From NCBI RefSeq assembly GCF_001027925.1, contig NZ_LECT01000031.1, forward strand, positions 248,001 through 312,000: a stretch of 64,000 nucleotides of DNA, read 5' to 3'. The notes under the pieces are model-generated. The model had not been told where the DNA came from. It saw nothing but the letters and a program-made list of their open reading frames with translations, and searched no databases. Every line of letters begins with the position of its first letter. The stretch's first letter is position 1. This DNA is from Rhodopirellula islandica. GTDB lineage: Bacteria > Planctomycetota > Planctomycetia > Pirellulales > Pirellulaceae. Both the position numbers and the translations under genes were made by a program. Positions 1 through 64,000 of this stretch are shown here, in pieces.

Positions 1-2557
1 CCAACTCAATCCCCACGCCATGCCCCGCCTTCGCTGCCACCATCACCGCATCGGCAAATCGGACCCCGCTGCGAACGTTCGTCCACCAATACTCACCAGC
101 CAATGAATCAGCTTCGCTGATCGCACGTCCAGTCACCGTCGAAATCATCGGCGTGTGCAAAGGCCGCGTCTGGATGCCATCGAGCGAACGCAACAACTCG
201 TCGCGAACCGGGTCCATTTGTGGACTGTGAAAGGCATACTCCACGGCGAGTCGACGACAGAAAATCGAATCCGCTTCGATTGAAACCGCCAATCTTTCGA
301 TCGCGTCCTTGTCGCCCGACAACGTGATCGAAGCCGGGCCGTTGACCGCGGCAATGGCAACCGTCGCGGGCATCAGCGGATCGATCTTTGCGAGCGCCGC
401 GATTCGTTTCTCCGCCTCCTTTTCCGTCAAACCAACCGCAATCATCGCACCGCGACTGGTCGCCAGATCCATCGTCCGACCGCGATGAATTGCCACGCGG
501 CAAGCATCCGCGAAATCCAGCCCACCGGACAAATGAGCCGCGGCAATTTCACCGACACTGTGCCCAATGATCAAACTTGGACGAATCCCAACCGAAGCCC
601 ACATCGCGGCTTGCGCCACTTGGATCGCAAACAGGGCTGGCTGCGCGATGGAGGTACGATCCATCCGAGTCGTTTCCGAATCGCGATGCAGTTCTTCGAT
701 CAGCGACCATTCCGAGGTGTGCTTTTGAAACTCGATCTCAATGCGTTCGATGATCTGACGAAAGACCTTGTTGTCTCGATAAAACCCACGTCCCATCGCC
801 CACCACTGCGGTCCCTGACCACAGCACAAAAACACAATCCCTTGAGACCGTTCTGCAGCAGGCAAACGAGCTGGCATCAGAGAGGTTTCATTCGAGGCAG
901 TCGTTGAACGCAACGAATCCGCCAGGGTGTTCAGCTCCGCCTGCAATGATGAAACATCCCCGCCAACAACCAACGTGCGAACATCATGGTGCGTGCGGTG
1001 ATGAGCCGCCGTCGCTGCCACTGCCGCGAGCTCGAACAAACCGTCGCCAGACTGCGATTGTTCGGTCAGCCAACCATTCCACTGATCCGCAACTTCCACC
1101 AATGACTTGCGATCGGTCGCCGAAATGGGCAGGACAACAGGGCGAGTGCCGCCGGGTTCGGCCGGGTTCTCTTCGTCGGAAAAACCACTCGTCGATTGGC
1201 TTGCCACCTTCCCGCGTGGAGCTTCTTCAACGATCAAGTGACCGTTCGCTCCGCCATAGCCGAATCCGTTGATCCCGGCGATTCGAATCGCCCCTTCCGC
1301 TTGCCAAGGTTCCAACTCGGTCGGAACGTGCAGGTTCCAAGCACGCAGATCGATTTCGGGGTTAGGGGTTTGCAAATGCAGGTGAGGTGGGATGGCTTGA
1401 TGGTGCATCGACAGAGCAACCTTGATCAAGCTTGCGATGCCAGCCCCGGCTTCCAAGTGCCCGATGTTTGTTTTGACCGAACCGATTCGGCATGGTGAAT
1501 CGCGGTGGAGCGAACTCGATGCGATGACTCGCCCCAGCGCCCCAGCTTCGATCGGATCCCCAACGGCCGTTCCGGTCCCGTGAGCTTCGAAGTAATGCAC
1601 GTCGGCGGGATCGACCTCGGCCAACTCACACGTGCGCCGGACCAACCGCTCTTGCTGTTCACCGCTGGGGACGGTCAAACCGGGAGTCCGACCGTCCTGA
1701 TTCAGGGCGGTCGCCCGGATCGTGCAGTAGATTCGGTCGCCATCTTGCTGGGCCTCGCGGAGCGGTTTCAGCAGCACCATTCCCGCGCCTTCACTGCGGG
1801 CGTATCCGTTGGCTCGCGAATCAAAGGTTTTGCAACGGCCGTCCGGTGACAGCACGCCGAGCTGACTGAACGCGACATAAAAGTCCGGCATGATCAGCGC
1901 ATTGACACCTCCGGCCAGTGCCGTTTCAGCTTCGCCGTTCCAGATCGCTTGGCAAGCCATGTGCAGCGCAACCAAGGAGGACGAACACGCGGTGTCGACG
2001 GCAACGCTTGGACCTCGCAAATCAAAACAGTATGAAATTCGGTTGGCCGCGATGCTGCTGGACGATCCCGTGTTCGTGTACGGCCCCAACTCCCCCCGAT
2101 CTTCGAAACTCAGGCTGGCGACCGCATAATCGATGCTGCTGATCCCGGTGAACACCGCGACCGGGCGGCCTGCCAACGTGCCAAGCGGCGCACCGCCATC
2201 TTCCATCGCTCGATAAGCTACTTCCAACAGCATTCGTTGTTGCGGGTCCATCGCCGCGGCTTCGCGGGGCGAGATCCCAAACAGAGCCGGGTCAAATCGC
2301 TCGATGCCGCGAACATAACCGCCCCATTGGCTCTGCGTTTTGCCGGGCAATGGATCTCCAGGACGATAGAACTTTTGCAAGTTCCAACGATCGCTGGGGG
2401 TCCGCGAGATGGCGTCTGTTCCCGATGCCAACAGATCCCAAAACGCGGACGGATCGTCCGCATCGCCAGGAAAGCGACACCCGATGCCCACAACGGCAAT
2501 TGGTTCGTTTCTCACGCCAAACCCTACCTTCGAATGTTTCGTTGTTTCATGTGTCAT
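1..2557 (-). CDS. Type I polyketide synthase, N-terminal part (KS-AT), cut by window edge
   Basis: Modular type I PKS; about 852 residues are visible and the frame stays open through base 1. A ketosynthase comes first: the N-terminal core IAVVGIGCRFPGD, the active-site motif DTACSSS (Cys about 191, codon at 1985-1987), and the two catalytic histidines in EAHGTGT and KTNIGHLE. An acyltransferase follows, with GHSVGE (Ser about 667, codon at 557-559) and YAFH. The Phe in YAFH fits malonyl-CoA better than methylmalonyl-CoA; this is inference. Later domains (KR, DH, ACP) would lie beyond the left edge. The ATG at 2557 is the first in-frame start after a stop; a GTG at 2515 gives a shorter protein beginning just before the KS. 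The gene starts 18 bases after the permease gene ends, so the two are probably co-transcribed. The product cannot be predicted. Confidence 0.93.
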   Translation of the reverse strand, partial: MTHETTKHSKVGFGVRNEPIAVVGIGCRFPGDADDPSAFWDLLASGTDAISRTPSDRWNLQKFYRPGDPLPGKTQSQWGGYVRGIERFDPALFGISPREAAAMDPQQRMLLEVAYRAMEDGGAPLGTLAGRPVAVFTGISSIDYAVASLSFEDRGELGPYTNTGSSSSIAANRISYCFDLRGPSVAVDTACSSSLVALHMACQAIWNGEAETALAGGVNALIMPDFYVAFSQLGVLSPDGRCKTFDSRANGYARSEGAGMVLLKPLREAQQDGDRIYCTIRATALNQDGRTPGLTVPSGEQQERLVRRTCELAEVDPADVHYFEAHGTGTAVGDPIEAGALGRVIASSSLHRDSPCRIGSVKTNIGHLEAGAGIASLIKVALSMHHQAIPPHLHLQTPNPEIDLRAWNLHVPTELEPWQAEGAIRIAGINGFGYGGANGHLIVEEAPRGKVASQSTSGFSDEENPAEPGGTRPVVLPISATDRKSLVEVADQWNGWLTEQSQSGDGLFELAAVAATAAHHRTHHDVRTLVVGGDVSSLQAELNTLADSLRSTTASNETSLMPARLPAAERSQGIVFLCCGQGPQWWAMGRGFYRDNKVFRQIIERIEIEFQKHTSEWSLIEELHRDSETTRMDRTSIAQPALFAIQVAQAAMWASVGIRPSLIIGHSVGEIAAAHLSGGLDFADACRVAIHRGRTMDLATSRGAMIAVGLTEKEAEKRIAALAKIDPLMPATVAIAAVNGPASITLSGDKDAIERLAVSIEADSIFCRRLAVEYAFHSPQMDPVRDELLRSLDGIQTRPLHTPMISTVTGRAISEADSLAGEYWWTNVRSGVRFADAVMVAAKAGHGVGIEL

Positions 2558-2575
2558 GCGTCATTCGCCTCGCAA

Positions 2576-3715
2576 TCATCCCTGGTGGCGAAGGGCATCC
2601 GCAGGGCGCATCTGTGACGCACGCCAAACGGGCAATGACGCGCCCAAAACACCAATCCCTAACCCCACGACGAGCCCTCGCACCCAGACCCCTGTCGCGA
2701 TCGTCGGCTGCAGCAATCCACCCGTTGCTTCGCTGTTTGCCAACACCTGCAGCAACACGCTCGCACCGAGTCCGCCCAAAACCGAAGCCATCAACGCAAG
2801 CATCACCGATTCGCAAAGGATTACTCCCGCGATTCGCTTGGCTGGCCAACCGATCGCTCGCAAAATCCCAATCTCGCCGGTTCGTTCCAGAACACTGGTC
2901 ATCATGGTGTTGAGCGTTCCAATCGCTCCCACCAACAACGCGATCGTCGATGTCATCCAAGCCATCGCGCCGGCCAATTGCATCCGAGTATCCGAGCTCA
3001 CAAACTCATCCGTCGCCAAGGGCAGAAGCTTGACATCCACCGCTTTGATTCGCTCCACCACCTGACCAACGTCGGACGCTTGGATTGACTCGTCCAGCAC
3101 CACGTTGATGTAAGTGATTTGCCCGTCACGGCCAGCCAAATCCTGAAGCTGGTCCAACGGCACGATCATCGAACCGTTTTCCCAAACGCTTCCGCTTTGG
3201 AAAACTCCCGCGACAAGAAACGGTTCATCGAACAGATTCAAAATCGCGCCCGGCTGACAATCCAGTCGTCCTGCCAGGTTCTCGCCCAAATAAACCTGCC
3301 CCTCCACCTCGGAGTTCTCAGACGCCAACGAACCGGCCAATTGCATCTCGTAGTCCTTGAACAACCACGATTCGGTCCGCATTCCCATCGCTGGAATTCC
3401 GTAAACCTGCTGGTCTTCCGCCGACAAGGTTTCCAAAAGAACTCCCGCCGCACTGGCGACACCTTCGACCGCCGTCACCCGCGCGACATAGGTTTCTTCC
3501 AGCGAACTGCTTAAACGATCCGCGGAACCTTGGCGTGAAACAACCACATCGACTCGATGTGATTCATACACCCCACGGAATGACTCCGTGAACCCTTCGG
3601 CCACGCCCGACAAAGCCATCACGGAACCAATCGCGGTGGCCAAGGCCATCAGCGTCAGCCCCGTGCGCAGCGGTCGCCGCCACAGGCTTTTGAGCACGAA
3701 ACCGAAGTAAGTCAA
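2576..3715 (-). CDS. FtsX/MacB-type ABC transporter permease
   Basis: Inner-membrane permease of 379 residues with the FtsX/MacB layout. One transmembrane helix lies near residues 15-40, then a periplasmic domain of about 200 residues, then three hydrophobic segments near 245-275, 300-330 and 345-365. Such proteins pair with a LolD/MacB-type ATPase and work on lipoproteins, peptides or small molecules by coupling ATP hydrolysis to periplasmic movements. No ATPase gene is next to it in this window, which is unusual. The start is a TTG at 3715 preceded by AGGTGA. The PKS gene follows after 18 bases, so export of the PKS product is a reasonable but unproven idea. Housekeeping lipoprotein transport is the alternative. 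Confidence 0.85.
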   Translation of the reverse strand: MTYFGFVLKSLWRRPLRTGLTLMALATAIGSVMALSGVAEGFTESFRGVYESHRVDVVVSRQGSADRLSSSLEETYVARVTAVEGVASAAGVLLETLSAEDQQVYGIPAMGMRTESWLFKDYEMQLAGSLASENSEVEGQVYLGENLAGRLDCQPGAILNLFDEPFLVAGVFQSGSVWENGSMIVPLDQLQDLAGRDGQITYINVVLDESIQASDVGQVVERIKAVDVKLLPLATDEFVSSDTRMQLAGAMAWMTSTIALLVGAIGTLNTMMTSVLERTGEIGILRAIGWPAKRIAGVILCESVMLALMASVLGGLGASVLLQVLANSEATGGLLQPTIATGVWVRGLVVGLGIGVLGASLPVWRASQMRPADALRHQG

Positions 3716-3945
3716 CGGATCACCTAGGTAACTGGGTCAAGTGAAAACAACGAACGATCCAAATCGATGACGACCGCCTGACTTCGGCACCATCTTCAAA
3801 ATTGCAAATTGACAGAAAATGGACGATTCAAAGGTACCACTCTGCGTTGGATCAAGAAAACCCTCTGGGGTTTGAGCTATTGTATTGGCGGCGTTTCACA
3901 CGTCCCCTCCCCAAATCCCCCTTCTTTCCCCCAACAAGTGACCCC

Positions 3946-5064
3946 ATGCCGAGTTTCACACCCTCGCGTTCTGTCTTGAGAATCCCTCGCGTCAAAGTGG
4001 CTGGATGGCGGACCGCCGCCGCTCTCCTGGCCGGATGTGTCATCCTTATCCCTTCCATCGTCACAGCCCAAACCCGCGGGCCAGCCGAAAAAGCCGCCAA
4101 ACAAGATCGTTTTGAAATCACCGCTCGCGCATCGGAGATCGATCCTCGCGTGAAGGCCTACCCGGAAATCAATTTCTTGATCGAGGACGCCAAAGGAAAA
4201 CCGGCGGATCAACAGCAGGCGATGTTCAATCCCAACGTCAATTCCCGAGGCCAATTGGTGATTTGGTTGATGGGCCACAACTCACAGCTGTTCGAAAAAG
4301 TAGGCGATTACGGCCTGCATGCGATTCGAGTCCACTACGCCAACAAGTGGTTCAGCATCTGCTGCCAAGAAAAACCGGTTCCCCCGACCTGTCGCGGCAA
4401 CATGCGTCTGGAAGCCGCCACGGGGGAAGACTACACCGACGAAGTGGACCTGGCCAAACCTGACGGGATGGCGGAACGAGCCTTCCAATTTGTTCGTTGG
4501 CTGGCCGAACGAAATTCACCCGGCAACTGGGAACAATTCCTCAACGAAGACCGCACCGACCTGAACTGGGACAAAGTCATCGTGGCCGGCAGTTCTCACG
4601 GTTCGACCACCGCCGCGAGATTTGCCAAGCACCAACGAGTCGCTCGCGTCGTCGCGTTGTGTGGACCGCGGGACCAGCACCAAAACTGGCAAGCCCTTCC
4701 GTCGGCGACGCCGCCGAACCGCTACTTCGCGTTCTCTCACGTGCTGGACGGTGGCTGGGTCGATGACCACTACTGCCGCAGCTGGGAAATGCTCGGACTG
4801 AATGCCTTCGGCCCGATTGTCAACGTCGATGAACAGGCACCGCCCTATGGACACACCCGCCGTTTGATCACGGACTTCGATGTCGACGGAGACGCCAAGC
4901 GAGCGCACAGCAGCGTGCAGCCAGGACGCTCCGCCGCCAAGGATCCGAAAACGGGCGAGTACAAACACGAAGCGGTCTGGCGTTACCTCTTCACGCATCC
5001 TGTCGACCAAGTTGGCACGCCCGTTGATCGCGATCCCGATTGCACTCACGACCAAAAACAGTGA
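3946..5064 (+). CDS. Secreted alpha/beta-hydrolase-like protein
   Basis: 372 residues from the ATG at 3946. I chose this start because it gives a clean signal peptide (basic start, hydrophobic stretch about residues 20-40, Ala-Gln after it); an in-frame start at 3802 adds 48 residues that do not look secretory. A nucleophile elbow G-S-S-H-G sits near residues 215-219 (Ser 217), preceded by a hydrophobic strand, as in alpha/beta hydrolases. Several Cys (about 139, 140, 149) could form disulfides, fitting a periplasmic location. It resembles proteins annotated as the BPSS1187 family, whose substrate is unknown to me. It stands alone, facing the glycosyltransferase operon across a terminator. 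Confidence 0.75.
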   Translation: MPSFTPSRSVLRIPRVKVAGWRTAAALLAGCVILIPSIVTAQTRGPAEKAAKQDRFEITARASEIDPRVKAYPEINFLIEDAKGKPADQQQAMFNPNVNSRGQLVIWLMGHNSQLFEKVGDYGLHAIRVHYANKWFSICCQEKPVPPTCRGNMRLEAATGEDYTDEVDLAKPDGMAERAFQFVRWLAERNSPGNWEQFLNEDRTDLNWDKVIVAGSSHGSTTAARFAKHQRVARVVALCGPRDQHQNWQALPSATPPNRYFAFSHVLDGGWVDDHYCRSWEMLGLNAFGPIVNVDEQAPPYGHTRRLITDFDVDGDAKRAHSSVQPGRSAAKDPKTGEYKHEAVWRYLFTHPVDQVGTPVDRDPDCTHDQKQ

Positions 5065-5094
5065 ATGCCGTTGGAGATTTGTTTCGCATAAATC

Positions 5095-5127
5095 AGAGGG
5101 TTCTGCAGCAATGCTGCAGGGCCCTCT
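5095..5127. terminator. Strong hairpin terminator between convergent genes
   Basis: A 15-pair stem with an AAT loop: AGAGGG (5095-5100), TT, CTGCAGC (5103-5109), loop 5110-5112, GCTGCAG, GG, CCCTCT (5122-5127). The TT/GG positions can wobble pair in RNA. T residues follow on the plus strand. It lies between the stop of the plus-strand hydrolase-like gene and the end of the minus-strand glycosyltransferase operon, so it probably serves both. Confidence 0.8.
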
Positions 5128-5161
5128 TTGCGAATGGCAGCGAGCGTGATCAGCGATTTGA

Positions 5162-6286
5162 TCACCTCTCAGGCAAAACCCGCTCCGACAAAAGTCGCAC
5201 GTAGAGTTCGATGTGGCGCTCGACCATCGCGTCGAGCGAGAACTCCGTGACGATGCGTTGTCGGGCTCGCTCGGAGACCCGCTTGCATTCCTCTGGGTCA
5301 TTCAAAGCCGACAAACTTCGGCGGACCAAAGCCGCCTCGTCCCCCAGCGGAAACAGCCATCCGGTTTCCCCTTCGATGACCAAGTCTCGATTGCCGGGAA
5401 TGTCCGATGCGACCACGGGAACGCCCGCCAACATCGCTTCGATCACCGCGTTGCTTTGCCCTTCGTATTCACTCGCGATCCAAAACAGATCCGCGTGCGG
5501 CAGCAGTTCAGCGACATCCTCTCGCTGCCCAGCGAAACGAACGTGCAACGGCGAGGACACCGCGTCTCGGTGGCGAACCAATTCATCTCGCTGGGGCCCG
5601 TCCCCAATGATCACCAACGTCGTCGCCCCGTGCGTGGTCGCCAGCAACTCGCCCGACCAGATCAAATCACGAATTCGTTTTTGAGGCCACAGTCGACCGA
5701 CGGCCAGAATCAATCGACGATCCGGCTGCACATCCAACCGGCCCATCGCCTCCTCGCGATCGATCTCACTGAGTCCCGTTGTGCCGACAGACTCGACTCC
5801 ATTGGGAATGACCACAAACTGCGCCGGATCCAACCCATTGGCCGAGTAAAATCCTTGGACGCCGGTACTGTTTGTCGTGATCGCCTGCGAGAGCTTCTGC
5901 AATCGTCGATCAATGCGAAAGTGCCAGGACGTCTTCCAGGGATCCACGCAACGCTCGCTGGCAATGATGACGGGAACCCCCGCCCATTTCGCAGCCACAC
6001 GCCCAAAGCAATTCGCGGCGAACAACCATGTGTGCACCACATCGGGTGCGAAATGAATGAGCTCCTTCTTCAATCGAAACAACGCCGTCGGATCCATCTT
6101 GAAACGCTTGCCAATCAAGACGACGGGGATGCCAGCGTCTCGCAGTGCTGCACTCCGAGGGCCATCACGCGTGAGCAAGAACACGCGGACGTCATGCCCG
6201 GCTTCATGCAACCCCTTGGCAAGCAGGACCACCTGTTTTTCGGCGCCACCACGGTCCATGGTGGGAATGACCAAGGCGATCTTCAT
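5162..6286 (-). CDS. GT4-family glycosyltransferase
   Basis: 374-residue GT-B fold glycosyltransferase of the retaining GT4 type. The N-terminus has the GGAEK-type loop (residues about 13-17) used by many lipid- or polysaccharide-linked sugar transferases. The C-terminal nucleotide-sugar half has the strand IIGDGPQ and the E-x7-E-like segment EYEGQSNAVIEAMLAGVP. It is probably cytosolic or peripheral at the inner membrane, adding a sugar to a lipid carrier, exopolysaccharide or LPS precursor; donor and acceptor cannot be told. Its ATG overlaps the stop of the upstream glycosyltransferase by four bases (ATGA at 6283-6286), so translation is coupled. It is the last gene of the hpt-GT-GT operon. 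Confidence 0.92.
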   Translation of the reverse strand: MKIALVIPTMDRGGAEKQVVLLAKGLHEAGHDVRVFLLTRDGPRSAALRDAGIPVVLIGKRFKMDPTALFRLKKELIHFAPDVVHTWLFAANCFGRVAAKWAGVPVIIASERCVDPWKTSWHFRIDRRLQKLSQAITTNSTGVQGFYSANGLDPAQFVVIPNGVESVGTTGLSEIDREEAMGRLDVQPDRRLILAVGRLWPQKRIRDLIWSGELLATTHGATTLVIIGDGPQRDELVRHRDAVSSPLHVRFAGQREDVAELLPHADLFWIASEYEGQSNAVIEAMLAGVPVVASDIPGNRDLVIEGETGWLFPLGDEAALVRRSLSALNDPEECKRVSERARQRIVTEFSLDAMVERHIELYVRLLSERVLPER

Positions 6287-7530
6287 GAGGCTTTCGGGTT
6301 GGACATGTTTTGATCGGGACGCAAAATGGATTGCCAGAACGTCAATTCCGGTTCCAAGGGATGACGACGCGAAAGATCGCGTGCCAATTCGAAGGCATGT
6401 TGCTTAGCCATTTCCAAATCGCCCCAAACGGAACGAAACGCTTTCCGCAGCGTACTCGGCTTGGCTGGCTCATACCAAGCCAACGAATCCAAAATGGAAG
6501 CGTCGAATTGGGTTTGCAAGTACTCCCTCGCCGCTGGATGATCGGCGACAATCACGGGAAGCCCCGCCGCCAATGTTGCCGGAAAGGTGAACCGCAGCTG
6601 AGAATCTTCGTTCAGCACGACGGCGTCAACCGAACGCCAGATTTCCGTCATGTCCGAAAACGACCCCGGAATCGCGACGACACTGCGAACGCCCTCGGCT
6701 CGGAGTTCCGCGTGCACCCAGTCGCGTAGCTTCCCGTCGCCAAGCATCCAGATTCTCAGATCCGGATCTCGGGCAGCGAGAAAACGGGCACTCTGGACCA
6801 AGGCGCCCACACCACTTTCGGAGGACGCCGGTCCGGCCATCGGCCCGCACCACAGAAGCACGCGTGAATCGTTGTCGGTGGTCAGGTCGAGATTGATCCC
6901 CCGCAAACTCCTTCTCGCGTCCATTCGTTCCTCATTTGTCACCCTGACCGGTCGATGGAAACCGACCGGACGCCGGCGAAGCTTTTCCGCCGGAACACCG
7001 TGCGAAACCAAGTAACGATCCGTTTTGGCATGGTCCGTGACCACGGCATCCATCCCAATGCAGGATTGCAGGACGCGGCGGCCGCTTCTCGTGTTTTGGC
7101 ACCAGATCTCATCCGAATCCTCGCCCCATCCGCCGCACATCGCAACACCCACGGTGGCTCTCGCGCCGCCCACCTCCGGCGGCCCCGACTGAACTGCGGT
7201 GGCCACCGCCCGAGATTCCTCCCGAAGTTGATCACAGACGATCGCATCGAGTCCGGGCATTCTCTCAGCCAACCAGTGTCCTAAATGTCGGACGTAACGC
7301 TGCGTCGACCAATCACCGCGAGGGGCTGCCGCCACACGATGAACCTTCACGTCACCCAACATGATTTCGGTTGGCCAAGTGTTGCCGTGCCGGGGCGTCA
7401 CGACCTGCACCTGCATGCCCCAGCTCGCCAACCGCTGGGTCAATTCAAACGTCGCCGCAGCGGCTTCGTGTCGCCCCGCGCACAGCGGCCAATAGTGCCG
7501 AGCCACGAACATCACCCGAGACGCACTCAC
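6283..7530 (-). CDS. Glycosyltransferase, GT-B type
   Basis: 415 residues with a two-lobe GT-B layout. The N-terminal lobe has a poorly conserved Rossmann half. The C-terminal lobe has LLWCGP, then RIWMLGDGK, then an acceptor loop ending PVIVADHPAAREYL, the place where GT4 enzymes bind the nucleotide sugar. It is more divergent than its downstream neighbour and I cannot assign a sugar. Four-base overlaps at both ends (with hpt at 7527-7530 and with the next glycosyltransferase at 6283-6286) place it firmly in a three-gene operon. Both transferases probably act on the same glycan. Confidence 0.82.
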   Translation of the reverse strand: MSASRVMFVARHYWPLCAGRHEAAAATFELTQRLASWGMQVQVVTPRHGNTWPTEIMLGDVKVHRVAAAPRGDWSTQRYVRHLGHWLAERMPGLDAIVCDQLREESRAVATAVQSGPPEVGGARATVGVAMCGGWGEDSDEIWCQNTRSGRRVLQSCIGMDAVVTDHAKTDRYLVSHGVPAEKLRRRPVGFHRPVRVTNEERMDARRSLRGINLDLTTDNDSRVLLWCGPMAGPASSESGVGALVQSARFLAARDPDLRIWMLGDGKLRDWVHAELRAEGVRSVVAIPGSFSDMTEIWRSVDAVVLNEDSQLRFTFPATLAAGLPVIVADHPAAREYLQTQFDASILDSLAWYEPAKPSTLRKAFRSVWGDLEMAKQHAFELARDLSRRHPLEPELTFWQSILRPDQNMSNPKAS

Positions 7531-8060
7531 TGGCGCGCCGTCGCTTCAATCTCGTCCGGTTCCAACACACCGATGAACGGCAAGTTGCGATACATGTCGA
7601 GGTAGTCCAGCCCATACCCGACGACAAATTCGTCCGGGATTTCAAACGCCACGAAGTCAGGCTTCGGGCCGATCTGCTCCGGTCGCAACTTCCGAAGCAA
7701 GACCGCCGTGGAAACGCTGGAGGCGCCCATGTCCGCGATCGCTTCGCTGAGCTTGGTCAACGTGGCTCCGGTGTCATAAATATCATCCACCAACAACACA
7801 TCCCGGTTCTGCACATCGATCAGCATCTTGGAATCGATTTCCAATTTGCCCGCCTGTGTTCCGCCCCGATAACTCGACGCATGAATCACGCCGACTCGCT
7901 GAGGCATCGACAACCGGCGAATCAAATCGGCGAAGAGGACCAACGATCCGGTCATCACCGCGACCACTGTGATGGGCCGATCGCCGTAGTGGGAATCAAT
8001 TTCCTTGGCCAACTTCGACACCCCGTCATCGAGCTGGGATTCGTCAATCAGCGTTCGCAT
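7527..8060 (-). CDS. hpt: Hypoxanthine phosphoribosyltransferase
   Basis: 177-residue purine salvage enzyme converting hypoxanthine or guanine plus PRPP to IMP or GMP in the cytosol. The PRPP-binding loop VLLVDDIYDTGAT is at about residues 88-100. The early TGSLVLFADLIRRL segment and the late VGYGLDY segment (purine pocket) are also typical, and the length is normal for bacterial Hpt. It is the first gene of a three-gene operon, with its stop overlapping the ATG of a glycosyltransferase. That association is odd, because the downstream genes have nothing to do with purines. Any promoter lies in the 260-base divergent gap 8061-8320. Confidence 0.95.
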   Translation of the reverse strand: MRTLIDESQLDDGVSKLAKEIDSHYGDRPITVVAVMTGSLVLFADLIRRLSMPQRVGVIHASSYRGGTQAGKLEIDSKMLIDVQNRDVLLVDDIYDTGATLTKLSEAIADMGASSVSTAVLLRKLRPEQIGPKPDFVAFEIPDEFVVGYGLDYLDMYRNLPFIGVLEPDEIEATARQ

Positions 8061-8320
8061 GGCGGGTCAAAGAGAAAGAGGATCAAGGAAGTGGTAGCAA
8101 AGCGACGTGACGAGCCTTCACCGCGACGAAGGCCCGCAACCAGTGTCAAACTAGTCCGATTGCGTAAACCAGCGAAAAGGCAGCGAATTTCCCGGTCGAG
8201 TCACCCCTGATGCGGGAACGCAACCGACCGATGCCCTGACCGCCTGCGGTCCGATTGAAAGGGTTGGGTTGTCTTCGTCGGCACCCATTTTGCCCTATCA
8301 ATCGTGGATCGAACAGACGC

Positions 8321-8665
8321 ATGACGCCATCACAAAAATTGGCACGGGCTCGTCACTGCTTCCAGGCTTGGCTGAACACCCAACCCGCAGAAGATTCGCC
8401 GGATACCATTCAAATTCGCCCGAGTGAACCGCAAGCCGAATGGAGTGAATCCGTCTTCATTTGCGACGGATTCTATCGAGGTCGCCGGTTCCGCACCGAC
8501 AGCACTTCGGCCATCTGGTTCACCGAAGAGGATGAGTTGAAAATCCACGACGAAGACGGTTCCTGCGTTGAAACCCTGTCGTCCGCTGAGATGGAAGCAC
8601 AATTCGCTGCCGCCCAACCTCAGACTGACACCGCTCAAACCGAACCACTGCGCCGAGCCGCTTAG
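8321..8665 (+). CDS. Small acidic hypothetical protein
   Basis: 114 residues from the ATG at 8321; a longer reading from a TTG at 8255 adds 22 residues with no coding character. No domain is recognised. The middle reads as a compact soluble fold (DGFYRGRRF, then IWFTEEDELKIHDEDG) and the C-terminus is Ala/Gln/Thr-rich. There is no signal peptide or membrane segment. It is probably a planctomycete-restricted protein, monocistronic, and convergent with the YceH-type gene, whose stop is 49 bases away. Confidence 0.6.
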   Translation: MTPSQKLARARHCFQAWLNTQPAEDSPDTIQIRPSEPQAEWSESVFICDGFYRGRRFRTDSTSAIWFTEEDELKIHDEDGSCVETLSSAEMEAQFAAAQPQTDTAQTEPLRRAA

Positions 8666-8714
8666 GAGTCAAATGGCTCAGGAACCGCCGGGAAAGAAAT
8701 GCCCGGTCCGCACG

Positions 8715-9440
8715 CTATGACTCGAGGAACTCCAAGCGTTTTTCAAGCGCCTCGAGTTTGGCGGTCACGCTGTCGAGTCGATCTTGAATTTTGTCGATTC
8801 GATCATCGTGGGCGGACTTCCCTGACCCAGATTCCACCGGTTCCAATGTGACAGGTGCCGATTTGGTGGGCGCTGCCGAAGCGTCCTGCTTCTTGATTTT
8901 GTCAACCAAGTACAAGCGTTCTTGGGGCGTGTACAAGCAGTGCGAGAATGTTTGCCCGCGCCCCGAAGGCGTCAGCGATTCGACCAAACCTTTCTCGATC
9001 AACGAATCCAATTCGGTCTTGAGCGAATCCAGGTCGGGAAATTTGTGCATGCGAGACGCTCGGGTGCGCAACTCGCCCGCGGTTTGTGGCCCACGCAGCA
9101 ACAACTCGGTCATGATCGCCGCCCCGGGACTGTCGACCCCCAGCCACTCATAGGCTGCGTGCCGGTACTTCGTCACCCGTCCGCTGCCTTGGATCTCGCG
9201 AGCCGCACCGGCGGCCCGAAGCTCATCCAAGGCTGACAGAGCGTCCGATTCATCCACCTGCATTTGCGGTGAACGATTGGACTTTTGATTGCAGCCCGTG
9301 ATCAGACCGGCCAAGGAAAGTGGGTAGCCGTCCGGCGTCGTCTTGGCCTTTTCAACCAACACGCCCAAGCAACGTCTCGCAGCGGCGGACAACGGGTGAG
9401 GTTGGCTGGTTTCGTTTTCAGCAGCGTTTTCTTCGTTCAT
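8715..9440 (-). CDS. YceH-type (DUF480/UPF0502) protein
   Basis: 241 residues from the ATG at 9440, chosen because AAGGA lies eight bases upstream; the 56 in-frame residues before it look non-coding. It matches the DUF480/YceH family: a tandem winged-helix region beginning LSAAARRCLGVLVEKAKTTP, then YPLSLAGLITGCNQKSNR, then the second helix-turn-helix with LLLRGPQTAGELRTRA. The C-terminal 30 residues are a heptad-like coiled coil (IDKIQDRLDSVTAKLEALEK). The fold suggests DNA or RNA binding; the family's cellular role is not established. It is divergent from the acyltransferase/ligase gene. Confidence 0.9.
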   Translation of the reverse strand: MNEENAAENETSQPHPLSAAARRCLGVLVEKAKTTPDGYPLSLAGLITGCNQKSNRSPQMQVDESDALSALDELRAAGAAREIQGSGRVTKYRHAAYEWLGVDSPGAAIMTELLLRGPQTAGELRTRASRMHKFPDLDSLKTELDSLIEKGLVESLTPSGRGQTFSHCLYTPQERLYLVDKIKKQDASAAPTKSAPVTLEPVESGSGKSAHDDRIDKIQDRLDSVTAKLEALEKRLEFLES

Positions 9441-9729
9441 GCAATTTCCTTCTTGATGCAAACCGCCTGGCGTCGATCGTGATCGCGCGAGCGGCAAGAA
9501 ACGGGGAGCCTCTCGCGAGCCTCGGTTCAATCCGTTGACAATCCAATCGAACAACTCATGGCCAATCGAACGACTCATGGTAGCTTTTTCCCGACTTCTT
9601 GGCAGCAACCAACGATTTCCTCGAGCCGCTCTCTCGACGCAGGGCTCCAGACCGTATCATCATGCGTTGGGCTGCATCGCGAGGATACAGCCACATCGTT
9701 TTCGACTTGTGTAGGTGGAGCTGCTGCCG

Positions 9730-12015
9730 GTGGACACGTATCTCATCATCTTGATTGTTCTCATTGCCCTGCTGGTCATCGCGATCTTGCTGGCCGTGTT
9801 CTCTCCACGGCTGTTTGTTCGTGGCCTGTTTCGCCCGGTCCTGGCCACTTTCTACCGGAAACGTGTCGTGGGATTGGAGAAATTCCCGAAGGAAGGCGGT
9901 TGCCTCCTGGTCAGCAACCACATGTCGTGGATCGATGGGATCTTGATTCTGTGGGCCCTTCCACGAAACGTTCGCTTCGTGGTCGACGGCAGCAACTTCA
10001 CGTCCAAGATCGGCGATTATCTCGGCCGAGCCTTTGACACGATCTTCATGATGGGCGGCCCCAAGTCGATTGGACGAGCCATCCGTGACGCCCGCGAAGG
10101 GCTGAACAAGGGTGACGTGGTCGGCATTTTCCCCGAGGGCACGATCACGCGAACCGGGCAATTGCAGGCCTTCCGCCCGGGGATGAGCAAAATCCTGAAG
10201 AACACCGACGCGAAAGTCGTTCCGGTTCACTTGGAAGGCATGTGGGGCAGCATTTTCAGTTTCTCCGGCGGCAAGTACTTCTGGAAATGGCCCGACAAGT
10301 TTCGACGGACAATCACGGTGTACGTCGGCGATCCGCTGCCGGCCGACACCCCGATCTCCACCGTTCGCGGCAAGGTCCAAGCCTTGGGGTCCCAAGCCCA
10401 AATCGATCACCGTCGCGAATTCCCAGTGCTGGCACGCCAAGTCCTGCGGGTCTGGCGACGCCGGGGCAAACGACTGCAAGCCGCCGACACCTTGGGCACA
10501 GAAGTGGGTGGCAGAAAACTGTTGATCAACACGCTGGCTCTGCGCCGCTGCCTGCATCGAGAGGTGTTCTCCAAAGACGAACAATTCATTGGCGTGCTGC
10601 TTCCCCCCAGCGTCGGTGCCGTCGCGGTGAACGTGGCCTTGGCCGCTGATCGACGTGTCAGCGCCAATCTCAACTACACCGTCAGCAGCGAGGTGATGAA
10701 CCACTGCATCCACGATGTGGGAATCAAACACGTGCTGACCAGCGATCGGTTCTTGGAAAAGATCGATGTGGAACTGGACGCCGAAATTGTTTCGCTGGAC
10801 AAACTGAAAGAAAAAGTCAGCTTGGCCGACAAAGTCATCGCGGCCCTCCAAGCGACGATTGTGCCGAGCTGGCTGCTGGATCGAATTCTGGGCCTGAACA
10901 AAATCCAGAGCGATGACCTGTTGACCGTCATCTTCACCAGCGGTTCCACCGGAATGCCCAAAGGCGTGCTGCTATCCAACGCAAACGTCAGCCACAATGT
11001 CGATGCCGTCAATCGTGCGATCCGCCTGACCACCGAAGACGTGGTCATCGGCGTGCTGCCATTCTTTCATTCGTTTGGTTACGCGGTCACGCTCTGGGCA
11101 GCACAAACGCTTGGCCCCGCCGGTGTCTACCACTTCAACCCGCTGGATTCCAAACAGATCGGCAAACTGGCCGAGAAGTACAAGGCCACGGTGCTGCTGG
11201 GCACACCGACGTTCATGCGTGGTTACCTGCGACGCATCACCCCGGAACAATTCAAGACGCTCAATGTCGCGGTGGTGGGCGCCGAGAAGATGCCCGCCGA
11301 CCTGTTCGATGCCTTTGAGAAACGCTTTGGAGTCCGCCCCGTCGAAGGCTACGGCACGACGGAAATGAGCCCCTTGGTCAGCGTCAACATTCCGCCCTCA
11401 CGTTCGGCTGCGAAGTTTCAACCCGATCGCGTCGAAGGCAGTGTGGGCCGTCCCTTGCCCGGGATCTCAGCGAGGATCGTCTCGCCTGACGATGGAACCG
11501 AATTGGATGCCAATGAAGACGGCATGCTGCTCGTGACCGGTCCCAATGTGATGCGAGGCTACGCCAATCGCGATGACCTGACTCAATCCGCTGTCATCGA
11601 TGGTTGGTACACGACCGGTGATATCGCGCACATCGACAACGATGGCTTCTTGCACATCACGGGGCGTCTGAGTCGCTTCTCCAAGATCGCTGGCGAGATG
11701 GTGCCACACGTTCGAATCGAAGAGGAACTTGGCAAACTGCTCTCCGAAGGCGAGGACGACGACCAAGTCCGCGTTTGCGTCACCGCCGTTCCATGCGACC
11801 GCAAAGGCGAACGCATCATCGTCTTGCATTTGCCCACGTCCCAGATCCCCGACGCACTCCGCGAAGGGCTGAAGGAAGCCGGACTGGCAAACTTGTTCAT
11901 CCCAGCCGCTGACAGTTTCTTCGAAGTCGACCAGATCCCGCTGCTGGGAACCGGAAAACTTGACCTCAAAGGTGCCCGAGATCGGGCCAGCGAACTCACG
12001 CTGGCGAGCTGCTGA
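9730..12015 (+). CDS. aas: Bifunctional acyltransferase / acyl-ACP (acyl-CoA) synthetase, Aas-like
   Basis: About 761 residues. An N-terminal transmembrane helix (first 25 residues) is followed by a PlsC-type acyltransferase with the catalytic HX4D in NHMSWID (about residues 63-69), the FPEGT box and a later FRPG. The C-terminal half is an AMP-forming ligase with the phosphate loop TVIFTSGSTGMPKG (about 399-412), GYGTTEMSP and GWYTTGD. The order matches E. coli Aas, which re-acylates lysophospholipids in the inner membrane. The GTG at 9730 is preceded by GGTGGAG at nine bases, so I prefer it over the GTG at 9715, which has no ribosome site. It is monocistronic. Confidence 0.9.
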   Translation: MDTYLIILIVLIALLVIAILLAVFSPRLFVRGLFRPVLATFYRKRVVGLEKFPKEGGCLLVSNHMSWIDGILILWALPRNVRFVVDGSNFTSKIGDYLGRAFDTIFMMGGPKSIGRAIRDAREGLNKGDVVGIFPEGTITRTGQLQAFRPGMSKILKNTDAKVVPVHLEGMWGSIFSFSGGKYFWKWPDKFRRTITVYVGDPLPADTPISTVRGKVQALGSQAQIDHRREFPVLARQVLRVWRRRGKRLQAADTLGTEVGGRKLLINTLALRRCLHREVFSKDEQFIGVLLPPSVGAVAVNVALAADRRVSANLNYTVSSEVMNHCIHDVGIKHVLTSDRFLEKIDVELDAEIVSLDKLKEKVSLADKVIAALQATIVPSWLLDRILGLNKIQSDDLLTVIFTSGSTGMPKGVLLSNANVSHNVDAVNRAIRLTTEDVVIGVLPFFHSFGYAVTLWAAQTLGPAGVYHFNPLDSKQIGKLAEKYKATVLLGTPTFMRGYLRRITPEQFKTLNVAVVGAEKMPADLFDAFEKRFGVRPVEGYGTTEMSPLVSVNIPPSRSAAKFQPDRVEGSVGRPLPGISARIVSPDDGTELDANEDGMLLVTGPNVMRGYANRDDLTQSAVIDGWYTTGDIAHIDNDGFLHITGRLSRFSKIAGEMVPHVRIEEELGKLLSEGEDDDQVRVCVTAVPCDRKGERIIVLHLPTSQIPDALREGLKEAGLANLFIPAADSFFEVDQIPLLGTGKLDLKGARDRASELTLASC

Positions 12016-12076
12016 AAAGAATCGCCACGTCCAGATCGCAACGCGAACGGACGGGCAAATCGCAATGCAGAAGGCA

Positions 12077-12100
12077 CGGGCCTGCCATCGGCCCGGTTTC
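12077..12100. terminator. Possible weak terminator between convergent genes
   Basis: A six-pair GC stem, CGGGCC (12077-12082) with GGCCCG (12090-12095), seven-base loop, followed by GTTTC. It sits between the ends of the aas-like gene (plus) and the small unknown (minus). The T run is short, so this is a tentative call. Confidence 0.3.
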
Positions 12101-12133
12101 TCAAGCGGTTGCGATGCTTTGCCAGCCGACGGC

Positions 12134-12472
12134 TCAGCTCGACTCGATCTCGTCTTCTTGACTGACGGGCGAGTTCAAATCGATCGCTTCGAATCGACTG
12201 CGATAAAGAATGCGTTCCCACCACCGAGCCCGCCGCAACGACGGATCGTCTGCACTCACCAAATGGCGTTTCCCGCGACGGGTGCAGATCTTCAATTGGT
12301 TGTCAGCCAGGACTTCTTCCACCATCCAGTACTTCTCCACCACGTAGCGGTAGGTGTTTCCCTTCCCAGCGGCATGAACGTCGGAAGCACGCGGCCCCGG
12401 CGAAACACTGCTTTTGTGTTTGCGGTAGATCACCCAATCGTTTCGCTGAAATTGATTTGCGGCCAATGTCAT
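12134..12472 (-). CDS. Small basic hypothetical protein
   Basis: 112 residues from the ATG at 12472; a TTG at 12496 preceded by AGGTAAG would add eight residues and cannot be excluded. No signal peptide or membrane segment. The sequence has an SH3-like beta pattern (NDWVIYRKHKSS, then YRYVVEKYWMVEEVLADNQLKI, then GKRHLVSADDPSL) and a C-terminal RRARWWERILYRSRF. I do not recognise a named family. It is convergent with the aas-like gene and has no operon partner. Confidence 0.6.
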   Translation of the reverse strand: MTLAANQFQRNDWVIYRKHKSSVSPGPRASDVHAAGKGNTYRYVVEKYWMVEEVLADNQLKICTRRGKRHLVSADDPSLRRARWWERILYRSRFEAIDLNSPVSQEDEIESS

Positions 12473-12629
12473 TCCTGAGACGTGGATTTGAGCCAACTTA
12501 CCTGACTGGGATGATGGCAGCTTTCAGAAAACGACACAATTGGTGGTGCGATCCATTGTCGTCAGGAACGCGAAATCGCTTGGAAGATTGCCTCCAAGCG
12601 ATTCACGCGTGACCCGGAGATTGCGTGGA

Positions 12630-13757
12630 TCATTTCGTCGAGAAGCGGAACACCGTTGTCGTGTCATACTTCTCACCAGGCTTCAAAATCGCCGATGGAA
12701 ACGTCGGCTGATTGGGGCTGTCGGGGAAGTGCTGAGTCTCCAAGCAGAACCCTCCTCGATGCACGTAAGATTTGCCCGACTTCCCTTCCAAACGTCCATC
12801 CAAGAAGTTCCCGCAATAGAACTGGATCCCCGGTTCAGTGGTGCGAATTTCCATGACACGGCCAGTGACTGGCTCGAGAACACGGGCTGCCCACATCATT
12901 TCTCCTGGCTCACCGGAACGATCGAGCACAAAGTTGTGGTCGTATCCCAGCCCGAATTCGAGTTGTTCGTTGTCGACACCGATGTCGCGTCCAATCGTTT
13001 TCGCCTTTCGAAAATCAAACGGTGTCCCTTCCACCTCCCGCAATTCACCGGTGGGAATCAAGGTCGAATCAACCGGGGTGAATTTCGAAGCGTTCAATAT
13101 CAACTCGTGGTCGAGGATGGTCCCGTTGCCCTCACCGGCCAAGTTGAAATAAGTGTGCTGGGTCAGGTTGATCGGGGTGGCTTTGTCCGTCGTCGCTTCG
13201 TAGTGGACAATCAATTCGTTTTCGTCCGTCCACTGGTAAGTGACCGCGACGCTCAGATTGCCGGGGTACCCCTCTTCACCATCTTTCGCGTGGTAGGTCA
13301 TCTTCAACGCGGGCTTTCCATTGACCGCCGTGGGCACAGCATCCCAGACAACTTTGTCAAATCCGATCACGCCACCGTGCAAGTGATTGGGGCCATTGTT
13401 GGTCGCCAACGAATAAGTCTCGCCGTCCAACGTGAACTCACCCTCGGCGATTCGGTTCCCGTAGCGCCCAACCACCGCACCGAAGTAGGGCTTGTCGACT
13501 GCGTTGATGTAGCTTTCAACGGAGTCATACCCCAGCGCCACGTCGCCCAACTTCCCGTCGCGATCAGGCACCACGATGGAGGTCACGATCGCACCGAAGT
13601 TGGTGATCTGAACCTTGGCACCGGACTTGTTTTCAAGTGTGTACAGCTGGATCGAATCAAAGTCCTCGACCTGCATCTGATCTTGTGCCCGGCCAGGAAC
13701 GGCAAGGCATCCAAGCATCAACACACCCGCAAACCAATGTGCAAAGAGTCGGTTCAT
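12630..13757 (-). CDS. galM: Secreted aldose 1-epimerase (galactose mutarotase)
   Basis: 375 residues with a Sec signal peptide (hydrophobic residues 8-20, then GRAQ). The mature part is a GalM fold: GRYGNRIAEGEF, NNGPNHLHGG, the catalytic-His strand NLTQHTYFNLAG, and the catalytic-Glu motif FCLETQHFPDSPNQP. It interconverts alpha and beta anomers of free hexoses; with a signal peptide it would act in the periplasm. It lies 111 bases behind the Na+/solute symporter gene on the same strand, so anomer conversion linked to sugar uptake is a natural reading. The gene symbol is by family, not proven substrate. Confidence 0.92.
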   Translation of the reverse strand: MNRLFAHWFAGVLMLGCLAVPGRAQDQMQVEDFDSIQLYTLENKSGAKVQITNFGAIVTSIVVPDRDGKLGDVALGYDSVESYINAVDKPYFGAVVGRYGNRIAEGEFTLDGETYSLATNNGPNHLHGGVIGFDKVVWDAVPTAVNGKPALKMTYHAKDGEEGYPGNLSVAVTYQWTDENELIVHYEATTDKATPINLTQHTYFNLAGEGNGTILDHELILNASKFTPVDSTLIPTGELREVEGTPFDFRKAKTIGRDIGVDNEQLEFGLGYDHNFVLDRSGEPGEMMWAARVLEPVTGRVMEIRTTEPGIQFYCGNFLDGRLEGKSGKSYVHRGGFCLETQHFPDSPNQPTFPSAILKPGEKYDTTTVFRFSTK

Positions 13758-13868
13758 ACAAATTCTCCAAGAAGCGATCGAAGTGAGTTTGAAAGGAAAG
13801 GGAATCTTGCGACGACCGCTGGACCAATCACGGTGTCGCCGCTTGAACGATGAGATGAATGGAACAAC

Positions 13869-15524
13869 CTAAATCGCGAAGTACGCGTAGACGCCCAAGC
13901 ACAGCAGAACCAAAACGCCGCCGACGTAAGGGGCCGGTTTCCACGGGGTCAAGTCAACCAATTTGGCATCCCGTTGCTCGTAGGGCGAATCCCGACGAAT
14001 CCCCATCGCCACCATCACCAACTGCAGTGCGACCAACAGGACAAACACCGCGCCCATGTAGTGAAACCCATTGCCGAAGATGGAAACCAGCCAACCGTCG
14101 TCGCCGCCGCTGCGGAAGGTCCCGATCACCATCAACACCAAACCGACAATCAACGCGACCATCGCGGATCGCCCGTCCGCAGTCTTGTGAAACAACCCCA
14201 ACAAAATCACCGAGGCCAATGGGATGAAGTAGACCCCGTTGAGACCTTGGAAGAAACTGAAAACACCTTCGCGCCCGTAAAAGACCAGCGGAGCCGCGAT
14301 GACAGCAAAAACGGCAACAACGAAACTGCAAACCTGGCCTGAGAAACGCACCTGTTTCGTGGTCGCATCCGGCCGAATGTATTGCTTGTAAACGTCCAAC
14401 GAGAACAACGTTGCCGCCGAGTTCAACACCGAATTGAACGTCGAAAGAATCGAACCGATCACCACCGCAGCAAAGAACCCGAGCAACCATTCTGGCAACA
14501 CTCGTGCGACCAACGCACCGTAGGCCTGACTGGACTTCCAATCGCCGTCGGCATTCAACCCGACGGCATCAATCATCTGCTGGTCCTCGGCGGTGATGAC
14601 CAGATACGCCGCTGCGATCCCAGGCAACACGAGGATCAACGGCGCCAAGATCTTAAAGAACGCGGCCAGCAAAACTCCCTTTTGACCTTCCGCCAAATTC
14701 TTCGCCCCGAAAGTTCGCTGAATGATTTGCTGGTTGGTGGTCCAGTAAAAGAAATTGAGCAGCAACACTCCCGTGAACAACGTTGGCCAGTGAGTTGATT
14801 CGTCCGCTGCACCGAGCGACCGAAATGCGTCGGGATCCGCTTCCTGAATCTTCTGAAGTGCGCCCCCAATTCCACCTTCGTCTCCCGCGACAACCTGCAG
14901 CGAAAAGTAGGTGATCATCAAACCGCCAACCAACAACCCGGCACCGTTGAACGTGTCGGAAACCGCGATGGCACGCAATCCACCAAAGATCGCGTAGGCA
15001 CCGCCCAACGATGCGATGAAGACCAGCAACATCCAAATCATCTGGTAGTCGGTGACCCCGAACCGAACGTGAAGCGACAACATGCTGTTGAGCCCGTTGG
15101 CGCCCAAAAACAAGACAAATGGCAACAGGATCAGCATGTAGGCAACGATGAAAATTGCCGCCGTCAACGCACGCACCCCGCGACCGTAACGTTCCTCCAG
15201 AAACTGCGGGATGGTCGCGATCCCCGATTTCAAATACCGAGGTAAAAACACCAGCGCCAAAACGACCAGTGAGATCCCCGCGACCACTTCCCAGCACATC
15301 ACCGACAACCCATCGCTGAAGGAGTCTGCGTTGAGCCCCACCAATTGCTCCGTGGACAAATTGGTCAGCAGCAAACTTCCCGCGATGAAGACGCCAGTGA
15401 GCGAACGACCGGCTAAGAAATAACCCTCATCGGTGTCCACGTCGCTGCCACGCGTCTTCCACCAAGTCAGAAACGCTACCAGACCAGTGAAGAACAGAAA
15501 GGAAACGAGCGTGGTGGTGTTCAT
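13869..15524 (-). CDS. Sodium/solute symporter (SSS family, sugar-transporter-like)
   Basis: 551 residues and about 14 hydrophobic segments, the normal SSS/SGLT size and topology. The start at 15524 has GAGG six bases upstream; the reading frame extends further up but without a good start. The N-terminal region DEGYFLAGRSLTG followed by NLSTEQLVGLNADSF is close to bacterial sugar symporters of the vSGLT type. The middle has NQQIIQRTFGAKN, typical of TM6-7 of this family. It probably imports a hexose with Na+, fitting a marine cell. galM follows downstream. A short palindrome lies just before the start codon. Confidence 0.9.
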   Translation of the reverse strand: MNTTTLVSFLFFTGLVAFLTWWKTRGSDVDTDEGYFLAGRSLTGVFIAGSLLLTNLSTEQLVGLNADSFSDGLSVMCWEVVAGISLVVLALVFLPRYLKSGIATIPQFLEERYGRGVRALTAAIFIVAYMLILLPFVLFLGANGLNSMLSLHVRFGVTDYQMIWMLLVFIASLGGAYAIFGGLRAIAVSDTFNGAGLLVGGLMITYFSLQVVAGDEGGIGGALQKIQEADPDAFRSLGAADESTHWPTLFTGVLLLNFFYWTTNQQIIQRTFGAKNLAEGQKGVLLAAFFKILAPLILVLPGIAAAYLVITAEDQQMIDAVGLNADGDWKSSQAYGALVARVLPEWLLGFFAAVVIGSILSTFNSVLNSAATLFSLDVYKQYIRPDATTKQVRFSGQVCSFVVAVFAVIAAPLVFYGREGVFSFFQGLNGVYFIPLASVILLGLFHKTADGRSAMVALIVGLVLMVIGTFRSGGDDGWLVSIFGNGFHYMGAVFVLLVALQLVMVAMGIRRDSPYEQRDAKLVDLTPWKPAPYVGGVLVLLCLGVYAYFAI

Positions 15525-15539
15525 GGACATCCTCGGGGG

Positions 15540-15552
15540 TTGCATCATGCAA
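15540..15552. promoter_or_regulatory. Palindrome upstream of the symporter start
   Basis: TTGCATCATGCAA is a perfect inverted repeat (six-base arms, one central base) lying 15 bases upstream of the symporter ATG on the minus strand. Its position suits an operator or a hairpin over the ribosome site. No second copy was noticed nearby, and which protein might bind is unknown. Confidence 0.3.
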
Positions 15553-15909
15553 GGGGGTTTCAGCGAGACGACATACCATACAGCGTCACCCCACCCCTTA
15601 CAGCCTCCACGAACTATTTTCTGCCGTTCCACACACTCAAGTGGCACGGATCCACCCTTCGATCATGATCCACTTGACGCCCGTGCGAGAAGGCCCCTCC
15701 AAACCAACCGTTCACCCTAAGACATATTGCCCGGCAAGCTCACCCCTTTCCGGGTGGCACCAAATCACTGAATGGAGGATCCAATCCATGGAATTGGAGG
15801 GACTGGCTATCGCCCACGGGCTGAATCTCGCAAAATGACACGCTTCAAGCCTGCCCCTCCGTTTGGGCATTTGCCCGCATTCCGAATTTTCGTCAGTCCC
15901 CAATCACTC
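15553..15909. other. Divergent intergenic region, no gene seen
   Basis: About 360 bases between the symporter (minus) and the DUF6677-like gene (plus). An in-frame extension of the plus-strand gene reaches back to 15772 but lacks a ribosome site and coding character. Promoters for both directions must lie here; I could not pick convincing boxes. Confidence 0.4.
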
Positions 15910-16662
15910 ATGGCCCAACGTTCACGCAGATCTCGAGCCGCTGAGACCACCGCAGGCGCGAGTCCCAACGGCTCCGACCCAAACCAAGCCTCCGACAAAA
16001 GCGCCCCCTCAAAAAACGAACCCATTCAGGTCAATCCCAAGGTCTTCAACGGCGACACTCAGATCGAGGTCGACGGGATCCAAGTCAACTTGCGGAATCG
16101 CTATTTAGCGGCGTTTTTGGCTTGGTTGGTGCCCGGAGCAGGGCATTACTACCAAGGTCGCCACACCAAGGGCACCTTGTTCGTGATCAGCATTCTCTCG
16201 ATTTGGACCCTGGGATTTGCACTGGGCGGCTTTCACGTCGTTTACGCCTCGTGGTACCCCGGCGACAAACGCTGGCACTACTTCCTCCAAGCCGGAGTGG
16301 GCTCCGCCGCACTTCCCGCGCTGGTTCAGGGCAATCGAATGCGACTGGCGACGGACAATCGCGGGCGAACTCGTCAGGACTACGAACCTTGGTGGAACGG
16401 CTTCATGGCGCCCCCACACCGTCCCGTCGACGAATCCGAGGCCGATGAAGTTGCCGCCTGGTATGCCCGGCGTGGCTCGGGCTACGAAATGGGCACCTGG
16501 TACACGATGATCGCAGGGCTGCTGAACTTCTTGGTGGTTTACGATGCGTTTGGCGGCCCTTTGGCGGTTCCGATCAGCGGTCGCAAAAAACGCGAGTCGG
16601 AACAATCCGAAAACTCTCCCGACAACGAAGAAGCGGCAGCGCAATTTGCGGAAACGAGCTGA
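15910..16662 (+). CDS. Membrane protein, DUF6677-like
   Basis: 250 residues from the ATG at 15910, chosen because the earlier in-frame region reads like untranslated DNA. The first 50 residues are charged and low in complexity. Membrane segments follow: YLAAFLAWLVPGAGHYYQGR (about residues 65-84), FVISILSIWTLGFALGGF, and one near residue 220 (IAGLLNFLVVYDAF). The PGAGHYYQGR turn resembles TM2-type proteins, and the whole matches what is called DUF6677 in planctomycetes. Function unknown; an inner-membrane location is predicted. The AraC-type regulator follows 72 bases later in the same direction. Confidence 0.72.
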   Translation: MAQRSRRSRAAETTAGASPNGSDPNQASDKSAPSKNEPIQVNPKVFNGDTQIEVDGIQVNLRNRYLAAFLAWLVPGAGHYYQGRHTKGTLFVISILSIWTLGFALGGFHVVYASWYPGDKRWHYFLQAGVGSAALPALVQGNRMRLATDNRGRTRQDYEPWWNGFMAPPHRPVDESEADEVAAWYARRGSGYEMGTWYTMIAGLLNFLVVYDAFGGPLAVPISGRKKRESEQSENSPDNEEAAAQFAETS

Positions 16663-16734
16663 CGCGATCACACTCTCCTCTGCGATCCCGGTCGCCTTCT
16701 CTAATCAACTGACTTTACTGTTGAAGGACGCGCG

Positions 16735-17904
16735 TTGAACAAACCTGCTCGCTCCAAACCTCACGTGGCGCTGATGGTCGAAACCGCGACTGTCTACGGA
16801 CGTGAAGTGCTGTCTGGAATCATGCGTTTCATGCGAACGCAAGAAGATTGGTCGGTCTTCCTCGAACAACGGGACCTCATGACGTCGCCACCGGCCTGGC
16901 TGAACGATTGGCAGGGCGACGGGATCATCTCGCGAGGATCCACCAATGAAATGATCGAGGCCGCCGTCCAGCGGAACATTCCGGTCATCGAATTGAACGA
17001 TCGCAGCGAAGTCGACAAGGCGCACGTCCGCAGCGATGACGCCAAAATTGGTGAAATGGCCGCCCGCCACCTGATGGAACGCGGATTCCAACACTTCGGG
17101 TTCTGCGGCTTTGATTTCGAAGCCTGGTCGCATCGACGCCAAGAAGCGTTCACCAAAACGGTCCAACAAGAAGGATGCCAGTGCGATTCGTTCAACTCGC
17201 CCTGGATGAATCTGGCCCGACCCTGGGAGGAGGACCAACAATCCATCTCGGATTGGCTGCAAGCGTTGCCCAAACCCTGCGGAATCTTCACCTGCAACGA
17301 CCTTCGCGGCCAACATGTCCTGGCGGTTTGCTCCACCCTGGAACTGACCGTCCCCGAAGAAGTTGCCGTGATCGGGGCCGACAACGACGAACTGCTTTGC
17401 CAATTCTGCCAACCGCCCCTGTCCAGCGTGATCCCCAACGCGGAAGCGGTCGGCTTCCTCGCCGCGGAACGTTTGTCTCGCCAAATGAAGGGCGAATCGC
17501 ACCACGAATCACAGCAAGTGGTGGCGCCCACTGGAGTCGCAACCCGACTTTCCACCGATGTCGTTGCCATCGACCACCCCGAAGTTGCCTCGGCGCTGGC
17601 TTATATCCGGCAACACGCTTGCGAAGGCCTGACGGTCGACGAAGTCCTGCAAAACGTTGCGGTCAGCCGCAGCACCCTCGAACGACAACTCCGTCGCTAC
17701 CTGGGACGCACCCCGCAGCAGGAAATCCGCAACGTCCAACTCAAACGCGTCCGAGAATTGCTGGTCACCACCGAAATGGCCGCCGAACAAATCGCCTATC
17801 GGGCAGGCTTCGATCACCCGGAATACATGCACTACGTGTTCAAACGTGACCTGGGTTTGACCCCTGGGCAATACCGGCAAAGTGTCCGCGGGCAGGATGG
17901 TTGA
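16735..17904 (+). CDS. XylR-like AraC-family transcriptional regulator
   Basis: 389 residues. The N-terminal 270 residues form a LacI/periplasmic-binding-type sensor (ETATVYGREVLSGIMRF, later IFTCNDLRGQHVL and VAVIGADNDELLCQF). The C-terminal 100 residues are an AraC double helix-turn-helix: VDEVLQNVAVSRSTLERQL, then IAYRAGFDHPEYMHYVFKR. This architecture is that of XylR-type sugar regulators in planctomycetes and enterobacteria. The start is a TTG preceded by AAGGA at six to seven bases, which decides it. The ligand is probably a sugar, and the nearby epimerase/symporter pair is a candidate target, but this is inference. Confidence 0.88.
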   Translation: MNKPARSKPHVALMVETATVYGREVLSGIMRFMRTQEDWSVFLEQRDLMTSPPAWLNDWQGDGIISRGSTNEMIEAAVQRNIPVIELNDRSEVDKAHVRSDDAKIGEMAARHLMERGFQHFGFCGFDFEAWSHRRQEAFTKTVQQEGCQCDSFNSPWMNLARPWEEDQQSISDWLQALPKPCGIFTCNDLRGQHVLAVCSTLELTVPEEVAVIGADNDELLCQFCQPPLSSVIPNAEAVGFLAAERLSRQMKGESHHESQQVVAPTGVATRLSTDVVAIDHPEVASALAYIRQHACEGLTVDEVLQNVAVSRSTLERQLRRYLGRTPQQEIRNVQLKRVRELLVTTEMAAEQIAYRAGFDHPEYMHYVFKRDLGLTPGQYRQSVRGQDG

Positions 17905-17990
17905 CTCCCCGCCTCCGAATCAGGGGTGAGATCCCAGCGCCAACGCTGTCGATTTCCCGTGCAAATGCGACGGGAACGCAGGAAGAAAAT

Positions 17991-18019
17991 TTGGTCCCGG
18001 CGCGGCAACCAAGTATACT
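17991..18019 (+). promoter_or_regulatory. Predicted sigma-70-type promoter for the Gly-Met protein
   Basis: TTGGTC (17991-17996), a 17-base spacer, then TATACT (18014-18019), five of six matches to the -10 consensus. It lies in the 304-base gap before the Gly-Met-repeat gene and would give a leader of about 190 bases. The weak -35 match keeps confidence moderate. Nothing else is evident in the gap 17905-18217. Confidence 0.45.
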
Positions 18020-18217
18020 GATTCGACCCCGATCGCTCCCGGTCCAGCCTTCCCTCCCCTGAATTGCTGCCTGCATTCAATGGAAACGGACAGCTTGTCC
18101 GCGGGACTGATCGCCAACGGTGCCGAATCAATGGTGGATCTCGCCGTCTAAAATCCATTTTGTCTTCAGCGCCCGACCATTACTTCTCCCTGCACACTGA
18201 TTCTCAGGATGTTGACC

Positions 18218-19129
18218 GTGAATCGCCACTTCTTCTCTCGTCGCACCCCAGTTTCGTTCTCCGGAATGACCTCTCTGATGTGCGTTGCCGCTCTCGGTTT
18301 CGCCGCCGCGGGACTTGCTTCGCCCTCCCAAGCCAATGCTGGTGGTGAAGAAACCGTCGTCAATGGCTTGTTCGAGGCCATGGAAGCCGGAACGGTCGAG
18401 GCCAAATTCATCCCTCAATCGTCTGCAAAAGCCAACTTGTTGGTCAAGAACCTGACTGACAAACCTCTGCACATCCACGTTCCCGCCGCCTTCGCTGGCG
18501 TTCCAGTTCTTGCTCAAGGCATGATGGGCGGCATGGGTGGTGGTATGGGCGGCGGCATGGGTGGTGGAATGGGAGGAGGCATGGGCGGAGGCATGGGTGG
18601 CGGTGGCGGCGGTCAAGCCATGGGCGGCGGCGGCGGCATGGGTGGTGGCATGGGCGGCGGCATGGGTGGTGGAATGGGCGGAGGCATGGGCGGCGGAATG
18701 GGTGGCTTCATGCGAGTCGCACCCGGACGCACGACCAAAATGGCTCTCAACACCGTTTGCCTGGAACATGGCAAACCTGAACCCAACGCCAAAATGAAAT
18801 ACACCATCGCACCACTCGACCAAGTCACCCAAGACCCTGCTGTGACGGCCTTGTGCGAAGCTCTGGGCAATGGACTCATCGCTCAAAACACCGCCCAAGC
18901 CGCAACTTGGCACCTGACCGACAAAATGTCATGGAGCGAACTGGCCGAGAAGAATCGCAAGGAAAGCCAGTACACCGGCAACGAGCCTTACTTCACGTCC
19001 TTTGAGCTGCGTGCCGCCTCCAATGTCGTGGGCGAAGTCAAACGCATCGCTCAAAATCACCAGGACAAACTGGAGTCAGACGAGAAGACTCAAGGCGGCC
19101 TGACCTTGGACAACAACTACGGCAGCTGA
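18218..19129 (+). CDS. Secreted protein with a Gly-Met repeat tract
   Basis: About 303 residues from the GTG at 18218, which has AGGA eight bases upstream; the in-frame ATG at 18209 directly abuts that site. A signal peptide ends near SQANA. A short N-terminal domain follows (VEAKFIPQSSAKANLLVKN, then LHIHVPAAFAGVPV). Next is a tract of about 60 residues, repeats of GGGM with one QAM interruption. The C-terminal region of about 120 residues has two Cys (CLEHG, ALCEALGNG) and ends acidic. The N- and C-domains look like a surface-exposed beta fold with a flexible linker. I know no function. The gene is monocistronic, with a predicted promoter and a strong terminator. Confidence 0.8.
   Translation: MNRHFFSRRTPVSFSGMTSLMCVAALGFAAAGLASPSQANAGGEETVVNGLFEAMEAGTVEAKFIPQSSAKANLLVKNLTDKPLHIHVPAAFAGVPVLAQGMMGGMGGGMGGGMGGGMGGGMGGGMGGGGGGQAMGGGGGMGGGMGGGMGGGMGGGMGGGMGGFMRVAPGRTTKMALNTVCLEHGKPEPNAKMKYTIAPLDQVTQDPAVTALCEALGNGLIAQNTAQAATWHLTDKMSWSELAEKNRKESQYTGNEPYFTSFELRAASNVVGEVKRIAQNHQDKLESDEKTQGGLTLDNNYGS
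18524..18710 (+). repeat. Low-complexity GGC/ATG repeat inside the Gly-Met gene
   Basis: DNA repeat of about 12-base units (variants of ATGGGCGGCGGC) coding for (Met-Gly-Gly-Gly)n. Third-position differences between units (ggt, ggc, gga) show it is kept at protein level rather than being a fresh slippage expansion. Confidence 0.8.
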
Positions 19130-19188
19130 GGATCCTTGCCACAGAGTGATCGCCAAGAACGCAATCACCACAGAGAAAACCAAACGAT

Positions 19189-19226
19189 ACCTGCGAGGAC
19201 CTCACGGTCCTCGCAGGTGTTTTTTT
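19189..19226 (+). terminator. Rho-independent terminator of the Gly-Met gene
   Basis: Perfect 12-pair stem ACCTGCGAGGAC (19189-19200) with GTCCTCGCAGGT (19207-19218), six-base loop, followed by G and seven T. It lies 60 bases after the stop and also separates this gene from convergent prfB. Confidence 0.92.
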
Positions 19227-19267
19227 GGCCGTTGGGTTGATCCAACAAAGTGGATCAACGACGCGAA

Positions 19268-20393
19268 TCAGTCGTCGTCGGAATGGACGGCTTCCGTCTT
19301 CCCCGCCTTCAAACGCAGGAACGAGTCGAAGAACCCCTGCAGTTCACTGCCGTCGAGCACACTGTTGAAGTTGCCGACGTAATGCCCCGTCCGAGCGTCC
19401 TTGACGCGTTGATCGGGGTGCAAGAAGTAATTGCGAATCTGACTCCCGAAACCGGTTCTTGCCTGAGTCTCGTACTTCTTGGCTTCCTCCGCTTCACGGC
19501 GTTCTTCCTCGATTCGTGCCAACTTGGCACGCAGCATCTTCCAGGCGGTGTCCCGGTTTTGGTGCTGACTCCGTTGGTTCTGGCATTGCACAACCGTGTT
19601 GGTGGGAATGTGTGTCAACCGAATCGCACTGTCCGTCTTATTGACGTGCTGACCACCTGCTCCACTGGCCCGATACGTGTCCTCGCGAACATCCTTCTTT
19701 TCGACGTTCACCTCGAACGAATCATCAATCTCAGGCGCAACACTCACGGCAGCAAAGCTCGTCTGGCGTTTGCTTTCGCTGTTGAATGGACTGATCCGAA
19801 CCAACCGGTGCATGCCTTCCTCCCCCTTGAGATAGCCATACGCCATCGGCCCCCGAACCGCGATCGAAGCATGGTTGATCCCCGCCTCCTCGTTTTCTTG
19901 ACGGTCCAGCAATTCGATTTTGTATTCCTGTCCCACCGCCCAAGCGGAGTACATCCGAAGCAGCATGTCGGCCCAGTCGTTCGCGTCCGTCCCGCCATCG
20001 CGAGCGTTGATGGTCACGATCGCACCCGCGGAATCATTCGGCCCGTTCAACAAAGCCTTCAATTCCAAGTCATCCAGGACGCCCTCCAGGCGATCGATCT
20101 CTGACCGAACCTCATCGACAATCGAATCATCGTCCTCTGCCATTTCGAAGAGGGCTTCCAAGTCCTCTGCAGAGGACTCAAGCTCATTCAACGGGGAGAC
20201 AATTCCTTTCAGCCCCTTGAGTTGCATCACGACTTTTTGAGCCGCTTCACTGTCATTCCAGAAATCGGGCGCCCCCATTTGGGCTTCGATCTTTTCGATC
20301 GCTTGGTTCTTGCCAGCGTGGTCAAAGAGAGTCCTGTAGCTGGACCAGGCGGCTGCGAATCGCTTGGCTGCGTTGCGTCAATTCAGCGTCCAT
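19268..20393 (-). CDS. prfB: Peptide chain release factor 2, expressed by +1 programmed frameshift
   Basis: RF2 recognises UAA and UGA stop codons in the ribosome. The gene has two overlapping frames. The first runs from the ATG at 20393 for 23 codons to an in-frame TGA (20322-20324) in the context CTT TGA C. The second continues in the +1 frame from GAC (20323-20321) to the stop at 19268. The joined protein is 374 residues, normal for RF2. The second frame carries the catalytic GGQ in YRASGAGGQHVNKTDS, and the tripeptide region fits SPF (ISPFNSESKRQTSF), the RF2 selectivity motif. Low RF2 favours the shift, giving autoregulation. Divergent from mnmA. Confidence 0.96.
20321..20327 (-). promoter_or_regulatory. 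Programmed +1 frameshift site of prfB
   Basis: Read on the minus strand: CTTTGAC, with codon 23 CTT (Leu), the TGA stop, then C. AGGA lies four bases upstream of CTT (CAGGACTCTCTT) and can act as the internal Shine-Dalgarno-like stimulator, as in E. coli prfB. The slip moves the ribosome from CTT to TTT so that GAC (Asp) is read next. Confidence 0.93.
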
Positions 20394-20490
20394 GACGAAA
20401 TGTCCCTCTCGGATATGATGGTGAACCGGCGAGGCCGTGCACGGCGTGTGCAAGGTCCGCCAAATTTTTTTCTTCGAAAACGGATTCTAC

Positions 20491-21690
20491 ATGTCTCGCG
20501 TGGTTCTCGCGATGAGTGGCGGCGTTGATTCCAGCGTCGCGGCCCACCTGTTGTTGCGTGACGGTCACGAGGTGATCGGAGTCTTCATGCGCCACGGCGA
20601 AGCATCCGCTGCCGCCTGCCGAATTGATTCCGACGAACCCCAAAACGCCAATCCCCTGAATCTTCCCGTGCTGGGCGAGTCCGCAGGTGGTAAACGAGCC
20701 GACCACAAACAGGGCTGCTGCAGCGCGACCGATGCCGCCGACGCTCGCCGGGTCGCGATGTCGATGGGGATCCCGTTTTACTCCCTCGACCTGCAAGAAG
20801 ACTTTCGCAAGATCGTGGACTATTTCGTCGACGATTACCTCGCCGCGCGAACACCCAATCCGTGCGTGAAGTGCAATCATTGGATCAAGTTCGGACGTTT
20901 GTTCGATTACGCCGATGGTGTCGACGCCGAGTTCGTCGCAACAGGGCACTACGCCCGAATGGTGCACGCCAACGGCCGCTCCGAACTGCACCGAGGCTTG
21001 GACGGTCACAAGGATCAATCCTACGCTCTGTTTGGCATCGACCCAGCCCGCTTGCCCCGCATGATGCTGCCCGTTGGCGATTTCACCAAACCTGAAATTC
21101 GCGACATGGCGACCTCGCTCGGATTAGGTGTGTCAGACAAAAAGGACAGCCAGGAAATCTGCTTCGTCACGCAGGGTCACCACAGCGATTTTGTAAAGTC
21201 CCGACGCCCGGAAATGGTCGGCGCAACCGCCGGCGAAATCGTGACCACCAACGGCAAGGTGGTCGGCGAGCACAACGGCTTCGAAGCCTTCACCATTGGC
21301 CAACGCAAACGACTCGGCGTCGCCATGGGCGAGCCTCACTTTGTGATCCGCATCGAACCAGACACCCGGCGCGTCGTGATCGGGCGATCAGAAGAGCTGC
21401 TGCGTCCAGGGTTGGTCGCCGATCAATGCAATTGGCTTGTGACACCGGAAGAGCTTGCGGAGGCCACATCAGTTGGCATCCAAATCCGCTACAACGGGCA
21501 ACCTCACCCCGGGCGAGTTGAGATCGACGCATCCGATCCAACCCAAATGAAAGTGATGTTTGACGAACCACAATCCGCCGTCGCACCAGGCCAAGCCGCC
21601 GTCGTCTACGATGGCGAACGCGTCCTCGGCGGAGGCTGGATCACCCACGCCATCGATCATGTAGCCGACGGAGCCCCTCCGTCAGTCTGA
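20491..21690 (+). CDS. mnmA: tRNA-specific 2-thiouridylase
   Basis: 399 residues. MnmA puts sulfur on U34 of Glu, Gln and Lys tRNAs, using ATP and a persulfide. The PP-loop SGGVDSS is at residues 9-15. The two catalytic cysteines are in NPCVKCNHWIKF and in DSQEICFVTQ, and GHYARM and KDQSYALF are family-typical. Compared with E. coli there is an insertion of about 30 residues after residue 40, rich in Asn, Gly and Lys, before CCSATDAADARRVA. The start at 20491 leads straight into the PP-loop strand; 18 in-frame residues upstream are not needed. It is divergent from prfB across 97 bases. Confidence 0.95.
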   Translation: MSRVVLAMSGGVDSSVAAHLLLRDGHEVIGVFMRHGEASAAACRIDSDEPQNANPLNLPVLGESAGGKRADHKQGCCSATDAADARRVAMSMGIPFYSLDLQEDFRKIVDYFVDDYLAARTPNPCVKCNHWIKFGRLFDYADGVDAEFVATGHYARMVHANGRSELHRGLDGHKDQSYALFGIDPARLPRMMLPVGDFTKPEIRDMATSLGLGVSDKKDSQEICFVTQGHHSDFVKSRRPEMVGATAGEIVTTNGKVVGEHNGFEAFTIGQRKRLGVAMGEPHFVIRIEPDTRRVVIGRSEELLRPGLVADQCNWLVTPEELAEATSVGIQIRYNGQPHPGRVEIDASDPTQMKVMFDEPQSAVAPGQAAVVYDGERVLGGGWITHAIDHVADGAPPSV

Positions 21691-21864
21691 GCGCTACCCA
21701 GCGCAGCAAGCGAGTGGATCAGCCCTCCTGAACGGAGGCCGTGCAGTTTTGAAGAGCCGTGCTCGTAACATCTTGCGACCCCCGCCCGACGAAGTTGGGA
21801 GGGGTCGGAAAACAAGTGTTCAGCGAGATTTCCGGGGGAGGGCACGCTCGCCGCCTCCCATGCT

Positions 21865-21924
21865 CGGCCCACTCCCTCGCGTACGCCTGAACGGCGTCGC
21901 TCGACCTCCCCCCAAACTTCGTTT
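21865..21924 (-). repeat. Dispersed 60-bp repeat, family B, copy 1
   Basis: On the minus strand it reads AAACGAAGTTTGGGGGGAGG then TCGAGCGACGCCGTTCAGGC and so on. It matches the copy at 50980-51039 in about 54 of 60 positions by eye. The two copies are in opposite orientation and both are intergenic. The central GCCGTTCAGGCG part is nearly unchanged. Confidence 0.8.
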
Positions 21925-22258
21925 GGGGAGAGGTGCATCGTGCGGAAACCCGCTGAAAAACCGTGTCAAAAAACGGCACGACCTCGAACGCAGCTGGGGA
22001 GCGGTCCCTGCACGCCGTTGAGCACAACGGCGCGGATCCGCGAGGAGCCAGGGTTCGTTTCGACGCAAAGACGCCAGGGCGCAGAGACGCATGGAATCGC
22101 TCGAGAGAGAGCATGAATCCACGGATGCAATTTGCCAGAAGACGGAAGGTGAGTTCGGGGCAACGGCCGAGTCTCTGCGTCCCCGCGTCTCACCGACTCT
22201 GCGTCAAAACCATATCGCATCGGCACCGACCCTCTGGCCCCGCCACCGTTTCCCGCAA

Positions 22259-22290
22259 ACCGTACGGTGCCGTCCACCCAAAGACCATTG
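22259..22290 (+). repeat. Dispersed 32-bp repeat, family E, copy 1
   Basis: Begins with the palindrome ACCGTACGGT followed by GCCGTCCACCCAAAG. A second copy at 23323-23353 differs by one substitution and one missing base. The two copies bracket the two-TM orphan gene. Confidence 0.75.
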
Positions 22291-22366
22291 TATTGCCATT
22301 GCGTATGTGCGGAATCTGAAGTTCGATGGTATTCGTTGAGCTTGAGCGGCACCAAACAGGGCGTTG

Positions 22367-22480
22367 CTATAGCCCTTTGCCGATTAGATTGTTCGTGATT
22401 GCTTCAGCTACTTGATGCTCTGCATGAGACAGTCCCGTAGTCATCGCCATGGAGATTTCGGCTTCGTCGTTGTCACTCAT
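22367..22480 (-). CDS. Possible 37-residue small protein
   Basis: ATG at 22480, stop at 22367-22369. The peptide starts MSDNDEAEISMAMTTG and ends NNLIGKGL; it is acidic and helix-friendly. GGAA lies about six bases upstream of the ATG. Nothing supports it beyond amino-acid composition and that site, so it may be chance. Confidence 0.25.
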   Translation of the reverse strand: MSDNDEAEISMAMTTGLSHAEHQVAEAITNNLIGKGL

Positions 22481-22631
22481 TTACCGTTCCAGAATTTGAA
22501 GAGGCCTCGATGATGCGACTTCAATCGCATATTCAAACACTTGAAATATACCGCAAAACGTTTGCGCCCACGCCCAGCCGATTTCGGCCCATCAGTGAAG
22601 ACACTTTCAACTCAAGCCCCAAAAGAGCAAC

Positions 22632-23255
22632 ATGGCTGCGGAAAAGGAAACTATCCGAGTAACACTTGGTGTCGGGCTGATTTTGGCGGTTCTGTCAATC
22701 GCCCCGGAGACGGTCAAATTTTATCTATCGGCCCGGTCCATTGATCGCGAGGCTGATTTAAAGGCAATCTCGCTTTTCGATGCCTGGGCTGGCCAGCAGG
22801 CCGCATGGGGAATCCAGATAAAGGAACTTGAGAAACTGCGTGGCGAGAAGCAAATGAGGGAACTGGACGCATCTCTACCCCCGCTTCCACCCGACTTGGA
22901 CGCATTTGCCCAGGACGCAGCAAAGCGGTTCGATTTGGAACTTGAAAGCCTTCGGTTCAACATGCGGATCGCAGAACATCTCAATCGACCTACGCGAGTA
23001 TCGCCGAACTCAGATGCCGAAGTCGAAACGCTGAACGAGCAGATTGACGATCTCCAGGCGAATCCGATCATCGACCGAGGTTTTCACATGTCTCTTGCGC
23101 AAAGCACTGACGAGGCAATCGCGTTCGCAAAGGCTAAACGTTTGGATTTAGCTGAAGCAAAATGGTTTGTTGGGATTAGCGGGCTATTGCACGCTCTTTC
23201 GTTTGCTGTCGGCTGCTACTTGATCTTCAGTGGAATGAGAGCCAAGCGTGCTTGA
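22632..23255 (+). CDS. Two-TM orphan protein with a soluble loop
   Basis: 207 residues. A hydrophobic segment (TLGVGLILAVLSIAPETVKF, about residues 11-30) and a second near the C-terminus (ISGLLHALSFAVGCYLIFSG, about 181-201) flank about 150 charged, mostly helical residues, including NSDAEVETLNEQIDDLQ, which is coiled-coil-like. Both termini end up on the same side of the membrane. No family is recognised. AAGAGCAAC before the ATG offers only a weak ribosome site. Base composition is visibly less GC-rich than in the flanking core genes and it sits between two copies of a 32-base repeat, suggesting an acquired gene. Confidence 0.7.
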   Translation: MAAEKETIRVTLGVGLILAVLSIAPETVKFYLSARSIDREADLKAISLFDAWAGQQAAWGIQIKELEKLRGEKQMRELDASLPPLPPDLDAFAQDAAKRFDLELESLRFNMRIAEHLNRPTRVSPNSDAEVETLNEQIDDLQANPIIDRGFHMSLAQSTDEAIAFAKAKRLDLAEAKWFVGISGLLHALSFAVGCYLIFSGMRAKRA

Positions 23256-23322
23256 CTCCTATCGACCGGCCCAGGCTTTATAGAGATAGGCAACGGCATC
23301 TTCTATGCTTAACTCGAATACA

Positions 23323-23353
23323 ACCGTACGGTGCCATCCACCCAAAGCCATTG
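23323..23353 (+). repeat. Dispersed 32-bp repeat, family E, copy 2
   Basis: ACCGTACGGTGCCATCCACC then CAAAGCCATTG. Same orientation as copy 1 at 22259-22290, about 1,060 bases apart, with the two-TM gene between them. Confidence 0.75.
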
Positions 23354-23557
23354 CACATAACTCGTTCTCGTACTCAGGGCGCAGCCCGGTACTCGCACTC
23401 GTTTTCGAAACCGGCGCCGATGAACTCACAGGGCGTCACGGTCCAGCACGGTACGGCGGCGCAAGCGATGCTGCACCGAATCATTGCGGTGTTGCTCCGA
23501 ATCGCGATGGAATCTGTTGGTGCAGTTGAGCCGGAGGCGGGGTTCCCTGATGCATTC

Positions 23558-23593
23558 GAGCACGAGTACTGCTTCGCTGAGCACGAGCACGAG
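23558..23593 (+). repeat. GAGCACGAG repeat, family D, single copy
   Basis: Reads GAGCACGAGTACTGCTTCGC then TGAGCACGAGCACGAG. It is the same unit that is tandemly repeated at 26843-26897. Confidence 0.7.
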
Positions 23594-23729
23594 TGCGAAA
23601 TCAGGTCGCCCCACACACTGACCATCGCCGGCTTGCTGGTTTGCTCAGTCGTTTGTTGCTCGGTCCCGTTTCAGCCGGTATTCTTCGATCTGGAGGGCCC
23701 GCCCCATCGGTGAGCCGATCGCCATGCAA

Positions 23730-23847
23730 GCCCAACGCAAGAACCAAGGGTTGTTGCCGAACTAGGCCTGCGAACGCTTGGCTATAGAACATCAACCGTC
23801 CCGGCTCGCAAAACCCAAACGTTCGCCGACTGACTTGCGTTGTTGGG
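23730..23847 (+). other. Imperfect 118-bp inverted-repeat structure, attC-like at best
   Basis: Outer arms GCCCAACGCAAG (23730-23741) and CTTGCGTTGTTGGG (23834-23847) pair with a three-base bulge. Inner CGAACG and CGTTCG also pair. It sits just upstream of the truncated DUF1963 gene. The left arm fits the attC inverse core RYYYAAC, but the right end does not give GTTRRRY exactly, and no integrase is in the window. Confidence 0.25.
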
Positions 23848-23855
23848 AACAAAAC

Positions 23856-24221
23856 ATGAACCTTTCCTCTGCAATCGAATCCAATCGGCTTTCCAGATTG
23901 AAAGATGCTTTGCATGAGTTGTCGCGCGAGTGTGTTCGGCTCTCAGCGGAGCGGACAAGAGACTCCCAAACGCCAATTGGCGTCTCGAAATTCGGTGGGG
24001 AGCCTGACGTGCCACCATCGTTCGATTGGCCCATGTGGGAGGACGAGCCGATGACGTTTTTGGGCCAGATCAATTGCCAACAGATCTCGCGGATACTTTG
24101 CCCCAACTTCTTCCCGGATTCGGGTCTGCTCTTTTTTTTTCACTTCGTTGACGTTGATGGATGTTATTCTCGACGGAAATCAAATCGCGTATGTTGGTGG
24201 CAACGATCCACACGCCCCTGA
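23856..24221 (+). pseudogene. Truncated DUF1963 (YwqG-like) gene
   Basis: The 121-residue frame begins MNLSSAIESNRLSRLK. It carries the typical DUF1963 N-terminal half: SKFGGEPDVPPSFDWP, then EPMTFLGQINCQQI, then FFPDSGLLFFF. Full members are about 230-280 residues. The family signature stops at a run of ten T (about 24131-24140), after which the frame reads an unrelated basic tail ending at 24221. A length change in the T run, or joining to foreign DNA there, would explain the loss. DUF1963 proteins are small soluble proteins of unclear function, some of which act as immunity proteins. The fragment is probably non-functional. Confidence 0.65.
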
Positions 24222-24324
24222 TTGCCTCGTCCGGCTCGACTCGGGATTCACCCTCGGGTTTGTTCTGGATTCAAACGCTGGTCACGGCCCCGCTGGATTA
24301 CGATCTTGGTCGATCCAAAACTGA
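24157..24324 (+). CDS. Possible 55-residue ORF overlapping the DUF1963 remnant
   Basis: ATG at 24157, stop at 24322-24324, in another frame than the DUF1963 remnant. The peptide (MDVILDGNQIAYVGGNDP, then LVRLDSGFTLGFVLD) has a balanced, coding-like composition and could be the tail of a gene whose front is lost. No ribosome site is clear and no family is recognised. Confidence 0.3.
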   Translation: MDVILDGNQIAYVGGNDPHAPDCLVRLDSGFTLGFVLDSNAGHGPAGLRSWSIQN

Positions 24325-24350
24325 TAGCCTCCAATGCGAGCCGAAATGGC

Positions 24351-25337
24351 ATGGTAAATCGACGTCGCATCATTGCTCGCGTTGTTTGCCTCGTCCTGAT
24401 TCTTATTTTCGTCCCCTATATCGTCAGCCGGATTGCCAGTTCATGGCGTGGCCTGTCCGCCCACGCATCGACGTCGATGGACGCCCCATCTGTGAATGGG
24501 CGGCCCCTGCGCATCGCGTGTTACAACATTGCTCACGGTCGCGGCCAATCGAAATCAAACTGGACTGGCGAATCGAAAGCCATGCGTCAGCAGCGATTGG
24601 ACGAAATCGCGAAACAGATCGCGTCCGTTGATGCGGACATCGTTGTATTGAATGAGGTCGATTTCGACTCTTCTTGGAGCTTCTCCGTTAACCAAGCGGA
24701 GTACCTTGCCGAACAGGCAGGCTACCCGTACCGCGCGGAGCAACGAAACCTCGACTTCCGCGTCTTGTTCTGGAAATGGCGTTTTGGAAACGCGGTTTTG
24801 TCTCGCTTTCCGATTCGCGACTCGACGGTCATTGATTTCCCAAGCTATTCGCGCGCTGAAACACTGCTTGCGGGCAAAAAACGCGGGCTCGAATGCGTCG
24901 TGGATATTGAAGGAACACTCATCGATGTTGCTGGCGTGCATCTATCACATCGCAATGAAGGTGTTCGAACGAAGTCAGTCGATTTGCTCATGAATGTGAC
25001 CAAACCAAAGCTGATTGCCGGCGACTTCAACTCAACACCCACTGGTTTTCCTCGGTCGACAACCGATGCATCAGAGGGAAATGCGATTGACAAGGTTGAC
25101 GAAAACGCTCTCTTTCAACGTCGCCCCATTGATTCACCTTCGGGCGAATCTGAGTTTACCTTCCACTCAAGCGATCCCGGATCTGTGATTGACTGGATCC
25201 TCGCGTCTGACGACTGGCAAATCATCGACTACAAGGCGATTCCTTCGCTCTTGTCGGACCACCGCATGCTTGTCGCCGAGGTGATGCTGGTTTCCGATGC
25301 TCAGGAAGTTGAAAGCGGCAATGCAAACAAGCCGTGA
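24351..25337 (+). CDS. Membrane-anchored endonuclease/exonuclease/phosphatase-family protein
   Basis: 328 residues from the ATG at 24351; an upstream in-frame reading from 24222 lacks coding character. An N-terminal signal anchor (about residues 7-28) is followed by an EEP fold: IACYNIAHGRG (catalytic Asn about 59), DIVVLNEVDF (metal-binding Glu about 102), GDFNSTPTG (about 224-232), and a C-terminal SDHRM (about 302-306). These are the Mg2+-dependent phosphodiesterase residues of the family, which covers DNases, sphingomyelinases and phosphoinositide phosphatases; the substrate is not predictable. With the anchor the domain should face the periplasm. Lower GC than the core genes, and no operon partner. 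Confidence 0.85.
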   Translation: MVNRRRIIARVVCLVLILIFVPYIVSRIASSWRGLSAHASTSMDAPSVNGRPLRIACYNIAHGRGQSKSNWTGESKAMRQQRLDEIAKQIASVDADIVVLNEVDFDSSWSFSVNQAEYLAEQAGYPYRAEQRNLDFRVLFWKWRFGNAVLSRFPIRDSTVIDFPSYSRAETLLAGKKRGLECVVDIEGTLIDVAGVHLSHRNEGVRTKSVDLLMNVTKPKLIAGDFNSTPTGFPRSTTDASEGNAIDKVDENALFQRRPIDSPSGESEFTFHSSDPGSVIDWILASDDWQIIDYKAIPSLLSDHRMLVAEVMLVSDAQEVESGNANKP

Positions 25338-25828
25338 ACCAGGAAACTGATTCACGCGGCAACTGAAATCAAAGTCTTCCGTTCACGCCCGGTTTCGGCA
25401 GACGTGATCGTGATCGTGATCGAAACCAGCCCCGATTGTCCGCGCAAGCATTGGACCACCGTGTTCGTTTCGTGGCACCCACCAAACCTCTTTTTAAAAA
25501 CGGCACGGCATCCGCATTTGCGGAGCGTCGTAGAGTGGCCGGCACCATCCGTCCCCCAAGAGTCGTATCTGGTAGACTCGATTTCGCGACAGGGAGCGTC
25601 CCGGTCGCTTCGTTGCTCGCCTCCCCAGTGCGGCGACAAAGTTCAACACACGATCGATCCACCAGTCAGGTGACCAAACTCAACCGCAACGCGGATCTTT
25701 TTCAACGCTCGACCAGCGGATAGATCGCAATTCGTTCACCGACTGAAATGCGGGCCCTCGCCGGCCCATGATCCCAGACGCCTGACATGCTACAATGAGC
25801 TCGCCTCATCATCACCGGAGACCCCCGA
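25338..25828. other. Gap with repeat C, no gene
   Basis: 491 bases. It has the first copy of repeat C (25411-25455) and GC-rich filler. Near the right end, TACAAT (25791-25796) with GGAG before the next ATG suggests the promoter and ribosome site of the antitoxin gene. Confidence 0.5.
25411..25455 (+). repeat. Dispersed 45-bp repeat, family C, copy 1
   Basis: TGATCGTGATCGAAACCAGC followed by CCCGATTGTCCGCGCAAGCA and TTGGA. Matches 26641-26685 in about 41 of 45 positions, same orientation. The two copies bracket the toxin-antitoxin locus. Confidence 0.8.
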
Positions 25829-26044
25829 ATGGTTCGCGATTCTGACCTTGCCGATCTGCCTGTCAGCGAGAAACTTCAGCTTATCACTGAGCTTTGGGAT
25901 CAAATTGCCTCTCGAAGGGACAGCCCAGCTTTACCGGAGTGGGTTCGGGACGAGTCGAATCGTCGATTCGAGGCGATGGAACGCGATCCGGGAGCCTGCT
26001 TGACCGAGGAGCAAATGTGGCGACAGGTAGATGAAACGCGTTGA
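25829..26044 (+). CDS. Antitoxin, addiction-module component (TIGR02574-like)
   Basis: 71 residues matching the small addiction-module family by pattern: LPVSEKLQLITELWDQIAS in the first half, ALPEWVRDESNRRFEAM in the middle, and an acidic tail with TEEQMWRQVDETR. Such proteins neutralise RelE/ParE-type toxins and repress their own promoter. GGAG lies nine bases upstream of the ATG, and the last 14 bases overlap the start of the toxin frame, the usual coupling. Here the antitoxin is intact while the toxin is broken. Confidence 0.85.
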   Translation: MVRDSDLADLPVSEKLQLITELWDQIASRRDSPALPEWVRDESNRRFEAMERDPGACLTEEQMWRQVDETR

Positions 26045-26337
26045 TCGATTCAGCCCAGAATTCCCGTCCGACGTCACCGATGCTCTTTCATACTACGACG
26101 CGATCGCGATCGATCTTGGCAATCGCTTTCGGGACGCACTGAAATCTACTTCTTGTAGAAATTCGCGACCGCCCTGAATCGTTCGGGTACACCGATCCGC
26201 CGACACGCGGGGCAATGCTTTCCAGATTCCCTTACGTTGTCGTGTTCCGCGCAACGGAAAACCAACTCCATTTCGGCGGCGTTTTCCATTCGGCGTCAGA
26301 GCCAACTCGCTGGCGGAAACGCATGCGGCCAGCCTGA
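26031..26337 (+). pseudogene. Frameshifted ParE/RelE-type toxin
   Basis: The frame from the ATG at 26031 gives FSPEFPSDVTDALSYYDAIA and then NRFRDALKST, the front half of a ParE/RelE-type toxin, but ends at a TGA at 26175 after 48 residues. Dropping one base near 26151-26153 restores LLVEIRDRPESFGY, PYVVVFRATENQLHFGGVFH and a final WRKRMRPA ending at 26337, so the whole would be about 101 residues, normal for this family. The C-terminal core holds the catalytic and ribosome- or gyrase-contacting part, so the product is expected to be inactive. A base-calling error is the alternative. Confidence 0.82.
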
Positions 26338-26640
26338 GGGATCGCCAATGCGGATTTGACTTTGCGTGAACGCGAAGGTTGAGTCACTTTCAATAGCAGC
26401 TTGCTTCGTTCGTCGCGGTTCGAAACGCGAACGCCTAGCCGAAGCTCAAGTGCCTACGACGGCCCCGTCCGGGGCGACCTGCTGGGGTCCGCCATCGGTC
26501 TCGGGGCTTCCGCCCCGAGCGAAGGACGGCAGCCCCATCCGGGGCAAACGGAGCACAAAACGCAAGAGCACAAGGTGCCAGCCAGCTTTCCAGAAACTCG
26601 TGCTCGTGCTCGTGCTCAGTCGCGCCAGCGACGGTGCTCG

Positions 26641-26685
26641 TAATCGTGATCGAAACCAGACGCGATTGTCCGCGCAATCATTGGA
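26641..26685 (+). repeat. Dispersed 45-bp repeat, family C, copy 2
   Basis: TAATCGTGATCGAAACCAGA followed by CGCGATTGTCCGCGCAATCA and TTGGA. See the copy at 25411-25455. Confidence 0.8.
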
Positions 26686-26842
26686 TCACGAATGACTCGA
26701 TATTGACCGACTCTCGATCGACGCCGTGGCTCGATCGTTGGAGACATCACCATCGCTCAGCGATTCGCGATGATCTCGCGATAAATCCCGATGGTGTCGC
26801 GGAGTCCGCAGCGGAGGACCATGCTGAGATCGAGCGAGATTA

Positions 26843-26897
26843 CGAGCACCGCTTCGCTGAGCACGAGCACCGCTTCGCTGAGCACGAGCACGACGAC
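26843..26897 (+). repeat. 21-bp tandem repeat, family D
   Basis: Two full units of CGAGCACCGCTTCGCTGAGC-A plus a partial third (CGAGCACGACGACG). The unit also occurs once at 23558-23593. Identical neighbouring units suggest recent slippage or duplication. Confidence 0.8.
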
Positions 26898-26940
26898 GCT
26901 GAGGAGCCGGAATAGAAAGGCCTTGGGTTGGGCACTCTGA

Positions 26941-28362
26941 TCAACCAATGATCTCGTCAACAACACGCCCGTGAACGTCGGTCAAACGGAAATCACGACC
27001 GGCGTAGCGGTACGTCAACTGTTTGTGGTCGTAGCCCATCAGCCGCAGAATCGTGGCGTGCATGTCATGCACATGGACTCGGTTTTCGACTGCTTTGAAC
27101 CCCAGCTCATCGGTTGCCCCGACTCGCGTTCCTGCATTCACCCCGCCACCGGCCATCCACATCGTGAACCCGTAGTGATTGTGATCGCGGCCGTTCATTT
27201 TGCCTTGGTTGGACCCTGCCTTGGGCATTTCGACCACGGGCGTCCGCCCAAATTCACCGCCCCAAATCACCAGTGTCTCGTCCAGCAATCCGGTCCGCTT
27301 CAAATCGGTCAGCAACGCTCCAATCCCTTGATCGACGCCCTTCGCAACTCGTCGGTGAGCCTTGTCCAAATCATCGTGACTGTCCCAGGGTTGCCCAGCA
27401 CCAGTGTAGAGCTGCACGAAGCGGACACCACGCTCGACCAACCGCCGAGCAATCAAGGCTTGCCTCGAAAAATCACCCTCGCCGTACATTTGCCGCGTTT
27501 CTTCCGTTTCGCGACTGATGTCGAAAGCCTCGGACGCTTCGCTTTGCATGCGATAGGCCAGTTCGAACGACTCAATGCGAGATTCCAAGCGAGGGTCGCT
27601 TCCACGCTGAGCTGCGTGTTGCTGATTCAGTTTGGCCAGCAGATCCAACTGCTCGCGTTGATTGGTTGGATGGACCGAACGCCCTCGAATGTTCTCCAGC
27701 AATCGCTCGACCGATGCGAAACTGCTGTCGATGTAAGTGCCTTGGTACTTGCCTGGCAAAAAACCATTCTGCCAGTTCTGTGACTCTTTGATCGGGTACC
27801 CACCTGGACACATCGCAATGAAGGAGGGCAGGTTCTCGTTGTCACTGCCCAAACCATAGGTCAACCACGATCCCATCGCGGGCCGGATCAACCGAGCCTC
27901 GCCACAGTTCATCAGCAACAACGAAGGCTCATGGTTGGGAACGTCGGCGTACATGCTGTTGACCACACACAGATCATCCGCGTGCTTGGCCGTGTGCTCG
28001 AACAACTCGCTGACTTCCAACCCGCACTCGCCGTACTGGTCCCATTTGTAGGGCGACCGCATCACGTTGCCCGTGGGCCGTTCGGTCTTCAAATTGGCCA
28101 TCGGAGCCGACTTGCCATCGAACTCCTCCAGCGCAGGCTTGCGATCGAACGAGTCCACTTGGCTGGGACCGCCATTCATGAACAAGTGAATGACACGCTT
28201 GGCTTTCGCGGGAAAGTGTGGCATCACCTCCCCACCAAAGTTCGCTGGGTTGGGCAACCCAGACGCAGCGCTTTCACGGCACAGAGCGTCGGTCAGTGCG
28301 AGCGAGCCAAAGCCCATCCCGCAAACTTTCAATGCATCACGACGAGACAAAGGTAAATTCAT
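26941..28362 (-). CDS. DUF1501 protein, Tat-exported
   Basis: 473 residues. A twin-arginine start (LSRRDALKVCGMGFG) predicts folded export. The mature part is DUF1501, a sulfatase/phosphatase-fold relative: VIHLFMNGGPSQVDSFD, later VWGGEFGRTPVVEM and GRDHNHYGFTMWMAGGG, which hold the expected metal-binding Asp/His residues. In planctomycetes it is nearly always encoded next to a PSCyt1-DUF1549-DUF1553 protein, as here: its ATG is three bases past the stop of that gene. The biochemical role is unknown; a joint role in periplasmic polysaccharide or sulfated-glycan breakdown is a common suggestion. Confidence 0.92.
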   Translation of the reverse strand: MNLPLSRRDALKVCGMGFGSLALTDALCRESAASGLPNPANFGGEVMPHFPAKAKRVIHLFMNGGPSQVDSFDRKPALEEFDGKSAPMANLKTERPTGNVMRSPYKWDQYGECGLEVSELFEHTAKHADDLCVVNSMYADVPNHEPSLLLMNCGEARLIRPAMGSWLTYGLGSDNENLPSFIAMCPGGYPIKESQNWQNGFLPGKYQGTYIDSSFASVERLLENIRGRSVHPTNQREQLDLLAKLNQQHAAQRGSDPRLESRIESFELAYRMQSEASEAFDISRETEETRQMYGEGDFSRQALIARRLVERGVRFVQLYTGAGQPWDSHDDLDKAHRRVAKGVDQGIGALLTDLKRTGLLDETLVIWGGEFGRTPVVEMPKAGSNQGKMNGRDHNHYGFTMWMAGGGVNAGTRVGATDELGFKAVENRVHVHDMHATILRLMGYDHKQLTYRYAGRDFRLTDVHGRVVDEIIG

Positions 28363-28365
28363 GAT

Positions 28366-31077
28366 TCAATCCACGAATGCGAATTCGTTGGTGAGGAACA
28401 ACACCTGGGCCAATTGAGCCAGGCGATCCAAGTGAGGCAGTTCGGTCTTTTCAAAGGGGCCACTGAAATCGTCAACGGAGTTGGCTTCGACGACAGCCCC
28501 ATCATTCGCCGTCGCTGAAATCTTCGATCGCCAAAAGAAACTATCGTGGCTCAACGTCGGACCGCTGTGAGCGATGAATTCGACGAATTCGCCTTTGCGG
28601 ATCTTTCGTTTCCTGGCTGGCAGAGGTCGATTGCTGCTGAATTGTTTTTCGTCAAACACGACCTCACCAGCGATCCGAATCACCGCCTGAATCCCATCAC
28701 CTTCTTTCGCCCGGTGGCCGACCATCCCGATAACTTTGACGACGCCATCCACGGGACTCCTCCAACGACGCACCACGGCACCGTTGTCGCCATGGCCGGG
28801 ATGCCCGCCCTCGTTGGTCAGCCGTGCGTAGGTGAAGGATCCCGGACTGGGATACTCGCTCTCAATCTGCCAGCCGTTCTTTTCGAAAGTCGGGAAGGCC
28901 GTGAACCCTTCAAGCTGGTCGTCTTTCCAGGTTGCCGTCCCATACGTCCACAACTCACGCGGGTCCGCCTCGACCAAAGGTGGCAACTCAGCTGATGAGA
29001 CAAACGAGACCGCTTGCTCCAACTCCGAGGCCGTGGGCTCTCGCTGCAACAAACGCTGAAACAGTTCGGTCACTTGTTTCGCGGACTCGCCGGAACTGGC
29101 ACGCCGGACGTCACGTGCCGTCGCCAAGGCAGCCGAAGCCAGCTGGGGATGATTCAGCAAAAACAGAGCTTGCTGCGGAACCGTGGTTTCGTAGCGTTCC
29201 GGCGAATGCATGTCCGGACTTGCAAAGTCAAACGTGCGAAACAATCCCGGCAGGTTTTGGCGATTGATCATCGCGTACAACGTCCGGCGAGGCGTGACGG
29301 TCGGCGATGTGATCTCGACCGACTCACCTCCATACCGGCAATCCATCAGATTCGCCCCCACCAAGATGCTGTCGCGCAAGGACTCGAATTCACGCCGACG
29401 TCGTTCCGCTCTTGCGAGTGCGGTGTTGGTCGGATCACGGGCCAAAGCTTCCGCACTGACGGCGGATGACTGCTGATAAATTCGAGTGGACAAAATGCGG
29501 CGAATCAAACGCTGGGTGCTCCAGTGCGTTTGAAAGTCCACGGCTAGGTCATCGAGCACCCCGGGGATCGCTGGAGCGGGGGTCCGAAACCCGAAATCAC
29601 TGGGTGAATCGACCAGCGGCCGTCCGATCAAATGCCCCCACATGCGATTGACATAGACGCGAGCGGTCAACGGATTCTCGGGAGAAATGACTTTCATGGC
29701 CAGATCCAGTCGGCCACTGCCCGCCTCAAACTGCGGTTCCTCCGCTTTGCGAAACGCGGTCAAGTACTGACGCGGTGCTTCTTCGCCACGGTTCCCACGC
29801 TGACCACGAATGTAAATCTGCTGCCCCCGTAGTTTGTCTCGATCCACCAACATCAATGGACTCGGCGCCGCGTCCAAGTCCTCCGGTGGCACACTGTTGT
29901 TGAGCACGTTGTAAAGCGAGTAGTAATCCATCGTGGGGATCGGATCGAATTTGTGATCGTGACAACGAGCACACGAAACGGTCAGCCCCAACAATCCTCG
30001 CGTGATCACATCGATGCGATCGTCCAAGGTGTCATCGTTTGATAAAAACTTCCGACCAATGGTGATGAATCCCATCGCGTCGGCGTTGCCGTTTTCGTTC
30101 TTGGGATCGGTTCGATCACCCGCCAATTGATGACGCACCATCTCATCAAATGGCATGTCTTCGGCAAACGCTTTCAGCACCCAATCTCGGTATCGATGCG
30201 ATCCTTTGATCGTGCGTTCTTTGCCCGCGGTGGTGTATCCAATGGTGTCGGCGTACCGAGCAACGTCCAACCAATGCCGCCCCATCCGCTCGCTCATCCG
30301 TGGGTCTGCCAGCATCTGATTCACACGACGCTGAAAGGCATCGGGACGACGATCCTCACGAAACGACTGAAGTTCCTCGTACGTCGGTGGCAAACCGGAC
30401 AAATCAAAATGCAACCGTCGCAGCAACGTGTCCCGATCCGCCATCTCGTTGACAGAAATCCCCAGTTCGCCGGCGTGCTTCGCCGAAAGGTCATCCATCA
30501 AATCGCGTGAGTTTGCATCCGTGGCAACTTGGCTTGCACGCAACTCCTCGCCACTCACACGTGTCGGGGGAACAAACGCCCAATGCGAATTGACATCTCG
30601 CTCGAGAGGCGAAAGCGACTCGGCGACCGAATGCTCCTCTTCGCGTGGATCGACTGCCCCGGATTCAATCCAGTGTTTCAGGATCGCAATTTCTTCGCCA
30701 CTGAGTTTTTCATCCGGTGGCATCTCCAACCCGGATTCTTCGTAGCTGATCGCTCGCACCAACACACTTGCGTCCGCGTCGCCAGGGACGATCGATGCCC
30801 CCCGTGATCCACCCGCCTTCATCGCAGGGGCAGAATCCAGTCGATAGTCTCCCATCGATTCGCCGGATTCACTGGAATGACATTCGTAGCAGCGCTCGAT
30901 CAGCAATGGTCGAACTTTGGCTTCAAAGAAGTCGAGTTCATCGGCGTTCGCACCGCCCGAAAAGACCAGTGATGCAGCGAGACAGAGACTCAGATTCCAA
31001 GCGCAGAACGAACGGATGGCCGAAAGGCGGCGCGCATCAAAAGACCGCTGGTCTCGACGTGATTGGCGGACGAGCAT
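28366..31077 (-). CDS. PSCyt1-DUF1549-DUF1553 cytochrome protein with an inserted beta domain
   Basis: 903 residues from the ATG at 31077. A signal anchor (about 24-42) is followed by the PSCyt1 heme site CYECH (63-67), DUF1549 (about 170-380, with FDLSGLPPTYEEL and GRHWLDVARYADT), then DUF1553 (NPLTARVYVNRMW, later TPRRTLYAMINRQNLP and QALFLLNHP). The C-terminus ends LAQVLFLTNEFAFVD, the usual tail. Before that tail lies a stretch of about 150 residues (about 730-880) with a beta-sandwich look (GSFTYARL, then GVVKVIGMVGHRAKEGDGIQ). It is followed by the DUF1501 gene and probably forms a periplasmic complex with it. Confidence 0.9.
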   Translation of the reverse strand: MLVRQSRRDQRSFDARRLSAIRSFCAWNLSLCLAASLVFSGGANADELDFFEAKVRPLLIERCYECHSSESGESMGDYRLDSAPAMKAGGSRGASIVPGDADASVLVRAISYEESGLEMPPDEKLSGEEIAILKHWIESGAVDPREEEHSVAESLSPLERDVNSHWAFVPPTRVSGEELRASQVATDANSRDLMDDLSAKHAGELGISVNEMADRDTLLRRLHFDLSGLPPTYEELQSFREDRRPDAFQRRVNQMLADPRMSERMGRHWLDVARYADTIGYTTAGKERTIKGSHRYRDWVLKAFAEDMPFDEMVRHQLAGDRTDPKNENGNADAMGFITIGRKFLSNDDTLDDRIDVITRGLLGLTVSCARCHDHKFDPIPTMDYYSLYNVLNNSVPPEDLDAAPSPLMLVDRDKLRGQQIYIRGQRGNRGEEAPRQYLTAFRKAEEPQFEAGSGRLDLAMKVISPENPLTARVYVNRMWGHLIGRPLVDSPSDFGFRTPAPAIPGVLDDLAVDFQTHWSTQRLIRRILSTRIYQQSSAVSAEALARDPTNTALARAERRRREFESLRDSILVGANLMDCRYGGESVEITSPTVTPRRTLYAMINRQNLPGLFRTFDFASPDMHSPERYETTVPQQALFLLNHPQLASAALATARDVRRASSGESAKQVTELFQRLLQREPTASELEQAVSFVSSAELPPLVEADPRELWTYGTATWKDDQLEGFTAFPTFEKNGWQIESEYPSPGSFTYARLTNEGGHPGHGDNGAVVRRWRSPVDGVVKVIGMVGHRAKEGDGIQAVIRIAGEVVFDEKQFSSNRPLPARKRKIRKGEFVEFIAHSGPTLSHDSFFWRSKISATANDGAVVEANSVDDFSGPFEKTELPHLDRLAQLAQVLFLTNEFAFVD

Positions 31078-31194
31078 CGTCGGATCGCTTGCTGGCGGGA
31101 GGGAGGGTGGCAGGGACGGCCCAAGGTGGGAGGACGGAAGAGTATTCCGCCCCAAAGCCGACAGGGGCCATTGTATCACCGCACCTCGTCGAAG

Positions 31195-32955
31195 TCACTC
31201 TTGAAATGTCTTCGCGATCAATCTTGCTCGCAGCCGATTGCCATGCTCGCTGTAAGTCCGCTCCGATTTCAGCAACTCCTCGACTTCGTCCCAGTCTTTC
31301 GCGTGTTCTTTGGCACGGGCGAAGTTGTAACGAGCGGAATCTTCCCACATCGACATCTGGTCTTCGTCCAAGACTCGTTTCCCGAACCAATTGGCCGCCG
31401 TGTCGAATCGCCCATCATCGTACTGAACCAACGCCAGCCAATGAGTGGCCGTGCGTTTCCCCAATCGCATGAACATTTGAATCTGCTGCAGTTGTTGATC
31501 GTACTGAGAACTCTCAATCCCCAGCCCGCGTCGCAGACCGTAGCGTTTCTGCAAGTCGACGTTGATTCGCAAGTCTTCAATCTCAAACTCGGGAGCACGC
31601 TGTTCCAAGTACCGAGTCCGGGCCCCTTTGACGCCTTCGATATCATCGTCCGAGAAATGCCCGGTCAGGTGCTGCCAACGTCCGCTGGAAAGGTTGCGAG
31701 CCATGTCGTCTTCCCCATCCAACACCGCCCAGCGGGACAGGTACCAAAACGAGAACAATGGGTCTCGCTCGACCATCCGTTCCGCCTCGGCTTGATAAAT
31801 CTGGCTCAACAACGGAAGGGACCAAATCCGCACCCCGGCAATCCCGGGAATCGCGTCCAACTGCTTTGCCACGGCGTCCACGTCCATCGACAGTGTCATC
31901 CGACGATCACCCGTCAGACCGTTTTGCAGTTTCTTCATCCGTGGTGAAATGGCTTCGATTCGGGCGTTCAGCAGAGCCACACTCTGCTGCACATCGGTCC
32001 GCGAGAGTGGGTAGTCGAAGTAACCGGCCACATCCAAGCGACGCATCACGGTCGGTTCTTTGCGAGCCTGTTCCAAGGTCGCAATGCCAACTTGGTCCGG
32101 CCCCGGAATCGGCAATCCCAATTCCGTTTCAAACAGATAAATCTGATCTCCCGCCAAAACGCCCACCGACCACGGTGTCAACGAACCGTCTTCATCCGAC
32201 TGCAAAGCCAGCACGGCGGCTCGAACGCCGGCCTGCTCGCACAAAGCCGTGAAGACATTGGCACGCTGTATCGGGTCACCGCGACCTCGCCAAATGGTTT
32301 GATAAAGCGTTTGCCGATAGCCGGGTCCCTCCAGCTTCATGCCGAACGGCAGGGCTGGTCGCGGGATTTGCGGAGGCACCCCTTCTGAACTGTCGAGCGG
32401 CTCCGCGGCGATGTTGCGAATCGTCCAGTCGAACAACCGGCAGGCGGTTCGAAGTTGAGCGGCTGCGTCCTCGCCAATCTCTGCCGACAATCCCTTCAAC
32501 CAATCGACCAGCAAAGGGTCTTCGCGAATGGGATCGTCCATCCACTGCACGGCGTGACGAAACAAATAGGCGTCCCGCAACACGGTCACATCAGTCGGTT
32601 GAAACTCTTCTCGAAGGATTTCCGCCCGCAGGTTTTCCTCTGGAATGACATCCGTCAGCGTGGACGCCAACTCGGGAATCTCGCCCGAACCATCGTCGCT
32701 GGATTGATTCTGGGACCACTGGTTCAAGTGATAGGAAATTTGCCGACTGGCTTTTTCCTCGTTCAACCCCACGAACTGACTGAGCAGCGAAACGGTTTCC
32801 CCAAGGTGATCCTGCTGGGACTGTTGTTGCAGTGCGACCTGACGCTGGGTTTGAATCCGACGAACGGTTTCCGAGTCGTCGGTGCATCCGGCCAGCAACA
32901 CCGCGGCAGATGCCATCCAGGCCAGAACCGAAGCGGGCGAAGAAGCGAACGTCAT
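31195..32955 (-). CDS. Lipoprotein with a transglutaminase-like region
   Basis: 586 residues from the ATG at 32955, chosen because it puts a lipobox LLAGC at Cys 24; a GTG eight codons earlier is possible. The N-terminal half is helical and Gln-rich. Around residues 220-260, RGRGDPIQRANVFTALCEQAGV matches the shape of transglutaminase-like domains, where the first part normally carries the catalytic Cys; here that position appears to lack it, while Cys occurs later in the helix. The C-terminal half is helical and repeat-like. Likely outer-membrane or periplasmic; function unknown. It sits between kdsA and the cytochrome gene on the same strand. Confidence 0.7.
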   Translation of the reverse strand: MTFASSPASVLAWMASAAVLLAGCTDDSETVRRIQTQRQVALQQQSQQDHLGETVSLLSQFVGLNEEKASRQISYHLNQWSQNQSSDDGSGEIPELASTLTDVIPEENLRAEILREEFQPTDVTVLRDAYLFRHAVQWMDDPIREDPLLVDWLKGLSAEIGEDAAAQLRTACRLFDWTIRNIAAEPLDSSEGVPPQIPRPALPFGMKLEGPGYRQTLYQTIWRGRGDPIQRANVFTALCEQAGVRAAVLALQSDEDGSLTPWSVGVLAGDQIYLFETELGLPIPGPDQVGIATLEQARKEPTVMRRLDVAGYFDYPLSRTDVQQSVALLNARIEAISPRMKKLQNGLTGDRRMTLSMDVDAVAKQLDAIPGIAGVRIWSLPLLSQIYQAEAERMVERDPLFSFWYLSRWAVLDGEDDMARNLSSGRWQHLTGHFSDDDIEGVKGARTRYLEQRAPEFEIEDLRINVDLQKRYGLRRGLGIESSQYDQQLQQIQMFMRLGKRTATHWLALVQYDDGRFDTAANWFGKRVLDEDQMSMWEDSARYNFARAKEHAKDWDEVEELLKSERTYSEHGNRLRARLIAKTFQE

Positions 32956-33044
32956 GGTTTGTTTGGCGAAGTGGAGCACGGCGGGAACAAACAGAGCGGC
33001 GAAGAAAAGAACAGCATTTCGAAACGTTGCATCGCAGATGCCGG

Positions 33045-33890
33045 TCAGCCATCGAGGCTGTCGACCGTCTCTCGCAATCGCAACAAGCGGTCCAACGTTC
33101 CCGCGAATTCGTCCAGCGGGATCATGTTTGGCCCGTCACTCGGCGACGTTTCTGGGTCGGGGTGCGTCTCGAAAAAGAGAGCGTCACACCCGATGGCTAC
33201 GGCCGCGCGAGCCAATGGTTCAACCATTTCCCGATTTCCGCCCGTCGCCCCGCCCAAGCCACCCGGTTGCTGGACACTGTGAGTCGCATCAAAAACGACG
33301 GGGACTCCCAACGACCGCATGATCGGAATCGACTGCATGTCGTTGACCAACCGCCCGTAACCGAAAAACGTGCCCCGCTCGCAAGCCATCACGCCGCCAT
33401 CGCCGGACCCTCGCAATTTGTCGATCACGTACCGCATGTCTCCCGGCGACATGAATTGGCCCTTTTTGACGTTCACAGGACGCCCCGTGCCCGCCGCGGC
33501 GACCAACAAATCCGTCTGACGCGCCAAAAAAGCCGGGATCTGTAGCAAATCGCAAACCTCGCCCACCATCGCGGCCTGCTCCGGCAAATGAATGTCGGTC
33601 GTCACCGGCAATCCTGTGTTCGCCCGAACCGCCTCCAAAAGCCCGAGTCCTTGTTCGATCCCCGGGCCGCGCTGCGATGCCAAACTGGTCCGGTTGGCTT
33701 TGTCGAACGAAGCTTTGAAGATCACCTGAACGTCGGGACGCTGGTTGATCCGAGCCAATTCCTCGCCGATTTGGAGCGCCAATTCACGCGACTGCAACAC
33801 GCACGGTCCAGCGATGACCAACAGTGGTTCTCCCGGGCCACACACGTAGTCGCGAATTGAAACGGGTTGAATCTTCGGAGTTTCGGGCAT
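33045..33890 (-). CDS. kdsA: 3-deoxy-8-phosphooctulonate synthase
   Basis: KDO-8-phosphate synthase, joining PEP and arabinose 5-phosphate in the cytosol for LPS inner-core sugar. Motifs: [60 protein letters not shown], then [14 protein letters not shown]. The ATG at 33890 gives 281 residues, the usual length; in-frame ATGs at 33905 and 33938 are alternatives and none has a strong ribosome site. Its presence implies a Kdo-containing LPS. The diacylglycerol-kinase-like gene lies upstream and the lipoprotein gene downstream in the same direction. Confidence 0.95.
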
Positions 33891-34044
33891 CGGTTCGCGG
33901 GCCATGCAGGTCGGGCGGATCGGAAACAATCGAACCATCACCAGCCGATCGACTGTTCTTTCGAATCAGGCAGGCAATGGAATCGCTTCATTTCATCTTG
34001 GCGTTTGCCGGATTCATTGCCAATCGGACTGACAAAATCAACCG

Positions 34045-35034
34045 TCAATTGGCAGCCCGGAGCAATGTCACGTGGTCGGGCAACACTTCAATCTGAACCG
34101 GCAGTCTCCCAGCGTAATCCCCATCGACCTGATACGGCACTCGCGAAAGACTGGACCAAATGATCTTGGTCGCTTGGTAGCGAAAGACATCGGAACGCTT
34201 CAAATGGCGACCGCCCGGCAACGCCATCAAATACCGCAGACCAGCGATCACGGAACCGTAAGCCAGGTTGATCAGATCCAATTGCCCGTCGTTTCCATTG
34301 GCTTCAGGTTCAATGGGCAGCGAGGCCGCGTAACAAGGCAAATTGAAAGCCATCATCCAACAACCGCTGGTCCGAACCGTTTGCTTCCGCTCAAGTGCCC
34401 CCGAAGACGTTGTTCGTCCCTTTGTGCCGACGCCGATCTTCTCTGGAGCCGAAACCGGCATCGCCTGTTCCATCTCCGCATCAATCACAGGAAACGCGTA
34501 CCGACGAATGGCTCGCCAAAGCGGCCCGGCGTAGCTGAAACGATTGATGTGACCGCGACGTGTCAAATGCATCGCCCGCACGACCTCTGCGTCGAAGCCC
34601 GCCGTGACCATCACCAGAAACAACCTTCCGTTGGCTCGGCCGGCGTCGACCCTCATCGCGTCTCCCTGACGAATCGTCGCCAACACGTCCTCGGCACGCC
34701 GCGAATACCGGTAGTAACGAGCCAATAAATTTTCGGTGCCCATCGGCATCGGGATCAAGGCACTGCCTGGTGGCAACTTCCCCGCCAGCAGCGCCAGAGT
34801 CCCATCGCCCCCGGCCCCGACCACGGCCACGTCGTCCGGCAGTGAATCGGCCTCGCCCACTCGCTCGGCAAGTTCGACCAAGTTGTCGATCCGGCGACAA
34901 GTCAGGCCGCCGGCGCGACACAGCTCGATCAAACGCAAAATTTCTCCGCGTCCCGCACCGCTCCCCGCCTTGGGGCTGGTGAAGATCCAGACCTCACGAA
35001 TTTTCCGTTTCGAGTCCACAGCGGGCACAGTCAA
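34045..35034 (-). CDS. Diacylglycerol kinase-like lipid kinase
   Basis: 329 residues of the DAGK catalytic family (YegS/DgkB type). An early strand WIFTSPKAGSGAG holds the first nucleotide-binding loop. The signature VVGAGGDGTLALLAG follows at about residues 71-85, then PMPMGTENLLARYY. The C-terminal beta domain has FLVMVTAGFDAEVVRAM and ends in PVQIEVLPDHVTLLRA. It phosphorylates a lipid such as diacylglycerol or a sphingoid base at the inner membrane; the exact lipid is unknown. The start is a TTG at 35034, or a GTG two codons later. Next gene on the strand is kdsA, fitting an envelope-lipid theme. Confidence 0.88.
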   Translation of the reverse strand: MTVPAVDSKRKIREVWIFTSPKAGSGAGRGEILRLIELCRAGGLTCRRIDNLVELAERVGEADSLPDDVAVVGAGGDGTLALLAGKLPPGSALIPMPMGTENLLARYYRYSRRAEDVLATIRQGDAMRVDAGRANGRLFLVMVTAGFDAEVVRAMHLTRRGHINRFSYAGPLWRAIRRYAFPVIDAEMEQAMPVSAPEKIGVGTKGRTTSSGALERKQTVRTSGCWMMAFNLPCYAASLPIEPEANGNDGQLDLINLAYGSVIAGLRYLMALPGGRHLKRSDVFRYQATKIIWSSLSRVPYQVDGDYAGRLPVQIEVLPDHVTLLRAAN

Positions 35035-35409
35035 TTGCTTTTTGGAGAGCGAGTTTCAACGACAGGAAAGAACCGAGGCGAAGTGTCAAACAATTTGCAT
35101 CTCGGTGATAGACGAAATCGGGGATCCAATCAGAAGGCAGCCACCCACTGCGACGTTGTGTCGTTCGCCTGTCACTTGACCAGAGCCTGTTTGGACGCCG
35201 AGGACGCGTTCCAACCTGAGTTTTTCGAGTCATCAAAATTTTGTGCCCTCACCGCGAGAGCCCCAGCACACCGCGGGAACGCCCGATCGCAGCAAAAACA
35301 CACGGATTCGTTTGCCCGCCCGTTTTTTGCAACCTAGGCTTCGGCGGAACCCACTGACAACTGTTTTGGGCTCCGCATTCGCTTCGACTTCACTTTCTCG
35401 AGCAATCCT
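35035..35409. other. Intergenic region, nothing recognised
   Basis: 375 bases between the lipid kinase (minus) and the small membrane protein (plus). Open frames here are short and lack ribosome sites. Divergent promoters are expected but I cannot point to boxes. Confidence 0.4.
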
Positions 35410-35874
35410 GTGCAACTGCTGCGTCGTTTTTGGGCCCCTGTGATCATCCTGCTCATGGTAGCGATCCACGCTGCCGTGATTGGCTATGTTCGCAGTCGCG
35501 TGGCCCGGCTGAGCAACATGCAGAGTTCAGCAATCGAAATTGGGCACTTGCGATTCCAGAATCCCAACGTGCCAAACAGTACGTTTCAATTTCAATTGCA
35601 CGCGATCGTGGACCCATCCCGCCGTTTTCGTGGTGAAGAGCGTTTGAAGCTGAACCAGCTTCCCATCACCGAAGCCGCCGAACAAATGCTGCGACAAGTC
35701 GAAGCCACATGGCTGAACGACCCCGCCCAAAAAGAAATTCGCGAGCGACTGATGGACGTCGTCCTGCAACACCTGGATGAACCGCTGGTGCAACGAGTCG
35801 TGATCACCGATTGGCTGTGCCTCCCCAGCCAATCCGTCCCCATGGACAGCTCGTTCACCACCGCCTCGCTGTAA
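35410..35874 (+). CDS. Small membrane-anchored protein, faintly FliL-like
   Basis: 154 residues from the GTG at 35410. A single N-terminal helix (FWAPVIILLMVAIHAAVIGY, about residues 7-26) is followed by a compact domain: IGHLRFQNPNVPNSTFQFQL, then PITEAAEQMLRQVEAT, and KEIRERLMDVVLQHLDEPLV-QRVVITDW near the end. That last pattern (short helix, Glu-Pro, hydrophobic strand) looks like the C-terminal half of FliL-type proteins, but the identity is weak and no flagellar gene is nearby. I treat it as a hypothetical inner-membrane protein with a periplasmic domain. Confidence 0.6.
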   Translation: MQLLRRFWAPVIILLMVAIHAAVIGYVRSRVARLSNMQSSAIEIGHLRFQNPNVPNSTFQFQLHAIVDPSRRFRGEERLKLNQLPITEAAEQMLRQVEATWLNDPAQKEIRERLMDVVLQHLDEPLVQRVVITDWLCLPSQSVPMDSSFTTASL

Positions 35875-35917
35875 CCAGCGTCTTGACGCAACGACAGCCG
35901 AGCAAGGAATTTTCCTT

Positions 35918-36025
35918 GTTCCCAGGCTCTGCCTGGGAACACACTGTCTTGGAGGCTCCGCCTCCCGATCCTGCCGCAGCAGGCGGAGCCTGCAGTGCAT
36001 TGCGTTCCCAGGCAGAGCCCGGGAA
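35918..36025. repeat. Cluster of small palindromes (GTTCCCAGGC type)
   Basis: A perfect hairpin GTTCCCAGGC-TCT-GCCTGGGAAC (35918-35940) is followed by GGAGGCTCCGCCTCC, GCAGGCGGAGCCTGC and CGTTCCCAGGCAGAGCCCGG. REP-like mobile filler or a transcription end for the gene upstream; there is no T run. The rest of the gap to 36189 holds nothing recognisable. Confidence 0.75.
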
Positions 36026-36189
36026 CGAGAAAAGCCTCCTTCATAAAACCGATGTCCCCGGAGTCACTTGGGACGCATTGCATGCCGCTCCCAACCTTCA
36101 AGCATAAAACCGGCGTCCCGAGCGAATGCGGGTTAACTGCCTCGCGGTCCAACCCCAAGGCTCGCAAACCCCACCTCGGTTCGATTGGG

Positions 36190-37545
36190 CTACGTCCGCG
36201 CCGCCATCAACGCATCGATCGTTCCAGTGCTGTCGGCGAAACGGGGCATGGGGATCCCCAACAAACGAGCTTGCGTCAACCACAGGTTGGCGAGCGGTGT
36301 TCCCTCAGGCAGGTTGATATGGCGTCCAGATGCGACCCGTTTTCCACCACCGGCAACAACGATCGGCAAGTCGTTGTATTGATGCGTTGACCCGTCTCCC
36401 AAACCCGATCCATAAGTGAACAAAGTGTTGTCAAGCAGCGTGGAACCATCGGCCTGCTCGATAGAATCCATCTTCTCCAGCAGAGAAACATATTGCTCCA
36501 TGTGGAAGCGATCGACCTTCAACAAATCATCAATCATTTTGGTTTGATTGTGGGACATTTGATGGTGACTGCGAGGCTTGTCGAACAAGCTTTCGTACTT
36601 GAACGGCGTGTCCCATCGCTCAGGACCCACCATGAAAGTCGCCACGTTGGTCAACCCCGTTTGCAGAGCCACCACCATCAGATCACCCATCAAGCGGATG
36701 TACTCTCCGCGCGGCAAGTAGGCTTCGGGCGGCTCGTCCAACTGCACGCGAGAGAGTTGGGACTTCATTTTCTCCAGTCGATCCATCTGCGTCTCGATCG
36801 ATCGAATCGAATCGAAGTACTCGGCGAACTTGTGACGGTCTTCGTATCCCAAGTGCATCTTCAAATCGCGGGCGTCCTCGAGGACCAAATCCGTCACGTC
36901 TCGGTAGCGATCGATCTCCTGGGTCGAGAACAGCCGATGATACATTTTGCGAGGGTCGCGAATGGACGGCGCCAAGTGCCCGGTGCCATACCACGAGATG
37001 TTGTCGAAGTAGATCGACTCTTTGTTGTCACGGTGGCTATTGCAACTGAACTCCAGCGTTGGAAAGGGTGTTTCAGTCCCGATGGCATCCGCCACCAAAT
37101 GGTCCAGCGTTCGATCGAGCGGCCAAGCCGTCCCTTCCACCGTGTACGGCACCGCGCTGCTCAAGTAACACGACGCACACTGCGCGTGCACATCGGTCCC
37201 TTGCTGAAACGTCCGGTCCATCCCCGTGATCAGATTGACCTTGTGCTTGAAGGGCTCCAAAGGTTCCAGCGTCGGCGTCAATCGATCCAGCGGTTCGTCG
37301 CTGGCGAACGGGTTTTGTTTCCCCAACGACTTCATCACGTTGCCGAGATTGCCTTTGGGGATCACATCCTCGGACTCACCCGGAAAGAACCCGCGCCGGA
37401 CGACTCCGATGGGCACATAAAAATGAGCCATACGCAGCGGCACGTTGTTGGCCTGCCCCGCCATGGCAATGCTGGGCATCCAAGGCAACGCCAAAGAAGC
37501 TCCGCCCAGCCCGCGAAGGAAACGACGTCGAGTGGTACGAATCAT
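36190..37545 (-). CDS. DUF1552 protein, Tat-exported
   Basis: 451 residues. RRRFLRGLGGASLALP (about residues 6-21) is a twin-arginine export signal. The rest is DUF1552, found in planctomycetes next to DUF1592-type cytochrome proteins: YVPIGVVRRGFFPG, then HAQCASCYLSS, later YEDRHKFAEYFDSIRSIE and NTLFTYGSGLGDGSTHQYND. Related in fold to DUF1501, with unknown activity. The ATG overlaps the stop of the cytochrome gene by four bases, so the two are translated together and probably work as a periplasmic pair. Confidence 0.92.
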   Translation of the reverse strand: MIRTTRRRFLRGLGGASLALPWMPSIAMAGQANNVPLRMAHFYVPIGVVRRGFFPGESEDVIPKGNLGNVMKSLGKQNPFASDEPLDRLTPTLEPLEPFKHKVNLITGMDRTFQQGTDVHAQCASCYLSSAVPYTVEGTAWPLDRTLDHLVADAIGTETPFPTLEFSCNSHRDNKESIYFDNISWYGTGHLAPSIRDPRKMYHRLFSTQEIDRYRDVTDLVLEDARDLKMHLGYEDRHKFAEYFDSIRSIETQMDRLEKMKSQLSRVQLDEPPEAYLPRGEYIRLMGDLMVVALQTGLTNVATFMVGPERWDTPFKYESLFDKPRSHHQMSHNQTKMIDDLLKVDRFHMEQYVSLLEKMDSIEQADGSTLLDNTLFTYGSGLGDGSTHQYNDLPIVVAGGGKRVASGRHINLPEGTPLANLWLTQARLLGIPMPRFADSTGTIDALMAART

Positions 37546-39644
37546 GGCCCTGGATTGCTCGCAACTTGCGGGAATGATTTGGTTTGAAAGGGTTCGCTCA
37601 AAACAACTTGCCGAAGCAAGGTGTGCATTTTGTATTCGTCTGCGGCGACGGTCGCCGTGATCTCATCCAACGCGACTCGGTCGGCAGCACTCAAAGGCCG
37701 AGCCAACGCGAAACTTAGTAGATGCCCCGCCAGGGCCTCGGTGAACCGATCCTTCTCCGCCAACAAGGCATCCTTGAACTCGATCACATTTTCGAAACGA
37801 TGCTTGCGAAGCAGTGTTCCCGCCATATCGACCTCGCGACCGTTCTCGTATTGATCTCGCCAAACACCGATGGGATTGAAGTTCTCCAGTGCGAATCCCA
37901 AGGGGTCGATCTGTTCGTGACAGCCTTTGCAGTCGGACCGTTTCCGGTGCATGGACAGCCGTTCCCGAAGCGTCAAATGCTCTTCGCCCTCCGCCGGCTT
38001 TTCGCCCAAGGCAGGCACATCCGCGGGAGGTGGCTCGGGCGGGTTGTTGAAAATCACTCCCGCCAACCAAGCCCCTCGGGTGATCGGCTGGGTGCGTTCT
38101 GGCCCCGATGTCATGGTCATCACGCCCGCGTTTGTGATCACGCCGCCGGTGCGTCGATCCTCGATCGGCAATCGACGAAACCGGATGGCTTGCACCGCTC
38201 CGCCCTTTCGCTCGGAATCGGTCGCCAACTCGCCGTAGGCATCCTCCAACAGATCGGATCGATACGTGAAATCAGAATCGATCAATTGGGTGATCGGTTG
38301 GTTTTCAATCAAGACCGTCTCAAACAGCAACAACGGTTCCAGCATCATGTGCATGCTGTCCCGGTACTTCAAGAAATAGAATTGCGGGAACTCATCGGGA
38401 TTGGGCACCGATGAAATGATGCGTTCGAGTTGCAACCACTGCGAAGGGAAGCTGTCGCAAAAACGTTTGAGTTTCCGATCGCGAATCATGCGTTCGAATT
38501 GTTCGGTCAAAACGTCCGGCTGATGCAGACGTCCTTCGGCAGCCAGGGCCAGCAACGTTGGATCCGGAATGCTGCCCCAGAGGAAGAAGGACAAGCGAGA
38601 GGCGAGTTCATAGTCATCCACTGGGGAAGCCGTTTGCGTCTCGCCCGATGTGTCATACAGATAAAGAAAGCGGGGCGACGAAATTGTCGCCGCCGCAACC
38701 GCCTTCATGGCGACGGGAAAGTCGGTTCCCTGCTCGAGATTCCGACTCACGAACTGGCAATAACGGTTCAACAACGCATCACCGACCGGACGTCGAAACG
38801 CACGCGTCAAAAAGGGCTTCAACCGCTTTCGAACCACCCGATCAAGATCCGCCTCGGCAGCTGGCGCCGCAAAGAACGACCTCCACACACCAACATTCTT
38901 GGGTTCGAAATCAGGGCTCTCGGTGATCGATTGCCCGAGCTTCAAAAACGACTCCATCAACAGCGGCGACAACGACAAGTGATCGGCTTGGTTGTCGTAA
39001 CCATGTTCGGCTCGCAAGTCTTGAGGGAACGCCGCGACGCCCGCCAGCCGAGGCTCGATCAACTGTGACTTCCCCAGCGGCCGACTGCCCGCCAACAATT
39101 CGTCGGGCATTTTTCCCGAGGCCGGTTGAAAGTATCCCCGGTGTTCTCGCAGCATGCGTTCCGGCAACGTGAACACGATGCATTTCAAATCAAACAGATC
39201 CACCACCGCGTTGTTGTACTGAAACCGATTCATCCGTCGGATCGGCGTGCGCGGATATTGCTTGGTCGCGGCAACTGCATCGTGCAGGGTCGCTTGCAAC
39301 TTGGCGAGCAATTCCTGGCGGATTTCTGCTGGCAATTCCGGCTCATCCTCCGGTGGCATTTCCTCCAAGTCCAACACATCGACCAGGCTTTGCAATCGAT
39401 CCAGATCCTCCGCCACGTTGCCGTGGTTGATTTCCGTCAAAGCCATCTCGCCGGCTGGTTCCTCCCCCGCGGCATGACACTTCACGCAGTGAGTTTGCAA
39501 AACAGATTCCAGCGAAACGGACGTTTTCGTCAACGCGTCCGCAGCGGTTCCATCGGGTTCGGAGGCGGGTGTCGAAGCGACCGACAAAACCGTCAACGCA
39601 CAGATCGTCAGGAATTCAGTGCATCTCAGCGGATGATTCCGCAT
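37542..39644 (-). CDS. DUF1587/DUF1592/DUF1588/DUF1585 cytochrome protein
   Basis: 700 residues from the ATG at 39644. A signal peptide ends near residue 27. A c-type heme site CVKCH lies at 53-57. DUF1587 follows (about 110-175, with RTPIRRMNRFQYNNAVVDLF), then DUF1595/1592 (about 290-490, YELASRLSFFLWGSIPD), DUF1588 (GVITNAGVMTMTSGPERTQP, LAGVIFNNPPEPPP) and DUF1585 at the end (LAGHLLSFALARPLS). DUF1588 has a second CxxCH, CKGCHEQIDPLGF. This is the standard planctomycete arrangement, with DUF1552 directly behind. Redox partner and substrate are unknown. Confidence 0.92.
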   Translation of the reverse strand: MRNHPLRCTEFLTICALTVLSVASTPASEPDGTAADALTKTSVSLESVLQTHCVKCHAAGEEPAGEMALTEINHGNVAEDLDRLQSLVDVLDLEEMPPEDEPELPAEIRQELLAKLQATLHDAVAATKQYPRTPIRRMNRFQYNNAVVDLFDLKCIVFTLPERMLREHRGYFQPASGKMPDELLAGSRPLGKSQLIEPRLAGVAAFPQDLRAEHGYDNQADHLSLSPLLMESFLKLGQSITESPDFEPKNVGVWRSFFAAPAAEADLDRVVRKRLKPFLTRAFRRPVGDALLNRYCQFVSRNLEQGTDFPVAMKAVAAATISSPRFLYLYDTSGETQTASPVDDYELASRLSFFLWGSIPDPTLLALAAEGRLHQPDVLTEQFERMIRDRKLKRFCDSFPSQWLQLERIISSVPNPDEFPQFYFLKYRDSMHMMLEPLLLFETVLIENQPITQLIDSDFTYRSDLLEDAYGELATDSERKGGAVQAIRFRRLPIEDRRTGGVITNAGVMTMTSGPERTQPITRGAWLAGVIFNNPPEPPPADVPALGEKPAEGEEHLTLRERLSMHRKRSDCKGCHEQIDPLGFALENFNPIGVWRDQYENGREVDMAGTLLRKHRFENVIEFKDALLAEKDRFTEALAGHLLSFALARPLSAADRVALDEITATVAADEYKMHTLLRQVVLSEPFQTKSFPQVASNPGP

Positions 39645-39832
39645 GGGACAGAGTCTTCCACAAGGCAGGAAATAGAAGTGGGGGAGGGACACACAGTGTA
39701 GCAAAGCCGGTCACCCACGTTTTCCCGCTTTTTGTTGAGGGGATTTCGACGTCCACCTCGCAGGTACTCCCGACAACCCAATCCGGCATCCAACCGCCAT
39801 TCAAATCGCCCCCCTCCCAAGCGAGAAGACCG

Positions 39833-41050
39833 ATGAAACCCGCCATCATCCTATCGATTCCGTTCCTGCTCGCTCTTGCGACGACCACCTTGAACGCCTC
39901 TTCCATCCCCAGCAACATGCCCGAAACGCGAGCCATCGACAGTGACTTGGCTCGGATCGAAAGGGAGTGCCAAACGCTCCAAAACCGCCTCACTCAACTC
40001 CGACACCAGGTCAAAACAGCTCGTGACGGGGTGAATCATGCCGTCGACGCAACCAAAGCGATCAAGGCCACCGACGAGCGGTTGATCAAGCTGATCGACA
40101 ATCTCAAACCCTACACATCGGTCCCGAAGGTTCGCACCATCGCTCGCACGCTTCGCAAGAATCTGCAACGCGTCCAAGAACAGATTCATGCGTTGCGAAA
40201 GAAAACGGACCGAATGGAGAAAGAAGTCCTGCGTCCAGCCAAAGAAAACCTGCGTGAACTGGAACAATCGATCCTCGGTGGCGAAGCCAAACTGGCGAGC
40301 TACCGCAAGACGATCTCGGTCTGGCGACGCGATTTACAAACCAACGCCGCACGTGCCAACTCGATCCCCGGTGGAGCGGTCGCCTTCGATGCAACCTCGC
40401 GACTGGCCCGGCCAACCGTTCGATCGATCTCCAACACACTCACCGAAACACGTCAGTCGGTCGACCGAGTGGGCAACCACCTGACCAAATGGAACGATCC
40501 CGTCCGCGCCTTCATGACCATGGACCAATCGCTCAGCAAGTTCGAAAAGAAACTCGCTCCCGCGGAAAAGACCGCCGCCAAATTGCAAAGGACGCTGGGC
40601 AAAAAACTCTCGATCAAAATCCCGTTCTCGAAGAAGACCGTTTCCTTCAGCATTCGCGAAATCTTGGAAAAACCGGGCAAGGTCCTCGGCGTCGTCTTGA
40701 AGCCACTTGAGAAGCTTGCCGACAAAGTGCTTCAACCAGTCCTGAAAGAATTGAAGCTAGAAATCAAAGCCCCCAGTGGCACTGCCAACTTGAGCAGCGA
40801 ACTGAATCAACTGCCGTCGATCGAGGCCTCCCTGCGACGCGAAGCCAATCACTTGCAACAACAAGTCACCATGCGGTTGCAACAAGCCTTCCAAAATTGG
40901 AATCGCGTTCAACCTGGTCTGCCGCGGCATTTGACATCAAAAACTCAACCACCGAAGCGTCCCGTCGTTCAAGAACGCCCGGCACAAAATCCCCCCGGCT
41001 CGCGACCAGGATTGGTTCGCGAACTGCCAGCGATGTTCCTCCAGTTCTAA
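39833..41050 (+). CDS. Secreted coiled-coil protein
   Basis: 405 residues from the ATG at 39833 (GAGAAG upstream). A signal peptide (about residues 1-21) is followed by long helical heptads, 40-170 (LARIERECQTLQNRLTQLRH, then RTLRKNLQRVQEQIHALRKK), and a second helical region 225-345 with Lys-rich segments. The C-terminal 45 residues are Pro/Arg-rich and probably disordered. No family is recognised. It looks like a structural periplasmic or surface protein. It is divergent from the DUF1592-type gene across 188 bases. Confidence 0.72.
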   Translation: MKPAIILSIPFLLALATTTLNASSIPSNMPETRAIDSDLARIERECQTLQNRLTQLRHQVKTARDGVNHAVDATKAIKATDERLIKLIDNLKPYTSVPKVRTIARTLRKNLQRVQEQIHALRKKTDRMEKEVLRPAKENLRELEQSILGGEAKLASYRKTISVWRRDLQTNAARANSIPGGAVAFDATSRLARPTVRSISNTLTETRQSVDRVGNHLTKWNDPVRAFMTMDQSLSKFEKKLAPAEKTAAKLQRTLGKKLSIKIPFSKKTVSFSIREILEKPGKVLGVVLKPLEKLADKVLQPVLKELKLEIKAPSGTANLSSELNQLPSIEASLRREANHLQQQVTMRLQQAFQNWNRVQPGLPRHLTSKTQPPKRPVVQERPAQNPPGSRPGLVRELPAMFLQF

Positions 41051-41210
41051 GGCAAAAACAGGTCAACGGCTGACAACGTTTGTGCTGCCCCATTCGTTTG
41101 GATGAAGGCAGCACTGGTTCGTGCCACACCAAGACCAGGCAGTCAGTCGCCCCAGTCGTCAGTCGGAGCGGCTTTCGCATCATCTCTTCGACCGATTGGG
41201 CTGCGAACGG

Positions 41211-41571
41211 CTAACGCCGCGAACGGCGAGCAAGGTACGCGGCGTACTCTTCGACCGTGATGATTCCATCATGATCGACATCCGCGGATGCGGGACTCAT
41301 CAACATCGGCTGCCACTCTTGCTCAACGAGCCAACCGGAACCGATCGAATTCGTTCGGCAGCTGAGCACAGGCGATCAACGCGTTGCGACGGATCGAGTT
41401 CGATGGGTCACTGACGGCCATTTCGAAAAGCCGATCGACGATCTCGCTGGGGAACTGCGTCGCATCCGCCTCGACGTTCTGCTCCGCGGGCTCCTGCCCC
41501 TGGATCCCATTGCTAGACGTGGAAAGAGCCACCACAAAAACGACGGTGCCGACGATGAAGTGTTTCCACAT
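41211..41571 (-). pseudogene. Frameshifted secreted EF-hand protein
   Basis: The frame from the ATG at 41571 gives a signal peptide (MWKHFIVGTVVFVVALSTSS) and then SEIVDRLFEMAVSDPSNSI, a degenerate EF-hand-like stretch, and stops after 82 residues (TGA ending at 41323). Shifting frame once near 41345-41350 continues as GSGWLVEQEWQPML and a perfect calcium loop DVDHDGIITVEEY, ending at a TAG at 41211. Together about 119 residues, the size of small planctomycete EF-hand proteins. Either a real mutation or a base-calling error. Confidence 0.6.
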
Positions 41572-41919
41572 GTCCAAGATCCCATGGGGCAAGAAAATGA
41601 TCCATTGAGCCATCAGCTTGTCCCATTTGAAATCGCAACGACTGGACAACCAACCGTGGCGAAGCCAGGGGCTTGCTCGGATTGACCCGAATTTTCCTTG
41701 GTCAGCCCAACTTTCCCTGCTCGATTTGAAAGATCCTTCAACAGTGAAAAACACGGTTTTCAAACGAAACCGGGGTTCTTTTTCGCGTGGAAGTGACTCG
41801 CAAAAGCCCGTTTGGGAGTTTCCCCCCTCATCAGCTAGAATGATCCGGTGGTGCCCACGCGGTGTCTACGATCAATTGCTGATGATGATTCGCAATACAT
41901 TGGACTTTTGGATGACGGC
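41572..41919. other. Intergenic region, nothing recognised
   Basis: About 350 bases between the EF-hand remnant (minus) and the anchor-protein gene (plus). In-frame extensions of both genes run into it but lack ribosome sites and coding pattern. Divergent promoters are expected. Confidence 0.4.
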
Positions 41920-43659
41920 ATGACGGGGAAGACCATTCACGAACTGCTGGAATTGCCCGAGCACGTCACGTCGCCGCATGCTTACCAAGTCTTTGGGCTG
42001 AATCCGGGGGAGTCCAATGCTGCCACGATTCACGAAGCCATCGCGCAGCGAATCAACCAGCTGAAAACAGCCAAACCCGCGACGGCGCCTGAAACCTGGT
42101 CCCGGGCGGCTCAGGTCTTGCAAACCGCTCAGCGGACGCTAACCGATCCCAAGAAGAAAGCCAAACTGGACGCCCGGTTCGGCATCGTCTCGATGGACGC
42201 CTCCACTTCGGCCCCCGCAGCCAACACCACTCCAAACTCCGCGCCCGCGGCACCGGTGGTGGATCCTTTGGCTGCATTGCTGCCGACCAGCCCTTCGCCG
42301 AGCGCTGCGACGCCACAACCGACTGCTCCGACCAGCGCTCCCGCTCCAGCGCCCGCCACCGAACCTGTGATCGCGGAAGTCGTGGAAGCCTCCGTTGTTG
42401 GTGGACCAGTTTCAAGCGCCCCCGCGGTCGATCAGGTGCGCGTCACTCCGGGGCCGGCCCCGGCTACAGACCTTGGCAACCTTTCGACGACGACCGCTTC
42501 TTCGCCCAACCCATCCCCAGCACCACTGGTCGTGCAATCTCGATCGCCGTCCGCTGCTCGTGCGCGTCGCCGCCAGAGTTCCGGCGGTTGGTTGATGGGC
42601 GGATTCCTGTTGCTGGGGTTTGTCATCGTTGGATTCTTGGCCGCGTTCTTCTTCTGGGGACCAGGCGAAGTCCAAGTCGTTCGCAGCAACGATGGCATCA
42701 CGATCCGAACCAAGAACGACAACGCGAATCGCCCCGGACAATCTCAATCGACGGTGGTCGATCGAGCCGAACCAGCTCGGCAAGGCAAACCATCCAGCGA
42801 CGGAATCATGAAACGACCGGGCGCCGGTCAAGCTGCCTCGGGGGACTCGTTGGGCAATTTCTTGTCCAATCCTGATTCGATGCCCGACGCTTCCATCCCT
42901 GATGCTGGGCCGACTCCCGGGATGGGGATGCAAGCCGACGCAACCGACAACATGCAACCCAGTGGTCCCCAACCAGGCGTTGGCGGCATGTCCCCAGCCA
43001 CATCCGGCATGCAGCCCGAAGGGATGCAGCCCACCCCCGAGACATCCCCCCCAGATCCATCCCCACCGATGGGAATGACACCAGAGACACCTCCTGAAGC
43101 GACGCCAGAAAGCATTCAGGCAGGCGAAACCGCCATCACCGCCGCAGAAAACGCAATCCGCCAATCCGATTGGTCAACGATGAAGACCTTGGCGGAAACC
43201 GCTGAGAAAGCCGCGGCAAACGAGGAACAAGTGACGCGTGCCGAAACCGTTTACCAAATCACCGACCTGGCGACGTACTACCGCGGCGGCGTTTCTCGAG
43301 CGATGGCGAATCTGAACGCGGGCAACGAGTTCAACGTGACCGACGCGATTTCGCTGTTGGTGGTCGAAGCGAGCGCCGACCAACTGATCGCGCGCCGTGG
43401 AGCCCGCAACTACACCTACCCGCTCAACGAAGTTCCGTTTGTGGTCTCTCAAGCCTTGGCCGCGTTTCAATTGCCGATGGAATCCGAAACCGGGCAAGCC
43501 GCTCAGGCCGTCTACGAGTCGATCGCCTCCAAATCCACTCCCGAGGTCCGCGCGGACGCGGTGAGCATTTTGCGTTCGTTGCAAAATGTTGAGGGTGCCG
43601 ACGTTCAACGGATCGCAGAGTGGATTGAAACCCGATACACCCCCAACACTTCGCAGTGA
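41920..43659 (+). CDS. Single-pass membrane protein with J-like N-terminal domain
   Basis: 579 residues from the ATG at 41920 (GGATGA before it). The first 90 residues form a helical domain (TIHELLELPEHVTSPHAYQV, then RAAQVLQTAQRTLTDPKKKA) that resembles the J-like modules seen in planctomycete signalling proteins. An Ala/Pro-rich linker leads to one transmembrane helix (about 224-246). A Pro/Met-rich low-complexity region (about 320-415) then precedes a C-terminal helical domain of about 150 residues. The cytosolic domain plus long outside tail suggests a bridge across the inner membrane. Its stop overlaps the GTG of the 996-residue gene, so the pair is co-translated. Confidence 0.72.
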   Translation: MTGKTIHELLELPEHVTSPHAYQVFGLNPGESNAATIHEAIAQRINQLKTAKPATAPETWSRAAQVLQTAQRTLTDPKKKAKLDARFGIVSMDASTSAPAANTTPNSAPAAPVVDPLAALLPTSPSPSAATPQPTAPTSAPAPAPATEPVIAEVVEASVVGGPVSSAPAVDQVRVTPGPAPATDLGNLSTTTASSPNPSPAPLVVQSRSPSAARARRRQSSGGWLMGGFLLLGFVIVGFLAAFFFWGPGEVQVVRSNDGITIRTKNDNANRPGQSQSTVVDRAEPARQGKPSSDGIMKRPGAGQAASGDSLGNFLSNPDSMPDASIPDAGPTPGMGMQADATDNMQPSGPQPGVGGMSPATSGMQPEGMQPTPETSPPDPSPPMGMTPETPPEATPESIQAGETAITAAENAIRQSDWSTMKTLAETAEKAAANEEQVTRAETVYQITDLATYYRGGVSRAMANLNAGNEFNVTDAISLLVVEASADQLIARRGARNYTYPLNEVPFVVSQALAAFQLPMESETGQAAQAVYESIASKSTPEVRADAVSILRSLQNVEGADVQRIAEWIETRYTPNTSQ

Positions 43660-46646
43660 CCATCACCTTGAGTACCAAGCTAGCGTTCGCAATCGTTGCC
43701 GGGTGCTTCATCGCCTGCATGACTCCCGTTCAGCTTGCCTGGAGTGTTGACCAAGAACCGTCCACTCCGGACATGCCCTCGCCCCAAACAGAGATGCTGG
43801 CCGCATCCGAATTTGATGATCGAGTCCAGACCACCCTGCGATGGTGGAGCGACCGCGATCAATGGCGATCCGATGTGATCCAGGCCACTCGCCATCCCGA
43901 TCCCGAAATTGCAGACCGTGCTCGTTGGGTCCAATCGCAATGGCAGCGAGGAATTCTCACTGACACACCGACGAAACTGGTGAACGTCCTCGCGAAGGTC
44001 ACTCCCGCCGAAGCAATCGAAGTGTTGCTCGAAGCGGGTCGCTTCAATGCCGCCACGGTGGCGATCGAAGAGGCCTCCGGGACAATTGAATACGAAGCGA
44101 TTCTCGCGCGAGTCTCGTTGGTCGTGGAATCTCGTTACCCGATCTACGCTCGAATCGCGATCCTGCAGGATTCGTTGCCCGACTTGATCGCGTTTCTCAA
44201 CTTGGCATCCGCCAACAAGAAAATGGCATTGTGTCGCGACGACCTGATTCGACGTCCAGGCGATTCGCCCACACTTCCCGCGTCCGCTGAAAACTGGCGT
44301 GAGGACCAACGCGCCGAAGCCTTGTGCGTGATGCACTTGCTGCGAGGCAACCACGACGCCGCCACTGAAATCGCCCAACAACACGACGAACTTGCCCAGC
44401 AAAATCTGGCCGGCACCGACGAAACGAACTCTTCACGGCACTCACTCAATCGAGTCGTTCGGATGGTGATATCCGATTGGAATGCGATCGCCGAAGAATC
44501 CTCTCAAGCAGCCAAGCGGCTCGAACAATCGGCTCAAAAAGGAACGCCCGTCAGCAAACTGAATGCGCGCGACGAAGCCATTCGACATTGGTCCGACACG
44601 TTGATCGCCGCGACACGATCCGGCAACACCTCACTGCGTCAAGAAGCCATCCAAGCCTTGACACGAGACAACTCGAAAAGCTTGTCACCATCCTACGAAA
44701 CGCTGCGTTGGCGATCGTTGTTGATCCACGGCGAAGTCGACACGGCGATCGACATCCTGGAAAAACAATCCCCGCGTGAGGCAGCCTCAGTTGCAATCAA
44801 GACCTCTCGGCATGCACGTGGTTTGCAGTTGCTGGGCTTCGACGCAGAGCAACTGGACACACACCTGGAACAATGGCTCGATGAAGCCATCGGTCAACAA
44901 CGCAGTGTCCCGGAAAAGGAACTGACCTCTGGTTCGGATGTCGCCCCCCAAGACAAAGTCTTGGATTGCCTCGCGTTGATGCGCGTGGCAATCGACGTGG
45001 GGCGGAACGACATCGCCTACCGGATCGCAACGCAACTCTCCGATTCACGGCTGTATGTCAAAGCCAGCCCCGGTCGCGAATCGGTCCTGACGCGGCACTT
45101 CGTTTTGGCAACGTTGGCTGCCACCGCGAAAACGGACTGGATCTTCGAACTGGCTGCACCAGAAAAACCCAGCCTCCTGTCGCGTTTGTCACTCCGGCTG
45201 GTTTCGCGGGTGGTGGATCCAACCAGCGAAGAACTCCTGTATTACCTGAACTGGTTTCTCTTTCAACATCGCCCGGACTGGTCCACCGAGCAATGTTTCC
45301 TCACAGCCTGCGAGATCGCGAGAGCCGAGCCGAAAGACGTGCGTCGACATCGTGAATGGATCGATTTGCTTGGCGAGCACCTTCGTTCGGGGGAATCCGA
45401 AAGCGATCTCCAACTACGCACCAAAGTGGATGAGTACACCTTGTCCGAATCGGATATCCCGTCGTCCGAACAATGGAAACTGCTCTTTGAAGCACACGGA
45501 CGCCCCGACCTCGTCCGCGCGATCGTTCGCGGCCAAGCGAACAACGGCGACTTGCAGGCTCAACTGAACTTGCTCACCGATCGACATCGTGATGAATGGC
45601 ATGCTCCCACCCCGGAAGACTTCGAAAGCATCTGGCAAGAACTGACCAGCGAACCGCAAACGGTTTTGAATTCGGGACTTCGCGATGACGCGATGATCGG
45701 CTTCGAGATCGTCCTGCAGCAATTCTTGTTCGCCCAGCGTGATGGCGATCAACCACTGGCCGATCAACTTGGAGAACAACTGCGGGTCATGGCAGCTTCC
45801 CCATCGACCGACATGCGACAAAAAATGGCGGACGCGTTGGCTGGCGCGGGCATGTGGGATCTGGCCGAAGATCTCTATCAATCGCTGCTGCTGGTCACAG
45901 CCTTCGAATCGGACGAAACGCTGGCCTTGATGGACATCGCCCGGGCCTACAACCGGTTTGTTTTGCGACGCACCACGGCCACCTCTCCCGACGAAGGCAA
46001 CGCTGCCGAAGCGGAACTGGAACGCTTGCCATCCACCGTCATTGAAAAACGCCAGCGAGCCATCTGCTGGTACGACCTCGGTTTCGCGGGAACCTTGGCC
46101 GCCTCGGACTATCAAGAAATCAACTACGTCACTCTGCCCCAGTTGATCTTGAGGAATCAATTGGAACTGATTCTTCAGTCCGATCAGCAGCAATTGACCT
46201 CCGAGGAACAACAAGAAGTCAAGCGTCTCTTTGAGTTGCTGCTTCGCTTGGAACCCATCGACATCCACTCCGCGGAATTGATGCTGCCACGAATCAAGCA
46301 GTTGGGCATGACGGAATTGGCCGACGAATGGCTCAACCGAATCGTGGACGCGGGCCAGCAGCACATGCGTCAATTCCCGCTCGATGCGACCGCCGCCAAC
46401 AATGTGGCTTGGTGTGCCGTTCGCAACCATTCGCGATTGGATGACGCGCTCGATCTGTCACGCCAAGCCGTTGCGATGGAACCGGACAGCGCCGTGTACC
46501 GAGACACACTCGCTGAAATCTTGGCTCAAAGGGGCGAAATCACCCAAGCCCTGCAGCTGGAACGAACCAGCCTCTTGGATGATCCGGGCCAATGGCACCT
46601 GCACCTGCAAATCGACCGCTTCGAGTCGATGAAGCAAGCTGAGTAG
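43656..46646 (+). CDS. Large secreted helical-repeat (TPR-like) protein
   Basis: 996 residues. The GTG overlaps the upstream stop (GTGA, 43656-43659). A signal peptide covers about the first 31 residues. The rest is a long series of helical hairpins; the C-terminal part is clearly TPR-like (DATAANNVAWCAVRNHSRLD, then DALDLSRQAVAMEPDSAVYR, then DTLAEILAQRGEITQALQLE). No catalytic motif seen. TPR proteins organise complexes, so a periplasmic scaffold working with the membrane protein encoded just upstream is likely. I know no named family. Confidence 0.75.
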   Translation: MTITLSTKLAFAIVAGCFIACMTPVQLAWSVDQEPSTPDMPSPQTEMLAASEFDDRVQTTLRWWSDRDQWRSDVIQATRHPDPEIADRARWVQSQWQRGILTDTPTKLVNVLAKVTPAEAIEVLLEAGRFNAATVAIEEASGTIEYEAILARVSLVVESRYPIYARIAILQDSLPDLIAFLNLASANKKMALCRDDLIRRPGDSPTLPASAENWREDQRAEALCVMHLLRGNHDAATEIAQQHDELAQQNLAGTDETNSSRHSLNRVVRMVISDWNAIAEESSQAAKRLEQSAQKGTPVSKLNARDEAIRHWSDTLIAATRSGNTSLRQEAIQALTRDNSKSLSPSYETLRWRSLLIHGEVDTAIDILEKQSPREAASVAIKTSRHARGLQLLGFDAEQLDTHLEQWLDEAIGQQRSVPEKELTSGSDVAPQDKVLDCLALMRVAIDVGRNDIAYRIATQLSDSRLYVKASPGRESVLTRHFVLATLAATAKTDWIFELAAPEKPSLLSRLSLRLVSRVVDPTSEELLYYLNWFLFQHRPDWSTEQCFLTACEIARAEPKDVRRHREWIDLLGEHLRSGESESDLQLRTKVDEYTLSESDIPSSEQWKLLFEAHGRPDLVRAIVRGQANNGDLQAQLNLLTDRHRDEWHAPTPEDFESIWQELTSEPQTVLNSGLRDDAMIGFEIVLQQFLFAQRDGDQPLADQLGEQLRVMAASPSTDMRQKMADALAGAGMWDLAEDLYQSLLLVTAFESDETLALMDIARAYNRFVLRRTTATSPDEGNAAEAELERLPSTVIEKRQRAICWYDLGFAGTLAASDYQEINYVTLPQLILRNQLELILQSDQQQLTSEEQQEVKRLFELLLRLEPIDIHSAELMLPRIKQLGMTELADEWLNRIVDAGQQHMRQFPLDATAANNVAWCAVRNHSRLDDALDLSRQAVAMEPDSAVYRDTLAEILAQRGEITQALQLERTSLLDDPGQWHLHLQIDRFESMKQAE

Positions 46647-46719
46647 CGCCTCGCTCATCCCGTTGGGAAGCTGCGTCCATTGAGGCCGATGGTCAACGAC
46701 CAAGTTCCCCCCACAGCCT

Positions 46720-46745
46720 CGTTTCAGGAGAGGTGCAGCGTACGC
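46720..46745 (+). repeat. Partial copy of the GGAGAGGTGCA repeat
   Basis: CGTTTCAGGAGAGGTGCAGC then GTACGC; similar to 21918-21940 (CGTTTGGGGAGAGGTGCATC). A fragment of the family-B neighbourhood in the gap between the repeat protein and the DUF937 gene. Confidence 0.5.
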
Positions 46746-46782
46746 TTCCGCCGGATGAGACAGAAATGGAACGTGTCCTTCC

Positions 46783-47403
46783 TCACTTGCGACCGAACAA
46801 CCGCCCCATGCCGAACTGGACGACATCCATCATGTCAAAGTCGCCGTCGCCGTCTTGGTCAAACATCCGGCCCAACATGCTTCCACCATCGGCCGATTGC
46901 TGAACCGACGCCTTTTCTTGCCGAAGCATGTCACCCAGGCCATCGGGCGACAAACCTTTGGACTTTCGCTGCTGTCCTAGCACGCCCATCAGGACCGGCG
47001 CCAACATCATCATCAACTTGGTGGATTGTCCCATCGAAAGTCCGCTCGCGGCGCTCACACCATGTTCGACGCGTTCTTTCTTGTTGCCCAGGATGTGATC
47101 CAAGATCGCGCCGCCAGCGGTGGTCTTGGACGTCACGCCCGAATTTTGCGTTGCATCATCGGATCCAAACAATCCGCCTAAATGATCCAGCACCGAACCG
47201 TCATGATCACGCTCCAACGCGTGATGCAGTTGAGCCGTTTGAGTGGGATCGTCGGCTTGACGCGTCACCGCGCCCAGCAAGGTTGGCAACGCGGCACTGA
47301 CCGCATTGCGAACCGCAGACTCATCCGCACCCAGCGATCGACTCAGGCTTGAGATTCGCTCGGGTGTCATTTGTCGACCGACTTGTTCCAACAACTCAGA
47401 CAT
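46783..47403 (-). CDS. DUF937 (YidB-like) protein with a C-terminal calcium loop
   Basis: 206 residues. The N-terminal 150 residues are DUF937: MSELLEQVGRQMTPERISSL, then SAALPTLLGAVTRQ and TAGGAILDHILG, then KLMMMLAPVLMGVLG. The last 25 residues hold DQDGDGDFDMMDVV, a clear EF-hand-type calcium loop, absent from YidB of E. coli. No signal peptide. DUF937 function is unknown. It stands 114 bases downstream of the nucleoside phosphorylase gene on the same strand, and convergent with the repeat protein. Confidence 0.88.
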   Translation of the reverse strand: MSELLEQVGRQMTPERISSLSRSLGADESAVRNAVSAALPTLLGAVTRQADDPTQTAQLHHALERDHDGSVLDHLGGLFGSDDATQNSGVTSKTTAGGAILDHILGNKKERVEHGVSAASGLSMGQSTKLMMMLAPVLMGVLGQQRKSKGLSPDGLGDMLRQEKASVQQSADGGSMLGRMFDQDGDGDFDMMDVVQFGMGRLFGRK

Positions 47404-47517
47404 AGATCAATCCTCGAGACGGGCTTTCAGAAAAGAATGGGGGGGTGCCTGAACGATTGTATCTTTCGCCACACCACCTTGGCACCCGTCACGATCACCC
47501 CATCGCGACTGAATCGA

Positions 47518-48357
47518 TCAAGCGATCCGAACTTCGCCGCACTCTTCGACGATGCCTCGAACGATGGTTCGCAACTTCGGTTCGGCGGCATTTGCTGTCG
47601 CAATGATCTCAGACACATCAGCCGGTTTCAGAGCGTCCGGTAAACACATGTCGGTGATCACACTCAATCCAACCACTTTCATTCCGGCGTGCACGGCGAC
47701 GATCGTTTCCGGAACGGTACTCATTCCAACCACATCGGCACCGATCTGACGGAGGTAGCGATATTCAGCGCGTGTTTCCAAGCATGGTCCCGCCACGGCC
47801 ACAAAAACACCTTTGTGAGGATAGATATCATTGCGTCGAGCGATGGCCAACGTGCGGTCGATCCAAGTTTGGTCGTAGGGTTCGCACATATCGGGAAAAC
47901 GTGGCCCCAAGCGGTCGTCGTTGATCCCGATCAAGGGATTGCCGCCCATCAAGTTGATCTGGTCCTCGATCACCATGATGTCGCCGTTGTTGAAATAGGG
48001 GTTCATCCCCCCGCAGGCATTGCTGACGACCAGCAACTCGGCTCCCATCGCCTTGAAGACACGCACCGGCAACGTGATGTCCTTCAAGTCATAACCTTCA
48101 TAGAAGTGGAAACGACCCTCCATCGCCAACACAGGCACGCCGCCCATCCGGCCGATAATCAAGCGTCCCGCGTGGCTGGTTGCGGTCGACTTCAGAAAGT
48201 GCGGCACCTCCGAGTAATCCAGCGAGGCTTCGACTTCGATGTCCTCGACCAAACCTCCCAGTCCGGTCCCCAGGATGATGCCAACGCGCGGTGTGTCGCG
48301 GGTGTGACGACGGATTTCTGTGCAGGCTTCTTCAATTTTGTCGTGCAGATCGAGCAT
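47518..48357 (-). CDS. punA: Purine-nucleoside phosphorylase
   Basis: 279 residues, trimeric (mammalian-like) PNP type. It splits guanosine and inosine with phosphate into base and ribose 1-phosphate in the cytosol. Motifs: the phosphate loop VGIILGTGLGGL (residues 25-36), the catalytic-His strand TSHAGRLIIGRM, EGRFHFYEGY, VVSNACGGMNPYF, and the purine pocket CLETRAEYR with VVGMSTVPETIVA. All expected residues are present and the length is normal. With hpt (7527) and purD (61867) it covers purine salvage and synthesis in this window. Divergent from the ATPase gene across 91 bases. Confidence 0.95.
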   Translation of the reverse strand: MLDLHDKIEEACTEIRRHTRDTPRVGIILGTGLGGLVEDIEVEASLDYSEVPHFLKSTATSHAGRLIIGRMGGVPVLAMEGRFHFYEGYDLKDITLPVRVFKAMGAELLVVSNACGGMNPYFNNGDIMVIEDQINLMGGNPLIGINDDRLGPRFPDMCEPYDQTWIDRTLAIARRNDIYPHKGVFVAVAGPCLETRAEYRYLRQIGADVVGMSTVPETIVAVHAGMKVVGLSVITDMCLPDALKPADVSEIIATANAAEPKLRTIVRGIVEECGEVRIA

Positions 48358-48448
48358 GGATCAGGTTGAGTTGGAGTGCCACCGATGATTGAAACTGCCG
48401 AACGTTGTATGTTACCAACCGCTTGGAATCCACTCGTCTGCTCGCAAC

Positions 48449-50923
48449 ATGATTCGTCGCATGCCTTCATCTTCTCCCTCTCAAACATCCGCCACACCGT
48501 CTCCCGACGTGTTTGAAAAGCTGGCCACGTTCTATTTGGGACGCGAGTACGATCTCGCAAACGGCAAAGCACTCGACAATTTGCTGCTCTACGATGCGAA
48601 GGACCTGTGCACGCATGCGATGTGCGTGGGCATGACCGGCAGCGGAAAAACCGGGTTGTGCCTGTCGTTGTTGGAAGAAGCCGCGATCGACGGCATCCCG
48701 GCGATTTGCATCGACCCCAAAGGGGATTTGGCGAACCTGATGCTCGCCTTCCCCGACATGAAACCTGATGATTTCCTGCCGTGGTTGGAACAAGGCGAAG
48801 CGTCTCGCAAAGGCATGACGCTGGAGGAGTACGCTGCGAAAACGGCAGAGACGTGGAAAAACGGCTTGGCCTCCTGGGGGCAATCCACCGACCGCGTCGC
48901 CCGATTCAAAGCCGCCGCCGACGTCGCGATCTACACCCCCGGCAGCAACACCGGGATTCCACTGACCGTCCTGAAGAGCTTTGACGCGCCACCCCCGGAG
49001 GTCCTCTCCGACACCGACGCGATGCGAGAACGTGTCACGGGTGCTGCCTCGGGATTGCTGACGCTGCTGGGAATGGAAGCCGACCCGCTGCTTTCCCGCG
49101 AACACATTTTGATCAGCTCGATCTTGGAGCATTGTTGGCGGGACGGACGCGGTGTCACGATTGGTGATTTGATCGGCTTGATCTCCGCACCGCCAATCAC
49201 CCGAGTCGGTGTGCTCGACCTCGACACCTTCATGCCGCCCAGCGAACGAGCCAAGCTGGCGATGACGCTCAACAATCTGTTGGCCTCGCCCGCGTTCTCG
49301 TCGTGGCTGGAAGGGGAATCGCTTTCGATCCCCGACCTGCTGTACACCAAAGAGGGCAAACCCAAACTCTCGATCCTGTCGATCGCACACCTCGGCGATC
49401 AAGAACGCATGTTCTTCGTCACGATCTTGCTCAACGAAATCGTCTCCTGGATGCGAACGCAAAGCGGCACCAGTTCACTGCGAGCGATGCTGTACATGGA
49501 CGAGGTTGCCGGTTACTTCCCACCGGTCGCCAACCCGCCCTCCAAACCGCCGATGCTGACCTTGCTCAAACAAGCCCGGGCGTTTGGACTGGGCGTCACA
49601 CTTGCGACTCAGAACCCAGTCGACCTGGACTACAAAGGCTTGTCCAACATCGGCACCTGGTTCCTCGGCCGATTGCAGACCGAACGCGACAAAGCTCGGG
49701 TGCTGGATGGGCTGGAAGGCGCCGCCGCTCAATCCGGCAAACCGTTCAACAAGGCTGAGATGGAACAATTGCTCGCGTCACTGGGCAGCCGCGTGTTCCT
49801 GATGAACAACGTTCATGACGATGGCCCGACCGTGTTCCAAACCCGCTGGGCGATGTCGTTCCTGGCCGGCCCTTTGGCTCGCGACCAAATCGCCATGTTG
49901 ATGGCGGACCGCAAAGCGGAACTCGCGGCTGAACAAGCTGGCGAACACGAATCCGTTTCCAACGAAGTCTCCTCGCCCAGCCGCCCGGTCTTGCCAACCG
50001 GAATCGGCGAAGCGTTCCTGGTTCCGACCCGGTACCCCAGCGGCGAGGGTCGCCGTGTTTACCGAGCGGCGCTACTGGGGGAAGGCTCCATGCACTTCGT
50101 CCGCAGCAGCGCCGGGGTGGACGAATGGGTCGACGCCCGCCGAGTCTTGCGATGCGGCCAGGGAGTTCCAGAGGACGTTTGGGAATCCAGCGAACCTTTG
50201 GATGTCGATGCCGAATGGGTGTCCGATCCAGAAGAAGGTTTCGACTTCACCGATTTGCCCGACGACCTTCGGGGAGCCAGCAAGCTGAAGTCGATTCAAA
50301 AGCGATTGAAAGACTATCTCTACCGACATCATCCCATGGAGCTTTTCAAAAGCCCCGCCCTGGGTGAGTACGCCCCCGCAGGGGCCAATGAAGTCGAAGC
50401 ACGACTGCACTTCCAACAAGCCGCTCGTGAAGAACGCGACTTGCAAACGGAAAAACTGCGTGACAAATACGGCTCCAAGATGAAGTCACTCGAAAGCAAA
50501 ATGCGAACGGCAGAGGAGCGAATTGCCCGTGAAGAAGGGCAATACGAATCCGCCAAGATGTCTTCCATTCTGTCCTTCGGCACCTCGCTGATTGGTGCGT
50601 TCATGGGACGCAAGATTGCCAGCCGAACGAACGTTTCCAAGATGTCGACGGCAGCACGCGGCGCGTCACGCGCCGCTCAACAACGCGGCGATGTCAAACG
50701 CGCTGAAGCGGCGTTGGAGCAACTGCACATCGACATGCAAGAACTCGAAGACGAACTGCGTCACGAGATCGATCAGCTCGGACAGGAATTCGACATCGAA
50801 AACCTGGAGCTCGAAACGGTGACGATCCCACCGCGAAAAAGCGACCTGAAGATCGGCGATCCCGTCATTCTCTGGACGCCTTGGCAAGTTGACTCCACCG
50901 GCGACGCCACCGCGTTGTTCTAA
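48449..50923 (+). CDS. HerA/FtsK-like P-loop ATPase
   Basis: 824 residues from the ATG at 48449 (a second ATG four codons on). Walker A GMTGSGKT is at residues 61-68, followed by LEEAAIDGIPAICIDPKGD, the layout of HerA-type helicases. Walker B and downstream: RAMLYMDEVAGYFPP, then GVTLATQNPVDLDYKGLSNI and FLGRLQTERDKARVLDGL. The C-terminal third has a coiled coil (LRDKYGSKMKSLESKMRTAE) and a glycine/arginine stretch. HerA normally pairs with the nuclease NurA for DNA repair or export; no NurA is nearby. Role unknown; DNA translocation or membrane-linked chromosome work is plausible. Confidence 0.85.
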   Translation: MIRRMPSSSPSQTSATPSPDVFEKLATFYLGREYDLANGKALDNLLLYDAKDLCTHAMCVGMTGSGKTGLCLSLLEEAAIDGIPAICIDPKGDLANLMLAFPDMKPDDFLPWLEQGEASRKGMTLEEYAAKTAETWKNGLASWGQSTDRVARFKAAADVAIYTPGSNTGIPLTVLKSFDAPPPEVLSDTDAMRERVTGAASGLLTLLGMEADPLLSREHILISSILEHCWRDGRGVTIGDLIGLISAPPITRVGVLDLDTFMPPSERAKLAMTLNNLLASPAFSSWLEGESLSIPDLLYTKEGKPKLSILSIAHLGDQERMFFVTILLNEIVSWMRTQSGTSSLRAMLYMDEVAGYFPPVANPPSKPPMLTLLKQARAFGLGVTLATQNPVDLDYKGLSNIGTWFLGRLQTERDKARVLDGLEGAAAQSGKPFNKAEMEQLLASLGSRVFLMNNVHDDGPTVFQTRWAMSFLAGPLARDQIAMLMADRKAELAAEQAGEHESVSNEVSSPSRPVLPTGIGEAFLVPTRYPSGEGRRVYRAALLGEGSMHFVRSSAGVDEWVDARRVLRCGQGVPEDVWESSEPLDVDAEWVSDPEEGFDFTDLPDDLRGASKLKSIQKRLKDYLYRHHPMELFKSPALGEYAPAGANEVEARLHFQQAAREERDLQTEKLRDKYGSKMKSLESKMRTAEERIAREEGQYESAKMSSILSFGTSLIGAFMGRKIASRTNVSKMSTAARGASRAAQQRGDVKRAEAALEQLHIDMQELEDELRHEIDQLGQEFDIENLELETVTIPPRKSDLKIGDPVILWTPWQVDSTGDATALF

Positions 50924-50979
50924 GCCCCGCGTTGTTCCTGGTATCGTGTTTGGTTGGGTTCCCGCAACAACCGCTCCTG

Positions 50980-51039
50980 AAACGAAGTTTGTGGAGAGGT
51001 CGAGCGACGCCGTTCAGGCGCACGCGAGGGTGAGGGCCG
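50980..51039 (+). repeat. Dispersed 60-bp repeat, family B, copy 2
   Basis: AAACGAAGTTTGTGGAGAGG followed by TCGAGCGACGCCGTTCAGGC and GCACGCGAGGGTGAGGGCCG. Inverted relative to the copy at 21865-21924. It lies in the gap between the ATPase gene and the glycine-zipper gene. Confidence 0.8.
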
Positions 51040-51099
51040 GGCAGGGATTCGGATTGCATGGCCCTCCCCGGTTAAGAGTCGGCCCGAAACCGCCTCGGA

Positions 51100-51780
51100 T
51101 CAGCGGCCGTAGTGGATATGAAATCCGCTGCTGTGACCATGACGAGGTGGTGCACGGTAAACCGGACGAGCCCTGTAAACAGGCGCCGGCTGAACGTACA
51201 CACGTGGCGCGGGCACATACACTGGCGTTTCGACCACCGCCGGTGCTCGGACGATGACCTGGTCACCGACGGGAGCGTTCTGCATCGCTGAGATCACCAC
51301 TTCGCTGACGCCTTGTTGGTGCAACGTGATGATGTCTGAAACGACAGGGCGTCGCTGAACACCGCGGGATGCGATTTGATTCAGCACCACACCTTCGCTG
51401 ACACCGCTGCGGCACATCGCAACAACATCGTTGAACGAAACTGCCCCGGCGGGAACCGGAGCCGGTGTGTAAGCGGGAGTGGTCTGGGCGTAGGTGGATT
51501 GCCCGTAGTACTGCTGAGCTCGCAGCTCTTTGTCTTTCGCGTTGCCCAGCACCCCACCAGCGACCGCGCCGACGGCGCCACCGATGGCGGCTCCGGCACC
51601 CGCTTCGCCGTTGTTGTCTCCGATGATCGCACCTGCGATCGCACCGGTGATGCCGCCCCAAGTTGCACCGCGTTGGGTATTGGCTTGGGCCATGGCACTG
51701 TTGGGGGAGAAGACTCCCGATGCCAACACGGCGGCACCGACAAGAATCAAACGGACGCTAAAGTTGAATTGGGTTTTCAT
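51100..51780 (-). CDS. Secreted glycine-zipper protein
   Basis: 226 residues from the ATG at 51780; a GTG four codons earlier abuts the ribosome site GAGG. The signal peptide ends AMA-QA (about residue 31). A glycine-zipper segment (GGITGAIAGAIIG, then GAAIGGAVGAVAGGVLG, about 41-80) can insert in or span a membrane. A middle region (VVAMCRSGVSEGVVLNQI, then DIITLHQQGVSEVVI) repeats a helix found in bacterial-surface proteins. The C-terminus is Pro/Tyr/Arg-rich with repeated PVYRA units and a final GFHIHYGR. Probably an outer-membrane or surface protein of unknown function. Confidence 0.78.
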   Translation of the reverse strand: MKTQFNFSVRLILVGAAVLASGVFSPNSAMAQANTQRGATWGGITGAIAGAIIGDNNGEAGAGAAIGGAVGAVAGGVLGNAKDKELRAQQYYGQSTYAQTTPAYTPAPVPAGAVSFNDVVAMCRSGVSEGVVLNQIASRGVQRRPVVSDIITLHQQGVSEVVISAMQNAPVGDQVIVRAPAVVETPVYVPAPRVYVQPAPVYRARPVYRAPPRHGHSSGFHIHYGR

Positions 51781-51994
51781 ATTCAATGCCACCTCAAACG
51801 GGGCAAACGAAGGGAACGCGAACGGAAAGGTTTGCTCGCCTCGGCTGCGACAGAAAACATCCGTCGACCATCTATGCTTTTAGATCGGCAGTCCCTTCAA
51901 CGACAACGCCAATTTTTTGTATCCACTTCACAACCGCGCGCAATCACCCGTGAAACTGCTCTGTGAAACCGCGTGACGAAACTCTGCCGCGAAA

Positions 51995-52681
51995 CTATCC
52001 CCGCAGCGCCTTGGCCAACGGGCAACCGACCATCGCGTTTTCCTCGCCGGAACGATACTTCTGCAGCAGTTCGCGAGATTTCGCGGCCAGCTCGCGACGA
52101 ACTTCTCGGCGGCGGCCTTTGACACGTTCGATTTTCATGTTGTCGTAAGCCGTTGTTTGATGACGCATCCAAGCGATGACGGCGGATTCGGCTCGCCGCT
52201 CGATCGGAATCCGTTCGGTTCGAGCGACGGTGCCGCTGCCGACCGGTGTCGCGTGCTCGGTCACCGCCTTGGCGAGATGCTTGGCAACGGCGGAGTAATC
52301 CGGTGCAAATTTTAGAAAATCACAGACGGCTTGGAAGAAATCCTCCACGTACTCGCCCTGCTTCTCGTCTCGCCGCTTTTTCGCGGCCGCCTGTTTCTTC
52401 GCGTAGCCGGCCGTTGACCGAGTCGCTTCCATCGATGCCTTGGCATCCGCGATCTGCTTGGAATCCGCCCAGAGCCCCTGCGAAAACTCTCGCCGGCCTT
52501 TTTTCTCCTTGACCGTCCAGGTCGGCCCCGCGGCTTTGACGCGGCGAGTCACGCCCGCATCGCCTGGCGGTAACAATTCCCACCCGCTCGGGACTTCGCA
52601 GACCTCGCCCGACGGCAACCGAACCGTTCGTTCTTGTGGCCCCAGCGAACCGGTCAATGTTTCAGTGGATCGATCCGCCAT
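51995..52681 (-). CDS. DUF2293 protein
   Basis: 228 residues. The first 60 residues have a small beta domain (VRLPSGEVCEVPSGWELLPP). The C-terminal part is DUF2293: HATPVGSGTVARTERIPIER, then AVIAWMRHQTTAYDNMKIER, then RELAAKSRELLQKYRSGEE, a basic helical domain. No signal peptide. DUF2293 is found in bacteria and fungi, without known function; the basic, Arg-rich surface suggests nucleic-acid contact. Divergent from the sulfatase gene across about 290 bases. Confidence 0.82.
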   Translation of the reverse strand: MADRSTETLTGSLGPQERTVRLPSGEVCEVPSGWELLPPGDAGVTRRVKAAGPTWTVKEKKGRREFSQGLWADSKQIADAKASMEATRSTAGYAKKQAAAKKRRDEKQGEYVEDFFQAVCDFLKFAPDYSAVAKHLAKAVTEHATPVGSGTVARTERIPIERRAESAVIAWMRHQTTAYDNMKIERVKGRRREVRRELAAKSRELLQKYRSGEENAMVGCPLAKALRG

Positions 52682-52973
52682 CGTTGTCTTTGAATGGGGT
52701 GGTGACTGTCCTTCTACGAGCTCAATATCGGCATGCGATCATCCATCCCCCAGCCCAGTCATGGCACCTCGATTTCCGCCAGAATCGTCATAACTTCCCA
52801 TCAATCGCGGCATCGGCTCCCAACCTGCATTCCTCCACAGGTTGGAACCCGATGCCACTGACAAGGAGCCGAACCACCACCGAGTGCCCGTGGATTGGGC
52901 TACAATGACGCTCAGTCCGATCCTCGATCCGGCTCTGCCAATCACTTCTTTGCTTCACTTCTTGTGCCGTCAA

Positions 52974-54542
52974 ATGCTGCGATCTCTTTTCGCTGTCCTC
53001 TTGCACCCTCGTGCTTCATCGAACCTGGTGGCCACGACCCTCTGTTTGCTTGCAACGATCACCTCGTTCGCCAACCAGCCAACACTCGCCGCGGACGAAC
53101 CTGCGCCTCAACCATCACGCCCCAACGTTTTGTTGTTCCTGGTTGATGATTTGGGGTGGGCAGACTTGGGATGCTACGGCAGCACCTATCACGAGACCCC
53201 ACAAATTGATGCGCTGGCAGAATCGGGAACGCGATTCACCAACGCCTACGCCGCCTGCCCCGTGTGCTCTCCCACGCGAGCGAGCATCATGACGGGACGC
53301 CACCCGGTTCGTGTTGACATCACCGACTGGATCCCCGGCATGTCGACCGACCGCGCCCAGAACCCTCGGTTTCAGCACGTCGACGATCGTGAAAACCTGG
53401 CCTTGGACGAGGTCACGCTCGCCGAACACTTGCGAGACGCCGCCGACTACCAAACGTTCTTTCTTGGCAAGTGGCATCTGGGCGACGTCGGGCACTTGCC
53501 CACCGACCAAGGGTTCCAAGTCAACATCGGCGGCGGCCACAAAGGCTCACCACCAGGCGGTTACTACTCGCCTTGGAAGAACCCGTATCTGAAAGCGAAG
53601 CACGACGGAGAATACCTGACGACTCGCTTGACCGACGAAGCCATCTCGCTGGTCGACGCCGCCTCTCGTGAAGACAAACCGTTCTTCATGATGATGAGTT
53701 ACTACAACGTTCATTCGCCCATCACCCCTGACAAGCGAACGATCGATCACTATCAAGAGAAGCAAGCGAACACGCCGGAACTGCAGGGCGACACACCGAC
53801 GATTGCGGAACACGATGCGGTCACCCGAGGCCGCCAAGACAACCCGGCTTACGCGTCCATGGTCAAGGCCGTCGACACCAGCGTCGGTCGTATCCTGCAA
53901 GCATTGAAGGACCACCAAGTCGATGACAACACCCTGGTCGTGTTCTTTTCCGACAACGGCGGCCTGTCGACACTTCGCAAATTTGGGCCCACTTGCAACT
54001 CACCCCTGCGAGCCGGCAAGGGCTGGTTGTACGAGGGCGGCATCCGAGAACCGTTGCTGGTTCGTCTGCCCCAAACGATGGCCGGCAAAACAACGGTCCA
54101 GACAAGTTCCCTTGCACCGAAGACCGTCGACTCGATCGCGTGCAGCACCGATTTGTTCCCGACCATTCTCGATGTGGTCGGATTGCCACTTCGTCCCGAA
54201 TTGCACGCCGACGGCATCAGCTTGCTCCCCGCGATCACTGGCGAGGAAGCCACCAACGCTGGTTCCTCCCCCCGCGAACTGCACTGGCATTACCCGCACT
54301 ACCATGGTTCGCTGTGGCGTCCCGGTGCCGCGATCCGGCGAGGCAATTACAAATTGATTGAGTTCTACGAAACCGACACCGCAGAACTGTATGATCTATC
54401 CGTCGACATGGGCGAAACCACCGATCTGTCGCAAACCGAGCCAGAACGCTTCGCCGAACTGCGTGACGCACTTCGGCAATGGCAAACTGAAATGGGAGCC
54501 AAAATGCCCGTTCCCAACCCCAACTTCCACTCTTCGAACTGA
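52974..54542 (+). CDS. Secreted sulfatase (arylsulfatase family)
   Basis: 522 residues from the ATG at 52974. A signal segment (about 18-38) ends LAAD. The formylglycine motif CSPTR is at 98-102 (Cys 98 becomes the catalytic formylglycine), with metal-binding Asp pair [11 protein letters not shown] (about 55-65), GKWHLGD and later DNGGLS. The order and length match family S1 sulfatases that cut sulfate from algal polysaccharides in the periplasm. An upstream in-frame reading from 52842 lacks a signal. The MoxR gene starts 11 bases later. An FGE (maturase) gene is not in the window. Confidence 0.92.
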
Positions 54543-54553
54543 CACAGAAGCTT

Positions 54554-55558
54554 ATGAGCACCACCGTCGATGCGATGCGAGCCGACGCGGAACTATTTCG
54601 CCAGCGATATGTCGCCGTCCGTGAAATGATTGGTCGCGTGATCGTGGGTCACGATGACATTGTCAGTGGGGTTTTGACATCGATGCTCTGCGGTGGTCAC
54701 TGCTTGCTCGAAGGCGTGCCGGGCCTCGGCAAAACGATGCTGGTCCGGACCTTGGCTGAAGTCCTGGAACTGCAGTTCAATCGCATTCAGTTCACACCTG
54801 ACCTGATGCCCGCCGACATCCTGGGCACCAACATGGTGGTGGAAGACGAATCCGGTCGCCGCAAATTTGAGTTCCAAAAGGGTCCGGTCTTCACCCAAAT
54901 CTTGCTGGCGGACGAAATCAACCGAGCGACGCCAAAGACGCAGTCGGCCATGCTGGAAACAATGCAGGAAGGCACCGTGACCGCGGGCGGGCATCGCTAC
55001 ACGCTCGACCAACCTTTCTTTGTGTTGGCCACGCAAAACCCGATCGAGCAAGAAGGCACCTACCCGCTGCCCGAAGCACAGATGGACCGGTTCCTGTTCA
55101 AATTGGTGGTCGGTTACAGCAACCGGGACGAACTGGCGACGATAGTGGACCGAACCACACGAGGCGAACGCCCGGAAATCGAAAAGGTCATGGACGGCGA
55201 AGAAATCCAACGCTGGCAAAAGTTGGTTCGCGAGGTCATCCTCGCCCCACACGTCCAAGATTACTTGGTCCGACTGACCATGGCGACTCACCCGGATGGG
55301 CCTTACAGCGTGCCAATCACCAATGAATACGTGCGTTGGGGCAGCAGCCCGCGTGGTGCCCAAACCCTCGCATTGACGGCCAAAGTGCAGGCTTTATTGG
55401 ACGGCCGGTTCAATGTTTCCTTCGAAGACATCCGGCGAATGTTCTTGCCCGCGATGCGTCACCGGGTGCTGCTGAACTTCGAAGCCCAAGCCGAGGGCAT
55501 CGACACAGACCGCGTTTTGCTGGAAATTCTAGAGAAGGTTCCAGAAAAAGGCGATTGA
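54554..55558 (+). CDS. MoxR-family AAA+ ATPase
   Basis: 334 residues. Walker A in LLEGVPGLGKTMLVRTLAE (about residues 51-69), Walker B and sensor in LLADEINRATPKTQSAMLE, and the sensor-2 helix near the end (SPRGAQTLALTAKVQALL). MoxR ATPases act as chaperones for metal insertion or complex assembly and usually sit in front of a DUF58 and von Willebrand-type gene. Here the next gene encodes a coiled-coil zinc-ribbon protein instead. The ATG is 11 bases after the sulfatase stop, so co-transcription is likely. Confidence 0.94.
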   Translation: MSTTVDAMRADAELFRQRYVAVREMIGRVIVGHDDIVSGVLTSMLCGGHCLLEGVPGLGKTMLVRTLAEVLELQFNRIQFTPDLMPADILGTNMVVEDESGRRKFEFQKGPVFTQILLADEINRATPKTQSAMLETMQEGTVTAGGHRYTLDQPFFVLATQNPIEQEGTYPLPEAQMDRFLFKLVVGYSNRDELATIVDRTTRGERPEIEKVMDGEEIQRWQKLVREVILAPHVQDYLVRLTMATHPDGPYSVPITNEYVRWGSSPRGAQTLALTAKVQALLDGRFNVSFEDIRRMFLPAMRHRVLLNFEAQAEGIDTDRVLLEILEKVPEKGD

Positions 55559-55631
55559 TCGGTGCTTGCATCCGTCTCACAATCCCGCCCCCACTTTTCA
55601 ATTTCATTCTTTAACTTCTGCATTCTGCCTG

Positions 55632-56351
55632 ATGGCTTCGCATTCCTCGACGATTAAATTTTCCAGCGTCCTGTTGCGTACGTTGCACAACACATTGCAA
55701 CAACGCACCGATTTGGAGGGTCAGCTACGACGCGGCCCGCTTCAAATCAAGGCCGTCCAATCGATGGTCGATGAGGCTCAAGCCCAGGTGAATGCCGCAG
55801 CAAAAACGTTGAAAAAGACCCGCATGACCGCGGATGAAAAACAACTGCAACTGCAGTCCCGCGAAGCTCATGTGAAGAACCTGCAGGGCAAACTGAACAC
55901 GGCAGCCTCCAACAAAGAATTCTCGCTGCTGAAAGATCAAATCGCCGCAGACGAACAAGCCAACAGTGTTCAAAGCGATGAAATCCTGGAAGTCCTCGAA
56001 CGAATCGACTCCTGTGAGGCGGACCTGAATCGGTCCCAGAAAAAACTCGAACAGGCCCAGGAAGACCAGACCAAACGCTTGAAAGAAATTGAGGCTCGGC
56101 TCGAACAAGTTCGTCAAGACCTCGCTCGCATCAATGAACAACTCGCCGTGCACGAAACCGACATTCCCGCGGCAGTGAAAGCGGATTATCGACGACTGGT
56201 CGATGCCCGAGGCGACGAGGCATTGGCACCTATCGAACAGGACTCCTGTGGTGGTTGCTACCAAACCTTGACCACGCAAGTCCTCAACCAAGTGATGCTG
56301 TCGACCCTGACGCATTGCCCCAATTGCAACGCCTATCTGTACCAGGCTTGA
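55632..56351 (+). CDS. Coiled-coil protein with C-terminal C4 zinc ribbon
   Basis: 239 residues from the ATG at 55632. About 160 residues of heptads (LEGQLRRGPLQIKAVQSMVD, then LDRSQKKLEQAQEDQTKRLK-like segments) form a long hairpin. The C-terminal ribbon has CGGC and CPNC (DSCGGCYQTLTTQ, then LTHCPNCNAYLYQ), as in the CT398/zf-RING_7 family. Those proteins are linked to transcription, flagella or secretion in other bacteria; here the role is unknown. The stop TGA shares its A with the ATG of coaE (TGATG at 56349-56353), so translation is coupled. Confidence 0.85.
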   Translation: MASHSSTIKFSSVLLRTLHNTLQQRTDLEGQLRRGPLQIKAVQSMVDEAQAQVNAAAKTLKKTRMTADEKQLQLQSREAHVKNLQGKLNTAASNKEFSLLKDQIAADEQANSVQSDEILEVLERIDSCEADLNRSQKKLEQAQEDQTKRLKEIEARLEQVRQDLARINEQLAVHETDIPAAVKADYRRLVDARGDEALAPIEQDSCGGCYQTLTTQVLNQVMLSTLTHCPNCNAYLYQA

Positions 56352-57004
56352 TGGGCCCTGAGACCAACAACGATTCGCAATCGGCGTCGCTCACGCCAAT
56401 CATCGGCGTCATCGGCCCCCCGTGCAGTGGCAAATCAACCGTCGCCCGCCACTTGGAATCCTTGGGTGGCGTGTGGCTGAACGCCGATGAAATTGCAAAA
56501 AGCCAACTTCATGAACCTGAGGTCATCGCGGAACTGAGGTCCTTGTTCGGCGACTCAATCCAAACGACCGACGGTTCTCTTTCGCGACAGCGATTGGCGG
56601 ACCTGGTCTTCGGCGACGACGAAGACTCACTGGCCCGCCTTCGACAACTCGAGGGTGTGCTTCATCCGCGAACGCGGACGATTTTGCAAGCGAGAATTGC
56701 CACTGCGAGGACGGAAGGAAAACCGTTTGTGATCCTCGATGTTCCGCTGCTTTTGGAAAGCGGTTACCGGGACACGTGCGACGAAGTGTGGTGTCTGCAA
56801 GTCGATCCGGAACGGCACCTTGAGTTGCTCGGGTCTCGCGGTTGGGACCTGGCCGAACTGGAGAGGCGAAGCGCCCGGCAGTGGTCCTGGGAACGCAAAC
56901 GAGCGGCCAGCACTCGCGTGCTGTCCAACAATGGCACCCCGGATGATCTCCGTCGACTGGTGGAGTCCGAACTGGCGGTCCTTCAACATCGAGACGGAGG
57001 GTAG
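56351..57004 (+). CDS. coaE: Dephospho-CoA kinase
   Basis: 217 residues. It phosphorylates dephospho-CoA at the ribose 3' position, the last step of CoA synthesis. P-loop GPPCSGKST (about residues 22-30), VWLNADEIAKSQLH (the CoA-binding Asp in place of the usual D-x-D), FVILDVPLLLESGY, and the lid RRSARQWSW. The length is normal. The start overlaps the previous stop. A 70-base palindromic repeat follows 11 bases after the stop. Confidence 0.94.
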   Translation: MGPETNNDSQSASLTPIIGVIGPPCSGKSTVARHLESLGGVWLNADEIAKSQLHEPEVIAELRSLFGDSIQTTDGSLSRQRLADLVFGDDEDSLARLRQLEGVLHPRTRTILQARIATARTEGKPFVILDVPLLLESGYRDTCDEVWCLQVDPERHLELLGSRGWDLAELERRSARQWSWERKRAASTRVLSNNGTPDDLRRLVESELAVLQHRDGG

Positions 57005-57618
57005 CCACAACCCAGGGTAGTGGACGAGGTCACGAGACCTTGGAAGTGGGTGAGAAACGAGGGACTCGCAGCCTCGTCCACCACCACGGCTCCTCATTCT
57101 GGGCGTTGACGCACCACTGGCGTATGCCCTTGGCTCCAGGTGACCTGTTCGCGGCGCCGAGGACTTGCCCAACCCGATTCGCCGGGTTTTCTTTCGCAGT
57201 CCGCGTGTTTGAAACGATTCAACCTTCGCTCCCCCGACTGACCCTGGGTCGCCCGACAGGGCAGTCTCTTCGCGTGTCCCAGCACAGCAAAGCGACTGAC
57301 AACACCGCCACCCTAGAACTGAGAGGCAATTCGCAACATTAACCGCTCTTCCACCGGTCAGTCCAATCGATTCGGGCCCTGAATCTCGTTGGAGTTTGCC
57401 AGATCAAACGAATCGCGTCCGATTCAAATTCGGCCGTGATTTGCTAAGCTTCCATCCACCCAAGCCCGCCCTTGGTTCCAGCGTTCTTCGCGTGACAGTT
57501 GTCACGTGTGAATCGCAAGGTGCCAATTGCATTCCGTGGTCCTCAGCGTCACCGCTCCGCCATTGTTCCGGCTTGGATTTGCTGTCCCCTCATCCATGTT
57601 CGAACCGGAGAACTTGTC
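57005..57618. other. Intergenic region with a palindromic repeat
   Basis: 614 bases before the PPi-PEPCK candidate. The first 80 bases are repeat A; the remainder (57085-57618) has no convincing gene. The end carries GGAG eight bases before the ATG at 57619. A long in-frame extension upstream of that ATG (to 57499) looks non-coding. Confidence 0.5.
57015..57084. repeat. Palindromic 70-bp repeat, family A, copy 1
   Basis: GGGTAGTGGACGAGGTCACG at the left, CTCGCAGCCTCGTCCACCAC at the right. The arms pair at about 18 of 23 positions. Same length as copy 2 (63204-63273) and about 62 of 70 bases identical. It lies just after coaE. Confidence 0.85.
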
Positions 57619-60600
57619 ATGGCCTTGCTGCGAGAACCCACAGAACTTCAACGCGCCTTGAGCTGGGACCGGATGCTTGCCGCCACTCCGGAACAACGAC
57701 AACGACTCCAGAACTATCTCTCGTTCCAATTGGCGCTGGCTGGATTGATGCCCCCGGGCGAAGAAGACCAGGAACGTCCCGACGCCGCGTTCCCACGCGA
57801 AATGCTGGACAGTTTTCGCGAACGCAACGCGATCCTTCGGCAGCATCAGCCGCCAATTGACCATCGCATCGAATCGTTTTTGGCGACCTACTTCGCGGAC
57901 GAAGTCGGCAGCGAACCATTGACGCTCCCCAGTCGTTCGTTGAACCTCGACCGTCACGGGATGGCTCGCGAATTGAGTTTGCCACTGGGTGGCAATTGCT
58001 TCGAGAATGAACAAGTCAAATCGTACCGCTGCTTCAACGGTGTCTTGAACAACCCACGAGCCGACCGTCGCACCACGGCCGGAACGTTCCACGTGGTGGA
58101 AGGCGGATTGCCGATTCCAGGTGACAAACGCGTGGTCCCCAAGAACGTGTTTGTCAATCTGTTCCGCGCCGCGATGCAGCCCCCCGCTGCCGACATGGAG
58201 TTGCCCTACACCCACAACTCACCCCACCCCGCTGAATCGTGGGTGTCCTTGATGCTGCGACCGCTGGTTGCCCCGGGCGTTCCCGGCTACAGCGAATCCA
58301 AGTCAATGGAAACTCGCTTTTTCGTGCCGGGCAACGATGTCAGCAACCTGGACTTTGTCGAATCGATCTTTGGCAACGCGGGTGATCCGTTGATCGCCGC
58401 TTGCGACGCTGGCTTGGACGCCAAGCACTGGAGCGGTCACACCGGGTGTGTGATTTTGGCGACTCACCTGACTCAACTGACGAAAAAAGAACTCGGACTG
58501 CCCCACTACGATGATGCAACCGAGCGGCAACGACACGACCGGATGTGCTGGCAATCCGAAACAGAACTCTACAACGACGGAGGTGCGTTCAAGGCCACCT
58601 GCCGCAACAGCGATGGCGTGATCGTGACTCTGATCGCAGACAACTACTACGGTTACTGCAAAAAAGAAGTCAAAACCCAACTCAGTTACGCCGCGAACCT
58701 GATGGGCAACGCCGAGGAAGAGCACTCGGGCGGAGCCATCGCGTTTGCCTCGTATTCGTTGGGCGATGAATTCCAAGTCAACAGCCGCTTGTACAACGGC
58801 CAAACCTTTGCCGACGTCGCGAAACGCTATGGCGATTTCATCGACGTTCAACCGGCGGGCTACGGCATCGACCGCACTCATCCGAGCGTGATCTACATTC
58901 CCGAAGACGCCCTGGCAACACTTCGCGAACGCTGCATTCGCTGGACCGATGTGACTGGCAGACAGCAATCCATCCCGTTGTCGCCGGATGAAATCTACAT
59001 CGCGCCGAGCGGTTACAAAATCCAACTGCAAAAACACCCCTCGGCACCGAGTTGGCGTTTGGTCGGCACGGTCGGCGAAGGTGTCTTCTGCCACAAACCC
59101 TGCACGGTCAGTGGCGGCGGCAAGAGCGAAATCAGCAAGAGTCTTCGAGATTACATGCTGTACGGACCGATCTTCGTCAAAGACCACGACGTCGATTTCC
59201 AATTGGTCGACGACATCTTCTCCAAAGACTACGGCACACGCTGGTCTGATTCCTACACCGGTCGCACGGACTACACCGAACGCGACAGCCGCAAGGTGCT
59301 TGATCCCAATCGCTCGCTGGGCAGCGTGATCAAGTTGCTGACCCCCAGCCCCGAGTACAACGACGACTACAACGCGTGGCTGAAGAGCATTCCCGAGCAC
59401 GTTTACGCTCTGGCATTGATCATCAAACGCTTCGCTGCACCCGGCATGAGCGCCGATTGGCGAGAGACCTTTGGCGTCGACATCGTCAACGGCTCGCCGG
59501 GACACGAACTGAAAATGGGCAGCCGCCCGTTGGTGGGAACTTACCTGCGGGTGGGACTCGAAAACTCGCAGTGGCGGACCTTCAAACTCCGCCAGGACTT
59601 CATCGCTTCGTCCAAAGTCCAACGCGAAGATGACATTTCTGCCAGCATCGTTGTTCCCGCGGGCAGCATCGGTGACGTCGGGTCTGCGGTCGCAGAAGCG
59701 ACCAGCTACAAGTTCGTCGAGAACTGCGAATACCGTTTGTTCCAACGTCCCGACGATGCCATCCATCGTGGCTTGGACAAACAAACCGAAGCGGACTTGG
59801 CTGCCCCCGGCAATTTCATCAGCAACTTCGAACCGCTGACCAGCAAGCAAGCACGCGACATCATGCGTGATGCAATCGAGTTCGACAAATTCACTGGCCC
59901 GATGGAAGAGTTGCTGCAAACCGCTGCCGAATCCGAAGACGGTTACGTCGTCAGCACCGCCAACCCGCGTTTGGTCGATGGCAAACCGACCAAGAACCCC
60001 CGCTACCTGCAGGATCGCCCTGACATGGCGTACCCTCGCGAAACGTACGTGGCGATGCGAGGGATCCAGCTGCATCGCAGACTGGCTGCCGACGAAGCCG
60101 TGCTGACACCGGTTGGCGCCGTGCTGTCCGGCCGTCGCAACAATCCACCAGACGCCGAAGCTGGCATCCGCTCGCTGGCGGTTTACTCGCCGCTTCACTA
60201 CCAGGAACTTCCTGAGTTGGTGATGGACTACGTTTGCTCCCTGACGGGCAAAAGCCCCAGCACGACCGGTGCAGGCAGCGAAGGCGCGTTGACGAAGGGC
60301 CCCTTCAACGCCCTGCACCCCGCGATCGATTTGAACGCCGTGATTGTGTCGATGATCCTCACCGACCTGGGTGGCTTCAGCACGCCAGCCGGCCATATCG
60401 GCCCCAACCTGGAAGTCGGACACGACATCTCACTGTTGATCCCTGAGGTGTGGTGCCGGATGACCGCCGAAGAACGCGACCCCGGTTGCATGATCGAAGC
60501 GGGCATGCTGGAAAAAGTCGAGGACTTTGAGCAAGACGGTCAGAAGATTCCCGCCAGCCGACTCGGCTATCGAATCACCGACAAGTTTGTCCGCACCTAC

Positions 60601-61152
60601 TTGGCTCGCGTTTTCGACAACCCGTCGAAGGTCTTCCCTGAACCGATTTTGCGTCCTGAAAAACAGGACCAAGAATCGTTCGCCGATGGCGTGTTGCAAA
60701 TCGCGGAAGCACAAGCTCGCGTGGCGCAACATTACCTGAAAGACTCCGGGTACGAGTTGGCTTGCCCGCCGCTGCGTGCTGCCCTGGACATCATGGTGCA
60801 TGGCAACCACAACGGGAAAACCATCGACCATCCGGACGTCCGTCATCTCTTCACACGCGAATCCTTGATGAGCAGCGAGTGGTATCGCCGTCGCCTGGAC
60901 GCCAAGCAACAGCGTGACATCGCTCACTGGAAATCGATGCAGCAAAGTTTGCAGACGTTCATCGAAGATCCACTCAACGCCGATGCGACCGAACGACTGA
61001 ACATGAAGGCTCAGTACGAATATGCCATCCAACAACGCCAATTGGCTGAGTCGGGAGACTATATTGCATCGTTGCAGGGAACTTTGGGCGTCGACCCGAT
61101 GTCTCCCTCACCCAATGACCCTGTGATGCTGGACCGGTTGGCCAGCGTCTAG
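57619..61152 (+). CDS. PPi-type phosphoenolpyruvate carboxykinase (candidate)
   Basis: 1,177 residues from the ATG at 57619 (GGAG at eight bases), cytosolic, no signal. I match it to the PPi-dependent PEP carboxykinase family (EC 4.1.1.38) known from Entamoeba and Propionibacterium, which makes oxaloacetate from PEP, CO2 and phosphate, releasing PPi, or the reverse. These proteins are about 1,100-1,180 residues, far longer than ATP- or GTP-type PEPCK. Points of agreement: GNCFENEQVKSYRCFNGVLN (about 125-144), DRRTTAGTFH, SGGGKSEISK (about 498-507, kinase-like loop), NRSLGSVIKLLTPSPEYND (about 564), and the near-invariant LTGKSPSTTGAGSEGALTKG (about 875-894). This rests on remembered family motifs, not a search. 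Confidence 0.78.
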   Translation: MALLREPTELQRALSWDRMLAATPEQRQRLQNYLSFQLALAGLMPPGEEDQERPDAAFPREMLDSFRERNAILRQHQPPIDHRIESFLATYFADEVGSEPLTLPSRSLNLDRHGMARELSLPLGGNCFENEQVKSYRCFNGVLNNPRADRRTTAGTFHVVEGGLPIPGDKRVVPKNVFVNLFRAAMQPPAADMELPYTHNSPHPAESWVSLMLRPLVAPGVPGYSESKSMETRFFVPGNDVSNLDFVESIFGNAGDPLIAACDAGLDAKHWSGHTGCVILATHLTQLTKKELGLPHYDDATERQRHDRMCWQSETELYNDGGAFKATCRNSDGVIVTLIADNYYGYCKKEVKTQLSYAANLMGNAEEEHSGGAIAFASYSLGDEFQVNSRLYNGQTFADVAKRYGDFIDVQPAGYGIDRTHPSVIYIPEDALATLRERCIRWTDVTGRQQSIPLSPDEIYIAPSGYKIQLQKHPSAPSWRLVGTVGEGVFCHKPCTVSGGGKSEISKSLRDYMLYGPIFVKDHDVDFQLVDDIFSKDYGTRWSDSYTGRTDYTERDSRKVLDPNRSLGSVIKLLTPSPEYNDDYNAWLKSIPEHVYALALIIKRFAAPGMSADWRETFGVDIVNGSPGHELKMGSRPLVGTYLRVGLENSQWRTFKLRQDFIASSKVQREDDISASIVVPAGSIGDVGSAVAEATSYKFVENCEYRLFQRPDDAIHRGLDKQTEADLAAPGNFISNFEPLTSKQARDIMRDAIEFDKFTGPMEELLQTAAESEDGYVVSTANPRLVDGKPTKNPRYLQDRPDMAYPRETYVAMRGIQLHRRLAADEAVLTPVGAVLSGRRNNPPDAEAGIRSLAVYSPLHYQELPELVMDYVCSLTGKSPSTTGAGSEGALTKGPFNALHPAIDLNAVIVSMILTDLGGFSTPAGHIGPNLEVGHDISLLIPEVWCRMTAEERDPGCMIEAGMLEKVEDFEQDGQKIPASRLGYRITDKFVRTYLARVFDNPSKVFPEPILRPEKQDQESFADGVLQIAEAQARVAQHYLKDSGYELACPPLRAALDIMVHGNHNGKTIDHPDVRHLFTRESLMSSEWYRRRLDAKQQRDIAHWKSMQQSLQTFIEDPLNADATERLNMKAQYEYAIQQRQLAESGDYIASLQGTLGVDPMSPSPNDPVMLDRLASV

Positions 61153-61181
61153 CCCGCCATCCCCGCCCGCTGAGTCAACGC

Positions 61182-61874
61182 ATGTTCCGTCCCCGCCTGC
61201 TGATCCTATCTGCCGTCGCTGCCTTGTTTTCCGCCCTCTCGGTCACCTCGATCGCGATGGCGGATGACGCCCCCCAGAAACCGACAGCAGATGAAACGGG
61301 ATTCGTTTCGCTGTTTGACGGCGAATCGCTGGACGGCTGGAAGAAGTCAACCGAGAATCCAGACAGTTGGAAAGTCGTCGATGGGATGCTGGTTTGCGAA
61401 GGTGAGCGATGCCACCTTTTCTACACCGGTGAACTGGCTCCCCTGAAGAACTTTCACTTCCAAGCCGACGTGAAATTGATGCCCGGAAGCAACGCCGGCA
61501 TTTACTTTCACACCAAGTATCAAGCAACGGACTGGCCCAAGCATGGCTACGAATGCCAAGTCAACGTCAGCCACAAAGACCCCAAGAAAACCAGTTCGCT
61601 TTACGGGGTCGAGAATGTCGACGCGGAAACGTTGGCAGCCAACGGAATTCGCGACAACGAATGGTACACCCAAGAAATCATCGTTCGCGGCAAACACATT
61701 GAACTGAAAGTCAACGGGAAGACCCTGGTGGACTACACCGAACCGAGCGAACAAGAAGCGTTCTCGGATCGCTTCGAACGCCGGTTGGGCGAAGGCACGT
61801 TTGCCTTGCAAGCCCACGACCCACAAAGCAAAGCCTACTTCAAGAACCTGCGAGTCAAACCACTCGATGAGTAA
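61182..61874 (+). CDS. Secreted DUF1080 (3-keto-disaccharide hydrolase-like) protein
   Basis: 230 residues. A signal peptide ends near SIAMADD. The mature part is DUF1080, a concanavalin-like beta-jelly roll: FVSLFDGESLDGWKK (about 42-56), MPGSNAGIYFHTKYQ, WYTQEIIVRGKHIELKVNGK and FALQAHDPQSKAYFKNLRV. Some members hydrolyse 3-keto-glycosides; many planctomycete members are uncharacterised. It overlaps purD by eight bases (ATG of purD at 61867, stop TAA at 61872-61874), which links a periplasmic glycan protein to a purine gene in one transcript. Confidence 0.9.
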   Translation: MFRPRLLILSAVAALFSALSVTSIAMADDAPQKPTADETGFVSLFDGESLDGWKKSTENPDSWKVVDGMLVCEGERCHLFYTGELAPLKNFHFQADVKLMPGSNAGIYFHTKYQATDWPKHGYECQVNVSHKDPKKTSSLYGVENVDAETLAANGIRDNEWYTQEIIVRGKHIELKVNGKTLVDYTEPSEQEAFSDRFERRLGEGTFALQAHDPQSKAYFKNLRVKPLDE

Positions 61875-63180
61875 ATACAACGTGCTGATTGTCGGCTCTG
61901 GCGGACGTGAACATGCCCTGGCATGGAAAGTCAAACAGAGCCGTCACGTGCAAACCGTTTTCGTTGCCCCCGGCAACGCTGGCACCGGAATGGATGCGAC
62001 CAACGTCGACTTGGATCCCGCCGATCACGACGCCGTGATCCAATTCGCGAAAGAAAACCACGTCGGTTTGGTCATTGTCGGTCCCGAGGCTCCTTTGGTT
62101 GCTGGCTTGGTCGATGCGTTGACCGACGCGGGACTGCGGGCGTTTGGCCCCAGCAAAGCGGCAGCGGAACTGGAAGGCAGCAAAGTCTTCTGCAAAAACC
62201 TGCTGCGGTCCGCCGACATTCCCACCGCGGACTACCGAACGTTCCGAAACGCCGACGACGCGTCGCGTTACATCAAGGATCGATTCAGCGAACCGACCGA
62301 TCCTGTGAACGTCGTCGTCAAAGCCGATGGCTTGGCCGCCGGCAAAGGCGTCGTCGTTTGCGACACTCGCAGCGAAGCCCTGGAAGCGATTGATCGCATC
62401 GCGGCTCGCAAAGAGTTTGGTGCCGCCGGCAAAGAACTGATCATCGAAGAACGACTGACCGGTCCGGAGGTCAGCGTGCTGGCCATCACCGATGGCGAAA
62501 CGATCGTCACCTTGCCACCGGCTCAAGACCACAAACCAGCCAACGATGGCGACACCGGTCCCAACACCGGTGGCATGGGAGCCTACTGTCCCGCGCCGGT
62601 TCTGGACGAAGAAACACTGGCCAAAGTGGAATCCAGCATCTTGGTCCCGATCGTGCACGCGATGAAGCGTTCACGCCGGCCATTCAAAGGCGTGTTGTAC
62701 GCCGGATTGATGCTGACACCCGCCGGTCCCAAGGTCCTGGAATTCAACGTTCGCTTCGGCGACCCCGAATGCCAACCGTTGTTGATGCGATTGAAAACGG
62801 ACCTCGTCGATGTCATGCAGGCCGTGGTGGATGGCAAACTCGAAGAAACCGGTCCCCTGGAATTTGATCCACGGCCTGCCATCTGCGTCGTCATGGCCAG
62901 CGAAGGCTACCCGGCAGACTATGAGAAAGGCCACGCGATCACGGGGATCGAAGCCGCCGATCAAATGAAAGATGTCAAGGTCTTCCATGCCGGCACTCAA
63001 CGCGTCGATGGCGAAGTCGTCAACACGGGCGGACGTGTTTTGGGCGTGACCGCAATGGGCGATTCCATCAGCGCCGCCAAACTGCAGGCCTACAAAGCCG
63101 TGCGAGAAATACGCTGGCAGGGTGCCTGGTGTCGCAAAGACATCAGTGACAAGGCCCTGGTCACCGCCGAAAAAGCATAG
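61867..63180 (+). CDS. purD: Phosphoribosylamine-glycine ligase
   Basis: 437 residues. It ligates glycine to phosphoribosylamine with ATP in purine synthesis (GAR synthetase). The N-domain has VGSGGREHALAWK (residues 9-21) and GPEAPLVAGLVD. The ATP-grasp part has NVVVKADGLAAGKGVVV, LIIEERLTGPEVSVLAITDG, NTGGMGAYCPAPVL and EFNVRFGDPECQPLL. All are complete. The start overlaps the DUF1080 stop by eight bases. A 70-base palindromic repeat follows 23 bases after the stop. Confidence 0.96.
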   Translation: MSKYNVLIVGSGGREHALAWKVKQSRHVQTVFVAPGNAGTGMDATNVDLDPADHDAVIQFAKENHVGLVIVGPEAPLVAGLVDALTDAGLRAFGPSKAAAELEGSKVFCKNLLRSADIPTADYRTFRNADDASRYIKDRFSEPTDPVNVVVKADGLAAGKGVVVCDTRSEALEAIDRIAARKEFGAAGKELIIEERLTGPEVSVLAITDGETIVTLPPAQDHKPANDGDTGPNTGGMGAYCPAPVLDEETLAKVESSILVPIVHAMKRSRRPFKGVLYAGLMLTPAGPKVLEFNVRFGDPECQPLLMRLKTDLVDVMQAVVDGKLEETGPLEFDPRPAICVVMASEGYPADYEKGHAITGIEAADQMKDVKVFHAGTQRVDGEVVNTGGRVLGVTAMGDSISAAKLQAYKAVREIRWQGAWCRKDISDKALVTAEKA

Positions 63181-63203
63181 CGTTTCGTCAACATCGAGAC
63201 TGA

Positions 63204-63273
63204 GGGTAGTGGACGAGGTCACGAGTCCGTTCAAGTGAGTGAGAAACGAGGGACTCGTAACCTCGTCCACTAC
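63204..63273. repeat. Palindromic 70-bp repeat, family A, copy 2
   Basis: Arms GTAGTGGACGAGGTCACGAG-TCC (63206-63228) and GGACTCGTAACCTCGTCCAC-TAC (63251-63273) pair in 22 of 23 positions, around a 22-base loop. Downstream of purD, as copy 1 is downstream of coaE. REP-like element; no T run follows. Confidence 0.88.
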
Positions 63274-63311
63274 GACAAGTCCCTGGCTCCGGCAGCAGAG
63301 TTTCCCAACAA

Positions 63312-63920
63312 TCAGTGGTTGAGCAGGCCAGGCGTGTCTTTCTGGGTGACGCGGCGAAAGATGTCCTGCAACAGGATTTGTTCCAGCGTCGTGTCTCGGC
63401 CCAAGGGAATCCAACCAAGCGTTTGCGGGTTGTCATCGAAGTCATCCACACGACTGGTTCGAGAACCGTCGTGTCGTTGGCCTGCGGTGGTTTCGGTGGC
63501 GTACTGCGTCCGATCCGTGTCTTCCAAGTCCTTTTGGACAATGATCTCGACCGCGTACCCATTGGAGTGCGGCCGAACATGCACAATCGCTCGACGGCGA
63601 ATGGACTGCAGCGTGCTTTGCAAACGTTCAAAGCCAGGGGAACTGTCTTTTCGCCAGGGTTCCAAGATGGAACCGCCGACTCGGTAGCTGGTCTCGAGCC
63701 TGCCCTCCAGCACCGCACCGGGCTGATTGACCACCGGTTGCTCTCGAGAAATCCGAAAGACATCGTCGACTGAATCAACGACTTGCGACCAGAGAAAATC
63801 AGCCGGAACGGGCGGCAGATCCAGCGGATTGGGAACGTACTGAGACGGAAAATCGGTTCCGAGCCGATACGCGAGTTGACCGCATCCGGCCGACATCAAT
63901 GCCAATCCACAAATGGCCAT
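63312..63920 (-). CDS. Lipoprotein of unknown function
   Basis: 202 residues from the ATG at 63920, preceded by GGGGTG; a GTG three codons earlier is possible. A short signal with lipobox LMSAGC (Cys about 13) marks a lipoprotein. The rest is soluble and mixed in structure (NPLDLPPVPADFLWSQVVDS, then RLETSYRVGGSILEPW, then RAIVHVRPHSNGYAVEIIVQ). The frame stays open to the right edge, but residues before the start are not coding-like. No family recognised; conserved planctomycete lipoproteins of this shape are common. It faces purD across repeat A. Confidence 0.75.
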   Translation of the reverse strand: MAICGLALMSAGCGQLAYRLGTDFPSQYVPNPLDLPPVPADFLWSQVVDSVDDVFRISREQPVVNQPGAVLEGRLETSYRVGGSILEPWRKDSSPGFERLQSTLQSIRRRAIVHVRPHSNGYAVEIIVQKDLEDTDRTQYATETTAGQRHDGSRTSRVDDFDDNPQTLGWIPLGRDTTLEQILLQDIFRRVTQKDTPGLLNH

Positions 63921-64000
63921 CCACCGCACCCCAAAACCGGAATGTCGAGGCGAGGTTCGGTTTCGAGAGACGTGCTGACTCCGAAGGGGGCGATGCCGTG

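Follow-up and report, generated by a model that had tools for sequence, protein, structure and literature searches.

The +1 programmed frameshift in prfB, which encodes release factor 2 (RF2), is a textbook regulatory switch. In the E. coli gene (record L209), the site reads AGGGGG UAU CUU UGA C, with the Shine-Dalgarno (SD)-like element as a major stimulator. In a survey of 12,753 genomes, a premature prfB stop occurs in 64% of the genomes, an AGGGGG-like element spaced 3 nt upstream of CTTT is called hyper-conserved, and a change to any one of the elements is said to reduce frameshifting in E. coli (PMC12421855). Weeksellaceae, which have an altered anti-SD, are without the frameshift, a finding that has been taken as consistent with a critical role for rRNA pairing (PMC8710568). 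Among the papers whose main texts we searched, none treats planctomycete prfB sites. Planctomycetes are unmentioned in the texts of PMC12421855, PMC8710568, and PMC13245932 and in the first 300,000 characters of PMC5009743, and the GeneTack paper names a planctomycete once, in a table row.

We analyzed a 64,000-nt stretch of Rhodopirellula islandica DNA (the window), in which prfB lies on the minus strand, a detail that an earlier sequence-only reading did not give (Table 1). Frame 0 runs from ATG 20393 through 23 codons to a stop at TGA 20324–20322 (codon 24). Codons 21–24 are GAC TCT CTT TGA, followed by C; CTT occupies 20327–20325 and the C 20321. The locus therefore has an early in-frame stop of the type recognized by RF2, with the rest of RF2 in the +1 frame, and a CUU_U that abuts the stop, with C on its 3′ side (CTTTGAC, 20327–20321). 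The CUU_U shifty codon and 3′ C are common to E. coli prfB, and the early in-frame TGA, the CTTT, and the C after the stop are as in the surveyed sites (PMC12421855). The first ATG, GTG, or TTG in the +1 frame is ATG 20278, from which 336 codons follow. When TGAC is read as a single step, translation continues to a terminal stop and yields 374 residues. The sequence-only reading had placed CTT at codon 23 before an in-frame TGA and C, which the sequence bears out; had proposed that passing the TGA in +1 restores a 374-residue RF2, with which the translation and the RF2 profile and structure matches agree; and had stated that a gene finder reporting just the long frame from 20278 misses 38 residues, for which coordinates and counts are right. 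The start of the neighboring mnmA, 20491, was picked by us inside a longer ORF.

Table 1. Features of the R. islandica prfB locus, in window coordinates
Feature	Position	Strand	Basis
prfB, peptide chain release factor 2	19268..20393	−	374 aa via +1 shift at codon 23; TIGR00020, phmmer
ORF1, 23 frame-0 codons up to TGA	20322..20393	−	sequence; MDAE start common to 7/8 shift-less relatives
Uninterrupted +1-frame ORF, 336 aa, without residues 1–38	19268..20278	−	ORF list
CTT TGA C shifty stop (CTT in the P site, then UGA and a 3′ C)	20321..20327	−	sequence; identical in 72/80 relatives
TCT serine codon, E site at shift	20328..20330	−	T-ending serine in 71/73 rows
Weak SD-like element CAGGAC (AGGA core 20335–20332)	20331..20336	−	duplex energy with anti-SD −4.0 kcal/mol
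mnmA (tRNA 2-thiouridine synthase), divergent neighbor of prfB	20491..21690	+	NCBIfam NF001138, E 1.2e-118

Against the prfB family model TIGR00020 (cut-off 370), the 336-residue part scores 447.6 bits and the full protein 466.6 bits, such that the 38 N-terminal residues add 19 bits. RF1 models fall below their cut-offs for this product, which contains the Pfam domains PCRF and RF-1. Its top solved-structure matches are RF2 chains (phmmer E 2.5e-95 for one), and the alignment with the best of them starts at residue 8, spans the shift point, and covers residues 8–38. A comparison with RF2 proteins had been suggested as a check on residues 1–38, and both the alignment of residues 8–38 and the rise in score answer it favorably. 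Of four RF2-family matches in the R. islandica genome, the sole one over the cut-off is prfB at 19268..20393. This gene encodes RF2.

A genome scan confirmed 345 relatives, of which we kept the best 80, selected on the downstream protein without regard to the shift site; the closest of those kept is Rhodopirellula europaea, at 96% identity. Of these 80, 72 carry CTTTGAC at this codon position. Since the same heptamer recurs at the same codon in relatives selected blind to the site, the break at codon 23 is not due to chance. We also drew on a phylum sample of 195 genomes, all 195 with an RF2-family match and 190 with one over the cut-off. The 110 of these that were read are not a random draw, as they comprise the 30 best-scoring loci and 80 picked by kinship and family among the matches listed; a shift site is present in 97, and the other 13 have an uninterrupted N terminus. 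Phylum sites other than CTTTGAC are CTTTAAC (L085 and L086), CTTTGAG (L107 and L167), CTTTGAA (L143), and CTTTGAT (L150). The two CTT TAA C sites, which belong to one genus, have almost no SD-like pairing (−0.9 kcal/mol).

From the site, its conservation, and the restored protein, we conclude, with a probability of roughly 0.94, that the gene is functional and uses the known autoregulatory +1 programmed frameshift of prfB; for the slippage, the tRNA step, and the response to RF2 level, we rely on established work on E. coli prfB. By that analogy, a ribosome starting at ATG 20393 would arrive at CUU (codon 23) and have UGA in the A site. With ample RF2 it would terminate there, yielding a 23-residue peptide; with too little, tRNA-Leu would slip from CUU to UUU, and GAC (Asp24) would be read next, giving the 374-residue RF2. 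As in E. coli prfB, termination at UGA would compete with slippage, allowing RF2 to limit its own synthesis. The analysis confirms the textbook switch in a planctomycete and accounts for the clipping of RF2 by 38 residues when a gene finder reports the long frame alone.

One feature of the R. islandica site counts against this reading, namely the weakness of the SD-like element, which is among the main stimulators of the shift in E. coli. The sequence-only reading had described the exact E. coli context, which is correct for CTT-TGA-C and incorrect for AGGA, as E. coli has AGGGGG-TAT where R. islandica has CAGGAC-TCT. Predicted pairing with the anti-SD is −10.7 kcal/mol for the E. coli AGGGGG and −4.0 kcal/mol for CAGGAC; when the R. 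islandica site is recoded synonymously, 60% of the versions pair just as well. No strong AGGGGG- or AGGAGG-like SD lies ~3 nt 5′ of CTT at this site; the AGGA is a weak SD-like element, not one of the E. coli type. For the duplex energies, we used GGATCACCTCCTTTCT, the sole sequence in the R. islandica genome that matches the 16S 3′-end pattern exactly and which we take, from its letters, to be the 16S 3′ end (the preceding stretch was masked). This is a normal anti-SD, and we therefore rejected an altered anti-SD as the reason for the unusual SD-like sequence.

Weak pairing is not peculiar to R. islandica; it extends across the family and over much of the phylum sample. For the 73 frameshift rows (the 72 relatives and R. 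islandica), the mean duplex energy is −4.62 kcal/mol, compared with −3.46 kcal/mol for random 18-mers from the same loci and −10.49 kcal/mol for 11 control sites. As controls, 16 of 46 listed records were taken, of which 11 have the site (Bacillota 5, Pseudomonadota 6); the five without a site shown (L206, L207, L208, L211, and L213) are outside the control mean. A clean, planctomycete-only weak-SD signature is ruled out, since 2 of the 11 controls also have weaker elements (Acetoanaerobium, −6.1 kcal/mol; Monoglobus, −6.5 kcal/mol) and 12 of the 97 phylum sites, which average −5.79 kcal/mol, pair at −9 kcal/mol or better. Synonymous recoding of the 73 rows gave a mean of −3.88 kcal/mol, and 0 of 200 shuffles were as low as the observed value, which argues that some selection for pairing remains, although the rows are related, so that the pairing figures are descriptive and the codon counts not independent. 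The frameshift is ordinary in kind, and SD loss at prfB sites in many clades has already been published. Naeem et al. (RNA 2024) reportedly described prfB sites with weak or lost SD in many clades, including some Flavobacteriales; such sites would resemble the R. islandica site in keeping the shift site with a weak or absent SD-like element, in a different phylum. The weak element in R. islandica and much of the phylum sample differs from that of the surveyed sites and runs counter to the hyper-conserved statement in PMC12421855.

If the ribosome shifts here with so little pairing, what carries the effect? TCT or AGT immediately precedes CTT, in what would be the E site during the shift, in 71 of the 73 rows, whereas 16.9 T-ending codons are expected from codon use within the same genes. 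(CTT itself, in 73/73, has no evidential weight, since rows were picked by CTTTGAC.) The corresponding E. coli codon is UAU. In relatives without the shift, the serine codon instead ends in C or G in 7/8, and this difference indicates that the constraint is on the nucleotides of the site, not on the protein. Further 5′, the third codon from CTT ends in a purine in 71/73 rows (37.1 expected), and the second (20331–20333 in R. islandica) is GAC rather than GAT in 68/73 (38.3 expected), a preference that SD pairing does not explain. Stimulation by SD/anti-SD pairing is probably weak in this lineage, in which case most of the effect would come from CUU_U, UGAC, and the conserved serine codon in the E site.

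A broader proposal, to which we give somewhat less than even odds, is that prfB in Pirellulales and much of the phylum frameshifts with little or no SD/anti-SD stimulation. The shift would depend instead on CUU_U, UGAC, and an E-site serine codon (UCU or AGU) that is weakly held, the phylum being one in which few genes reportedly use an SD for initiation, and a single-base deletion would be enough to abolish the switch. Planctomycetes, represented by one species, are among the phyla with small fractions of SD genes in PMC5397173, which fits weak reliance on SD at prfB without proving it. The Weeksellaceae case counts against a shift that manages with little pairing (PMC8710568). Sites with weak SD-like elements are natural material for determining how far the shift needs rRNA pairing.

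It is also conceivable, although improbable, that the frameshift is real and is driven by a lineage-specific RNA structure in place of the SD-like element. A weak element leaves room for compensation by something else, and the preference for GAC over GAT, unaccounted for by pairing, could be taken to point the same way. However, folding 26 of the 73 frameshift rows to a consensus gave a negligible structure (−0.77 kcal/mol, with nine pairs, one of them changed on both sides), and single-strand folds of six stretches are unremarkable (z-scores −1.55 to +2.17); we rejected a conserved structure as the substitute stimulator on these grounds. A search of the whole window against Rfam gave no match at the gathering threshold.

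The autoregulatory frameshift also has to be weighed against production of RF2 solely from the internal start at ATG 20278, with the short upstream frame as a leader peptide or noise. The 336-residue frame alone does exceed the RF2 family cut-off, but residues 8–38 align with solved RF2 and raise the family score, and CTTTGAC sits at the same codon in 72/80 relatives. The remaining eight (L011, L013, L014, L018, L023, L024, L025, and L041) encode RF2 in one frame, with a homologous N terminus that begins with MDAE, as in R. islandica, in 7/8 and with MEREVLDRAS in L041. The sequence-only reading had taken an uninterrupted frame in related genomes as a sign against the shift. Such a frame exists in these 8/80, yet because its N terminus is homologous, it supports residues 1–38 and not a start at 20278, which we regard as very unlikely. 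A sequencing error or gene decay, as frames one base apart might suggest, is hardly credible, given that the break recurs at this codon in 72/80 relatives, that 97/110 phylum genomes have a site, that codon constraint adjoins the break, and that this gene is the only RF2 match above the cut-off in its genome.

Since a homologous N terminus is encoded in frame, the eight relatives without the shift are read, from their sequences, as lineage-specific losses of the switch. The absence of the shift from 8/80 relatives and 13/110 phylum genomes indicates that it is dispensable. A quick-method RF2 tree with 81 family and 4 outgroup rows (85 in all) requires at least four changes between kept and lost, and the Stieleria/Roseiconus group may represent either two losses or one loss and a regain. 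Relatives that keep the switch and relatives that are without it, within one family, provide matched pairs for asking why it is lost.

Two of the relatives without the shift deserve mention. In isolate CA13 (L011, ~540–560), the sequence is GGAGACTCTCTTGAC, compared with GGAGACTCTCTTTGAC in relatives, a difference of one T that makes the frame continuous; autoregulation may have been lost recently in this isolate, or the assembly may be in error. The second, L024, is labeled Rhodopirellula baltica strain BR-MGV. Its RF2, without a frameshift, is 80% identical to that of R. islandica and clusters on the RF2 tree with Roseiconus and Stieleria tagensis rows, and its species label may be wrong.

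Several features near prfB were also observed. Between prfB and a convergent ORF (18209–19129) lies a terminator-like hairpin of 16 pairs (19186–19221), with a T run on the plus strand; a scan for terminator-like sites found 2, compared with a shuffle average of 1.8, and only the stem length of this one stands out. The convergent ORF contains a Gly/Met-rich tandem array (18527–18706, plus strand) of 12/24-base units resembling GGCATGGGTGGA, and its 306-residue predicted product matched nothing in NCBIfam or Pfam at E 0.001. Farther along, 16735–17904 (plus strand) encodes an XylR-like regulator in which a periplasmic-binding-protein domain is fused to an AraC-type helix-turn-helix.
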